Assembly (NCBI GenBank): GCA_016934015.1
Contig: JAFGTQ010000067.1
Location: 1-44,060, forward strand
Origin: Acholeplasmataceae bacterium
GTDB lineage: Bacteria; Bacillota_I; Bacilli_A; Acholeplasmatales; Acholeplasmataceae
Direction of reading: 5' to 3'
Length of the DNA stretch: 44,060 nt
Shown: positions 1 through 44,060 of the stretch, one piece after another
Numbering within the stretch: position 1 is the first letter of the stretch
How the letters are laid out: the number at the start of each line of letters is the position of its first letter
Made by a program: the position numbers and the translations under genes
Notes under the pieces: generated by a model
Databases searched by the model: none
Seen by the model: the letters and a program-made list of their open reading frames with translations, nothing else
Told to the model about the DNA's origin: nothing

Positions 1-11
1 AAGGTGTCCAT

Positions 12-1190
12 ATGATAGAATTATTAGCACCTGCAGGTGATTTAGAAAAATTAAAGATTGCTTTATTATATGGGGCTGACGCTGTCTTTATTGGGGGACA
101 AAATTTTTCATTACGCGCTAGAGCATCTAACTTTTCAATCAAAGATATTAAAGAAGCCGCAGATTTTGCACATGAGCGAAATAAAAAGGTCTATGTGACT
201 ACAAATATTATTCCCCATAATGAGGATTTAGAGGGCTTAGTCGAATATTTAAAAGAACTTGAATCTTGTGGGATTGATGCGATTATATCAGCATCACCTT
301 ATATTATCGATCATGCGTTAAAACATACTTCTTTAGAAGTCCATTTATCGACACAACAGTCGACAACCAATATAGAAGCAGTAAATTATTGGTATGAAAA
401 AGGTGTGAAACGGATTGTTTTAGCTCGTGAACTCGATATGAACGAAATTAAATATTTAACAAAAAATGTTGAAGCTGATATTGAAGTGTTTGTTCATGGT
501 GGCATGTGTATGTCATTTTCTGGAAGATGCAGTTTATCGAATAACATGACTGAACGTGATGCAAATCGAGGCGGATGTGCACACTCATGTCGTTGGAATT
601 ATACGCTTACAAAAAATAACGAAGTTGTGAACGAAAATTATTTTTCAATGTCATCAAAAGATTTAGAAGCATTAGATTATGTTCCAAGCCTTATTGATGC
701 AAACGTGAAGTCATTAAAAATCGAAGGAAGAATGAAGAGTCTTCATTATATCGCAACTGTCGTTGGCACCTATCGTAAGCTCATTGATGATTATATAAGA
801 GATGGAAAGATTGACGATATTTCAATTTATGAAAAAGAAATTCAAAAAGCTGAAAACAGACAAGCTTCTTATGGCTTTTTTGCTGGAATGCCAGGTATTG
901 AACAACAGCTTTATAATCAAAGAAGTGAACAACCCACACAAACATTTATAGGCTTAGTTCAGTCTTATAACCCTGAAACCCAAGAAGCAATTATCGAACA
1001 ACGAAATTATTTTGAATGTGGGGATCAGATTGAAGTTTTTCATCCCAATGGCTCAAAACATGAGTTTTTATTAACCTCTATGGTTGATCTTGATGGTGTT
1101 GAGACACCAATTGCAAGACACCCCAAACAAGTTTTAAAAATCCAAATTCCATTCGCGGTTGAACCTTACGCGATGTTACGTAAAGTATGA
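12..1190 (+). CDS. U32-family (TrhP/YrrO-like) tRNA hydroxylation protein
   Basis: The 392-residue product opens with the U32 family signature ELLAPAGDLEKLKIAL. It carries the family's cysteine cluster at about C166, C173, C189 and C193, within HGGMCMSFSGRC and GGCAHSCRW. In B. subtilis the paralogues YrrN and YrrO (TrhP1/P2) hydroxylate U34 of tRNAs in a prephenate-dependent reaction; older annotation calls the family peptidase U32 or collagenase. The start is ATG at 12, with AAGGTG at positions 1-6 as ribosome binding site. In Bacillus this family lies just upstream of udk and greA. Here greA is close but udk is absent. The next gene starts 4 bases before this stop, so the two are translationally coupled. 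A second family member may lie left of the window. The family is certain; the exact tRNA role is inferred. Confidence 0.88.
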   Translation: MIELLAPAGDLEKLKIALLYGADAVFIGGQNFSLRARASNFSIKDIKEAADFAHERNKKVYVTTNIIPHNEDLEGLVEYLKELESCGIDAIISASPYIIDHALKHTSLEVHLSTQQSTTNIEAVNYWYEKGVKRIVLARELDMNEIKYLTKNVEADIEVFVHGGMCMSFSGRCSLSNNMTERDANRGGCAHSCRWNYTLTKNNEVVNENYFSMSSKDLEALDYVPSLIDANVKSLKIEGRMKSLHYIATVVGTYRKLIDDYIRDGKIDDISIYEKEIQKAENRQASYGFFAGMPGIEQQLYNQRSEQPTQTFIGLVQSYNPETQEAIIEQRNYFECGDQIEVFHPNGSKHEFLLTSMVDLDGVETPIARHPKQVLKIQIPFAVEPYAMLRKV

Positions 1191-1849
1191 ATAAATCCAT
1201 ATGTGTAAAAGAAAAGTGTATTTCCTATGTTTTAATTAAAAAACGTATTAAACATACATATTTTCGAATGAAAAAGGGAATCTTATATATCTCATCATTC
1301 AAGGTTCTAAATGATCGAGAAATTGAAAGGTTCATTTTAGATAGATTTGATGTAATTTATCAGAAGCTTAGTCTTTACCAAAGAGAATCCAATGATACCA
1401 TCATGTTATGGGGTAAATCCTATAATCTTCATCTAAGTAAAGGTAATTTTAGGTATTATATTGAAGGATCTGATGTTTATGCGCATCACGCAAAAGAAGA
1501 TTTTGATTTAGTTAAAAAGCGAATTTATTATGTAGAACTCGATCAAAAACTTCAACTCTTAAAACCAAATATCGAACAAACAATTCAAAAGTTTCAGATT
1601 GAACCACTTCCTTATAAACTAAAATATTTAAAATCAAAATTTGGAAGTTACCATCGAAAACATCAAGAGATCACATTAAATACTTTTCTAGCGCGATTGG
1701 CACCCATTAAGCTCGAATATGTCATCTATCATGAATATGCCCATCATTTAGTTTTTAATCATTCAAAAGCATTTTATGATCTTTTGGGACAGATGATGCC
1801 AGACCATAGGCTTCATCAAAAAGACTTGAAAAACATAGCAATTCTATAA
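1187..1849 (+). CDS. YgjP-like (DUF45) zinc metallopeptidase
   Basis: The 220-residue protein has an HExxH zinc site, HEYAHH, at residues 182-187. NHSKAFYDLL follows about four residues later (from 191), and the GSYHRKHQEITLN segment lies near 153-165. This is the layout of the YgjP/DUF45 (SprT-related) metallopeptidases, in which a G-S/C strand precedes I-x-LN and the HELAHL helix is followed by NHS. No signal peptide is visible, so it is likely cytosolic. Substrates of this family are poorly known. The gene overlaps the U32 gene by 4 bases (ATGA type) and is followed by a greA promoter, so it probably ends the upstream transcript. The catalytic fold is confident; the biological role is unknown. 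Confidence 0.8.
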   Translation: MNKSICVKEKCISYVLIKKRIKHTYFRMKKGILYISSFKVLNDREIERFILDRFDVIYQKLSLYQRESNDTIMLWGKSYNLHLSKGNFRYYIEGSDVYAHHAKEDFDLVKKRIYYVELDQKLQLLKPNIEQTIQKFQIEPLPYKLKYLKSKFGSYHRKHQEITLNTFLARLAPIKLEYVIYHEYAHHLVFNHSKAFYDLLGQMMPDHRLHQKDLKNIAIL

Positions 1850-1858
1850 GAAATAAGG

Positions 1859-1864
1859 TATAAT
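1859..1864 (+). promoter_or_regulatory. -10 box of the greA promoter
   Basis: TATAAT sits 28 bases before the greA ATG in the context AAGGTATAATAG. No convincing -35 is visible at 16-18 bases. The same AAGGTATAAT core occurs before rny (15162-15171) and before the CPBP protease on the minus strand. Confidence 0.6.
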
Positions 1865-1891
1865 AGTTTAGAAATTTAAGGAGGAACATCC

Positions 1892-2365
1892 ATGGCAGTC
1901 AAACAAACATTTCAATTGACCCAAGAAGGTGTCGATAATCTCAAACAGGAATTAAGTTATTTAAAAGATGTGAAACGTGGAGAAAACCTAGAAGCACTTA
2001 AAGAAGCTCGTGCACAAGGTGACCTTTCAGAAAACGCGGATTACGATGCTGCACGTAATGAACAAGCACGTATTGAAGCGAGAATTGCTGAAATCGAAAA
2101 CATCATTAAAAATGTCAAAATCATTAAGACAACTTCAGAAGATATCGTTAATATTGGGAAAACCGTTAAGGTAAAATTTCTTGCAACAAACGAAATCAAA
2201 GAATTTTACCTCGTTGGTAGCATTGAAGCAGACCCTAAATTACGTAAGATTTCAATTGAATCACCTATTGGTAGAGCAATGCTCAATAAAAATGAAGGTG
2301 ACGTCATTGAAGTTAAAACTGAAACTGGTCGGATATTCTCGATCGAGATTATGGAAATTAACTAA
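1892..2365 (+). CDS. greA: Transcription elongation factor GreA
   Basis: GreA binds the secondary channel of RNA polymerase and stimulates cleavage of backtracked transcripts. The 157-residue length is typical. The N-terminal coiled coil carries the conserved patch ARAQGDLSENADYDAARNEQ (about residues 38-57), including the acidic tip D45 and E49 region needed for cleavage stimulation. The C-terminal FKBP-like half contains SPIGRAMLNKNEGDVIEVK. ATG at 1892 is preceded by AAGGAGG with good spacing and by its own TATAAT. The stop overlaps the yqeG start (TAATG), so greA may feed transcription into the yqeG-yqeM operon. Identification is secure. Confidence 0.97.
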   Translation: MAVKQTFQLTQEGVDNLKQELSYLKDVKRGENLEALKEARAQGDLSENADYDAARNEQARIEARIAEIENIIKNVKIIKTTSEDIVNIGKTVKVKFLATNEIKEFYLVGSIEADPKLRKISIESPIGRAMLNKNEGDVIEVKTETGRIFSIEIMEIN

Positions 2366-2919
2366 TGTCAATGATTCAAAAATGTATTCCTGATGCTTAT
2401 CATGCTTCCATTTTTGAAATTTCATATCACTCATTGCAGAAACAAGGGATAACTACCTTGTTTTTTGACTTAGATAATACAATTATTGCTTATGATCAAA
2501 GTGAATTAAATGTAAAAGAGATTGATTTTTTAAACAATCTTAAAAAAGATTTTAAGATCGTTATCATGTCAAATAGTGGTTATAAAAGAGTCAGTAATGC
2601 ATTAAAAGGAACTGATTTTATGTTTTTATGGCATTCGTTAAAACCAACAAAAATTGGGTTTAAAAAGGCGTTAAAAATGGTTGGTGAAACTCAAGACAAA
2701 GTCATGATGATTGGTGATCAACTTATGACAGATGTGTATGGTGCTCATCGATTACCAATTAAAGTTATTTTAGTGGGCTCTGTCAAAAGATCGTCTGATC
2801 GAGGAATCACCAAAATAAATCGCTTTATTGAAAAGAAAATCTTAAAGAAAATCATGATTAAACAACCTAAACTTTATGAAGAAAGGTTACTTCCCTATGT
2901 CAAAGATCATGCATTGTAA
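2365..2919 (+). CDS. yqeG: YqeG-type HAD-superfamily (IIIA) phosphatase
   Basis: The 184-residue HAD hydrolase has motif I FFDLDNTI (D35 and D37), a motif II-like IVIMSNSG near 66-72, and motif IV MIGDQLMTDV (D118 and D123). This matches the YqeG family, which always sits upstream of the ribosome-assembly GTPase YqeH in Firmicutes, as here. The substrate is not established. The start ATG uses the last base of the greA stop (TAATG). Only a weak GGA lies upstream, so translation probably depends on reinitiation after greA. The gene end overlaps yqeH by 23 bases. Confidence 0.9.
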   Translation: MSMIQKCIPDAYHASIFEISYHSLQKQGITTLFFDLDNTIIAYDQSELNVKEIDFLNNLKKDFKIVIMSNSGYKRVSNALKGTDFMFLWHSLKPTKIGFKKALKMVGETQDKVMMIGDQLMTDVYGAHRLPIKVILVGSVKRSSDRGITKINRFIEKKILKKIMIKQPKLYEERLLPYVKDHAL

Positions 2920-3919
2920 AGGATGTGGAGCTAAACTCCAAATCGATGATCCCAAACATATTGGCTATACATTATCATTTGATCATGATTTTTGTCAGGC
3001 TTGTTTTAGATTAAAAAATTATGGAGAAAGTCATGATCATTTTCATCCTGAAGACCTTCCTGTTTTAGAAAAAGATGCACTGATTGTTATGGTGAGTTCT
3101 GTATTAAATTTGGATATGCTATTTGAATATCCTGTTTATCGTTATCAAAGCGAAGGCACATTTGTTTATATCATTAATCAAATGGATTTACTTCCGAAGC
3201 AAACAAATACAGACTTATTGTTAGAAAATATAACCAATAAAGCGAAAAAAATGAATATCCCATATTTGGATATCATTATGATGTCTGCGAAAAATCCTTC
3301 GGATATCGAAAATCTAAAACTTTATTTAAATGATTTCAAGCAACAACATATTTATTTGATTGGTGTTCAAAATAGCGGAAAGACAACGATTTTTAAAGCA
3401 TTAACCGATAATCAAGATGCTTTAGCCTTTAAAAAAGCAGGTTTAACTCAAGAACCACTTTATCATAGGCTCAATCATCATGTCATATGGGATATGCCGG
3501 GTTTATTTCAAAAAGGCTATATTCATGAATTTTTACCGTACAACACTTATAAAAAGATGATTCCCGATCAAGAAATAAAACCTAAGGTATATCAATTGAA
3601 GAAAGATCAAGCATTGATGATCGAAGGTCTTGTTTCAATCGCTGTTAAAGAACCATCACATTTGGTTTTCTATTTAGATGATCACATGAAGATTCATAAA
3701 ACAAATGTTGCACGAGTCAAAGAATTAATTGAAGAAAAAGAAAAACATTTTCAAATTTTTGTTGAAAAATATGAAAAAAAACTGTTTAAGATTCCAGATG
3801 GTAAACACCAAATAACTTTCGCTGATTTTGGTTTTCTTCATCTTGAAGGTCCAATCACAATCGAAATTTATCAACCAAAAGGATTACACATATCCATAAC
3901 GGAGGCATTATTCAAATGA
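2897..3919 (+). CDS. yqeH: Ribosome biogenesis GTPase YqeH (circularly permuted)
   Basis: YqeH supports 30S/70S maturation. The GTPase motifs appear in permuted order: G4 NQMD at 94-97, a G5-like MMSAKN, then the P-loop GVQNSGKTT at 156-164 and G3 DMPG at 199-202. An N-terminal zinc finger is formed by C7/C10 and C33/C36. I chose ATG at 2897 because AAAGG at 2882-2886 lies 10 bases upstream and the zinc finger follows directly. ATGs at 2876 and 2909 are alternatives. The gene overlaps yqeG and shares ATGA with yqeK. In Bacillus aroE, yhbY and nadD lie between yqeH and yqeK; none is present here. Confidence 0.95.
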   Translation: MSKIMHCKGCGAKLQIDDPKHIGYTLSFDHDFCQACFRLKNYGESHDHFHPEDLPVLEKDALIVMVSSVLNLDMLFEYPVYRYQSEGTFVYIINQMDLLPKQTNTDLLLENITNKAKKMNIPYLDIIMMSAKNPSDIENLKLYLNDFKQQHIYLIGVQNSGKTTIFKALTDNQDALAFKKAGLTQEPLYHRLNHHVIWDMPGLFQKGYIHEFLPYNTYKKMIPDQEIKPKVYQLKKDQALMIEGLVSIAVKEPSHLVFYLDDHMKIHKTNVARVKELIEEKEKHFQIFVEKYEKKLFKIPDGKHQITFADFGFLHLEGPITIEIYQPKGLHISITEALFK

Positions 3920-4488
3920 ATGAAAATTTGAGAGCATTCGTTAAAGAAAAATTAAAACACCATCAACATCGATATTTACATATATGTGGCGTCGAAGAGG
4001 TTGCGGTTGAACTTGCAAAAATCTACGATGTATCAATAGAGAAAGCTTCAATAGCAGCATTGACACATGATTTACTAAAATATGATACAATCGAAGAGCA
4101 AATCAAATGGCTTGACCAAAAAACAGTTGAAAAGTTTCGTCATATTCCAGTGATGTATCACGCTTATAGTGCAGCCATATACATTCAAAAAGAATTAGGT
4201 ATTCAGGATACTGATATCATTAATGCTGTTAGATATCACGTTTGGGGAAGACCCAATATGACAACACTTGAAAAAATTATTTATGTTGCTGACTTTGCTG
4301 AACCTAATCGAAATTTTGAAGAAGCAAAGATCACGAGAAATTTAGCAAAAACGGATTTAGATCTCGCATTAGTTTATGCGATGAAATCTAGCATGGATTA
4401 TTTAATCGAAAAAGGGATAAACCCTTCGATTGACCAATATGAAGCATTCCAATATTACGAGGAGGTAACACGTGGAAAAATTAAATAA
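3916..4488 (+). CDS. yqeK: YqeK-type HD-domain dinucleoside tetraphosphate hydrolase
   Basis: This 190-residue HD-domain protein has the first metal histidine in HRYLHICGVEEVAVELA and the HD pair in AALTHDLLKYD. A second histidine cluster follows (HIPVMYHAYSAA) and then RYHVWGRPNMTTLEKIIYVAD. YqeK proteins hydrolyse Ap4A symmetrically. In many mollicutes YqeK is fused to nicotinate-nucleotide adenylyltransferase (NadD). Here the protein begins directly with the HD domain, and neither a fused nor a neighbouring nadD exists in the window. It overlaps yqeH by ATGA and rsfS by 17 bases, so the operon is translationally coupled. Confidence 0.92.
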   Translation: MNENLRAFVKEKLKHHQHRYLHICGVEEVAVELAKIYDVSIEKASIAALTHDLLKYDTIEEQIKWLDQKTVEKFRHIPVMYHAYSAAIYIQKELGIQDTDIINAVRYHVWGRPNMTTLEKIIYVADFAEPNRNFEEAKITRNLAKTDLDLALVYAMKSSMDYLIEKGINPSIDQYEAFQYYEEVTRGKIK

Positions 4489-4786
4489 AATTATTAAAGC
4501 ATTAGAAGACTTAAAAGTAAAAGACTTAAAAGTATACGACTTTGAAAAAACATCACCATTTTATGACTATTTCGTTATTGCAACAACAAATGAACGCCAA
4601 GCAAGTGCGGCTATCACTCATTTAAAATCAGCCCTCGTCGCAGACGAGATTCGCCATGTTGAAGGTAAAGGTGGCACATGGGTTTTAATTGATGCTACAG
4701 ACGTTATTATTCATTTATTTAACGCTGATGATCGAGCTTATTATGGTTTTGATCAAAGACTATTAGGAATTAAGCGCATTCAATAA
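4472..4786 (+). CDS. rsfS: Ribosome silencing factor RsfS
   Basis: RsfS binds uL14 on the large subunit and blocks subunit joining under low nutrient supply. The 104-residue length and the motifs FVIATTNERQASA, EGKGGTWVLIDA and AYYGFDQRLLG are typical of the family. Translation starts at GTG 4472, placed seven bases after a perfect AGGAGG at 4460-4465. The gene begins inside the 3' end of yqeK and shares its last base with the yqeM start (TAATG). The yqeK-rsfS-yqeM order is the one found in Bacillus. Confidence 0.95.
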   Translation: MEKLNKIIKALEDLKVKDLKVYDFEKTSPFYDYFVIATTNERQASAAITHLKSALVADEIRHVEGKGGTWVLIDATDVIIHLFNADDRAYYGFDQRLLGIKRIQ

Positions 4787-5427
4787 TGATTGCTAAATCT
4801 TACGATTTATTGATGGCGGATGTTGATTATGAAAAGTTGTTGAATTTTATAGAACCTTATCTTAAAAAAGAAGATTTAATTCTAGATGCAGGATGTGGAA
4901 GTGGCTATCTTTTGGTTGAATTTATGACAAAAGGATATCATGCGATTGGTGTAGACTTAGATTCAAGAATGCTATCTTTAGCATATGATAAACTTATGAC
5001 ACTTAATTTCAATCCATCACTCTATGAACACGATTTAAGATTACCTTTTCACATCAAAGTTGATGTGATTGTCATGATGTTTGATGTCTTAAATTATTTT
5101 AAAGGCATCAAAAAAGTGATGAAAGAAATCAAAAAAGCTTTATATCCAAATGGACGATTAATTTTCGATGTCTATAAATCATCGGTTCTGACAGAATATG
5201 ATGGATACATTGAATCAGAAGATGAACCTATTCAATACACTTGGGAGATTCATAGAAACCAAAATCGTTTGATTCATTCAGTTTTGATGAATGACGAACA
5301 AGAAAAAGTCATACAGTATGTTCATCCTTTGAGTTATTATAAAGAAATTCTTGAATTATATGGATTTAAATATGAGATTAAAGAAGGAATTGATCCAAGA
5401 AAGCATTATATCATCGCTTATATTTAA
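4786..5427 (+). CDS. yqeM: YqeM-like SAM-dependent methyltransferase
   Basis: This 213-residue class I methyltransferase has motif I LILDAGCGSGYLL (about 35-47), motif II GVDLDSRML, and VIVMMFDVLNYF at the motif IV position. It is the last gene of the yqeG-yqeM operon, as in Bacillus, where the substrate is unknown. The start overlaps the rsfS stop (TAATG). Its TAA stop lies within the right arm of an intrinsic terminator, so the gene and the transcription unit end together. Confidence 0.88.
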   Translation: MIAKSYDLLMADVDYEKLLNFIEPYLKKEDLILDAGCGSGYLLVEFMTKGYHAIGVDLDSRMLSLAYDKLMTLNFNPSLYEHDLRLPFHIKVDVIVMMFDVLNYFKGIKKVMKEIKKALYPNGRLIFDVYKSSVLTEYDGYIESEDEPIQYTWEIHRNQNRLIHSVLMNDEQEKVIQYVHPLSYYKEILELYGFKYEIKEGIDPRKHYIIAYI

Positions 5428-5440
5428 GCGGTGTTTTTTT
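5412..5440 (+). terminator. Intrinsic terminator embedded in the yqeM end
   Basis: A 9-bp stem, CATCGCTTA paired with TAAGCGGTG (one G-U pair), closes a TATT loop and runs into TTTTTTT. The yqeM stop codon (5425-5427) is the first part of the right arm, so the hairpin can form fully only after the ribosome has left. Confidence 0.85.
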
Positions 5441-5490
5441 ATTAAAGTAAATAAAATCATCTGGATCTAATATAGGGTGAGGACAGAAAA

Positions 5491-5997
5491 ATGAAAAAGA
5501 TATGGATAACCCTTGGATTAACAGTGATTTTAGCACTTGCAGTAATGCCACAAAAAAATGAAACCATTTATGTACACCAAAGCAAACCTGAAATCGAAAT
5601 GTTTGAAGTCGATATTCAAGGACCATTCCCGTATGCAGGTACCTATCACTTTTTTGAACCTGTCACCATTCAAAAAGCGTTAAGTTATGCGGGAACACCT
5701 TATGCAGACTTTGATGATTCAAAAATTATATATTCTGAAATGATTACAAGGAATCGGACAATCTATTTGCCTGTGCTTGATGGAAATGAGGATAAACCGC
5801 AAACTTTAGTAAATATCAATGAAGCTAGCTTCAAAGAACTCATTGATATTCCCTATATGACCGAATCGCGAGCTGCATCATTAATCATATACCGAGAATT
5901 AAATGGATCGTTTCTTTCGATTGATGATCTCATTCACGTGAAGTATATTGGGAGTGTAACTCTTGAAAATCTTAGACCATATATCACGTGTTCGTGA
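5491..5997 (+). CDS. comEA: ComEA-like competence DNA-binding protein
   Basis: ComEA binds incoming double-stranded DNA at the outer face of the membrane and passes it to the ComEC channel. The 168-residue protein has an N-terminal membrane anchor (IWITLGLTVILALAVMP), an SLBB-like segment (about 33-75, DIQGPFPYAGTYHF) and a C-terminal helix-hairpin-helix DNA-binding unit (VNINEASFKELIDIP, then a second helix around DDLIHVKYIG). ATG at 5491 follows GGTGAGGA. The gene overlaps comEC by 35 bases. comEB, which separates the two in Bacillus, is absent. Confidence 0.9.
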   Translation: MKKIWITLGLTVILALAVMPQKNETIYVHQSKPEIEMFEVDIQGPFPYAGTYHFFEPVTIQKALSYAGTPYADFDDSKIIYSEMITRNRTIYLPVLDGNEDKPQTLVNINEASFKELIDIPYMTESRAASLIIYRELNGSFLSIDDLIHVKYIGSVTLENLRPYITCS

Positions 5998-8053
5998 TCT
6001 TCATATTGAAGGTTATGCGATTTTCTTTTTTATTTTAAGTTTACGCTTTGTTTGGATGATTCCCTGTTGGATAATCTATCTTTTTTTATTAAGAAGAAAG
6101 TTAAAATGGAAATTATTATGGGTGTTATGTTCGATTATACTTATCCAATTTGTTTTGATAAACTACAGAGAAATTCCAAAAACGATTCAAAATCAAGTCT
6201 ATGTCAAAGAGGTTATTAAAACAGAATCCTATGATATTGTCGTGATAAAACATCGGCTAATGAAATTTCGTTTTTATACAAGCAATTATCAGTTTCACAA
6301 AAATGATTTAATTTTTATTCAAGGGGATGTTTCATCTTATCGTGGTCAAACGATATTCTTTGGATTTAATCCTAAACATTATTTTTTGAGTCAAGGGATT
6401 GTCGGTGAAATAGAGACGCATCAGATTGAACTCATACAAGAAGGATTTAATATCAATCTAAAAGATTATATCAACCATCGTATTGAAGGATTATCATCAA
6501 AAGATTATATTAAAACTTACCTTTATGGCGAAAAATCAATATCCATTGAAGAACAAACAACTTATCAATCTTTAGGTATCCTTTTTTTGTTTTCTGTTTC
6601 TGGGCTACATTTTTATGTTTTAACATCGATCATCAAGAAACTAATGTTTCAATTTAACTTGAGCCAAAAACATCAAAAAACAATCATTTTGTTCATCTAT
6701 TTATGGTTTATTTATCTTTATGACTTTTCGATGACTATCTTAAGAATCACTTTAATGTATATCTTTCATTGGGTGAATGAACGATTTTATTTTAAACTCA
6801 CGCATCTTGATTTAATTCAATGTGTGTTTTTATGCTTAATTGTGTTTAATCCCTATTTTATCTATCATCAAGGGTTACTCATGGTCTATCTTATCTTGAA
6901 TTTTTTAGTACTTCTAAAGCCAATGCTACATGGAGAAAATTGGTGGATTAAACAATTAAAAGTAAATGGAATCATTCAAATCATTCTCATACCATTTAAG
7001 GCCATAAATTACTTCATCGTATTGGTTTTCATGCCATTGATTGTTATTTTTTTGAGTGGACCTGCATTCCTTTTGGCTTGGGTGACTCTTTTAATCCCTC
7101 GTTTTGATGGTTTTTATTCACAAATGATGCTTATCTTATTTAAAGTGATTCAGGATGTAAGTGTATATGGCATTCAATTTTTTCTTCCAGCACTACCATC
7201 ATTCAGTATATTTTTGTATTTTGTCAATATTTTTCTTATTTTTTACACCTCATCTCATAAACGTAAGCTGATTCACATCTTGATTATTTTCTTGTTATTC
7301 TTTGTTCAAATCGTTAAACCTTATGAATCAAGTGTCAAAGTCATGATGCTCGATGTTGGCCAGGGTGATACCTTCTATTTTGAAAGTCGTGATTGCAAAA
7401 TGATGATTGACAGTTATCAAGGATCTTTAGAGTTTTTACAAAATCGAGGAATATACCATCTTGATTATTTATTTTTAACGCATTCGGATACTGATCATAT
7501 TAAAGAGGCAGTTAAGATCACTCAATATCTCGATGTGGAGCAAGTTGGCATTTCAATATTTGATATATACCCCGAATTATATGGCAAACTGCTCCCACTC
7601 CATTTCGGTAAATCAATCACTTGTGGTAATTTTAATATTGATGTTTTAGGGCCTATTAAACATTATCAAAATCCAAATGATAATTCATTAGTTTTAAAAA
7701 TAAAAATTCTTGAAAAAACATTTCTCTTTACAGGAGATATTGAACAAGAAGCTGAACAAGATTTGATCAACATGTATGGTTATAATCTTGCAAGTGATGT
7801 TTTAAAAGTTGCACATCATGGATCGATAACATCAACGAGCAATGGTTTTTTAAAACTTGTCAATCCAAAGGTAGCTTGGATTTCTGCGGGGTATGAAAAT
7901 CGTTTTGGATTTCCAAGCCAAGAAATTATACATCGACTTATCATTCATGAAGTTAATATTTATCGAACAGATTTAGATGGAACCGTCGTTTTAAAGTATC
8001 ATGAAAAGAAGAGAAAGTGGACGCTTCATCTACCATTTAAAGACGATTTTTAG
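5963..8053 (+). CDS. comEC: ComEC/Rec2 DNA uptake channel protein
   Basis: ComEC is the membrane channel that imports single-stranded DNA during transformation. The 696-residue protein has N-terminal membrane segments with an OB-like region (about 1-150), a central multi-helix Competence domain (about 190-440; SVSGLHFYVL is characteristic), and a C-terminal metallo-beta-lactamase-like domain with MLDVGQGDTFYF, LTHSDTDHIKE and KVAHHGSITST. It is complete and slightly shorter than the roughly 776-residue Bacillus protein. The start is TTG at 5963, eight bases after GGGAG, and lies inside comEA. The MBL motifs are intact, so the gene looks functional. Confidence 0.93.
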   Translation: MKILDHISRVRDLHIEGYAIFFFILSLRFVWMIPCWIIYLFLLRRKLKWKLLWVLCSIILIQFVLINYREIPKTIQNQVYVKEVIKTESYDIVVIKHRLMKFRFYTSNYQFHKNDLIFIQGDVSSYRGQTIFFGFNPKHYFLSQGIVGEIETHQIELIQEGFNINLKDYINHRIEGLSSKDYIKTYLYGEKSISIEEQTTYQSLGILFLFSVSGLHFYVLTSIIKKLMFQFNLSQKHQKTIILFIYLWFIYLYDFSMTILRITLMYIFHWVNERFYFKLTHLDLIQCVFLCLIVFNPYFIYHQGLLMVYLILNFLVLLKPMLHGENWWIKQLKVNGIIQIILIPFKAINYFIVLVFMPLIVIFLSGPAFLLAWVTLLIPRFDGFYSQMMLILFKVIQDVSVYGIQFFLPALPSFSIFLYFVNIFLIFYTSSHKRKLIHILIIFLLFFVQIVKPYESSVKVMMLDVGQGDTFYFESRDCKMMIDSYQGSLEFLQNRGIYHLDYLFLTHSDTDHIKEAVKITQYLDVEQVGISIFDIYPELYGKLLPLHFGKSITCGNFNIDVLGPIKHYQNPNDNSLVLKIKILEKTFLFTGDIEQEAEQDLINMYGYNLASDVLKVAHHGSITSTSNGFLKLVNPKVAWISAGYENRFGFPSQEIIHRLIIHEVNIYRTDLDGTVVLKYHEKKRKWTLHLPFKDDF

Positions 8054-8059
8054 TATAAT
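8054..8059 (+). promoter_or_regulatory. -10 box upstream of holA
   Basis: TATAAT directly follows the comEC stop (8051-8053), and AAGGGGG lies about 11 bases farther on. It is a likely separate promoter for holA, although no clear -35 is seen. Confidence 0.5.
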
Positions 8060-8086
8060 GGATATGACGTAAGGGGGCTATATCAA

Positions 8087-9034
8087 ATGGCGGAATCAAT
8101 CTATGTAATCTATGGTAACAATGATTTTTTACTTAATCTTACACTTCAACAAAAGATTGAATCTTTTCAGGTCGATCCCTTTAATATCATTCACTATGAC
8201 TTGTTAGAAAATTCATCAGATGACGTTTTAGAAGATTTACAAACAGTTTCTTTTTTCGCTGAGAAAAAAGTGATTGTTGTTAGAAATATTCAAGCCCTTG
8301 AACAACAAGGTGATCCCATTGTTCAACAATGGGCAACTTATTTTGAAAAACCTAATCCAGACTGTATTTTATTGGTTATATTACAAGAATTATTAGCTGA
8401 AACATCACCGATTGGAAAACAATTACATAAATTTGGTTATTTAGAAAAAATTAAAGACATGGATAAAAAAGAGTATCCAATGTTTGTGAGAAATTTATTT
8501 TCAAAATATCAATATCAAATTACAGATCAAGCCATTGATGCACTTTTAGAAAGAACAAATATGGATTTTCAATTAATTGCACAAGAAGCTGAGAAATTAA
8601 TGTTATTTTCATATGATTCAAAAATCATAGCTGAGAAAGAAGTATTACTTTTAGTCAGCCGGAATTTAGAAGAAAATATTTTTGAGTTAACCAATGCGTT
8701 ATTATCAAGAAATCAACAAAAAACGATTGAAATCTTTTATGATTTAGTAGCTAGAAATGAAGATCCTATTCGGATTTTAAATAACATTGTTGGAAAAGTT
8801 CGAGAACTTATGCATGCCAAATTATTGATTGAAAAAGGGTATCGCCAAGATCAAATTGCTGATCATTTTCGGATTAAGAGTGGACGAGCATATTATTTAG
8901 TAAAAAATGCACAAAGTGTCACGTTCGAAATCTTAGAAACACATTTATCGAAATTATCGAAGCTTGATTATGATATAAAAAGCGGACAAATTGATAAAAA
9001 ATTAGGCTTAGAATTATACTTGTTAGGAGCTTAA
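8087..9034 (+). CDS. holA: DNA polymerase III delta subunit
   Basis: HolA is the clamp-loader wrench that opens the sliding clamp. The 315-residue length is normal. The protein starts with the family pattern IYVIYGNNDFLLN. The region around QTVSFFAEKKVIVVRNI matches the HolA AAA+-like domain, and the C-terminal collar helices contain RIKSGRAYYLVKNAQ. The comEC-holA-rpsT neighbourhood is the Bacillus order, with an exonuclease gene inserted. ATG at 8087 follows AAGGGGG. Confidence 0.92.
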   Translation: MAESIYVIYGNNDFLLNLTLQQKIESFQVDPFNIIHYDLLENSSDDVLEDLQTVSFFAEKKVIVVRNIQALEQQGDPIVQQWATYFEKPNPDCILLVILQELLAETSPIGKQLHKFGYLEKIKDMDKKEYPMFVRNLFSKYQYQITDQAIDALLERTNMDFQLIAQEAEKLMLFSYDSKIIAEKEVLLLVSRNLEENIFELTNALLSRNQQKTIEIFYDLVARNEDPIRILNNIVGKVRELMHAKLLIEKGYRQDQIADHFRIKSGRAYYLVKNAQSVTFEILETHLSKLSKLDYDIKSGQIDKKLGLELYLLGA

Positions 9035-9035
9035 A

Positions 9036-9689
9036 ATGCTAAAACATCATAAAATTTTACTTTTCGATTTTGAAACAACTGGACTAGATGCAAGATTTGA
9101 AGAAATTATTGAAGTTGGAGCCGTTCTTTTAGAAAGGGTAGAAGAACAGTACAAAGTCGTTAATGAACTATCTTTACTGGTTCAACCACACAAAAGATTA
9201 CCAGATAAAATTGTTGAGATTACACATATCACGGATGAAATGTTATTGCGCGAAGGTGTCACTCAAGAAGAAGCATTTCAACGTTTTTTTGAAATGTACC
9301 ATGATGAAAATACATTGCTTGTAGCATATAACATACTATTTGATCTTTCTTTTATGATGGAATGGATCAAAAAGTATCATGATCGCCATTATATATTAAA
9401 AAATGACATTTTAGATGTCATGGCGATTTATAAAGACCGTCATCTGTTTCCTCACCGATTAGAGGCTGCAGTTAAGACCTATGGAATCTTAGAACCTAAT
9501 ACACATCGTGCACTTGATGATATTAAAGCTACGCTTGAAGTGTTAAAAAAGATGGCAGTCGAAAAAGATAATGTTGAGAAGTACGTCAATGTCATCGGAT
9601 ATAATCCAAAATATCGTGTGACCTTACAAATTCCGTATGTTAGATATGTTGCTCAACGTGGTGGGCAACTCGAAATAGAAAAAAGCTAA
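9036..9689 (+). CDS. DnaQ-like DEDDh 3'-5' exonuclease
   Basis: The 217-residue protein has all DEDDh exonuclease motifs: ExoI LLFDFETTGLD (D11, E13), ExoII YNILFDLSFM (D103), and ExoIII HRALDDIKA (H157, D161/D162). It resembles the PolC exonuclease domain and the epsilon proofreading subunit, with an extra C-terminal tail of about 40 residues (NVIGYNPKYRV, VRYVAQRGG) of unknown function. It starts one base after the holA stop, so it is cotranscribed with a replisome subunit. A proofreading or repair role is likely, but a standalone nuclease role cannot be excluded. Confidence 0.85.
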   Translation: MLKHHKILLFDFETTGLDARFEEIIEVGAVLLERVEEQYKVVNELSLLVQPHKRLPDKIVEITHITDEMLLREGVTQEEAFQRFFEMYHDENTLLVAYNILFDLSFMMEWIKKYHDRHYILKNDILDVMAIYKDRHLFPHRLEAAVKTYGILEPNTHRALDDIKATLEVLKKMAVEKDNVEKYVNVIGYNPKYRVTLQIPYVRYVAQRGGQLEIEKS

Positions 9690-9690
9690 A

Positions 9691-9715
9691 AAAAAAGACA
9701 CGCTGTGTCTCATTT
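9691..9715 (-). terminator. Intrinsic terminator between the exonuclease gene and rpsT
   Basis: AGACAC paired with GTGTCT around a GCT loop (9696-9710) is followed on the minus strand by a run of T (A9690-9696 on the plus strand). It terminates rpsT. On the plus strand CATTTTT follows, so it may work in both directions. Confidence 0.8.
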
Positions 9716-9976
9716 TTAAAGGTTATTCACCAATTGTGCAAGTTGCGATTTATGTCTAGATACGAAGTTCTTATGATAAATGCCTTTCGCAAGACCCTTG
9801 TCTAATTTCTTATGAGCAAATGATAAGAGATCCGCTGCTTTTTCTTTTTCATTCTGAGCCACTGCTTGTTCAACTGCTTTAATTGCTGTCTTCACAGAAG
9901 ACTTAAAAGAAGCGTTTTGCAAACGGCGCTTTTCATTCGTTTTATTACGTTTAATTTGTTGTTTGATATTAGCCAC
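9716..9976 (-). CDS. rpsT: 30S ribosomal protein bS20
   Basis: bS20 is a primary 16S rRNA binder. The 86-residue product begins M(V)ANIKQQIKRNKTNEKRR and is rich in Lys, Arg and Ala, as is typical. I place the start at GTG 9976-9974. GGGAGGTGA (complement of 9981-9989) lies at ideal distance, and MANIK is the usual bS20 N-terminus. A longer reading from 9991 would include the Shine-Dalgarno sequence itself. It is convergent with the holA-exonuclease unit and has its own consensus-like promoter. Confidence 0.95.
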   Translation of the reverse strand: MANIKQQIKRNKTNEKRRLQNASFKSSVKTAIKAVEQAVAQNEKEKAADLLSFAHKKLDKGLAKGIYHKNFVSRHKSQLAQLVNNL

Positions 9977-10003
9977 AATTTCACCTCCCACATGCGCATA
10001 ACC

Positions 10004-10032
10004 ATTGTATCAAAAGCACTTTAAAAATGCAA
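10004..10032 (-). promoter_or_regulatory. rpsT promoter
   Basis: On the minus strand TTGCAT (10032-10027) and TACAAT (10009-10004) are separated by 17 bases, about 28 bases from the GTG start. It overlaps the pgsA promoter region on the other strand, so the two are divergent and close. Confidence 0.75.
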
Positions 10033-10049
10033 CAGTTAACACATTTTTA

Positions 10050-10058
10050 TGGTAAAAT
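10050..10058 (+). promoter_or_regulatory. Extended -10 promoter of pgsA
   Basis: TGGTAAAAT matches an extended -10 (TGn plus TAAAAT) 31 bases before the pgsA ATG. No good -35 is visible, which is common for extended -10 promoters. Confidence 0.5.
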
Positions 10059-10088
10059 TAAAGTATCAAGATAAAGGATGTTTATGAA

Positions 10089-10658
10089 ATGACAACTGCA
10101 AATAAACTTACTCTTTTAAGAGTGATGATGATTCCAGCTATGATTGTATTGATGTATATAAAGTCGTTAGGAAACCCCATCGGTTTTTTTAATATGTCAG
10201 TTGCCCAATTTATGATTGCCTTATTATTTATAATCGCCTCATTAACGGATTTTCTAGATGGTTATATCGCAAGAAAGTACCATCAGATTACTACATTCGG
10301 CAAGTTTTTAGATCCAATTGCTGATAAAGTGTTAGTCATGGTGGCTCTTCTATATTTGATGAGGATAATACCAGATAGAGTACCATTATGGGCAGTTATG
10401 ATTGTCATTGTTAGAGAATTTATGGTCACTGGTGTAAGACTTTTAGCAATCGAAAAAGGAAATGTGATTGCGGCTTCAATCTACGGGAAAATTAAAACAG
10501 CAACGACGATGGTTGCTTTAATCGTTTTACTTTTTAATGATTTTGGTTTGACGACGTGGATTGGTGATATTTTATTTTATTTAGCCATATTCTTTACACT
10601 CTTGAGTGGCATGGATTATTTATATAAGAATCGTAAGATTATTTTGGAATCAATTTAG
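10089..10658 (+). CDS. pgsA: CDP-diacylglycerol-glycerol-3-phosphate 3-phosphatidyltransferase
   Basis: PgsA makes phosphatidylglycerophosphate, the committed step to phosphatidylglycerol and cardiolipin. The 189-residue membrane protein has the CDP-alcohol phosphotransferase motif D57-G58-x2-A61-R62-x8-G71-x3-D75-x3-D79, between hydrophobic segments at about 12-24, 38-52, 85-105 and 130-175. ATG at 10089 follows AAAGGATG. pgsA precedes recA as in Bacillus, but cinA, which normally lies between them, is missing. gpsA, at 31889, supplies glycerol 3-phosphate for the same pathway. Confidence 0.95.
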   Translation: MTTANKLTLLRVMMIPAMIVLMYIKSLGNPIGFFNMSVAQFMIALLFIIASLTDFLDGYIARKYHQITTFGKFLDPIADKVLVMVALLYLMRIIPDRVPLWAVMIVIVREFMVTGVRLLAIEKGNVIAASIYGKIKTATTMVALIVLLFNDFGLTTWIGDILFYLAIFFTLLSGMDYLYKNRKIILESI

Positions 10659-10703
10659 AGTAAAAACATAAGTTTTGACCTAATATAAGGTGGAGGTATA
10701 GTG

Positions 10704-11705
10704 ATGGACAAGGATAAAAGACAGCAAGCCCTCGAGGCTGCAATGAAACAAATAGAAAAACAATACGGTAAAGGCTCAGTCATGCGTTTAGGTGATGAAG
10801 CTGAAAGAAATATTGAAATCACACCATCTGGATCATTGAGTTTAGATATCGCACTTGGTATTGGTGGTTATCCAAAAGGTAGAATTATTGAAATCTATGG
10901 ACCAGAAAGTTCAGGGAAAACTACTTTAGCACTACATGCAATGGCTGAATCTCAAAAACAAGGTGGTATTGTTGCATTTATCGATGCAGAACATGCCTTA
11001 GATCCAAAATATGCAAGAGCATTGGGTGTTGATATTGATAACCTTATTTTGTCGCAACCAGATACTGGAGAACAGGCTTTAGAAATTGCTGAAGCTTTAA
11101 TTCGTAGTGGCTCAGTCGATATGATCGTTGTTGACTCTGTAGCGGCACTAGTTCCAGAAGCGGAAATTAATGGTGAAATGGGTGATTCACATATTGGTTT
11201 ACAAGCAAGACTGATGAGTCAAGCAATGCGTAAATTATCCGGTGTCATTTCAAAAGCGAGTTCAACAGCAATTTTTATTAATCAAATTCGTGAAAAAGTT
11301 GGTGTGATGTTTGGAAATCCTGAAACAACTCCAGGGGGAAGAGCTTTAAAATTTTATAGTTCTGTACGACTTGAAATTAGAAGATCAGAACAAATCAAAA
11401 GTGCAACAGACATCATTGGGAATAAAGCGAACATTAAAGTTGTTAAAAATAAAGTGGCTCCTCCATTTAAGGCAGCTTCCGTTGATATTATTTACGGACA
11501 AGGTATTTCTAAAACGGGAGAAGTTGTTGATTTAGCATCCGAAATTGATATTATTCAAAAGAGTGGTGCATGGTTTGCATATAAAGGCGAAAAGATTGGA
11601 CAAGGTCGTGAAAATGCAAAACAATACTTACAAGACCACCCAGATATATATCAAGAAATTTTCAAAAAAGTGCTTGAACATCATCATATTGTCCCCAAAA
11701 ATTAA
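10704..11705 (+). CDS. recA: Recombinase RecA
   Basis: RecA forms the ATP-dependent strand-exchange filament for recombination, repair and natural transformation. The 333-residue protein carries the Walker A GPESSGKT (66-73), Walker B-like [12 protein letters not shown] and the L2-region motif [25 protein letters not shown] at 10704 is preferred over GTG 10701 because GGAGG (10692-10696) is then 7 bases away. The C-terminus is short compared with E. coli. comEA/comEC in the same window suggest that imported DNA can be integrated. It ends in a strong terminator. No clear LexA box was found upstream. Confidence 0.98.
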
Positions 11706-11711
11706 ATAGTT

Positions 11712-11742
11712 AGACTGCACGTCTATCCGTGCAGTCTTTTTT
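11712..11742 (+). terminator. recA intrinsic terminator
   Basis: A perfect 10-bp stem, AGACTGCACG with CGTGCAGTCT, closes a 6-base loop and is followed by six T. It is one of the strongest terminators in the window. Confidence 0.93.
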
Positions 11743-11752
11743 ATCATTTTAG

Positions 11753-11781
11753 TTACATTGGTAATTTAAAAATGCTATAAT
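11753..11781 (+). promoter_or_regulatory. Promoter of the B12-sensor/ABC transporter operon
   Basis: TTACAT (11753-11758) and TATAAT (11776-11781) are spaced by 17 bases. TGC before the -10 makes it an extended -10. AAAAGGAGG follows about 13 bases downstream, before the ATG at 11808. Confidence 0.7.
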
Positions 11782-11807
11782 TATAAATAATTAAAAGGAG
11801 GATTCAA

Positions 11808-12455
11808 ATGGATATCAAAGCCTATGAAACTTTTATGGAATTCTTAAAACAAGAAGACCGAGACCGTGCAATTACATTTGCATTAAATCTAATCGAGTCA
11901 AAAGAAATGGACATTGAAACACTTTATCAAAATTTATTAGCACCTTCTTTATCATTATTCGAATGTGACGTTAAAGACGAAGAAATTTGCATTTGGAAAG
12001 AACACTTTCGAACTTCTATTATTCGTACAATAATAGAATCTTGTTATCAACATGTTTTGATAAAATCAAAGGATAAAAAACCTGTTGGGAAAAAAATTGT
12101 TGTTTTAACACCATCATTTGAATATCATGAAATAGGCGCGATTATGGTTTCACATTATTTAAGACTTGAAGGATTTGATGCACATTATATTGGGGCGAAC
12201 ACACCTAAATCTGAGATTTTATCAGCAATACGAGCTTATGAACCTGATTTCGTTGCACTTTCGGTGACCAACCCATATAACATTGTTGTAACAAAACAAA
12301 TAACTGATGAAATCAAAAAATTTTTTCCGGACGTTAAAATTGTGGTTGGAGGTTTAGCCTTCAAACACGATGGAGCAACTGAACAAATAAATGTAGATTA
12401 TGTGCTTCAATCACTTGAAGATATTAAAAAATTTAGTTTGGAGGTAGCCGCATGA
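11808..12455 (+). CDS. Stand-alone cobalamin (B12)-binding domain protein
   Basis: The 215-residue protein has a four-helix cap (about 1-88) and a Rossmann-like B12-binding domain (about 95-210). The base-off histidine motif appears as E105-Y-H107-E-I-G110, an ExHxxG form like that of CarH/LitR photoreceptors rather than the DxHxxG of methyltransferases. The cap contains an E65-H66 pair like the CarH cap EH motif. The Trp that lies upstream in CarH seems to be replaced, possibly by F51. The SVTNP strand (152-156) and V-V-G-G (179-182) complete the fold. There is no MerR DNA-binding domain. It overlaps the ABC permease gene by 4 bases, so a sensor or regulator of that transporter is plausible. 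A methyltransferase corrinoid subunit is the alternative, but no partner is seen. Confidence 0.8.
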   Translation: MDIKAYETFMEFLKQEDRDRAITFALNLIESKEMDIETLYQNLLAPSLSLFECDVKDEEICIWKEHFRTSIIRTIIESCYQHVLIKSKDKKPVGKKIVVLTPSFEYHEIGAIMVSHYLRLEGFDAHYIGANTPKSEILSAIRAYEPDFVALSVTNPYNIVVTKQITDEIKKFFPDVKIVVGGLAFKHDGATEQINVDYVLQSLEDIKKFSLEVAA

Positions 12456-13609
12456 AATTAGCCATTCAAATTGCATGGCGGTTTTTAACCTCAGCAAAAC
12501 GACAAACATTGATCATTATTTTAGGTATATCTGTCGGAGTTTCTGTCCAAGTCTTTATTGGATCACTCATTAGTGGTCTACAAGCAAGTTTAGTTGATAC
12601 GACAATTGGGTCATCCTCACAAGTTACGATTATTCCAAGCGAAGATGATAGATCTATTGAAAATTATGATAATATCATCGAGATTCTAGAAAATGACAAT
12701 CAATTTACAATAGTTTCACCAACTTTAGATTTAGGTGGAATCGCACGGAATGGTATTGAAAAAACAGAACGAATTGTATTCCGTGGATTTAATTTTGATG
12801 ATGCAAATCAAATTTATGCATTCGATGAAAAACTTACCGAAAACAGCCAACTACCTCAACAATTAAATGAGGTATTGCTTGGTGTTGAATTAGGTCAAAA
12901 ATTAGGTGTTTCAAAAGGTGATCAAATTGAAATGCTCATTGGTGTCGATGTTTATACATTAACTGTTTCAGGCTTTTTTGATTTTAAACTCGCTTCTTTG
13001 AATCAAACTTGGGGAGTTGCTACTTTAGAAACTGCTCAAGGAATTAAGGGTGAAGAAATCGTATCATCAATTGAAACACAAATTTCTGAAGTTTTCGATG
13101 CCGAATCTATTGCATTAACCTATGATCAAAATCTACAATCATATGATTTAAAAACGAAAAATTGGATGTCTGATAATCAGGATTTACTGAGTGGATTACA
13201 AGGACAAAGTATTTCATCACTAATGATACAAATCTTTGTTATTATATCTGTTGTTCTAGGTATTTCATCGACATTAGCTATTACAGTTATGCAAAAATCT
13301 AAACAAATCGGTATTATGAAAGCAATGGGGATTACGGATCGTGACGCATCATTTGTCTTTTTATCAGAAGGATTGTTTTTAGGTATTTTTGGGGCTATTG
13401 GAGGAGTTTTGTTTGGATTAGGATTATCATATGCTTTTACAACCTTCGCGTTAAATCCTGATGGCACTCCTGTTGTTCCACTACTGATTGATGGAGGCTT
13501 CATTACATTATCGGCAGGTATCGCACTTGTCGCATGCTTACTTGCTTCTCTAACACCAGCGATTAAGTCATCTAAACTTACAGTTATTGAGGTGATTAGA
13601 AATGCCTAA
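12452..13609 (+). CDS. MacB/LolC-type ABC transporter permease
   Basis: The 385-residue protein has one N-terminal membrane helix (about 18-40), a large extracytoplasmic MacB-like domain (about 45-262) and three C-terminal helices (about 262-285, 305-332 and 345-372). The FtsX/MacB region carries KQIGIMKAMGITDRDASFVF between helices 2 and 3. Such permeases act as mechanotransducers or exporters of lipopeptides, antibiotics or lipoproteins. It overlaps the B12-binding gene by 4 bases and the ATPase gene by 8 bases, so the three proteins are probably made together. No accessory MacA-like protein is present. The substrate is unknown. Confidence 0.87.
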   Translation: MKLAIQIAWRFLTSAKRQTLIIILGISVGVSVQVFIGSLISGLQASLVDTTIGSSSQVTIIPSEDDRSIENYDNIIEILENDNQFTIVSPTLDLGGIARNGIEKTERIVFRGFNFDDANQIYAFDEKLTENSQLPQQLNEVLLGVELGQKLGVSKGDQIEMLIGVDVYTLTVSGFFDFKLASLNQTWGVATLETAQGIKGEEIVSSIETQISEVFDAESIALTYDQNLQSYDLKTKNWMSDNQDLLSGLQGQSISSLMIQIFVIISVVLGISSTLAITVMQKSKQIGIMKAMGITDRDASFVFLSEGLFLGIFGAIGGVLFGLGLSYAFTTFALNPDGTPVVPLLIDGGFITLSAGIALVACLLASLTPAIKSSKLTVIEVIRNA

Positions 13610-14294
13610 TATCATTGAACTAAAAAGAATAAAGAAGATCTATGGTGAAAAAACACCGAATCCTACGCAAGTATTATTTGATTTAGATTTGACTTTTGAA
13701 GAAGAGTCATTTAATTCAATTATTGGTCAATCTGGTAGTGGAAAATCTACACTATTGAATATTTTAGGTACACTTGATAAAGCAACTTCAGGTGATGTCA
13801 TTATTGGTGGTAAAAATACACAATTAATGAAAAAAGATGAATTGTCAAATCTTAGAAATGAGATGATTGGCTTCATTTTTCAATTTCACTATTTGTTGCC
13901 TGAATTCACAGCATTAGAAAATGTGTTAATGCCTTATCGAATTTCAAAAAAAGAAGTTACTAAAGAAGTACTTGATCGAGCGAATGAATTATTAGAAATT
14001 GTTGGACTAACAAAAGTTAAGAATAATTTAGCAGTGAATATGTCTGGTGGTCAACAACAAAGGGTTGCCATTGCTCGTAGTTTGATTAATCAACCTAAAA
14101 TTATTTTAGCTGATGAACCTACAGGTAATCTTGACAGTGATACGACGGAACAAGTTTATACATTACTTAGAGATATCAACAAGAAATTTAAGACAACTTT
14201 TATAATTATTACTCATGACCGACATATTGCTGAAAAAGCCGATCGAATTGTAGAAATTAACGATGGAAGAATAAATCTTGATATTCGAAATTAA
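13602..14294 (+). CDS. LolD/MacB-type ABC transporter ATP-binding protein
   Basis: The 230-residue ATPase is complete: Walker A GQSGSGKST (42-50), Q-loop FIFQFHYLLP, signature MSGGQQQRVAIARS (147-160), Walker B IILADEPTGNLD (D171, E172) and H-loop ITHD (H205). It belongs to the family that pairs with FtsX-like permeases such as the one just upstream. The ATG lies inside the permease gene. The unit ends at two hairpins before a convergent gene. Confidence 0.92.
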   Translation: MPNIIELKRIKKIYGEKTPNPTQVLFDLDLTFEEESFNSIIGQSGSGKSTLLNILGTLDKATSGDVIIGGKNTQLMKKDELSNLRNEMIGFIFQFHYLLPEFTALENVLMPYRISKKEVTKEVLDRANELLEIVGLTKVKNNLAVNMSGGQQQRVAIARSLINQPKIILADEPTGNLDSDTTEQVYTLLRDINKKFKTTFIIITHDRHIAEKADRIVEINDGRINLDIRN

Positions 14295-14312
14295 TACTCT
14301 ATTAAAGACTCC

Positions 14313-14338
14313 AAAGTAGGCTATTTGACCTACTTTTT
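14313..14338 (+). terminator. Terminator of the B12-sensor/ABC operon
   Basis: AAAGTAGG pairs with CCTACTTT around an 8-base loop, with a short T run after it. Confidence 0.75.
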
Positions 14339-14361
14339 GTTAACAAAAGTTTGAATATTAT

Positions 14362-14405
14362 AAAAAAACATTCCCATAAAACGATGACATGGAAATGTTT
14401 TTATT
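14362..14405 (-). terminator. Second hairpin between convergent units, likely minus-strand terminator
   Basis: AACATTCCC (14367-14375) pairs with GGAAATGTT (14391-14399) with one mismatch. On the minus strand a run of seven T follows. The plus strand has TTTTTATTT on its side, so it may be bidirectional. Confidence 0.65.
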
Positions 14406-14427
14406 TATTTAATTTTTTAACTCGTTA

Positions 14428-15048
14428 TTATTGAACAACAAGATTTGGATTGACATTACTTAAATCATATTTTACATAAACAGTTTGTTCTGATGTTGTT
14501 CCACCAAAAGTCATATTGATTACCATCTTCAAATATAAGTTTGGTTCATTAACTGTAACAAATAGAAGTGGTGTTTTTGGAAGTTCATGATTGAAATCAA
14601 CGTGTATTACATAATTTGAAGGGTAAATAGAAGTGGTTTGACCAACAGATCTTAAATTAATCCAATCTGTTTGCAAAACAGGAGTCACTTGAACTGAATT
14701 GATTTGATAATTTAGTTTTGATTGGTATGATATGTTAAATCGATAATAGCCTCCATAAAACTGATCTGAAAATTCATCATAAGATGGATTACTTAGTTGA
14801 TCCCATTCGATGAAAAGTTCAAGAGATTTTATATCATCTGGTGACAAGAAATCTTTAATGAACTCAGTTTCGGCTGTTTCTTGTTGGTCAAAATGAACTT
14901 TCTTATTATGTGTGTAGGATCCAACGTATGCAATTAAAACGAGTGCTACAGGGATGATGATTAAAAATGCCCATAGAAAAACGCGGATACGATTTTGATG
15001 TAGCCACGTCCAAAATGTTTGTTTTTTCTTTGATTTTGCTTTATTCAT
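14428..15048 (-). CDS. Unrecognised membrane-anchored extracytoplasmic protein
   Basis: I do not recognise this protein. With the start at 15048 it has 206 residues: a Lys-rich cytoplasmic tail (MNKAKSKKKQTFW), one transmembrane helix (about 22-43, VFLWAFLIIIPVALVLIAYV) and an outer domain of about 160 residues rich in Tyr, Asn, Ser and Thr, with beta-strand-like alternation and no cysteine. The reading frame extends up to 15087, but a TATAAT at 15091-15086 overlaps that first ATG. The start at 15048, with GGAG 11 bases upstream, is therefore more likely. It sits between recA and rny, where Bacillus has pbpX, but shows no penicillin-binding motifs. Codon use resembles its neighbours. Confidence 0.7.
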   Translation of the reverse strand: MNKAKSKKKQTFWTWLHQNRIRVFLWAFLIIIPVALVLIAYVGSYTHNKKVHFDQQETAETEFIKDFLSPDDIKSLELFIEWDQLSNPSYDEFSDQFYGGYYRFNISYQSKLNYQINSVQVTPVLQTDWINLRSVGQTTSIYPSNYVIHVDFNHELPKTPLLFVTVNEPNLYLKMVINMTFGGTTSEQTVYVKYDLSNVNPNLVVQ

Positions 15049-15085
15049 AAGTCTAGTTGCTCCATTTTCTTGGTTTCTCATAACC

Positions 15086-15091
15086 ATTATA
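15086..15091 (-). promoter_or_regulatory. -10 box of the 14428-15048 gene
   Basis: TATAAT on the minus strand, 37 bases upstream of the preferred ATG. No clear -35 is seen. Its position rules out the longer start at 15087. Confidence 0.55.
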
Positions 15092-15141
15092 CAAGAAAAA
15101 TCAAAAAAGAAAAGTGTGAAGAAAACATATTGTCTTCTTGA

Positions 15142-15171
15142 TTGACTTGAACTTCAAAAATAAGGTATAAT
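15142..15171 (+). promoter_or_regulatory. rny promoter
   Basis: TTGACT (15142-15147) and TATAAT (15166-15171) with an 18-base spacer, in the recurring context TAAGGTATAATA. The untranslated leader to the ATG at 15243 is about 65 bases. It contains AATATTG elements that could pair weakly, but I see no known riboswitch. Confidence 0.75.
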
Positions 15172-15242
15172 AATATAGACATGATGTATCAGACAATATG
15201 AATTAATCAATATTGTTAAAATAAATAAATGGAGGTGTCAGA

Positions 15243-16817
15243 ATGTTTTTATTAGCATTCGGTGTTGTTGAAGCATCCATCTCCGTTTTGCTAGCCATTG
15301 TTGGCTTTGCTATAGGATATTTTGTTCGTGTTTGGCATCACGAAAAGAACTTAAAAGCAAGTCGATCAATCGCTGAAAAAATTGTTGAAGACGGTAAAAA
15401 AGAAGCTGAAAAGCACAAAAGAGAAAGCGTTTTAGAGGCGAAACAAGAAATATTTGCATTACGCAAGGATTTTGACAATGATCTGCGTGAACGCAGACAG
15501 GTCGTCGTGAATCTTGAAAATAAGGTTTCACAACGCGAAGAAACTTTAAATCGTCGGGCAATTCATTTAGATAAGCGTGAAGAAACATTAGCGCTACGTG
15601 AAGAAAAACTCGATGAAAAGAAAGAACAACTTGAACAATTAAATAGCAAAGCGGAAGAAGTATTGAAACAACAAGAAGAAAAATTGATTGATATATCCGG
15701 TTTATCGGTAGATGAAGCCCGGAGTATCATCATGACTAGAGTAAGAGAAAACCTTTCGGATGAAATCGCAACTTATATTCGCGATGAAGAAGAAAGAGCT
15801 AAAAATGAAGTACAAAACCGCTCCAAACAGTTGTTAGCACTTGCGATTCAAAAGTATGCAAGTGAAACAACTACAGAAAGAACAGTCTCAGTTGTCGATT
15901 TGCCAAACGATGACATGAAGGGGAGAATCATCGGTAGAGAAGGACGTAATATTCGCACCATAGAAGCATTAACCGGTGTTGACCTTATCATTGATGATAC
16001 ACCTGAAGCAGTCGTTCTTAGTGGATTTGATCCGATTAGAAGAGAAATTGCTAAACGGGCATTAACCACACTTGTATCCGATGGAAGAATTCATCCAGGC
16101 CGTATTGAAGAGGTCGTTGAAAAAGCACGAGTAGAGGTTGATATGTTCATTCGCGAAGCGGGTGAAGATGCAGTATTTACTGTTGGAATTGGACGTATTC
16201 ATCCAGATTTAGTGAAATTATTAGGACGTCTAAGTTTTAGAACAAGCTATGGACAAAACGTATTAAAGCATTCCATTGAAACAGCATTCTTAGCAGGTAA
16301 ACTTGCCGTTGAGATTGGTGAAGATGAAATGTTAGCGCGTCGTGCTGGATTACTACATGACATCGGTAAAGCTGTTGATCATGAAGTTGAAGGTGGACAT
16401 GTTGAAATTGGGGTAAACCTTGTCAATCGTTATAAAGAACCAAAAGAAGTAGTGGATGCTATTGCATCACATCATGGTGACAAAGATGCTGAAAGTATTA
16501 TTGCTGTGTTAGTTGCAGCAGCCGATGCTTTATCTGCAGCTCGTCCAGGTGCAAGAAGCGAATCGATGGAAAATTATATCAAGCGACTCGAACAGCTCGA
16601 AACAATTTCGAATGAAATTCCGGGTGTTGAAAAATCATTTGCAATTCAAGCGGGTCGTGAAATTCGCGTGATTGTGAAAGCAGATCAAATTGATGATCTG
16701 TCAACATTTAAAGTTGCACGTGAAATTAAAGAACAAATCGAAGAAAAAATGACGTACCCTGGCACAATCAAGGTGACGGTCATTCGAGAAACACGTGCCA
16801 CAGATATTGCAAAATAA
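15243..16817 (+). CDS. rny: Ribonuclease Y
   Basis: RNase Y is the membrane-bound endoribonuclease that starts mRNA decay in Firmicutes. The 524-residue protein has an N-terminal membrane helix (about 3-27), a long charged coiled coil (about 30-190), a KH RNA-binding domain (about 208-275, [19 protein letters not shown]) and an HD domain with [12 protein letters not shown] near 369-380. ATG at 15243 follows TGGAGGTG. It precedes ymdB as in Bacillus. Its helper ymcA lies about 2.3 kb downstream. Its TAA stop forms the base of an intrinsic terminator. Confidence 0.97.
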
Positions 16818-16836
16818 GAGGCTGCGGCCTCTTTTT
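16816..16836 (+). terminator. rny terminator/attenuator using the stop codon
   Basis: AAGAGGC pairs with GCCTCTT around TGCG, followed by T5 in total. The AA of the rny TAA stop forms the lower stem. ymdB starts only 20 bases later, so this may act as an attenuator inside an rny-ymdB unit. Confidence 0.8.
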
Positions 16837-16856
16837 GTTAGAAATGGGGAATTAAA

Positions 16857-17618
16857 ATGAAAGTATTGTTTGTTGGTGACATTTATGGTCAAGTTGGTCT
16901 AGATATGCTTAAAAAAACTTTGCCATATTTGAAAAAAGATTATAAACCGAATGTCATTGTTGTCAATGCTGAGAATGCTTCTTCAGGAAGAGGAATCAAC
17001 AAAAAAATTTATAAAGAACTGATGGAGTTAGGAATTGCAGCTGTTACCATGGGCAACTGGGTTTGGGGCAATCGTGAACTATTTGAATTTATTGATGGAT
17101 CGAATGTGGTTCGGCCAATTAATTTCAGAAACGCTCCTGGAACAGGATCTTTAGTTATTAACTATAATGGAAAGAAACTTCAAATTATTAATGCACTCGG
17201 AAGAACATTTATGAATGCTAATCTTTTATGTCCATTTATCACGATTGAGGAAGAATTGGAAAAGGTAAAAGCAGATTATAGTCTTATTGATATCCATGCA
17301 GAAGCTACTTCTGAAAAAGTGGCTTTAGGGCATTATTTGGATGGAAAAGCTACTGCAATCGTTGGAACACACACCCATGTACCTACAGCTGATGAAAGAG
17401 TCTTACCAAATGGTACAATTTACATCACAGATGTAGGGATGACTGGTCCTTTAAATGGTGTGATTGGTGTTAAAAAGGATATTGTGTTAGATCGTTTTTT
17501 GAATGGTTTCTCCATTCCAAATGAGGTAGAAGTTGGATCCGTTCAACTTAATGCGGTTTTCATGGATTTTAATCTTAAAAAAATAGAGAGAATACACATT
17601 GAAAGTGAAACAGTATGA
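16857..17618 (+). CDS. ymdB: YmdB-family metallophosphoesterase
   Basis: The 253-residue protein begins with the metal-binding motif VLFVGDIYGQVGLDML. It also has VVNAENASSGRGI, MGNWVWGNRE and the histidine motif IVGTHTHVPTADERVLP, which define the YmdB family (TIGR00282-type). YmdB hydrolyses 2',3'-cyclic nucleotides and in Bacillus affects biofilm and motility gene expression. The length is near the usual 264. ATG at 16857 follows GGGGA. Its stop codon lies in the hairpin at 17608-17629. It is cotranscribed with rny subject to the attenuator between them. Confidence 0.93.
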   Translation: MKVLFVGDIYGQVGLDMLKKTLPYLKKDYKPNVIVVNAENASSGRGINKKIYKELMELGIAAVTMGNWVWGNRELFEFIDGSNVVRPINFRNAPGTGSLVINYNGKKLQIINALGRTFMNANLLCPFITIEEELEKVKADYSLIDIHAEATSEKVALGHYLDGKATAIVGTHTHVPTADERVLPNGTIYITDVGMTGPLNGVIGVKKDIVLDRFLNGFSIPNEVEVGSVQLNAVFMDFNLKKIERIHIESETV

Positions 17619-17635
17619 AAATACTGTTTTTTCTT
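17608..17635 (+). terminator. Intrinsic terminator spanning the ymdB stop
   Basis: A perfect 9-bp stem, AAACAGTAT with ATACTGTTT, closed by a GAAA tetraloop and followed by a T-rich run. The ymdB TGA (17616-17618) sits at the stem-loop junction. Confidence 0.88.
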
Positions 17636-17636
17636 G

Positions 17637-17642
17637 TATAAT
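17637..17642 (+). promoter_or_regulatory. -10 box of miaB
   Basis: TATAAT directly follows the ymdB terminator and lies 17 bases before the miaB ATG. Transcription would start at about 17649, leaving a leader of only about 10 bases. Confidence 0.6.
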
Positions 17643-17658
17643 GACTGCAGGTGATTTT

Positions 17659-19098
17659 ATGAGCAAAATTGATATAGAAAAATATTTTAAACCTAATTTA
17701 CAAGATGCACGCAAGCGAAATAAAACTGATGTCCATGAATTGCAATTCGAACTTCAAGAAAAACATCAAAACATTGGTTATCTAAAAACTTATCAAATTC
17801 ATACTTATGGTTGTCAAGGTAATGAAGCAGATAGTGAAATTATGGCCGGCATTCTAGAGAAAATGGGATTTACAAAAGCTGAAACTGAAGATGAAAGTGA
17901 TGTCATTATTTTAAATACCTGTGCCATTCGTGAGAATGCAGAAAATCGGATTTGGGGAGAACTTGGGCGATTAAAAGCGTACAAACGTCGAAATCCTAAT
18001 CTCATTTTGGGTTTAGCAGGGTGTATGGCACAAGAAGAATATGTTATTGAACGAGTCTTAAAAACATATCAACATGTTGATTTGGTTTTTGGTACACACA
18101 ATATCTATAAACTTCCAGAATATATTGAAACTTCCATGTTCAGCAAAGAACGTGTGATTGAAGTCTATTCTCAAGAAGGCGATATCGTGGAAAATTTGCC
18201 AAAAGTGAGAAATCACACGTATAAAGCATGGGTTAATATCATGTTTGGGTGTGATGAATTTTGTACTTACTGTATTGTCCCATATACAAGAGGTAAAGAA
18301 CGTTCAAGACATAAAGATGAGATTTTTAAAGAAGTGATTGAATTAAAAGAACAAGGATATAAAGAAATTACATTATTAGGCCAAAATGTGAATGCATATG
18401 GTAAAGATTTTAAGGATATGGATTATACATTTGGTGATTTATTAAGCGATCTAGATCAAATAGGTATTGAACGCATTAGATTTACAACCAGTCATCCTCA
18501 TGACTTAGACTTGAAAACCATGCATGCGATGCGTGATGGGAAGCATATCATGCCTTTCTTCCATCTTCCTGTGCAATCTGGTTCAAATCGTGTTCTAAAA
18601 AAAATGAATCGTCATTATACGAAAGAATCATACCTTGATAAATTGAATGAACTAAAAGAAAATGTACCTGGCATATCTGTCACGACAGATATTATTGTTG
18701 GATTTCCAGGGGAAACCGAAGAAGACTTTTTAGAAACGATGGATTTGGTTGAAAAAGCAGATTTTGAAGGTGCTTATACCTTTGTGTTTTCAAAAAGAGA
18801 AGGGACTCCAGCAGCATCTTTTGAAGATTTAACACCTGAGGATGAAAAAAAGGATCGTTTATATCGTTTAAATGAAGTGATTAATGCTGGATATTTACGA
18901 GGAAATCAGCGATTTTTAAATCAGACCGTATCCGTATTGGTTGATGGTGTGTCAAAACATGATGAGAATATTTTAGCTGGATATACGGCTCATAATAAAC
19001 TCGTGAATTTCAAGGGCGATAAACATTTAATTGGTTCGATTGTTTCTGTAAAAATCACAGAGGCTAAAACTTGGTTCTTATTAGGTGAAGCAGTATGA
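17659..19098 (+). CDS. miaB: tRNA-2-methylthio-N6-dimethylallyladenosine synthase MiaB
   Basis: MiaB is the radical-SAM enzyme that adds a methylthio group to i6A37 of tRNA. The substrate base is made by MiaA, encoded at 25214. The 479-residue protein has an N-terminal cluster domain (QIHTYGCQGNEADSE, with further cysteines in NTCAIRENA and GLAGCMAQEE), the radical SAM motif C198-DEF-C202-TY-C205, and a C-terminal TRAM domain. I start at ATG 17659 (MSKIDIEKY) because AGGTG lies 5 bases upstream. A longer reading from 17599 would overlap the ymdB terminator and promoter. It shares ATGA with ymcA, as in the Bacillus order. Confidence 0.95.
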   Translation: MSKIDIEKYFKPNLQDARKRNKTDVHELQFELQEKHQNIGYLKTYQIHTYGCQGNEADSEIMAGILEKMGFTKAETEDESDVIILNTCAIRENAENRIWGELGRLKAYKRRNPNLILGLAGCMAQEEYVIERVLKTYQHVDLVFGTHNIYKLPEYIETSMFSKERVIEVYSQEGDIVENLPKVRNHTYKAWVNIMFGCDEFCTYCIVPYTRGKERSRHKDEIFKEVIELKEQGYKEITLLGQNVNAYGKDFKDMDYTFGDLLSDLDQIGIERIRFTTSHPHDLDLKTMHAMRDGKHIMPFFHLPVQSGSNRVLKKMNRHYTKESYLDKLNELKENVPGISVTTDIIVGFPGETEEDFLETMDLVEKADFEGAYTFVFSKREGTPAASFEDLTPEDEKKDRLYRLNEVINAGYLRGNQRFLNQTVSVLVDGVSKHDENILAGYTAHNKLVNFKGDKHLIGSIVSVKITEAKTWFLLGEAV

Positions 19099-19427
19099 GT
19101 GAAAAAGATAAGCTTATCCAAATGATCAAAGAAAATGAGATCATTATTCGCTATAAAAAAATTGAAAAAATCATCAATGAGCATGAAGAAATCAAATCAA
19201 AGATTCAACAACTAAAAGCTATTCAAAAACAATTAGTCAATGCAAAGGAAATTGGAAAGACTGAAGCTGTTCGTACATTTCAGATGAAATTTGATGCACT
19301 GTATCAAGAAATCGAAGAATTTCCATTGATGTCAGAGTATATGGCTTTACAAAGCGATATCAACGATATGTTACAATCCATACAAGACATTATTCAAGAT
19401 GGTATTGAAAAAGATTTTGAACAATAA
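19095..19427 (+). CDS. ymcA: YlbF/YmcA-family protein (RicA-like)
   Basis: The 110-residue all-helical protein matches the YlbF/YmcA family. Its position directly after miaB is that of Bacillus ymcA (ricA). There RicA forms the Y-complex with RicF and RicT, which steers RNase Y processing. rny lies 2.3 kb upstream here. The protein contains no cysteine at all, whereas the Bacillus Ric complex carries Fe-S clusters through cysteines. This form therefore either leaves ligation to its partners or has lost it. It overlaps miaB by ATGA, and its stop forms part of the next terminator. Confidence 0.82.
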   Translation: MSEKDKLIQMIKENEIIIRYKKIEKIINEHEEIKSKIQQLKAIQKQLVNAKEIGKTEAVRTFQMKFDALYQEIEEFPLMSEYMALQSDINDMLQSIQDIIQDGIEKDFEQ

Positions 19428-19447
19428 GGCTATCCTAGCCTTTTTTT
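19426..19447 (+). terminator. Intrinsic terminator using the ymcA stop
   Basis: AAGGCTA pairs with TAGCCTT around a 3-base loop, then T runs to 19447. The AA of the TAA stop is the stem base. Confidence 0.9.
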
Positions 19448-19468
19448 GTTGTTAGAAAGATATACAAC

Positions 19469-19497
19469 TTGATAAATAAGCCATTTCATTGTATTAT
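19469..19497 (+). promoter_or_regulatory. Promoter of the tail-anchored gene and mutSL
   Basis: TTGATA (19469-19474) and TATTAT (19492-19497) are separated by 17 bases, followed by TATGGAGG before ATG 19529. It probably drives the 19529 gene and may continue into mutS and mutL. Confidence 0.7.
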
Positions 19498-19528
19498 AAA
19501 TACAAAGGGTCACTATGGAGGTAATTTT

Positions 19529-21001
19529 ATGCCTAGAGTCACACGTGAGAGTAAAATCTTTGTTGGAAATAAAGAATTTAAAGTTGATGATTTATTAAAA
19601 ACGATTATTTACTTGCCAGCAGATTCTGTCAATCAGTTTTTTACTGGGATGGGGTTAACCATTCCAAGAGAAATTAGAATTTATGTTTTAAGAGAATTAT
19701 TAAGAGAAAAAGTTGCAGAAACAAGAAAATCACGTCTAACTCTCGCTGATGAACTCAATTATCGATTATCTTGGTTTGCAGAATTTAGTGAAACCCAATT
19801 TGAAAACTTACTTATTTTTTATGATGACATGGAGTTATTTAAATACTATCTAGAAGACTTGTGGGTTGAACTTTTTGGCTACATGCTTGACAAAAAAGTT
19901 ACACCTTTAGATTTTAAACATCTCTATGATTTGAGCTTAGCTCATGTTAGAAATGTTGGATTAGAGCTTCCTGAACTCAAAACATATAATTTGGCGATTA
20001 AGAGGTTATTTTTTGATGCACCTGGTAAAATTGATGGTTTAACTCCAGAACGAATTAGACCAGTGCTATATAAGAGTTCCACACTAGGGGAAGTTCGTGA
20101 ATTTGGATTGAAATATGATGTGGATGTCCCACGAAGACTCAAGAAAAATGAGCTTGCTGAGATTATTATTCAAGAAATGAAAGATCGCAAAGAATATACC
20201 GAAGAGCTTGAAAAGCAAATTAAAAAAATGTCTGTGATTTTAATGCAAAGATTTGCCATCGATCATGACATTAAAGCTTCTACTGAACTCAAAAAAGAAG
20301 AAATTATTGAATACGTTTTATCCAATGCTAAAGAAACGAAAGAATCTTATTATACGCCAGATTCTAAAGATGTTTATGAAGAAGAAATGGGTATGCATGA
20401 GGATGAAAAAGTTGAAACTGAAGCAGAACAACAGCCACAACCAGCTGATGTTTATAAGCCGCGTCGTTCAGAAGTTCAATATGTTCAACAATCGGTTGAT
20501 TTATCCGAACTTATTCGTGAAGTCAAACTTTTACGTCAATCTGTTGAAGCCTTATCGGTTTCGATGAAAAAAGAAGAAAGTCATGAAGAAGTATTGGTTG
20601 AAGAACAAAAACCAATGGAGTTTGAAGAAAAAGATCCATTGATTATTAATGCTGCTGAATTTTATGGAAGTTCAAAAACATTAAAACAAGCCATCAAAGA
20701 AGAATCACTTGAAGAAAATCAAATGATTGAAGAAGAAACGAGTCAGAAAAAAGAGAAAAAGGAAATAAAACCTAAAAAAGATAAATCTGAGAAACAACCA
20801 ATGAGTAAGAAAAAAGCGATTATTCTATGGGTTGTTGTTGGTATTCTAAGTATTGTGTTGATTCATTTCATTTATGCGATCATTACTTATTTTGCTCCAA
20901 ATTTTATGCCACTTCACCAAAATTGGCTTAATCAAATTAAAATTAGTGGTACAGGTTTACTCGATTATTATCATAATTTACTCAGCACTTTAGGTATTTA
21001 A
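19529..21001 (+). CDS. Unrecognised tail-anchored protein with SAP/HeH-like repeats
   Basis: I do not recognise this as a named family. From ATG 19529 (7 bases after GGAGG; the longer reading runs through the promoter) it has 490 residues. The helical N-terminal half (about 1-190) is rich in Leu, Phe and Tyr. Two short helix-extension-helix-like units follow: VPRRLKKNELAEIII at about 200-215 and KASTELKKEEIIEYVL at about 250-265. They resemble Rho-N/SAP/LEM-type folds that often bind nucleic acids. Next comes an acidic, Glu- and Lys-rich linker (about 280-425), one transmembrane helix (about 430-452) and a short outer tail. It takes the place of cotE between ymcA and mutS. A link between nucleic acid and the membrane is conceivable but unproven. 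Confidence 0.7.
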   Translation: MPRVTRESKIFVGNKEFKVDDLLKTIIYLPADSVNQFFTGMGLTIPREIRIYVLRELLREKVAETRKSRLTLADELNYRLSWFAEFSETQFENLLIFYDDMELFKYYLEDLWVELFGYMLDKKVTPLDFKHLYDLSLAHVRNVGLELPELKTYNLAIKRLFFDAPGKIDGLTPERIRPVLYKSSTLGEVREFGLKYDVDVPRRLKKNELAEIIIQEMKDRKEYTEELEKQIKKMSVILMQRFAIDHDIKASTELKKEEIIEYVLSNAKETKESYYTPDSKDVYEEEMGMHEDEKVETEAEQQPQPADVYKPRRSEVQYVQQSVDLSELIREVKLLRQSVEALSVSMKKEESHEEVLVEEQKPMEFEEKDPLIINAAEFYGSSKTLKQAIKEESLEENQMIEEETSQKKEKKEIKPKKDKSEKQPMSKKKAIILWVVVGILSIVLIHFIYAIITYFAPNFMPLHQNWLNQIKISGTGLLDYYHNLLSTLGI

Positions 21002-21019
21002 AGAATTAGAGGTATCCTT

Positions 21020-23536
21020 ATGGATAAAACAAGATTTACACCCATGATGCAACAATATTTGGATATTAAGAAAGACTACGCAGATGCGATAGTCTTTTTT
21101 CGATTAGGTGATTTCTATGAAATGTTTTTTGATGATGCGATTTTGGCATCTAAGGTTTTAGAAATTGCTTTAACTTCAAGAGATGCCGGTGAAAAAGTAC
21201 CCATGTGTGGTATTCCTTATCATGCGGCGAAAGCTTACATTCAAAAGTTAATTGAAAAAGGATTTAAAATTGCGATAGCTGAACAGATCACTGAACCAAG
21301 TAAAGGATTAGTCGAACGAAAAGTTATAAAAATTATTACGCCTGGGACAGTACTTGAAGATGGTATTTTAAATGAAAATAATCATAATTTTATTGCAAGT
21401 GTTTTATTAACCGAAAAAGGATATATTGTTTCAACAATTGATTTATCAACAGGTGAAGCGTACTTAACGGACGGTTTAGAAAAACATGAAGCATTTGATT
21501 TAATCAAAGATTTAGGAATTATTGAAGTGGTACTGCATTCTCGTTTTGATGAAAGATTTGTTCAAGACTTAAAAGCTTTAGATCGCTTGGTGTCAAATTC
21601 TGATGATTTAACAGTTTTAGAACTTAAAGCACTTGAACATCTTGATCGTGAACAAAAACGTGCGATGAGCCATTTGATTCATTATATTGTCGGGACTCAA
21701 AAACATACGATTGATCATTTGATGAAAGTTGAAGTTATCATACATCAACAACAAATGAAAGTTGATTATCGGGTGAAAAAGAGTTTAGAAATCATTGAAT
21801 CACTCGTGGATCAAAAACAAACAACACTCCTATATTGGCTTGATAGTTGTGAAACCGCGATGGGTGCTCGTATGCTTAAACATATGATGTTAAATCCACT
21901 ATTTGATATGGAACAACTGAATAAACGATATGATTTTATTGAGGCTTTAAGACCTTTTGGTCCAAGAGAAACGCTCATTCAAGCTTTAAAAGAGATTTAT
22001 GATTTAAATCGTATTGTGGGAAGAATCAGTTTTGATACTGTCAACGGAAGAGATTTAATTCAATTGAAACACTCTTTAGCACAAATTCCTACTTTGAAAG
22101 AAGCATTATTAAAATATGAGCATCCGATTTTAAAAGATTTGAGCGAAAAGATGAATGATCACCAACATCTTTACCAATTTTTAGATCAAGCTATATTTGA
22201 AGAACCACCGATTTCAATTAAAGAAGGCAATCTCATCAAAGAAGGTTATGATCAACAATTGGATGATTTAAGACATATTGGAACATCTGGAGAGTCATGG
22301 CTTACAGAATTTGAACAAAAAGAACGTGAAAAAACTGGGATAAAAAATTTAAGAGTTGGCTATAACCGTGTGTTTGGTTATTATATTGAAGTTTCAAAAG
22401 GAAATTCCGAACTTGTTAAAGAATCTTTTGGTTATGACCGGAAACAAACATTAGCGAATAGCGAACGTTTTATTACACCAGAATTAAAACTTAAAGAAGA
22501 TGACATTTTACACGCACTTGATAAAAGCATTCAAAGAGAATATGAACTTTTCGTAAAGATTAGAGAAACAGTGAAAAATGATATGTTTTCACTTCAAGAA
22601 CTTGCAAAACAAATCGCTAGCATTGACGTCTTTTTGAATCTATCGATAAAAAGTGAAAAATATCGTTATGTTAGACCTCAACTTTCACATAAAAAACATG
22701 TTAAAGTCATTCAAGGTAGACATCCAGTTGTTGAGCATTTTACAACGTTTGTTAAAAACGATGTTTTGATGAATGAGGGAGAAATATTTTTAATCACTGG
22801 TCCAAATATGAGTGGTAAATCAACTTATATGCGGATGTATGCACTTATTGTATATATGGCCCAAATTGGTTGTTTTGTTCCAGCGGATGAAGCGGAATTA
22901 CCTTTGTATGATGCGATATTTACAAGAATTGGATCATCAGATGATTTGAGTGGTGGTAAATCGACATTCATGGTTGAGATGGTTGAATCCAATGAAGCAT
23001 TGTCAAAAGCGAGTGATCAAAGTTTAATTTTATTTGATGAAATTGGCCGTGGGACTGCAACTTATGATGGTATGGCACTAGCCCAAGGAATGATTGAATA
23101 CATCCATGAAAAAATTAAATGTCAAACATTTTTTTCAACGCATTATCATGAGCTCACTCAACTCGAGATGAGTTTATCAAGATTGACAAATTTATCTGTC
23201 AAAGCGAAAGAAGAAAAAGATAAGATGATTTTCTTACATCATGTTGAACGTGGGGCAACGGATAAATCGTATGGCATTCAAGTAGCATCTCTTGCACATC
23301 TACCGAAAAGCTTGATTCTAAGAAGTCAAGAAATCTTGCATCATCTTGAACAAAAAGAGTTAAAAATTTCATTAGATTTGTTTAATTATGATGCCTATGA
23401 AGAGGAACAAACCCATGTGATTGATCCAAATCATTTAAGAGTTTTAGAAGAAGTGGAAGGATTAAATATTGATCAGTTAACACCGATTGAAGCTTTATTA
23501 TTGTTAAAACATTTACAAACTATTTTAAAGAAATAG
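21020..23536 (+). CDS. mutS: DNA mismatch repair protein MutS
   Basis: MutS recognises mismatches and starts repair with MutL. The 838-residue protein has the mismatch-wedge motif FFRLGDFYEMFFDDA at about 27-41, core and clamp domains, and the ATPase: Walker A GPNMSGKST (about 594-602), the signature region DDLSGGKSTFMVEM, and Walker B LILFDEIGRGTATYDG, with H in FFSTHYHEL. The length is typical of MutS1. ATG at 21020 follows GAGGT. mutL follows 10 bases later. Confidence 0.98.
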   Translation: MDKTRFTPMMQQYLDIKKDYADAIVFFRLGDFYEMFFDDAILASKVLEIALTSRDAGEKVPMCGIPYHAAKAYIQKLIEKGFKIAIAEQITEPSKGLVERKVIKIITPGTVLEDGILNENNHNFIASVLLTEKGYIVSTIDLSTGEAYLTDGLEKHEAFDLIKDLGIIEVVLHSRFDERFVQDLKALDRLVSNSDDLTVLELKALEHLDREQKRAMSHLIHYIVGTQKHTIDHLMKVEVIIHQQQMKVDYRVKKSLEIIESLVDQKQTTLLYWLDSCETAMGARMLKHMMLNPLFDMEQLNKRYDFIEALRPFGPRETLIQALKEIYDLNRIVGRISFDTVNGRDLIQLKHSLAQIPTLKEALLKYEHPILKDLSEKMNDHQHLYQFLDQAIFEEPPISIKEGNLIKEGYDQQLDDLRHIGTSGESWLTEFEQKEREKTGIKNLRVGYNRVFGYYIEVSKGNSELVKESFGYDRKQTLANSERFITPELKLKEDDILHALDKSIQREYELFVKIRETVKNDMFSLQELAKQIASIDVFLNLSIKSEKYRYVRPQLSHKKHVKVIQGRHPVVEHFTTFVKNDVLMNEGEIFLITGPNMSGKSTYMRMYALIVYMAQIGCFVPADEAELPLYDAIFTRIGSSDDLSGGKSTFMVEMVESNEALSKASDQSLILFDEIGRGTATYDGMALAQGMIEYIHEKIKCQTFFSTHYHELTQLEMSLSRLTNLSVKAKEEKDKMIFLHHVERGATDKSYGIQVASLAHLPKSLILRSQEILHHLEQKELKISLDLFNYDAYEEEQTHVIDPNHLRVLEEVEGLNIDQLTPIEALLLLKHLQTILKK

Positions 23537-23546
23537 GAGTTTATTT

Positions 23547-25217
23547 ATGCCAACAATTCATGTCATGAAAACGACATTAGCGAATATGATTGCAGCAGGT
23601 GAAGTGGTTGATCGACCAGCATCGGTTATTAAAGAACTCATCGAAAATGCAATCGATGCACAATCATCAATCATTACGGTTGAAGTTTTTGACATGGGCA
23701 TGAAAGAAATTAAGGTCACAGATAATGGTGATGGTATGGATTTAGAAGATGCGAAACTTGCTTTTTTAAGACATGCAACTTCTAAAATAAGTGAAGAAGA
23801 AGATTTAAATCATATATTAAGTTTAGGATTTCGTGGTGAAGCTTTAGCTGCGATTGCATCGGTATCAAAAGTGACATTAAAGACGAGAAAAGAAGATACT
23901 GACGGTGTCATCGTTGTATATGAAGGTGGGTCATTCGTATCAGAGGGATCTACGCCAACAAATATTGGAACATCAGTTTCTGTTAAGGATCTGTTTTATA
24001 ATACACCTGCACGATTTAAATATATTAAGTCAGAATTTGCAGAACGCCAAGCGATTATGGATATTTTTGATCATTTAGCGTTAGCACATCCTGAAATTGC
24101 ATTTTCATTATCCATAGATGGAAAACTTTTAAAGGAAACTTATGGAAATCGAAACATTGAACAATTAATTTACCAAATATATGGACAAAATTTGACAAAA
24201 GGGTTATTGAAAGCTTCTGATACTATCCAAAAAATTGAAGTCAATGCTTACTTAATAAGCCCTGAACATTCAAGGTCAAAGAAAAAGGACATTACACTAA
24301 TCGTCAATGGCCGTTATATTAAAAACTATCGTTTGATTCAAGCAGTCATTGATGGCTATCATAGCCGAATCATGGTTGGAAAATACCCCATGGCTATTTT
24401 ATATTTAGATATGGATCCATCGCTCATTGATGTTAATGTTCACCCTCAAAAATATGAAGTCAAATTTGTTAATGAATTCGTTTTAGCATTTTTGATTGAG
24501 GATATTATTAAACGCACACTTTCATATAACACTCAAGAGATTTCTACGCCCTATCAACGTGTCATGAAAGATGAAACTTACATTCAAGAATCGTTATTCA
24601 TTGACGAAAATGTGAGTGAAGCAATCTCAGAACCAACACATTCAAAAATTCCTGATATGGATTATATCGGAACATTTTCAGGAACTTATCTCATTTTTCA
24701 AAATGAAGATGGTCTTTATTTAGTAGATCAACATGCTGCTGAAGAACGCATTCGTTACGAATATTATATGGAAGCTTTTAAAAATCCCGTGTTTGCTACT
24801 AAAAATATGTTGTTTTCTAAGCCTTTGAATTTATCACCTTCTGAACTGTTAGTTTTAAAAGAAGAAATTCCCAAGTTTACACCTTTTGGCTTCCAATTTA
24901 ATGAGAACTTAGAACTTATCAGCATTCCAACTTGGTTGAAAGATGGTGAAATCGATCTTGCGATTGAATCCATGATTCACATGATTTTAGAAAAACAAAC
25001 GATTGATTTGTCTTTATTAAGAGATGCACTTGCAAAGGATGTCAGTTGTAAAGGTGCCATTAAGGCAAACAAACCATTAAATTTATCTGAAATTCATGCT
25101 GTAATGGAAAGATTAAAACATGCAGATAATCCATATACATGTCCACATGGACGACCAACGATTATCAAATTGACGCATTATGAAATTGAACGCATGTTTA
25201 AGCGGGTGGTTTCATGA
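23547..25217 (+). CDS. mutL: DNA mismatch repair endonuclease MutL
   Basis: The 556-residue protein has the GHKL ATPase motifs ELIENAIDAQS, DNGDGM and LGFRGEALAAIASVS. Its C-terminal endonuclease motif DQHAAEERIRYE (starting at D394) matches DQHAx2Ex4E, and the zinc-site motif CPHGRP lies near the end. It should therefore nick DNA itself, as in Bacillus, which fits the absence of any visible mutH. The last codons overlap miaA by ATGA, tying mismatch repair to the miaA-aroK-aroQ run. Confidence 0.97.
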   Translation: MPTIHVMKTTLANMIAAGEVVDRPASVIKELIENAIDAQSSIITVEVFDMGMKEIKVTDNGDGMDLEDAKLAFLRHATSKISEEEDLNHILSLGFRGEALAAIASVSKVTLKTRKEDTDGVIVVYEGGSFVSEGSTPTNIGTSVSVKDLFYNTPARFKYIKSEFAERQAIMDIFDHLALAHPEIAFSLSIDGKLLKETYGNRNIEQLIYQIYGQNLTKGLLKASDTIQKIEVNAYLISPEHSRSKKKDITLIVNGRYIKNYRLIQAVIDGYHSRIMVGKYPMAILYLDMDPSLIDVNVHPQKYEVKFVNEFVLAFLIEDIIKRTLSYNTQEISTPYQRVMKDETYIQESLFIDENVSEAISEPTHSKIPDMDYIGTFSGTYLIFQNEDGLYLVDQHAAEERIRYEYYMEAFKNPVFATKNMLFSKPLNLSPSELLVLKEEIPKFTPFGFQFNENLELISIPTWLKDGEIDLAIESMIHMILEKQTIDLSLLRDALAKDVSCKGAIKANKPLNLSEIHAVMERLKHADNPYTCPHGRPTIIKLTHYEIERMFKRVVS

Positions 25218-26092
25218 AAAAAGTGATTGCGATTGTTGGGCCAACAGCTTCAGGGAAGACAAAATTATCGATTGAAATCGCCAAAAGAATTCAAGGTGAA
25301 ATCATCAATGGTGATTCCGTTCAAGTTTATCAAGGACTTGATATCGGATCAGCTAAAATCCGATCAGAAGAAATGGAAGGTATCCATCATCACCTATTAA
25401 GTATTTGTGATCCTAAGAACACATACTCTGTTTTTAACTTTCAGAAGGATGCGCGATATTTAATCGAAAAAATTGAACATCCAGTCATTGTTGGTGGCAC
25501 AGGTTTATACATTAAGGCTGCTCTCTATGATTATGAGTTTGTTGAATCTAAGCGATCTATCGATTTTGAATCTCAATACGAAAATTATAGTAATCAAGAA
25601 CTCTATGATTTATTAATGATGAAAGACCCTGGAGTTAAAATTGATCTCAACAACCGGCGAAGATTAATTAGAGCCCTTGAACAAGCGATGTTTGGTGAAC
25701 CACGATCAAAGAAAACTAAGAAAGATCTTGTGCTATATGATACGCTTATCATTTATCTTGATCTTGATCGGAATATTTTAAATGAAAGATTGAGATTTCG
25801 TCTTGAGAAACAAATTGAAGAAGGTTTTCTAGATGAGGTTTATCAACTAAAACAAGAAAATATTGAAATTAACGCGATTGGTTATCGTGAGTTAAGTCAA
25901 CATCTTGACGGTTTATTATCGCTAGATGAAGCTAAAGAACAAATTATCATCCATAGTCGACAACTCGCGAAAAAACAAAAAACTTGGTTCAAAAACCAAA
26001 TGAATCCATGGATGATTGATGCTTTGGATGAACATTTAATTGAAAAAGTCTATAATCGAATTAAAGATTTTTTAAAGGAGGATAACGCATGA
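25214..26092 (+). CDS. miaA: tRNA dimethylallyltransferase MiaA
   Basis: MiaA attaches dimethylallyl to A37 of UNN-decoding tRNAs, making the substrate for MiaB. The 292-residue protein has the P-loop GPTASGKTKLS (about 8-18), INGDSVQVYQGLDIGSAK, VIVGGTGLYIKA, RRRLIRALE and the C-terminal INAIGYREL. ATG at 25214 overlaps the mutL stop, and its own stop overlaps aroK (ATGA). The order mutS-mutL-miaA is common in Firmicutes. Confidence 0.97.
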   Translation: MKKVIAIVGPTASGKTKLSIEIAKRIQGEIINGDSVQVYQGLDIGSAKIRSEEMEGIHHHLLSICDPKNTYSVFNFQKDARYLIEKIEHPVIVGGTGLYIKAALYDYEFVESKRSIDFESQYENYSNQELYDLLMMKDPGVKIDLNNRRRLIRALEQAMFGEPRSKKTKKDLVLYDTLIIYLDLDRNILNERLRFRLEKQIEEGFLDEVYQLKQENIEINAIGYRELSQHLDGLLSLDEAKEQIIIHSRQLAKKQKTWFKNQMNPWMIDALDEHLIEKVYNRIKDFLKEDNA

Positions 26093-26580
26093 GAATTTAT
26101 TTAATCGGGATGCCTGGATCAGGAAAATCAACTGTTGGTCGATTATTAGCGAAGGCACTCAATTATCAATACATCGATCTTGATGGCGTAATTGAAAAAG
26201 ATGCACTTATGTTTATTCCATCCATTTTTGAAACTTTAGGAGAAGTAAAGTTTAGAAAACTAGAAACCGAAGCCTTAAAAAGCATCGAAGACGAAAATAT
26301 CGTTGTAAGTTGCGGTGGCGGTATTGTCACTGTCAAAGAAAATAAGGCCTTCATGACTGGATTAAAAATATACTTAGATACGGATATTGAAGTCATTAGA
26401 AATCGTCTTTCGAATGATTATGAAAGACCTTTATTAAAAGAAAAGTCATTGGACCAAATTTTTGATGAAAGATTTTTAAAGTATCAAGATTTTGCCGATG
26501 TCATTGTGTCCAATAATGTTGATATTGAAGAAACAGTTAAAGTGATTTTAAACTATTTAGCAAAGGGGATTCATTTATGA
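26089..26580 (+). CDS. aroK: Shikimate kinase
   Basis: The 163-residue kinase phosphorylates shikimate on the route to chorismate. It has the P-loop GMPGSGKST (7-15), the substrate-binding IDLDGVIE (D30, D32), GEVKFRKLE and CGGGIV. AAGGAGG precedes ATG 26089. It is tightly coupled on both sides by ATGA overlaps with miaA and aroQ. A shikimate pathway is not universal in wall-less bacteria, so the presence of two of its enzymes is notable. Confidence 0.92.
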   Translation: MRIYLIGMPGSGKSTVGRLLAKALNYQYIDLDGVIEKDALMFIPSIFETLGEVKFRKLETEALKSIEDENIVVSCGGGIVTVKENKAFMTGLKIYLDTDIEVIRNRLSNDYERPLLKEKSLDQIFDERFLKYQDFADVIVSNNVDIEETVKVILNYLAKGIHL

Positions 26581-26999
26581 AAATTTTGTGTATTCATGGG
26601 CCAAACTTAAATATGCTAGGCAAAAGATCAAAAACTCATTATGGTGAACTAACCCTTGATCAAATCTATGAATCATTAATTGATACTTTTGAAGAGGTGG
26701 AGTTCACATTTTATCAATCAAATCATGAAGGAGAAATTCTAGATCTTATTCATGCATCGATTGATGAAGATTATGATGGGTTACTTATTAATCCTGGTGC
26801 ATTGTGTCACCAATCGATTGCACTGAGGGACGCTTTAGAAATTTTAACGATTCCAAAAGTGGAAGTTCACTTATCTAACATTAATGAGCGTGAAGACTTT
26901 CGAAAAATAAATTATATCAAAGATGTATGTCAAGCATGTTTCATGGGTAAAAAAATTGAAAGTTATCATGAGGCTGTACAATTTTTTTTACACAAGTAG
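26577..26999 (+). CDS. aroQ: Type II 3-dehydroquinate dehydratase
   Basis: The 140-residue type II enzyme converts 3-dehydroquinate to 3-dehydroshikimate. It shows GPNLNMLGKR (8-17), the catalytic Tyr22 in HYGELTL, QSNHEGE (47-53), NPGALCHQS (72-80, catalytic H78) and EVHLSNINEREDFR. All key residues are present. In Bacillus aroQ lies close to efp, and the same neighbour relation is kept here, with a new promoter for efp starting at the aroQ stop. Confidence 0.94.
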   Translation: MKILCIHGPNLNMLGKRSKTHYGELTLDQIYESLIDTFEEVEFTFYQSNHEGEILDLIHASIDEDYDGLLINPGALCHQSIALRDALEILTIPKVEVHLSNINEREDFRKINYIKDVCQACFMGKKIESYHEAVQFFLHK

Positions 27000-27028
27000 T
27001 TGTATGATGAAAAGCTTTCATGTATAAT
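27000..27028 (+). promoter_or_regulatory. efp promoter with inverted repeat in the spacer
   Basis: TTGTAT (27000-27005) and TATAAT (27023-27028) with a 17-base spacer. The spacer contains ATGAAA-AGC-TTTCAT (27007-27021), an operator-like inverted repeat. Confidence 0.75.
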
Positions 27029-27057
27029 GAATGCGCAAAACTGTGAGGAGTGAAATT

Positions 27058-27621
27058 TTGATTAGTACAAACGATTTTAAAACTGGACAAACGATCGTCC
27101 ATGAAGGTAACATTTATTTAGTCATTGAATTTATGCATGTAAAACCAGGTAAGGGTGGCGCATTTGTGCGCACAAAATTACGGAATTTAAGAACAGGATC
27201 TGTGACAGATTACACATTTAACGCCGGAACAAAAGTAGAACGTGCTCAAATCGATAAGATTATGATGCAATATTTATATGTCAATGGTGATCAACATGTG
27301 TTTATGAACACAGAATCTTATGAACAAATCGAAATTCCAGGTACCCAAATCGAATATGAATTGAAGTATATTTTCGAAGGTATGTCAGTTGAAGTTATGT
27401 TTTTTGATGGAAAAGAGATTTTAGGGGTATCACTTCCTGATAAAGTAGTCTTAGAAGTTAAAGAAACAGTACCTGGCGTCAAAGGTGATACAAAAACCAA
27501 TGCTTTAAAAGATGCAATTATGCAAACGGGTTTACTTGTTAAAGTGCCCATGTTTATTGAAGAAGGTGAGCGCATCATTGTCAATACGAACGATGGGCAA
27601 TACGTCTCAAGAGATAAATAA
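27058..27621 (+). CDS. efp: Elongation factor P
   Basis: EF-P relieves ribosome stalling at polyproline stretches. I set the start at TTG 27058, after GAGGAGTG, which gives 187 residues. The ATG at 27031 lies at or before the expected transcription start. With this start the modifiable lysine of KPGKGGAF falls at residue 32, the same number as in B. subtilis. The C-terminal half carries the family pattern [16 protein letters not shown]. Whether the lysine is modified, and by what enzyme, cannot be told from this window. Confidence 0.95.
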
Positions 27622-27630
27622 TTTTTTGAT

Positions 27631-27653
27631 AAAAGACCATTCGTGGTCTTTTT
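27631..27653 (+). terminator. efp intrinsic terminator
   Basis: AAAAGACCA pairs perfectly with TGGTCTTTT around a TTCG tetraloop, continuing into T. Confidence 0.92.
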
Positions 27654-27684
27654 ATTTGTCAATGATTTAAAGATAACATTTTTA

Positions 27685-27693
27685 TGCTATAAT
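27685..27693 (+). promoter_or_regulatory. Extended -10 promoter of the rluB-like gene
   Basis: TGCTATAAT, followed by GGGGTGAGA and ATG 27710. The leader is about 10 bases. No -35 is evident. Confidence 0.65.
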
Positions 27694-27709
27694 AACTCGG
27701 GGTGAGAAG

Positions 27710-28444
27710 ATGGAAAGACTACAAAAAGTTTTAGCACAATCGAATATTGCTTCGCGCAGAAAAGCTGAGGAAATTATTACAGCTGGAAGAGTCGCAGTCA
27801 ATGGTGTGGTTGTCACTGAACTTGGGACTAAAGTCGAAGATTCTGATCAAATCACTGTCGATGGGAATTTAATCAGTCGAGCAGAAATAAAATACATTTT
27901 ATTAAACAAACCTACAGGTTATGTATCGACAACTTCCGATGAAAAGAAAAGAAAGACTGTATTAGATTTATTAGATGATGACATTAAGGAAACAAGATTG
28001 TATCCTGTGGGTCGTCTAGATTTTGATACAGCAGGTATTTTACTTTTAACGAATGATGGTGATTTCACCAAAAGGATGACACATCCTGAACATATGATTG
28101 AAAAAGAATATTTAGCAAGAGTTGAAGGTGTTGTTATTCGTAAGAAGATTGTTCAACTTCGTTTAGGTGTGATTATTGATGGTGATTATTTAGCAGTTCC
28201 AAAAGCAGTAAGAATTATGGAACTCGATAAAGCACATCAATCAACATTGATTTCGATTACGCTTACCGAAGGTAAAAATAAACAAGTTCGCAAAATGATG
28301 GAAGCGATAGGACATCCTGTTAAAAAATTAACGAGAGTTCGCTATGATTTCTTGACACTTGAAGGTGTTGAACGTGGTTCTTATCGTTTTTTAAAACGGC
28401 ATGAAGTGAAAAAGCTTTACGCGAATTCATTGCCTAAAAAGTGA
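27710..28444 (+). CDS. rluB: Pseudouridine synthase, RsuA/RluB family
   Basis: The 244-residue enzyme has an N-terminal S4 RNA-binding domain (about 2-48) and a catalytic domain with NKPTGYVST and GRLDFDTAGILLLTNDG, the catalytic Asp being D104. RluB modifies 23S rRNA helix 80-type sites. RsuA, which modifies 16S rRNA, is a close alternative, but the Bacillus gene upstream of cmk is also RluB-type. ATG at 27710 follows GGGGTGAGA. The symbol is the best fit within the family. Confidence 0.88.
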   Translation: MERLQKVLAQSNIASRRKAEEIITAGRVAVNGVVVTELGTKVEDSDQITVDGNLISRAEIKYILLNKPTGYVSTTSDEKKRKTVLDLLDDDIKETRLYPVGRLDFDTAGILLLTNDGDFTKRMTHPEHMIEKEYLARVEGVVIRKKIVQLRLGVIIDGDYLAVPKAVRIMELDKAHQSTLISITLTEGKNKQVRKMMEAIGHPVKKLTRVRYDFLTLEGVERGSYRFLKRHEVKKLYANSLPKK

Positions 28445-28471
28445 AAAAAGTGGCTGAATACGCCAAAAATA

Positions 28472-28480
28472 TGATATAAT
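28472..28480 (+). promoter_or_regulatory. Extended -10 promoter of cmk
   Basis: TGATATAAT, 22 bases before the ATG at 28503. TGGAGGG follows as ribosome binding site. Confidence 0.65.
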
Positions 28481-28502
28481 TTACTTTGTATGGAGGGAAA
28501 AC

Positions 28503-29171
28503 ATGCCAGGATATAAATTAGCGATTGACGGACCCGCTGGATCTGGGAAAAGCACGATTAGTGCATTAATTGCCAAAAAACTTGGTTGGACACATATTGA
28601 TACGGGTGCGATGTATCGTGCGGTAACCCTCAAAGCGATTGAATTAGCAATCGATTTAGAGGATGAAAAATCCTATCAATTTTTAGAAACTACATACATT
28701 CATTATGATCGAAATACGATTTATATCGATGACCGTGACGTTACAGAAGCCATCAGAGATGATAGAGTCACACAAAATGTTTCATTAGTTAGTAGTTTTC
28801 CATATGTTCGAAAGAAAATGGTTGAACTTCAAAAGAAGGCTGCACAAAATGGAAACATTGTCATGGATGGTCGAGATATAGGAACAGTGGTCTTACCCAA
28901 GGCAGATTTAAAAATCTTTCTCACTGCGAATGTTGAAGAACGGGCAAAAAGAAGATTTAAAGAGCATGTGAAAAAGGGATCAAATCCTAAAATTGATCAA
29001 GTGATAGAAGATATTGTTTTAAGAGACCAAAAAGATTCAACAAGAAAAGAATCACCGTTGCGTCAAGCAGAAGACGCAATTATCTTAGATACAACACACT
29101 TAACGATTGAACAAGTCGTTGAGAAAATTATAGAATTAACCGACAAAAGGAGAAATAGTCATGGAGTTTAA
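28503..29171 (+). CDS. cmk: Cytidylate kinase
   Basis: Cmk phosphorylates CMP and dCMP. The 222-residue protein has the P-loop DGPAGSGKST (9-18), HIDTGAMYRAVTLKA, the insert-type NMP domain, and VMDGRDIGTVVLPKADLK. The length fits the long bacterial Cmk form. It overlaps the S1-domain gene by 11 bases, as part of the conserved cmk-ypfD-der-gpsA-hbs order of Bacillus. Confidence 0.96.
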   Translation: MPGYKLAIDGPAGSGKSTISALIAKKLGWTHIDTGAMYRAVTLKAIELAIDLEDEKSYQFLETTYIHYDRNTIYIDDRDVTEAIRDDRVTQNVSLVSSFPYVRKKMVELQKKAAQNGNIVMDGRDIGTVVLPKADLKIFLTANVEERAKRRFKEHVKKGSNPKIDQVIEDIVLRDQKDSTRKESPLRQAEDAIILDTTHLTIEQVVEKIIELTDKRRNSHGV

Positions 29172-30561
29172 GATGTTGAAGGTGGGCCAAATTGTAGAAG
29201 GTACAGTCATAAAAATCGAAGAAAACACGATTTATTTAGACGTCCAATACACCACAGAAGGAAAAATTCATTTAGATAATTATGATAGACCAGCTCCAGA
29301 AACGTTTATTGGTCTGATCAAGGAAGGACAAGTCGTCAAAGCGAAGATTCAAAAGATTACAGATGAACCTGCGCAAATTCTTTTATCACGCCTTCCATTA
29401 TTAAATGATGAAAAATTTGATAAGATTCAAGCAATCGCTGGAACAGGTGAAATTGTCAAAGCGAAAGTACGCAAAGTTGAAGACAAAGGACTTATCCTCA
29501 GTTATCTTGATCAAGAGGTGTTCTTACCATATAGTTTATTAGATTATGATTTAGCGAAAGAAAAAGAAACATTAAAGGGTCGTGTGCTTGATATTGAAAT
29601 TCTTGAAGCTACCCAAAGAGGAAGAAGCAAGAGAGTTGTCGGATCAAGAAAAGCGATTTTTGAAAAAGAAAGACAAGAAGCTTATGAAAAGCGGATTGTT
29701 GCACGTCAAAAAGAATTAGAAGATATTAATACGGGCGATGTCGTAAAAGGAACAGTTGATAAATTAGAACCACATGCAGCAACGATTCGTTTTGATCATG
29801 TGGTAGGTTTATTACGCATTTCTCAAGTTTCTCATTATCGTATTGATAAAATTGAAGATGTTTTATCATTAGGCCAAGAAGTTGAAGTTAAAGTGATTAA
29901 AAAAGAAGGTAATCGTTTAGACCTTTCAATGAAAGCATTATTAAAGACGCCTTATGAAAACTTCTATGAAGCCCATAAGATTGGTGAAAATGTAACCGGA
30001 ACTGTTTTCCAAAAGTTGCCGTTTGGTATTATCGTTGAAGTTGAAAAAGATGTTCGTGGCTTACTCCACAAAAATGAATTTTCTTGGAACCCTAATGACA
30101 ATTTTGAAAGTTATGTCAAAATTGGTGATGAAGTAACATTAAGCATCATTAGCATGGATCCAAAGAAAGAACGTATTGCATTATCGAAAAAAGCTTTAGA
30201 AGATAATCCATGGAAAAATGTGACAGTTAAACGTTATGATGTTGTCACTGTACCAGTCACTGAAGTTTCAAAAGATGGAATTAAAGTCATGGTTCAAGGT
30301 GTGGATGGTGAAATCCCAGCATCTGAATTATCCAATGAAAAAATTGGTCGACCAGAAGATTATTTTGCTGTCGGAGATGAAGTGACGGCTATTATTACCG
30401 ATGTTTTAAGAGACCAATGGGTCTTAAAATTATCGATTCGTCGTGTTTTAGAAAAACAAGAACGTGCATCTTTTGAACAATATTTAGAAGATGAAGAAGA
30501 ATCACAAACAACAACAATTGGTGATTTATTCGCTGATAAGTTTCCATCTAAGAAAAAATAA
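29161..30561 (+). CDS. ypfD: S1 RNA-binding domain protein (YpfD/RpsA-like)
   Basis: The 466-residue protein consists of about five S1 OB-fold repeats: about 7-77, 100-165, 196-262, 277-352 and 362-435. The clearest repeats are 3 (GDVVKGTVDKLEPHAATI) and 4 (GENVTGTVFQKLPFGIIVEV). It ends with an acidic tail and a Lys-rich terminus. It is the Firmicute homologue of ribosomal protein S1, longer than the four-domain Bacillus YpfD. Repeats 1 and 2 are more divergent, which resembles the ribosome-binding end of S1. ATG 29161 lies inside cmk, 8 bases after AAGGAG. Confidence 0.88.
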   Translation: MEFKMLKVGQIVEGTVIKIEENTIYLDVQYTTEGKIHLDNYDRPAPETFIGLIKEGQVVKAKIQKITDEPAQILLSRLPLLNDEKFDKIQAIAGTGEIVKAKVRKVEDKGLILSYLDQEVFLPYSLLDYDLAKEKETLKGRVLDIEILEATQRGRSKRVVGSRKAIFEKERQEAYEKRIVARQKELEDINTGDVVKGTVDKLEPHAATIRFDHVVGLLRISQVSHYRIDKIEDVLSLGQEVEVKVIKKEGNRLDLSMKALLKTPYENFYEAHKIGENVTGTVFQKLPFGIIVEVEKDVRGLLHKNEFSWNPNDNFESYVKIGDEVTLSIISMDPKKERIALSKKALEDNPWKNVTVKRYDVVTVPVTEVSKDGIKVMVQGVDGEIPASELSNEKIGRPEDYFAVGDEVTAIITDVLRDQWVLKLSIRRVLEKQERASFEQYLEDEEESQTTTIGDLFADKFPSKKK

Positions 30562-30582
30562 CAAAAAAAAGTAGGTTTTAAT

Positions 30583-31887
30583 ATGCCTTTTAAGGTAGCC
30601 ATTGTTGGCCGTCCGAATGTCGGTAAATCAAGTTTATTTAACCGACTTGTGGGCTCTAGATTGTCCATCACAGACGATGAAGCTGGGGTGACAAGAGACC
30701 GCATTTATGGCAAAGCGGAATGGTTGACGAAAAACTTTCGAGTCATTGACACAGGGGGTATCGACATCGGCGATGCTCCTTTTTTAAATCAAATCAAAGC
30801 ACAAGCTCAAATTGCGATGGATGAAGCGGATGTCATCGTTTTTACTGTTGATGGTAAAAATGGGTTACAAGATAGTGATCAATATATAGCCAAATTGCTT
30901 TATAAAACAGAAAAACCTGTCGTGCTTGCAGTCAATAAGATTGATGATATAAATCAAATTCAAAATATTTATGAATTTTATGCGTTAGGCTTTGGCGATC
31001 CGATTGCGATTAGTAGTCATCACGGAATTGGGATTGGCGATTTATTAGATAAGATTATGTCTTACATGACAGAAGATGATCCAATTTATGAAGATACAAC
31101 ACTTTCTTTTTGTATTGTTGGTCGTCCAAATGTTGGTAAATCAAGCTTAACGAACGCGATTTTAGGTGAAGAACGTGTCATTGTTTCTGAGATATCAGGG
31201 ACGACACGCGATGCAATCGATACACAATTTAAAAAAGATCGTCGAGATTATGTCGTGATTGATACAGCAGGCATTAAAAAGCGTGGTAAAGTGTATGAGA
31301 ATACCGATAAATACAGCGTTTTACGGGCCCTTTCAGCCATTGAACGAAGCGATGTGGCACTCATTGTCATTGATGGGAATGAAGGCGTTATCGAACAAGA
31401 TAAACATGTTGCTGGATATGTCAGCGATTATGGAAAAGCTTGTGTCATTGTTGTAAATAAATGGGATGTCGTCGAAAAAGATGAAAAAACCATGAAAAAG
31501 ATGGAAGAAAAAATTAAAGACGAGTTTAAATTTATGGATTATGCACAAGTAGTATTCGTATCAGCGAAAAATAATCAGCGTATTCATACGATTTTTCCAG
31601 CACTAAATTTAGCATTTGAGAACTATCAAAAAGAAGTACAAACAAGTATTATAAATGACTTGCTACAAGATGCAACAGCGATGAATCCAACGCCCATTTT
31701 CAATCATGGGAAGGCACAATTCAATTATGTGACTCAGGTTGCGATAAAACCACCAACCTTTGTTTTATTTGTCAATAATCCAGATTTTGTTCATTTTTCG
31801 TATCTCCGTTATTTAAATAATCAATTTAGAAGTGCCATTGATTTTACTGGAACACCCATTAAACTCATCTTAAGAAAGAAGGCATAA
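30583..31887 (+). CDS. der: Ribosome biogenesis GTPase Der (EngA)
   Basis: Der is the double GTPase needed for 50S assembly. The 434-residue protein has two complete G domains: the first P-loop [12 protein letters not shown] at about 8-19 with DTGGID and NKID, the second [12 protein letters not shown] at about 180-191 with [11 protein letters not shown] and NKWD. A C-terminal KH-like domain follows. The ribosome binding site is weak (GTAGG), so translation may depend partly on coupling with the S1 gene 22 bases upstream. gpsA starts 2 bases after its stop. Confidence 0.97.
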
Positions 31888-31888
31888 T

Positions 31889-32884
31889 ATGAGAATTACT
31901 ATCATTGGTGGTGGTGCATGGGGTACAACACTTGGACAAGTGTGTATCGATAATGGTCATGAAATTTTAATTTATGACGTTAATCAAGAACATGTATCTA
32001 AAATCAATCAGTTAACTCATCCCTTTTTTGAAACAAAACTTCCTAAACAAATGAAAGCAACCGATGATCTTAATCATGCGATTGCTTTTTCAGATATTAT
32101 GCTTTTATCTGTACCAACCAAAGTTATTCGAATAGTTTTAAAAGATATCAACAAGTTACTCAAAAAACCAACCTTTTTCATTAATGTTTCTAAAGGTATT
32201 GAACCTGAAACATTAAAACGTATGAGCGAGATTGTTTTAGATGAAATTGACCATCAACATTTCAAAGGATTTGTAGCTTTGACTGGTCCATCTCATGCGG
32301 AAGAAGTTATTTTAAGAAAATTAACGTTACTTGTTGCTGCTTCAACAAATATTGATGACGCTAAGTTTGTTCAATCCATTTTTTCTAATGAATCATATTT
32401 ACGTGTTTATACATCGCTTGATTTAATTGGTGCTGAAGTTGGTGGTGCTGTGAAAAATGCGATTGCGGTTGTATCTGGAGCATGTACTGGTTTGGGACTT
32501 GGAGAAAATGCACGTGCCGCATTAATCTCAAGAGGTATTTTAGAAATTGTTCGCGTGGTTGAATTCATGGGTGGGAAGAAAGAAACTGCCTTTGGCTTAA
32601 CCGGTATTGGAGATTTGATTGTCACCGCATCTTCAGAAAATTCAAGAAATTTTCAAGCAGGTAAAAAAATAGGTTTAGGGATTTCAATCGAACAGATTTA
32701 TCAAGAGAGTAAACAAACGATTGAAGGGATACGAACCATTGAGGCACTCGAGGGCTTATCGAGTCAAAATGGGCTCGAATTACCTTTAATTCACGTGGCT
32801 TATGAGATTATCAAAGGTAACCTATTAGTGACCGATGCTGTTCCAAAATTGTTGTCTCGGGACTTAAAATCAGAAGATTTCTAA
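31889..32884 (+). CDS. gpsA: Glycerol-3-phosphate dehydrogenase [NAD(P)+]
   Basis: GpsA reduces dihydroxyacetone phosphate to sn-glycerol 3-phosphate for phospholipid synthesis, feeding pgsA. The 331-residue protein has the NAD-binding motif GGGAWGTTLGQV (about 6-18), FINVSKGIEPETL, LTGPSHAEEV, the catalytic-lysine region GGAVKNAIAVVSGA, and FGLTGIGDLIVTASS. The length and order are standard. Confidence 0.96.
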   Translation: MRITIIGGGAWGTTLGQVCIDNGHEILIYDVNQEHVSKINQLTHPFFETKLPKQMKATDDLNHAIAFSDIMLLSVPTKVIRIVLKDINKLLKKPTFFINVSKGIEPETLKRMSEIVLDEIDHQHFKGFVALTGPSHAEEVILRKLTLLVAASTNIDDAKFVQSIFSNESYLRVYTSLDLIGAEVGGAVKNAIAVVSGACTGLGLGENARAALISRGILEIVRVVEFMGGKKETAFGLTGIGDLIVTASSENSRNFQAGKKIGLGISIEQIYQESKQTIEGIRTIEALEGLSSQNGLELPLIHVAYEIIKGNLLVTDAVPKLLSRDLKSEDF

Positions 32885-32933
32885 CAAAAATGCTTTATTA
32901 AGCCACCAAAGAAGGCTATATTTGAACATTTAT

Positions 32934-32962
32934 TTGCATAATTGACTTGAATTTGATAAAAT
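32934..32962 (+). promoter_or_regulatory. Promoter of the HU gene
   Basis: TTGCAT (32934-32939) and TAAAAT (32957-32962) with a 17-base spacer. TGA before the -10 gives an extended form. AAGGAGG (32977-32983) follows before ATG 32990. Confidence 0.72.
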
Positions 32963-32989
32963 AAAGCCATCATATAAGGAGGATAAATA

Positions 32990-33265
32990 ATGAATAAAAC
33001 AGAACTTATTGCAGTTATTGCTAATCGCGCACAAGTGACCCAAAAAGTTGCAGAAGATGTACTTGCAGCATTCACTGATACCGTTTCAGAAACTCTCGGC
33101 AGACGTGAAGAAAAAGTTGTTGTTACTGGATTCGGTACATTTGAAGTAAGACATCGTGTTCAAAGAACTGGTAAAAATCCAAGAACTGGTGAATTAATCA
33201 CAGTTCCTGCACAAAAAACTCCAGCATTTAGAGCTGGAAAACTCCTCAAGGAAGCAGTTAAATAA
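32990..33265 (+). CDS. hup: HU family nucleoid DNA-binding protein
   Basis: The 91-residue protein is a complete HU/IHF-type histone-like protein. It starts with NKTELIAVIANRA and has the beta-arm motif GFGTFEVRHRVQRTGKNPRTG and the C-terminal PAFRAGKLLKEAVK. It bends and compacts DNA. The hbs position downstream of gpsA matches Bacillus. It has its own strong promoter and terminator, consistent with high expression. Confidence 0.97.
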   Translation: MNKTELIAVIANRAQVTQKVAEDVLAAFTDTVSETLGRREEKVVVTGFGTFEVRHRVQRTGKNPRTGELITVPAQKTPAFRAGKLLKEAVK

Positions 33266-33274
33266 GAATGAATT

Positions 33275-33308
33275 AAAAGGTGCTTATCTATGATAAGTGC
33301 TTTTTTTT
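33275..33308 (+). terminator. HU gene terminator
   Basis: AAAAGGTGCTTATC pairs with GATAAGTGCTTTT (several G-U pairs) around TAT, followed by eight T. Confidence 0.85.
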
Positions 33309-33324
33309 CTTAATTTTTTGAATT

Positions 33325-33333
33325 TGATATAAA
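33325..33333 (+). promoter_or_regulatory. Extended -10 promoter of the ankyrin gene
   Basis: TGATATAAA lies 23 bases before the ATG at 33356. GAAGAGGTGG follows as ribosome binding site. Confidence 0.55.
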
Positions 33334-33355
33334 ATAGAGTTGAAGAGGTGGTTTT

Positions 33356-34327
33356 ATGAATGTATTCATTAAAGCTTCTGAAAACGATTTAGAATATGTC
33401 AAACTCAATATGACGCATCTTGAGATGACGGATGAAAAAAGAAAGAGTTTATTACATTATGCCGTCATAGGTTCTGCGATGGATGTTCTAAATTATTTAT
33501 TTGATCAAGACATTAATGTGAATTTAACTGATCAGCATGGAGAAAGTGCCCTTTTTGATTGTGCAAGAAAAGGGAAACTAGAACTTGCTAAAAAACTGAT
33601 TTCACGATTTGCATCAGTAAATATTGAGAATCGTCAAGGCGAGTTACCCATTCATTTAGCCGCACAAAAGGGTAATCTAGACATGATTAGATTGCTGATA
33701 GAATCAGGTTCCTTTTTAAATAAAAAGACGATGGAAGATAAGCTTCCAGTCCATTATGCAATTCAAGGTGGACAAACAGAAATCGTACCCTACCTTTTAA
33801 CACAAAGTAAACAATCGTGGTTTATGAAAGATACATATGGTAACACATTATTACACCATGCAGCAAAAACATCGAATGTTCGATTGATTGAGATGTTACT
33901 TAATCAAAATCTCGATCCTAATGCTTTAAATTCACAATTTGAAACACCAATCTTTAATGCCATACGTTTTGGATCGATTGAAACGATTCGCTTGTTACTG
34001 GCAAGCGAAGCCTATTTGGATATTAAAAATCGGAGATTTGAATCACCACTAGATACGGCAATGATTTTTGGTAAACAAGAAATAGCAGAATATTTAAATG
34101 AATATATGCAAACACCAAAATATGAACGCCTTATTCAAAGACAAGCACTCGCAGTGGCAGTTTTAAATCGTGATCATGTTGTTTTAAGAAAACTGATTGA
34201 AAAAGATATACCAATGAAAAAAGACCGTTTACAAAAAACAGCCTTAGATTATGCGAAAGAATATAATTTATCTCTTTGTGTTGGATTGCTTAGAGATGTA
34301 CATATTAATGGAAATGATGGTTCTTAA
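33356..34327 (+). CDS. Ankyrin-repeat protein
   Basis: The 323-residue protein is built almost wholly of ankyrin repeats, about eight units of roughly 33 residues. Examples are GESALFDCARKGKLELAKKL, GELPIHLAAQKGNLDMIRLL, GNTLLHHAAKTSNVRLIEML and ETPIFNAIRFGSIETIRLLL. It has no signal peptide or membrane helix, so it is likely a cytosolic protein-binding scaffold. Its partner is unknown. It is a single-gene unit with its own promoter and tandem terminators, located right after the HU gene. Base composition matches the neighbours, so recent transfer is not evident. Confidence 0.9.
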   Translation: MNVFIKASENDLEYVKLNMTHLEMTDEKRKSLLHYAVIGSAMDVLNYLFDQDINVNLTDQHGESALFDCARKGKLELAKKLISRFASVNIENRQGELPIHLAAQKGNLDMIRLLIESGSFLNKKTMEDKLPVHYAIQGGQTEIVPYLLTQSKQSWFMKDTYGNTLLHHAAKTSNVRLIEMLLNQNLDPNALNSQFETPIFNAIRFGSIETIRLLLASEAYLDIKNRRFESPLDTAMIFGKQEIAEYLNEYMQTPKYERLIQRQALAVAVLNRDHVVLRKLIEKDIPMKKDRLQKTALDYAKEYNLSLCVGLLRDVHINGNDGS

Positions 34328-34350
34328 GCACCCTTCATTTGGAGTGCTTT
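34326..34350 (+). terminator. First, weak hairpin at the ankyrin stop
   Basis: AAGCAC pairs with GTGCTT around a loop of about 12 bases, followed by only a short T run. The AA of the TAA stop is part of the stem. Confidence 0.5.
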
Positions 34351-34360
34351 AATATAGAGT

Positions 34361-34395
34361 AGGGACATGAGATTTTATCTTATGTCCCTATTTTT
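34361..34395 (+). terminator. Strong terminator of the ankyrin gene
   Basis: A 13-bp stem, AGGGACATGAGAT with ATCTTATGTCCCT (one G-U pair), around TTT, then ATTTTT. It ends against the stop codon of the convergent CPBP gene. Confidence 0.88.
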
Positions 34396-35548
34396 ATAGA
34401 ATAAATAAAATACCCAATACAGCAATCAAATTGGACAAGATATGAACAACCATTGGGGCCAATACATTTTTATCATTTTTAATGTATATGAGTCCAAATA
34501 CGATACCCATAACAAAATATGCAGATCCATTGACAAGGGCAGATGCGATGGATGGTTCTGAGACAAGATGAATGGTACCAAAGATGACGCTTGAGACGAT
34601 TAATCCAGTTATGTTTTTTTGAAATATTCCAAATATGGCTTTTCTAAAAATAAGTTCTTCGATGATTGGGCCAAATAAGATTGCTGAAATCATCATCAGA
34701 ATCGTTCCATCAGATTGTAGCGCAGCGATAATGGTTAGTTGATTGAGTGATTCACTAATGGGAACATTTAAGGCATCACTTAAGAAATTTGAAATAAAAT
34801 TGGATAATATATTACCTAGAATCAAATAAAGATATCCGACAGCAATGATAATGAACCATTCTTTTTTTCTTGATTTAAACGATTCAAAATCATCGGACAA
34901 ATCTTTCTTTAATAAAAATAAAATAGGAGGAAGCATCGCTAAATAAATCAAGAAATTAGCTAAAGCACTTGAAAAATCAGATAAGGTTGTGATTGGTCCA
35001 TCAATTGGTTCATAGGGTGCTTCAAAAAAGGAGGGAAGTAATTGATCTTCACCAGCGTATATATGAATCATTGGACCACTTTCTGTCCAAGATGATAATG
35101 TTTGGTTTTCTGAGAATATGTTTAAAAGATTAGCTTCATTAAGTACGAGAATGCCATCAATTTCTATGATGAGTAGATCTTGATAGTGAGTGTTTGTCGC
35201 ACTAACGAAAACCGTATAACCTTGATAGTCACCTATTTGAATGATACGTTCTTCATAAGTTGGTAGAAGTAAATCAATACTTTCTTGTTCGAGGATTGCA
35301 ATACCTGAACTATCTGCTGAAACAGCACGAATCAATAAATCATTTTCAGAATAGGTTTCTCTAAAAGAGTCTATGCCCATAAAGATTGTAAAAATAACGG
35401 AACCTAATACAAACATCAGTAGAACATAGACAAATAAAGCCGTAAAATAATTAGCGCTTCGATTCGGCTCTGGTTGGTTCTTTTTTTTATGTTGATGTGC
35501 TTCTTTTAATAGATCTTCAAATTCTAAGATTTCGTTTTCATTTGCCAT
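34394..35548 (-). CDS. CPBP-family intramembrane glutamic protease
   Basis: The 384-residue protein has the full CPBP (CaaX protease/bacteriocin-processing) signature: E297-E298-x3-R302 in PIIEELIFRKA, F323-x3-H327 in FGTIHL, and H369-x3-N373 in HILSN. A cytoplasmic charged tail (1-33) precedes the first helix (about 35-60). An outer domain of about 130 residues (about 61-190) and at least six further helices follow. The outer domain is unusual for the family. ATG 35548 is chosen because TATAAT and GGTGA lie just upstream. The longer reading to 35680 runs through the promoter. No bacteriocin-like gene is adjacent. The substrate is unknown. Confidence 0.87.
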   Translation of the reverse strand: MANENEILEFEDLLKEAHQHKKKNQPEPNRSANYFTALFVYVLLMFVLGSVIFTIFMGIDSFRETYSENDLLIRAVSADSSGIAILEQESIDLLLPTYEERIIQIGDYQGYTVFVSATNTHYQDLLIIEIDGILVLNEANLLNIFSENQTLSSWTESGPMIHIYAGEDQLLPSFFEAPYEPIDGPITTLSDFSSALANFLIYLAMLPPILFLLKKDLSDDFESFKSRKKEWFIIIAVGYLYLILGNILSNFISNFLSDALNVPISESLNQLTIIAALQSDGTILMMISAILFGPIIEELIFRKAIFGIFQKNITGLIVSSVIFGTIHLVSEPSIASALVNGSAYFVMGIVFGLIYIKNDKNVLAPMVVHILSNLIAVLGILFIL

Positions 35549-35563
35549 AATTTCACCGCTTAT

Positions 35564-35569
35564 ATTATA
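35564..35569 (-). promoter_or_regulatory. -10 box of the CPBP protease gene
   Basis: TATAAT on the minus strand in the context TTAAGGTATAATATA, the same AAGGTATAAT core as at greA and rny. Confidence 0.6.
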
Positions 35570-35609
35570 CCTTAAAAGTATTTGAATCATACATTTAAGG
35601 CAAAATATG

Positions 35610-35618
35610 TGATAAGAT
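35610..35618 (+). promoter_or_regulatory. Possible extended -10 of rdgB
   Basis: TGATAAGAT lies 26 bases before ATG 35645, divergent from the CPBP promoter. The match is moderate. Confidence 0.4.
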
Positions 35619-35644
35619 AAGAGAGAAAGAAATGACTGGGTGAG

Positions 35645-36238
35645 ATGATGGTAGAAATTCTTGTGGCAAGTCAAAATCAAAAAAAATGTCGTGAATTAAA
35701 GATGATGCTTGAAAATGATCATATCCGTGTCATATCCTTAAAAGATTTGAATGATTCGGATGATGTGATTGAAGACGGTTCATCATTTTTTGAAAATGCA
35801 CTCATTAAAGCTAAATATTTTGCTAAAAAACATCATAAAATAACGATTTCTGATGATTCTGGTTTAGAAGTTTATGCACTAGATAATCAGCCAGGTATTT
35901 ATTCTGCGCGATATTCTGGGTTAGGTGACGATGCAAACAATCAAAAGTTATTAAAAGAGATGGAAAATAAAACAGATCGAAGAGCAAGATTTGTAAGCTC
36001 GATTGTCATCTATTTACCGAATGACCAGTACTATCATTTTCAAGGAACCATTGAAGGTGAAATTTTATATGAACTCAGAGGCCATCAAGGTTTTGGTTAT
36101 GATCCGTTGTTTTATGTGAAAGCATATAATCAAACATTTGCAGAGCTTGATATAATAATTAAAAATCAGATTTCGCATCGTGCCAATGCCTTATTTCAGT
36201 TAAAGGAGTCACTCGATGAAATTATTAATTACAAGTGA
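35645..36238 (+). CDS. rdgB: XTP/dITP diphosphatase (RdgB/HAM1)
   Basis: The 197-residue house-cleaning enzyme hydrolyses non-canonical purine triphosphates. It has EILVASQNQKKCRELK near the N-terminus, ITISDDSGLEVYAL, PGIYSARYSG, and GFGYDPLF with the C-terminal ISHRANAL. ATG at 35645 or 35648 follows GGGTGAG. It overlaps the YfcE-like gene by 23 bases. In Bacillus rdgB (ysnA) and ysnB are likewise adjacent. Confidence 0.95.
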   Translation: MMVEILVASQNQKKCRELKMMLENDHIRVISLKDLNDSDDVIEDGSSFFENALIKAKYFAKKHHKITISDDSGLEVYALDNQPGIYSARYSGLGDDANNQKLLKEMENKTDRRARFVSSIVIYLPNDQYYHFQGTIEGEILYELRGHQGFGYDPLFYVKAYNQTFAELDIIIKNQISHRANALFQLKESLDEIINYK

Positions 36239-36656
36239 TGTTCATGGAAGACTTGAGGATTTAAAGGATGTCATCAAAAAACATGTGGATTGTGATCTGC
36301 ACTTGAACGCAGGAGATATGTCTTTGGATCCAAAGTATTATGAACCTTTAAATATTGTTACAGTCAAAGGAAACAATGATTTTGGCGTTGATTTACCATT
36401 CGAAAGAATTATTGAAGTAAAAGGATATAAAATTTTATTGACTCACGGACATAAAGAATCTGTTAAATTCGGGCTAACTCGATTAAAATTAAAAGCGAAA
36501 CTTCTTGGTGTCAATCTTGTGATATTTGGTCATACGCATCAAAAATATATGGAAATGGACCAAGGAATTTTGTTTATTAATCCTGGCGCATTATCTGGCG
36601 GTCATAGAACATACGCCATCTATGAAAATCAAACCGTCACGTTTTTGGGACTCTAA
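36216..36656 (+). CDS. YfcE/YsnB-like metallophosphodiesterase
   Basis: This 146-residue calcineurin-like phosphoesterase has SDVHGRLEDL, NAGDMS, VKGNNDFG, LLTHGHKES and IFGHTHQKYM, the five metal-binding motifs of the YfcE/MJ0936 class. The substrate in this class is uncertain; activity is seen on artificial phosphodiesters. GGAG lies upstream of ATG 36216, inside rdgB, so the two are coupled. The stop is followed by the kinase ATG with only one base between them. Confidence 0.92.
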   Translation: MKLLITSDVHGRLEDLKDVIKKHVDCDLHLNAGDMSLDPKYYEPLNIVTVKGNNDFGVDLPFERIIEVKGYKILLTHGHKESVKFGLTRLKLKAKLLGVNLVIFGHTHQKYMEMDQGILFINPGALSGGHRTYAIYENQTVTFLGL

Positions 36657-36657
36657 T

Positions 36658-37524
36658 ATGGAACACGAAAAACTTATCAAAAAACAGGCAGCTAAAGCAT
36701 TTAAAGTGAGTGAAGATGATGTCATTGTCAAACATCGTTTTTTAGGTGGTATGAGCCATTTGACATATCACATTCAAATCCATGGTGTTGATTATACTTA
36801 TCGAGTAATTGGGAAAGATGGGAATCTTTTTGTTGATCGAAAGATTGAATATCAAAATCTTAAAACGATTGAACCTCTAGGGTTATGTAATGAAACGGTT
36901 TATTTTGATGTTGTGAGCGGTGAGAAAGCAGCGAAATATGTTGAGGGTACACCTCTTTCTCAGTTGGATTATAAACCTTATCTACCTCACATTGTGAAGG
37001 TTTTAAAGAAATTACATCATACCTCACTTAAGCCAGCCTCAGATTATGGTTTAATTGATCGATTAAATTTATATGAAACATATACAAACAATTTATCTGA
37101 TCAATATTTGGCATTAAAAAAAGCATGGATTGAAATTTATGAAAATGAACGTCAACATCAACCTAAAGTTTTTTGTCATAACGATGCTCAAAGATCGAAT
37201 TTTGTCATCGCACCAGATAAAATTTATTTACTTGATTGGGAGTATGCGGGTTACAATGAGTTTTATTATGACATTGCAAGTTTTGGAAACGTCCAATTTG
37301 AAGATGCTTTAGAACTTTTAGATGTATATCTTGAGAGAGAAGCAACCAAGGAAGAAAAAAATTTGGTTCGTTTTTATCGAATGTTTCAAGCACTTCAATG
37401 GCACCAAGTCGCATTAAGAAAAGAAATTATTGGTTTATCGCCTGTTTTACATTTTGACTTTAAAATGCTTGCTGAAAAGTACTTAAACTTAGCTCAAAAG
37501 CTTTATGATGATATAAAGGGATGA
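36658..37524 (+). CDS. Choline/ethanolamine kinase-like phosphotransferase
   Basis: The 288-residue aminoglycoside-phosphotransferase-fold kinase has the catalytic loop H174-N-D176-AQRSNF and the metal Asp D193 in LLDWEYAGY, as in choline kinases and LicA. The nucleotide-loop-like region GGMSHLTYHI lies near residue 30. A longer in-frame reading starts at 36526 inside the YfcE gene, but the ATG at 36658, right after that stop, is preferred. No licB or licC homologue is adjacent. A GDPD gene 5.8 kb downstream could release choline or ethanolamine. The substrate is inferred. Confidence 0.82.
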   Translation: MEHEKLIKKQAAKAFKVSEDDVIVKHRFLGGMSHLTYHIQIHGVDYTYRVIGKDGNLFVDRKIEYQNLKTIEPLGLCNETVYFDVVSGEKAAKYVEGTPLSQLDYKPYLPHIVKVLKKLHHTSLKPASDYGLIDRLNLYETYTNNLSDQYLALKKAWIEIYENERQHQPKVFCHNDAQRSNFVIAPDKIYLLDWEYAGYNEFYYDIASFGNVQFEDALELLDVYLEREATKEEKNLVRFYRMFQALQWHQVALRKEIIGLSPVLHFDFKMLAEKYLNLAQKLYDDIKG

Positions 37525-37528
37525 GATT

Positions 37529-40500
37529 ATGCGATTAAGTGACATTCTACATTTACCAAAGGATGCACACAGTTTACCGATTATCAAATCTTATTTAGAA
37601 CAACCGCTTACTCATAAGGAGTATCAAGCGGCTTTTGGGCTTTATTTTGAAATTGCTAATTTATTAGAACTTTATCATGTTGTATTTGAAGAAGGTATTG
37701 GATTGATTGATGAATTTGATGCTCAATCTTCAACTGAATATTTACCAAAACTATACCATGAGATTTTTTATGCCTGCTTAAAGCTTAAACGATACGAAGA
37801 TGCTAAATCGTTACTAGAAAAATATCGACATGCACTACCGGTGATGAAACAACATTTAGCGCTTCAAGATGAAATTCAGTATAAAAAAGCACTTCAATTA
37901 CCAATTACTGATGAATTAAATCGATTATTAAATGATCAAGTGACAGATGATGTGAAAGTGAATGCACTTTATGAACTCTACACAATTTATCTCAATGATC
38001 ATCAAGATGACTTAGCACTTAACACATTGGATGAATTGGATAAATTTGACCATGTATATAATTTGGATAAGGAAAGACTTGAGATTTATTTACGATTAGA
38101 TCGACAAGAAGATGTTTTAAAAAATGCACTTGATATGTTGAAAAATAAGGTCAATACAATTGATGCTGTTTATGCGTTAATCAGTGTGTATTTTAAACGT
38201 GGAGAATACCATAAAGCATCGTCAATTGAGGCGGAATATGAAGACCTAATCGATCAACAAGACGATAATTTTAAGTTAAAAATATTTCCTTTAATTATTG
38301 ATTTATATAAAAAGATTGATAGTAAATTTTCAATTGACCTATATCAAAAAAAGTTAAAAGTCGTACAAAAAAGAGAAGAAAAAAAACCTAAAACTGAAAA
38401 AGTAGTCATTGAAGAAAATGAGAAAGAAAAAGATGTAGTTGTGATTGAAAAAATTACGCCTAAAACAAAAAGATCACATCCATCCATTCTTCAATTTGAA
38501 TTAGCATATGATTTCATGCATTATGCTCATGAAATTGATCAACAACTGATTTTAAGAGATTATTTAAGAGCATTTTTTATGCATGTTGAACCACATATCA
38601 ATTTTAAAGAGTGTTTCATTTACTTAAATGAGGGTTCGCCAAATTTCTTTCACTACAAAAAAGAAAGACTATATGATAAAGATTTACCCGCACACCGTAT
38701 TGAACATTCCATCTTAAGTCATATGATTGAAACAAACAATGAAATTATCGAATCAACACAGACATTAAAGTGGCAAAAAAACATTATTACAGATCAAGAT
38801 TATAATGAAGATGTAGGATTCATTGATGCATTTCCATTATCGTGTGGTGGAGCATTTGTTGTTTATTTTGAAAAAGATTTAGGTGATCCTGGCCAATTTT
38901 ATGATATTTTAAAGCTCATAAGTGCAATCATTGATGGCCATTTAATAGAAGAAAAAAGGCTTGAAGAAGCGAAAAGAGATCGCAGATATTATCAAAGAGC
39001 TTTTAATAGTCCAATCTTTTATTATCGAGAGCTTACACAAACAAAATCAACTTATAATGATCAAGCAATGGAGTTATTCCAAGTTGAGAAACATCATCAT
39101 ATTGAATTATTTTTAAAAGATGTAAGTTATGAACATATTCATTTATACAAAGAAGCATTATCTAACCTCTTTAGTCATGTTGGTGAAACAAAATCAATCA
39201 GTTATAAATATCAAGAAAAATATATTTATGAAAAGATGTATAGCTTGAAAAAGGGAGATGAAGTCATTATTATGAGTACATTTAATGATCAAACAGAAAA
39301 CATTAAGGCGACTCAAGACTTAATCAATAAAGCAACACATGATCAAACTTCAGGATTAGCAAATATGAATGCTTTGGAATCAGATTTGAATGAATTGATT
39401 CAAGATAAGGCGAGCTTTATTTTAATCGAACTTGAACATGATTTGAAACAAATTTATGGCAATGAAAAGATGATGCAATATTTCCGTGAATTTGGACAAC
39501 AAGCCAAGAAATTTTTTGATGATGGTAAGACTTATCGAACGGATTATCGCCAAATATTAGTTGTGATTCCAAATAATGACATAAGAACAGTAACAAAAGT
39601 TATTAAAGATTATTTGAAGTTTATAGAAAATTATCAGTCAACAGTTTTAAAGTATGAAAAATTCCAAGTAAATATGGGCGTTTTAAGATATCCAGTAGTA
39701 ACGACTGAAAAAGATCTTCAAAAAATTATGAGATTTTTAAATATTGCGCTTGATAAAGCGAAAAGAGATCGTGAAGAGAAATTTGTTTTCTTTGTTTTTA
39801 GTGATTATGAAGATGAACTATTTGAACAACAAGTTATTGACCAGCTAAATCTTGCGATTGAAACAAAATCATTAGGGCTCATGTTTAATCAATTAACCGA
39901 TATTAAGAAAAATCGTGTTTGGCAATATGAGAGTGAATTAATCATTCCTAATTTATCAGTCGATGGAAAATATTTGATTGCCATTGCGAAAAAACGTAAT
40001 CGTTTAGTTGACCTTGAGCGTTATCATATTGAAAGAGTTTGTCAATTCTTAAGTGAACTTGAAAAAGAAACAGAAAGATTGATCAAAGTGACCATTCCAA
40101 TTTCAAAAGAAACTTTCTTAGATCCAACATTTAATCCATATATTTTAGGCATTTTTAAAACATATGGTATTCCTGTCGAATTTGTGCGTTTAAAATGTGA
40201 TATGGAATTAAGACCAAATCATTATGCACCACAAATTCAAGAATTGATTGATCACGCGATTGCACTGGATACTACATCACTTGAAATGGCATTAAATTAC
40301 CCATTTCATGCTCTACATCTCGATATTAAAAAAGATTCGGATAAATGGCAAAATTATGTCGTAAAAGTGAAAGAACTTTTAGAAACATATCATATGGCTT
40401 TGGTCATTCGAAATGTCAAATCTAGAGAGCAAAAAGAAGCACTTGATCATTTAGGCATTCAATTTATTGAAGGATCAATCTATAAAGAAATTAATGATCG

Positions 40501-40534
40501 AGCATTGATTGAAAAAATCAAGGAGAGTCTATGA
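37529..40534 (+). CDS. TPR-GAF-PAS-GGDEF-EAL-like signalling protein, both output domains degenerate
   Basis: The 1001-residue protein starts with a TPR-like helical array (about 1-280) and a Lys/Glu linker (about 285-320). A GAF-like region (about 325-480) and a PAS-like region (about 495-595) follow. It then has a GGDEF-like domain whose entry motif ATHDQTSGLANMNAL (from A602) is clear but whose catalytic loop reads R670-T-DYRQI (672-676) in place of GGDEF. The C-terminal EAL-like domain (about 765-1001) has E801-S-E instead of EAL. It lacks the DDFG pair (ALDTTS) and ends HLDIKK where lKID is usual. It is soluble, with no membrane helix. Neither synthesis nor hydrolysis of cyclic di-GMP is expected; a binding or scaffold role is more likely. 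It is coupled to the HEPN-like gene by a 4-base overlap. Confidence 0.82.
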   Translation: MRLSDILHLPKDAHSLPIIKSYLEQPLTHKEYQAAFGLYFEIANLLELYHVVFEEGIGLIDEFDAQSSTEYLPKLYHEIFYACLKLKRYEDAKSLLEKYRHALPVMKQHLALQDEIQYKKALQLPITDELNRLLNDQVTDDVKVNALYELYTIYLNDHQDDLALNTLDELDKFDHVYNLDKERLEIYLRLDRQEDVLKNALDMLKNKVNTIDAVYALISVYFKRGEYHKASSIEAEYEDLIDQQDDNFKLKIFPLIIDLYKKIDSKFSIDLYQKKLKVVQKREEKKPKTEKVVIEENEKEKDVVVIEKITPKTKRSHPSILQFELAYDFMHYAHEIDQQLILRDYLRAFFMHVEPHINFKECFIYLNEGSPNFFHYKKERLYDKDLPAHRIEHSILSHMIETNNEIIESTQTLKWQKNIITDQDYNEDVGFIDAFPLSCGGAFVVYFEKDLGDPGQFYDILKLISAIIDGHLIEEKRLEEAKRDRRYYQRAFNSPIFYYRELTQTKSTYNDQAMELFQVEKHHHIELFLKDVSYEHIHLYKEALSNLFSHVGETKSISYKYQEKYIYEKMYSLKKGDEVIIMSTFNDQTENIKATQDLINKATHDQTSGLANMNALESDLNELIQDKASFILIELEHDLKQIYGNEKMMQYFREFGQQAKKFFDDGKTYRTDYRQILVVIPNNDIRTVTKVIKDYLKFIENYQSTVLKYEKFQVNMGVLRYPVVTTEKDLQKIMRFLNIALDKAKRDREEKFVFFVFSDYEDELFEQQVIDQLNLAIETKSLGLMFNQLTDIKKNRVWQYESELIIPNLSVDGKYLIAIAKKRNRLVDLERYHIERVCQFLSELEKETERLIKVTIPISKETFLDPTFNPYILGIFKTYGIPVEFVRLKCDMELRPNHYAPQIQELIDHAIALDTTSLEMALNYPFHALHLDIKKDSDKWQNYVVKVKELLETYHMALVIRNVKSREQKEALDHLGIQFIEGSIYKEINDRALIEKIKESL

Positions 40535-41595
40535 GTTTAGAAAGTCTACGCGCTTATGTCAAGGAAATCGAAAAAGATGAAAGAAATAGTCATGGTTATC
40601 GTGCCCATGCATCTTTTTTGATGCTTGAACACGTCGATTTAATGGTTGAACGATATTTAAAGGAAAAGCAAATTGAACGTGGAGCGATATTACTTGATGT
40701 GTTCGGACTTTTACAAGGGTTATTTGTTGCAATTGATGCACTTTATGATTTATCCATCGGACTCACACGTTATAAATACCCAATTAACATTAACCAAAAT
40801 AAAATTCTTCATGAATTAAAATACATTAGAAACGATATTGTCGGGCACCCGACGCATCGCACTTATCCAAATGGTGGTATGGGTTTTTCAATTTTAGATA
40901 CCAGTATTTTATCCAAAGAAAAAATGACTTATAAAACATATATTTATGAAAAGAATACACTAAAAATTGAGACTAAAGATGTTCTATTTGAGCCATTAAT
41001 TGCTCAATATAAAAAAGAAAAATTAGTTGTTTTAAAAGATATTGAACGTTATATTAAACACGATCAAGCGACGACTGATATTCCAGAACAACTTGCGATA
41101 TTCCATGAAACACTCAATGAAGAGTCTTTATATCAAATTATAGAGGAATTTAAAAAGACGTATGAATTTGATGAATCATCATCACATCGATTTTTATGGC
41201 GATCAAATTTGTTGTTACAATTATTGTCATGGCAAGAAGAAGATGATGATTTGAAAGAAATTTTACTTTATATGATGAAATTTCAGGCAGCGAAGCTCTA
41301 CGATATGGCACTTGACATGGAAGATCGGAAGCAGAAAGCACTTTATGCACCCATACCAAAGCTTTTACATGGATTTTATAAATTTGTAAGAAAACATGAA
41401 AAGATTATCTATCCGCTCATGAAGAATTTAAACGATGCGGGACATCCACTTCATCAATCTGATTTAGAGGGAATTTTATCGATGAATCCGAATGATGATG
41501 CTTATAAATTATTACAATTTTTTAAAGCACAAACAAATCCAGATCGCAGATTTTTAATTGGGTCAATTTTAAGAGCCTATCGACCTAAATCTTAG
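40531..41595 (+). CDS. HEPN-like protein partnered with the GGDEF/EAL-like gene
   Basis: I do not recognise a named family. The 354-residue protein is almost all helical. The N-terminal domain (about 1-165) contains ELKYIRNDIVGHP, with R100-N101-x4-H106. This is the Rx4-6H pattern of HEPN ribonuclease domains, within a helix and followed by Pro as often seen. The C-terminal half (about 175-354) is a second helical domain with acidic stretches and no recognised motif. It is soluble. AAGGAG precedes the ATG, and the start overlaps the 1001-residue protein's stop by ATGA, so the two probably form a complex. RNase activity is possible but unproven. Confidence 0.65.
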   Translation: MSLESLRAYVKEIEKDERNSHGYRAHASFLMLEHVDLMVERYLKEKQIERGAILLDVFGLLQGLFVAIDALYDLSIGLTRYKYPININQNKILHELKYIRNDIVGHPTHRTYPNGGMGFSILDTSILSKEKMTYKTYIYEKNTLKIETKDVLFEPLIAQYKKEKLVVLKDIERYIKHDQATTDIPEQLAIFHETLNEESLYQIIEEFKKTYEFDESSSHRFLWRSNLLLQLLSWQEEDDDLKEILLYMMKFQAAKLYDMALDMEDRKQKALYAPIPKLLHGFYKFVRKHEKIIYPLMKNLNDAGHPLHQSDLEGILSMNPNDDAYKLLQFFKAQTNPDRRFLIGSILRAYRPKS

Positions 41596-41601
41596 AATAT
41601 A

Positions 41602-41610
41602 TGCTATAAT
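41602..41610 (+). promoter_or_regulatory. Extended -10 promoter of the 65-residue protein gene
   Basis: TGCTATAAT, followed by TTGAGGTG and ATG 41631. It is nearly the same as the promoters at 11774 and 27686. Confidence 0.68.
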
Positions 41611-41630
41611 TAACCTTGAGGTGAAAAACC

Positions 41631-41828
41631 ATGGCATGGAGTAACGAAACATATCTTATTGGTGAAAAAGTTAAAGTTGAAAATGAAAAAGGATTTGGTG
41701 TTATAACACGTATTGATTTAGAACGTGGACTAGTTTACGTATTATTTAAAAGAATGCGTGAAGAAGCTTACCCATATCCTGAAGCTATCGAACAGGGAAT
41801 TTTAAAACCCGAGGTTCAGAAGAAATAA
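41631..41828 (+). CDS. Small SH3-barrel-like protein of unknown function
   Basis: The 65-residue protein is not recognised. The sequence GEKVKVENEKGFGVITRIDL followed by GLVYVLFKRMREE suggests a small beta barrel of the SH3/KOW kind, often found in RNA- or polymerase-binding proteins. ATG 41631 follows GAGGTG with good spacing. It has its own extended -10 promoter and a terminator built on its stop codon, which supports a real, separately expressed gene. Confidence 0.75.
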   Translation: MAWSNETYLIGEKVKVENEKGFGVITRIDLERGLVYVLFKRMREEAYPYPEAIEQGILKPEVQKK

Positions 41829-41850
41829 CACATTTTTGTGTTCTTTTTTT
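41827..41850 (+). terminator. Terminator using the stop of the small gene
   Basis: AACACA pairs with TGTGTT around TTTT, then CTTTTTTT. The AA of the TAA stop forms the stem base. The next gene's ATG directly follows the T run. Confidence 0.8.
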
Positions 41851-42210
41851 ATGAAAATGTGGCTAAAATTTAAGCGATTTTGGATTCATTTTTTTATCAT
41901 CGTGTGGGAAGTCATCAAATCGATGAAATCAATCCGAGGGTTGATTTCACTTTTCATTTCATACATGATTTTTCAAGGATGGGCGGTACTTTTTGTCATT
42001 TTTGGTAATGCATGGATGAAAGGGATTGGAGCTGCGGTCATTACCTTTTGGTTTGGTCCTGGAACACCAACAATTCCAATCATTTTAATTGTTGCTTTAT
42101 TTATCCAACGATACTTATTACTTGATCGATCAAATCAAGTCCATTTAAAAGATAAATGGATTGAATTGAATCAGAAATACGGAGAAAAAAATAAATCAAA
42201 TAAGGAGTGA
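41851..42210 (+). CDS. Small two-helix membrane protein, unknown
   Basis: From ATG 41851 the product has 119 residues: a basic, aromatic N-terminus (MKMWLKFKRFW), hydrophobic stretches at about 30-52 and 57-92 with a PGTPTIP turn in the second, and a charged cytoplasmic tail. No family is recognised. No Shine-Dalgarno sequence is visible, because the start directly follows a terminator T tract. A start at 41857 is an alternative. The stop overlaps the namA ribosome binding site region, so it may lead the namA transcript. The long, well-composed open frame argues that it is real. Confidence 0.6.
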   Translation: MKMWLKFKRFWIHFFIIVWEVIKSMKSIRGLISLFISYMIFQGWAVLFVIFGNAWMKGIGAAVITFWFGPGTPTIPIILIVALFIQRYLLLDRSNQVHLKDKWIELNQKYGEKNKSNKE

Positions 42211-42215
42211 GAGTC

Positions 42216-43214
42216 ATGTTATTTGAATCATTTGAATTAAAAAATCTTAAACTTAAAAATCGTATTGTCATGCCGCCAATGTGTATGTATAGTGCAGACA
42301 CAGAAGGATTTGCCAATGATTTCCATATCTCACATTATGGATCAAGGGCGATTGGTGGTGTTGGATTAATCATCCAAGAAGCAACCGCGATTGACCCTGA
42401 TGGTAGAATCTCCATCAATGATCTGGGGATATGGAGGGATGACCATATTCCTGGTTTAAAAAGAATTGTCGATGTTATCCATCAGCATGGTTCTGTGGCA
42501 GGAATTCAAATCAATCACGCAGGTAGAAAAGCAAAAGTTGAAGATCCCATTGGACCATCTGCGATTACTTATGGGGGAGAATATATTACGCCAAGAGAAA
42601 TGACACTTGATGATATTAAAAAAACTGTATATGATTTCAAAATGGCTGCGAGAAGAGCACAAAGTGCAGGTTATGATTTATTAGAATTACATGCAGCACA
42701 TGGCTACTTACTTTTTCAATTTTTATCGCCCATTTCAAATCATCGAAAAGATATTTATCAAGACGGCAAAATACTCTTAAAAGAAGTGGTTGAAGCCGTA
42801 AGAACTGAATGGCCAAAAGAAAAAGCACTCTGTATTCGCATCAGTGCTTATGAATATGTCAAAGAAGGTGTTACACCTGAAATGATGGCCGATGCCATCA
42901 ATAGTGTTAAGCACTTAGGTGTTGATATCATTGATGTCAGTTCAGGTGGGAATGTTTTAGTAAAGATCAATGCTTTTCCAGGTTACCAACTTCATTTAGC
43001 GAAAAAAATAAAAGATTTGACAAAACTTCCTGTGATGGGCGGAGGATTGATTACAACCCTCGAACTCGCTCAATACGCTGTTTCATCGCTTCAAACTGAT
43101 TTGGTCTATTTAGGCCGTGTCTTATTGAGAGAACCTTATCTAGTTATCAATCAATTTAAGGATTTTGGAGTAGAACTTGAATACCCTAAACCCTATATTC
43201 GTGGAAAGAAATAA
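42216..43214 (+). CDS. namA: NADPH dehydrogenase NamA/YqjM-like (old yellow enzyme family)
   Basis: The 332-residue FMN enzyme has the YqjM-class features: C23-M-Y25-SA near the N-terminus, QINHAGRKA, ELH159-AA-H162-GY164, and the C-terminal phosphate-binding MGGGLITT with YLGRVLLREP. It reduces activated C=C bonds and is linked to oxidative stress in Bacillus. I choose ATG 42216, 8 bases after AGGAG. A GTG at 42207 lies within the Shine-Dalgarno sequence. Confidence 0.92.
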   Translation: MLFESFELKNLKLKNRIVMPPMCMYSADTEGFANDFHISHYGSRAIGGVGLIIQEATAIDPDGRISINDLGIWRDDHIPGLKRIVDVIHQHGSVAGIQINHAGRKAKVEDPIGPSAITYGGEYITPREMTLDDIKKTVYDFKMAARRAQSAGYDLLELHAAHGYLLFQFLSPISNHRKDIYQDGKILLKEVVEAVRTEWPKEKALCIRISAYEYVKEGVTPEMMADAINSVKHLGVDIIDVSSGGNVLVKINAFPGYQLHLAKKIKDLTKLPVMGGGLITTLELAQYAVSSLQTDLVYLGRVLLREPYLVINQFKDFGVELEYPKPYIRGKK

Positions 43215-43221
43215 AACATGA

Positions 43222-43246
43222 TTTCATGAAGTCTTTCTTTCATGAA
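43222..43246 (+). promoter_or_regulatory. Pair of TTCATGAA palindromes upstream of the glycerophosphodiesterase gene
   Basis: TTTCATGAA occurs at 43222-43230 and 43238-43246, 16 bases apart from start to start, so about one and a half helical turns. The second copy overlaps the -35 region of the promoter. It looks like an operator. A hairpin is the alternative, but no T run follows. Confidence 0.5.
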
Positions 43247-43254
43247 TGCTTTTG

Positions 43255-43263
43255 TGCTACAAT
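43255..43263 (+). promoter_or_regulatory. Extended -10 promoter of the glycerophosphodiesterase gene
   Basis: TGCTACAAT lies 30 bases before the ATG at 43294. An inverted repeat, TTTGACA-ATTT-TGTCAAA, follows at 43267-43284, between the transcription start and the ribosome binding site. Confidence 0.6.
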
Positions 43264-43266
43264 AGG

Positions 43267-43284
43267 TTTGACAATTTTGTCAAA
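43267..43284 (+). repeat. Inverted repeat in the leader of the glycerophosphodiesterase gene
   Basis: TTTGACA (43267-43273) and TGTCAAA (43278-43284) form a perfect 7-bp inverted repeat with a 4-base loop, directly before AGAGG. It may be an operator or a small leader hairpin. Confidence 0.6.
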
Positions 43285-43293
43285 GAGGTTACT

Positions 43294-43977
43294 ATGAAAT
43301 ATATTGCACATCGAGGATACTCTAGTAAGGCTCCTGAAAATACGGTACCATCCTTTACTCTTGCTGGTGAAAAACAGCGGTTTTATGGTATAGAATGTGA
43401 TTTATATACGACGAAAGATGGACAGTTCGTCGTTTTTCATGATGAAAATTTAAAAAGAATGACAGGTGTTGATGGCTCTATCATGGATTATACATTTGAT
43501 GAAATCATGGCAATGAATATCATCAAAGGTCCGAAAATCAAACAATATTCAACTCTAAAAATTCCTACGTTTGAAGAATATATTGAAATTTGTACATATT
43601 ATGATAAAACAGCAGTCATTGAAATTAAAAAGATACATGATATTACACAGTTAACTCAACTCATTGAAATCATTGATAATCATCCAGGTTTAAAATCAAT
43701 TGTGATTTCATTCAATTTGAATTATTTAAAATATATTCGAGCAATTTCCAATTGTGAACTACAGTTGCTTACCGATACCATCAATGATGAAATCATATAT
43801 GAATGTCGAGTGAATCAATTGGATCTTTCGATGCCAAAAGAGTTGATTCATAAAGATTTAGTGAAACAATTAAAAAAAGAAGGATTTAAAATTGGGACAT
43901 TTACTGTTGATGATTCTAAAATGGCACTTGAATTTGAAAAATTAAAAATTGATTATCTAACAACGAATAAATTATAA
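43294..43977 (+). CDS. Glycerophosphodiester phosphodiesterase
   Basis: The 227-residue enzyme splits glycerophosphodiesters into glycerol 3-phosphate and an alcohol such as choline. Its catalytic residues are clear: H6-R7-G8 with E15, E34 and D36 in GIECDLYTT, and H49-D50 in VVFHDENL. There is no signal peptide, so it is probably cytosolic. ATG 43294 follows AGAGG. A longer reading from 43246 would run through the promoter. The operator-like repeats upstream suggest regulation by substrate supply. Confidence 0.92.
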   Translation: MKYIAHRGYSSKAPENTVPSFTLAGEKQRFYGIECDLYTTKDGQFVVFHDENLKRMTGVDGSIMDYTFDEIMAMNIIKGPKIKQYSTLKIPTFEEYIEICTYYDKTAVIEIKKIHDITQLTQLIEIIDNHPGLKSIVISFNLNYLKYIRAISNCELQLLTDTINDEIIYECRVNQLDLSMPKELIHKDLVKQLKKEGFKIGTFTVDDSKMALEFEKLKIDYLTTNKL

Positions 43978-43981
43978 AGGA

Positions 43982-43999
43982 GACTTACTATAATAAGTC
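43982..43999 (+). promoter_or_regulatory. Inverted repeat containing a -10-like TATAAT at the window end
   Basis: GACTTA (43982-43987) and TAAGTC (43994-43999) flank CTATAA, so TATAAT (43989-43994) lies across the loop. It may be a promoter with a dyad, or a weak hairpin after the phosphodiesterase gene. No gene is seen in the remaining 61 bases. Confidence 0.3.
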
Positions 44000-44060
44000 A
44001 AGCAATTAATGAGATTAAATAGTAAAAGACCTCACATGGAAGCCTAATTGTGTTTATGAA

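Follow-up and report, generated by a model that had tools for sequence, protein, structure and literature searches.

A protein of 1001 residues with tandem GGDEF and EAL domains, both of whose enzyme sites are dead, was identified in the window (the whole stretch of DNA analysed here, 44,060 nt of a contig from an Acholeplasmataceae bacterium). Together with its orthologues, here named family A, it is read with moderate confidence as a cytosolic pseudoenzyme regulator which acts by protein contact independently of cyclic di-GMP (c-di-GMP), and whose likely output is the product of the following gene, P0002.

The open reading frame starts with ATG and is immediately preceded by AAAGGGATGAG, which resembles a ribosome-binding site. 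No transmembrane segments were predicted in its product. Based on Pfam, a GGDEF domain lies at residues 602-749 (E 1.2e-5) and an EAL domain at residues 772-985 (E 5.1e-9), both scores only slightly exceeding the curated cut-offs. Comparison of this sequence alone (P0001) with the PDB gave a designed protein as the sole match, so that an orthologue profile was needed; a profile of 43 orthologues matched the GGDEF-EAL part of DosP over residues 591-984 at 1.4e-13. The AlphaFold2 model (mean pLDDT 87; pTM 0.38, so that the packing of the domains is uncertain) keeps the GGDEF and EAL folds, preceded by helical repeats and by GAF-like and PAS-like domains. Its top matches in the PDB by Foldseek were DosP (5.5e-21) and PA0861, a PAS-GGDEF-EAL protein, followed by MorA and LapD. 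DosP and PA0861 are thus the best matches in sequence and structure, and membership of the GGDEF and EAL fold superfamilies is indicated by Pfam, the DosP profile, AlphaFold2 and Foldseek alike. The initial annotation had described these folds as still visible and the domain order as TPR-GAF-PAS-GGDEF-EAL, and both descriptions stand, the GAF and PAS assignments resting mainly on model topology. TPR repeats were assigned from the helical-repeat model and from weak sequence matches, consensus TPR chains being matched at about residues 146-286 by the A2 profile. The GAF-like domain gave no Pfam GAF match and contains the near-invariant sequence YKKERLYDK at residues 376-384; PAS was matched in divergent homologues with E-values up to 4.8e-6. 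Coordinates of all features are collected in Table 1.

Table 1. Features of the family A locus (positions in the window) and location of family B
Feature	Position	Strand	Evidence
RdgB/Ham1 XTP/dITP diphosphatase	35645..36238	+	TIGR00042 1e-54; 47 loci
YfcE-like phosphodiesterase	36216..36656	+	TIGR00040 8e-25; 37 loci
Choline-kinase/APH-like kinase, about 288 aa from internal ATG	36658..37524	+	Pfam Choline_kinase 4e-15; 37 loci
Family A (pseudo-GGDEF-EAL protein)	37529..40534	+	ORF, translation, Pfam, AlphaFold2, Foldseek, orthologues
Helical-repeat (TPR-like) region, residues 1-285	37529..38383	+	AlphaFold2 helix pairs; consensus TPR chains
Disordered charged linker, about residues 286-317	38384..38479	+	pLDDT <50 at 286-316
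GAF-like domain, about residues 318-492	38480..39004	+	AlphaFold2 topology; conservation
PAS-like domain, about residues 493-588	39005..39292	+	AlphaFold2 topology; Pfam PAS_3 in divergent homologue
Degenerate GGDEF domain, about residues 589-755	39293..39793	+	Pfam E 1e-5; motif census; AlphaFold2
Degenerate EAL domain, residues 757-1001	39797..40531	+	Pfam E 5e-9; DosP alignment; motif census; AlphaFold2
P0002, operon partner, 354 aa, no Pfam family	40531..41595	+	Sequence; adjacency in 34 loci of the order
Conserved 65-aa small protein, no assigned function	41631..41828	+	26 loci; alignment
Family B	G000:C35:41643-43211; L157-L166; L209:1641-3224	- (G000)	Sequence

In place of the GGDEF hairpin the protein reads DYRQI (residues 672-676, positions 39542-39556) and in place of the EAL site ESELI (residues 801-805, positions 39929-39943), in agreement with the initial annotation, which had cited DYRQI and ESE (801-803). 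Its observation that the DDFG metal pair is missing was confirmed by profile alignment to DosP, in which the DDFGTGFSG loop is shorter by about seven residues. In the same alignment E801 corresponds to the E of EAL, the positions of the catalytic N, E, K, E and Q are replaced, the R of ExLxR has become a hydrophobic residue, and no intact GGDEF or EAL motif was recovered. An active diguanylate cyclase is not indicated, GG[DE]EF being found in none of the 58 orthologues of the order, nor is an active EAL phosphodiesterase, since E801 alone remains and the DDFG loop is deleted. Judged from these orthologues, the degeneration is ancestral.

The same alignments bear on a possible function as a receptor of the LapD/FimX type, in which the dead EAL (or GGDEF) domain would bind c-di-GMP made by active cyclases and relay the signal. 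LapD and FimX share the tandem fold with family A and were among its Foldseek and PDB-profile matches; E801 is retained in 31 of the 58 orthologues, and the genome to which the window belongs encodes about 17 intact GGDEF proteins and no PilZ protein, so that known protein receptors are missing from it. LapD and FimX, however, keep ExLxR, through which they bind c-di-GMP and which has been described as deciding whether a degenerate EAL domain binds it (PMC10333796), whereas this motif occurs in 0/58 orthologues. The I-site motif RxxD, characteristic of receptors of the PelD/PopA type, is likewise found in 0/58, and loop 6 is deleted. Moreover, a c-di-GMP-I riboswitch already serves as an effector in the same genome, and family A persists where cyclases were not detected. 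A receptor of this type is therefore considered unlikely. The initial annotation had proposed binding or protein contact rather than catalysis; the non-catalytic role holds and contact is the better half of the proposal, while c-di-GMP binding is weakened by the lack of ExLxR and RxxD and by a gene that outlasts the diguanylate cyclases. Family A could still bind a novel ligand, or c-di-GMP via an uncharacterised site.

Orthologues were found in 56 of the 61 genomes searched, including that of the window, which argues against a chance occurrence. The genomes compared include those of Acholeplasma laidlawii, A. granularum, A. oculi, Haploplasma modicum and Peloplasma aerotolerans. Purifying selection on the pseudo-GGDEF and pseudo-EAL domains is strong (omega 0.03-0.05, pairwise within the genus), as had been supposed from the single sequence, and the column entropy of these domains is smaller than that of the sensory half. 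The length of the orthologues is constant at about 1000 residues. An invariant N683-D684-x-R686 (NDxR) directly follows the old GGDEF hairpin, and R720, P722, Y643-G644, Y800 and, within the GAF-like domain, R380-L381-Y382-x-K384 are invariant or nearly so. These residues sit away from the old active sites and, taken with the purifying selection, indicate that the protein is kept for a role other than catalysis. It is very improbable that family A is a slowly decaying relic with no present function. Loss of the catalytic sites would suit a relic, as would a gene split into two frames in one genome (G050) and the absence of orthologues from three genomes which, judging by their size and gene loss, appear to be phytoplasma-like, but the substitution pattern contradicts decay, and the constant length, the invariant residues and the wide distribution stand against it as well. 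In G050 (locus L063), an otherwise complete genome, the adjoining P0002 homologue is also broken.

Synonymous divergence between the genes of the window (G000) and of G002 (L076) was 0.33-0.39 over the TPR/GAF/PAS part and 1.2-1.7 over GGDEF/EAL; these values mark the family A gene as a mosaic, probably produced by recombination. Divergent homologues of about 1000 residues, with a still weaker GGDEF/EAL signal, occur in another bacterial family of the class (f19). Because the class-wide profile search scored only two candidates per genome, a count of zero in it is a lower bound; family A in G042, G049 and G053 escaped it and was recovered by the search of the 61 genomes. No plasmid-borne relatives were found.

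The architecture had been called unexpected in a reduced genome, with no obvious enzyme partner in the window. This surprise was unfounded, as proteins of c-di-GMP metabolism are abundant in the same genome: Pfam gave 20 GGDEF and 3 EAL matches, of which about 17 of the former carry an intact GG[DE]EF by motif reading, and the two EAL matches other than family A retain DDFG. A c-di-GMP-I riboswitch is present in this and in 33 other genomes, while PilZ proteins were found in 0/61. For A. laidlawii, 14 GGDEF/EAL proteins were noted in 2008 (PMC2408644). At least 12 genomes retain family A without any detected intact diguanylate cyclase (G007, G008, G011, G020, G021, G024, G033, G039, G042, G049, G053 and G056), a call which covers GGDEF (PF00990) and EAL domains in draft genomes that may hide a cyclase. 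Six of these 12 are at least 90% complete. In each of the 12 the PF00990 matches, where there are any, belong to family A or to family B, a degenerate family described below, and the EAL matches are family A except for one marginal fragment (G039). Conversely, G013 and G044, both incomplete, encode GGDEF proteins and no detectable family A. The presence of family A is thus untied to c-di-GMP synthesis. One of the 12, G008 (99% complete), has a c-di-GMP-I riboswitch that scores higher than the gathering cut-off (L263:3157-3232; G008:C96:12656-12731), downstream of which is an ORF of 111 residues with no assigned function.

The distribution of cyclases also bears on control of active diguanylate cyclases through GGDEF heterodimers, in the manner of degenerate GGDEF proteins of E. 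coli. Strong heteromeric contacts are made by such domains in E. coli (PMC5635695), and cyclases are plentiful in the genome of the window. Retention of family A in the genomes lacking a detected cyclase speaks against this mode of action, which we regard as quite unlikely, although pairing with the co-retained pseudo-GGDEF family B could still occur there.

Family B was identified as an order-wide degenerate GGDEF family of about 525 residues with three transmembrane segments and two PAS domains, in which R[ILM][ST]GxxF replaces the RxGGDEF hairpin. It adjoins an IspD/IspF-like gene in the loci read. Like family A it is degenerate, conserved across the order and retained in cyclase-free genomes; unlike family A it has no EAL domain, is membrane-anchored and is encoded at another locus. 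The weak GGDEF matches in the cyclase-free genomes were also considered as GdpP and rejected, the DHH motif occurring in none of them; with their two PAS domains they make up a pseudo-GGDEF family of their own. The five genomes without family A also lack a full-length family B (Fisher p 9e-6, relatedness uncorrected), a co-occurrence which is a hint only, since three of the five are phytoplasma-like.

The gene order rdgB - yfcE - kinase - family A - P0002 - 65-aa protein is fixed across the order (locus counts in Table 1). The kinase gene, listed as a TTG ORF beginning at 36526, ends 4 nt upstream of family A, and P0002 begins, with an ATG, within the last 4 nt of family A. A few genes upstream, an ankyrin-repeat protein of 323 residues is encoded at 33356-34327 of the window (Pfam Ank_2 1e-58; 29 loci), and a CPBP/Rce1-like intramembrane protease lies beside the operon on the opposite strand (34394-35680; 42 loci). 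Scans for promoters and terminators gave results no better than chance, Rfam elements were not found in the window, and PADLOC found no defence family.

P0002 adjoins family A in three bacterial families (f1, f5 and f19), directly following the family A homologue in five f19 loci (E 1e-59 to 1e-71), and is encoded unlinked to it in f3. Its detected homologues are confined to families which also have family A; it was not detectable in G040, G342 and part of f19 despite the presence of family A. The P0002 model is well predicted (pLDDT 90.6) and found no match by Pfam, PDB profile or Foldseek, HEPN domains included. An invariant RND[IV]VGHP at residues 100-107 resembles HEPN Rx4-6H in motif, with R100 near the end of the helix 91-105, and HEPN identity is accordingly a lead only, drawn from this motif.

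The neighbouring genes raise the question of another ligand. A different nucleotide or metabolite, e.g. GTP, ATP or (p)ppGpp, could be bound in the remodelled pocket of the GGDEF or EAL domain, which would couple the nucleotide-hygiene operon or P0002 to the state of the nucleotides. RdgB and YfcE are encoded in the neighbourhood of family A, and degenerate GGDEF domains that sense GTP or act as ATPases have been described (PMC10333796). In f19 (L215-L228) genes of about 732 and 145 residues precede the family A homologue, with the lengths of relA and dtd, lengths alone having been compared. Against this, no ligand residue pattern was identified in family A and the genes beside it may be housekeeping genes placed there by chance, so that this alternative is judged improbable.

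Regulation by contact therefore remains our preferred reading, and builds directly on the dead sites, the retained fold, the purifying selection, the order-wide fixed neighbourhood, the gene coupling to P0002 and the retention without cyclases. The GAF-like and PAS-like domains would probably sense the state of the cell, the TPR-like repeats would bind partners, and the GGDEF and EAL folds would form a dimerising contact scaffold from which the signal probably exits via the translationally coupled P0002. Family B may be a second, membrane-bound partner. The operon coupling of family A and P0002 counts against contact in so far as it can reflect co-expression only. An unlikely extension is that A and B form a nucleotide-independent module derived from former c-di-GMP enzymes, which senses the state of the cell and switches P0002, possibly an RNA-cleaving HEPN-like effector.

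The E. coli protein CsrD is a degenerate GGDEF-EAL protein which promotes decay of CsrB/C by RNase E, and is the nearest known analogue. Both carry tandem dead GGDEF-EAL domains kept for a non-catalytic role, and CsrD acts without binding c-di-GMP (PMC10333796). CsrD, however, is bound to the membrane by a GAPES4-HAMP part, whereas family A, from Acholeplasmatales, has no transmembrane segment, a different N-terminal architecture (TPR/GAF/PAS-like) and a coupled partner gene. Other relatives differ in their motifs: DosP keeps EAL and DDFG, of which family A has neither, and LapD and FimX, with their ExLxR, differ from a family that persists without cyclases. By these motifs family A fits neither the receptors nor the two enzymes, dead GGDEF-EAL proteins as such being an already known kind. 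No description of it in Acholeplasma was found in a literature search of mostly non-subscription papers.

The usual interpretation of a dead GGDEF-EAL protein is that it receives c-di-GMP or restrains the c-di-GMP network. The order, however, retains family A though the c-di-GMP network has been lost in several lineages, which suggests that the job of the pseudoenzyme is separable from the nucleotide. The role of a lone GGDEF-EAL scaffold becomes testable in the cultivable Acholeplasma laidlawii and Haploplasma modicum, and P0002, whose link to family A extends beyond a single family of the class, is a clear candidate for its output.
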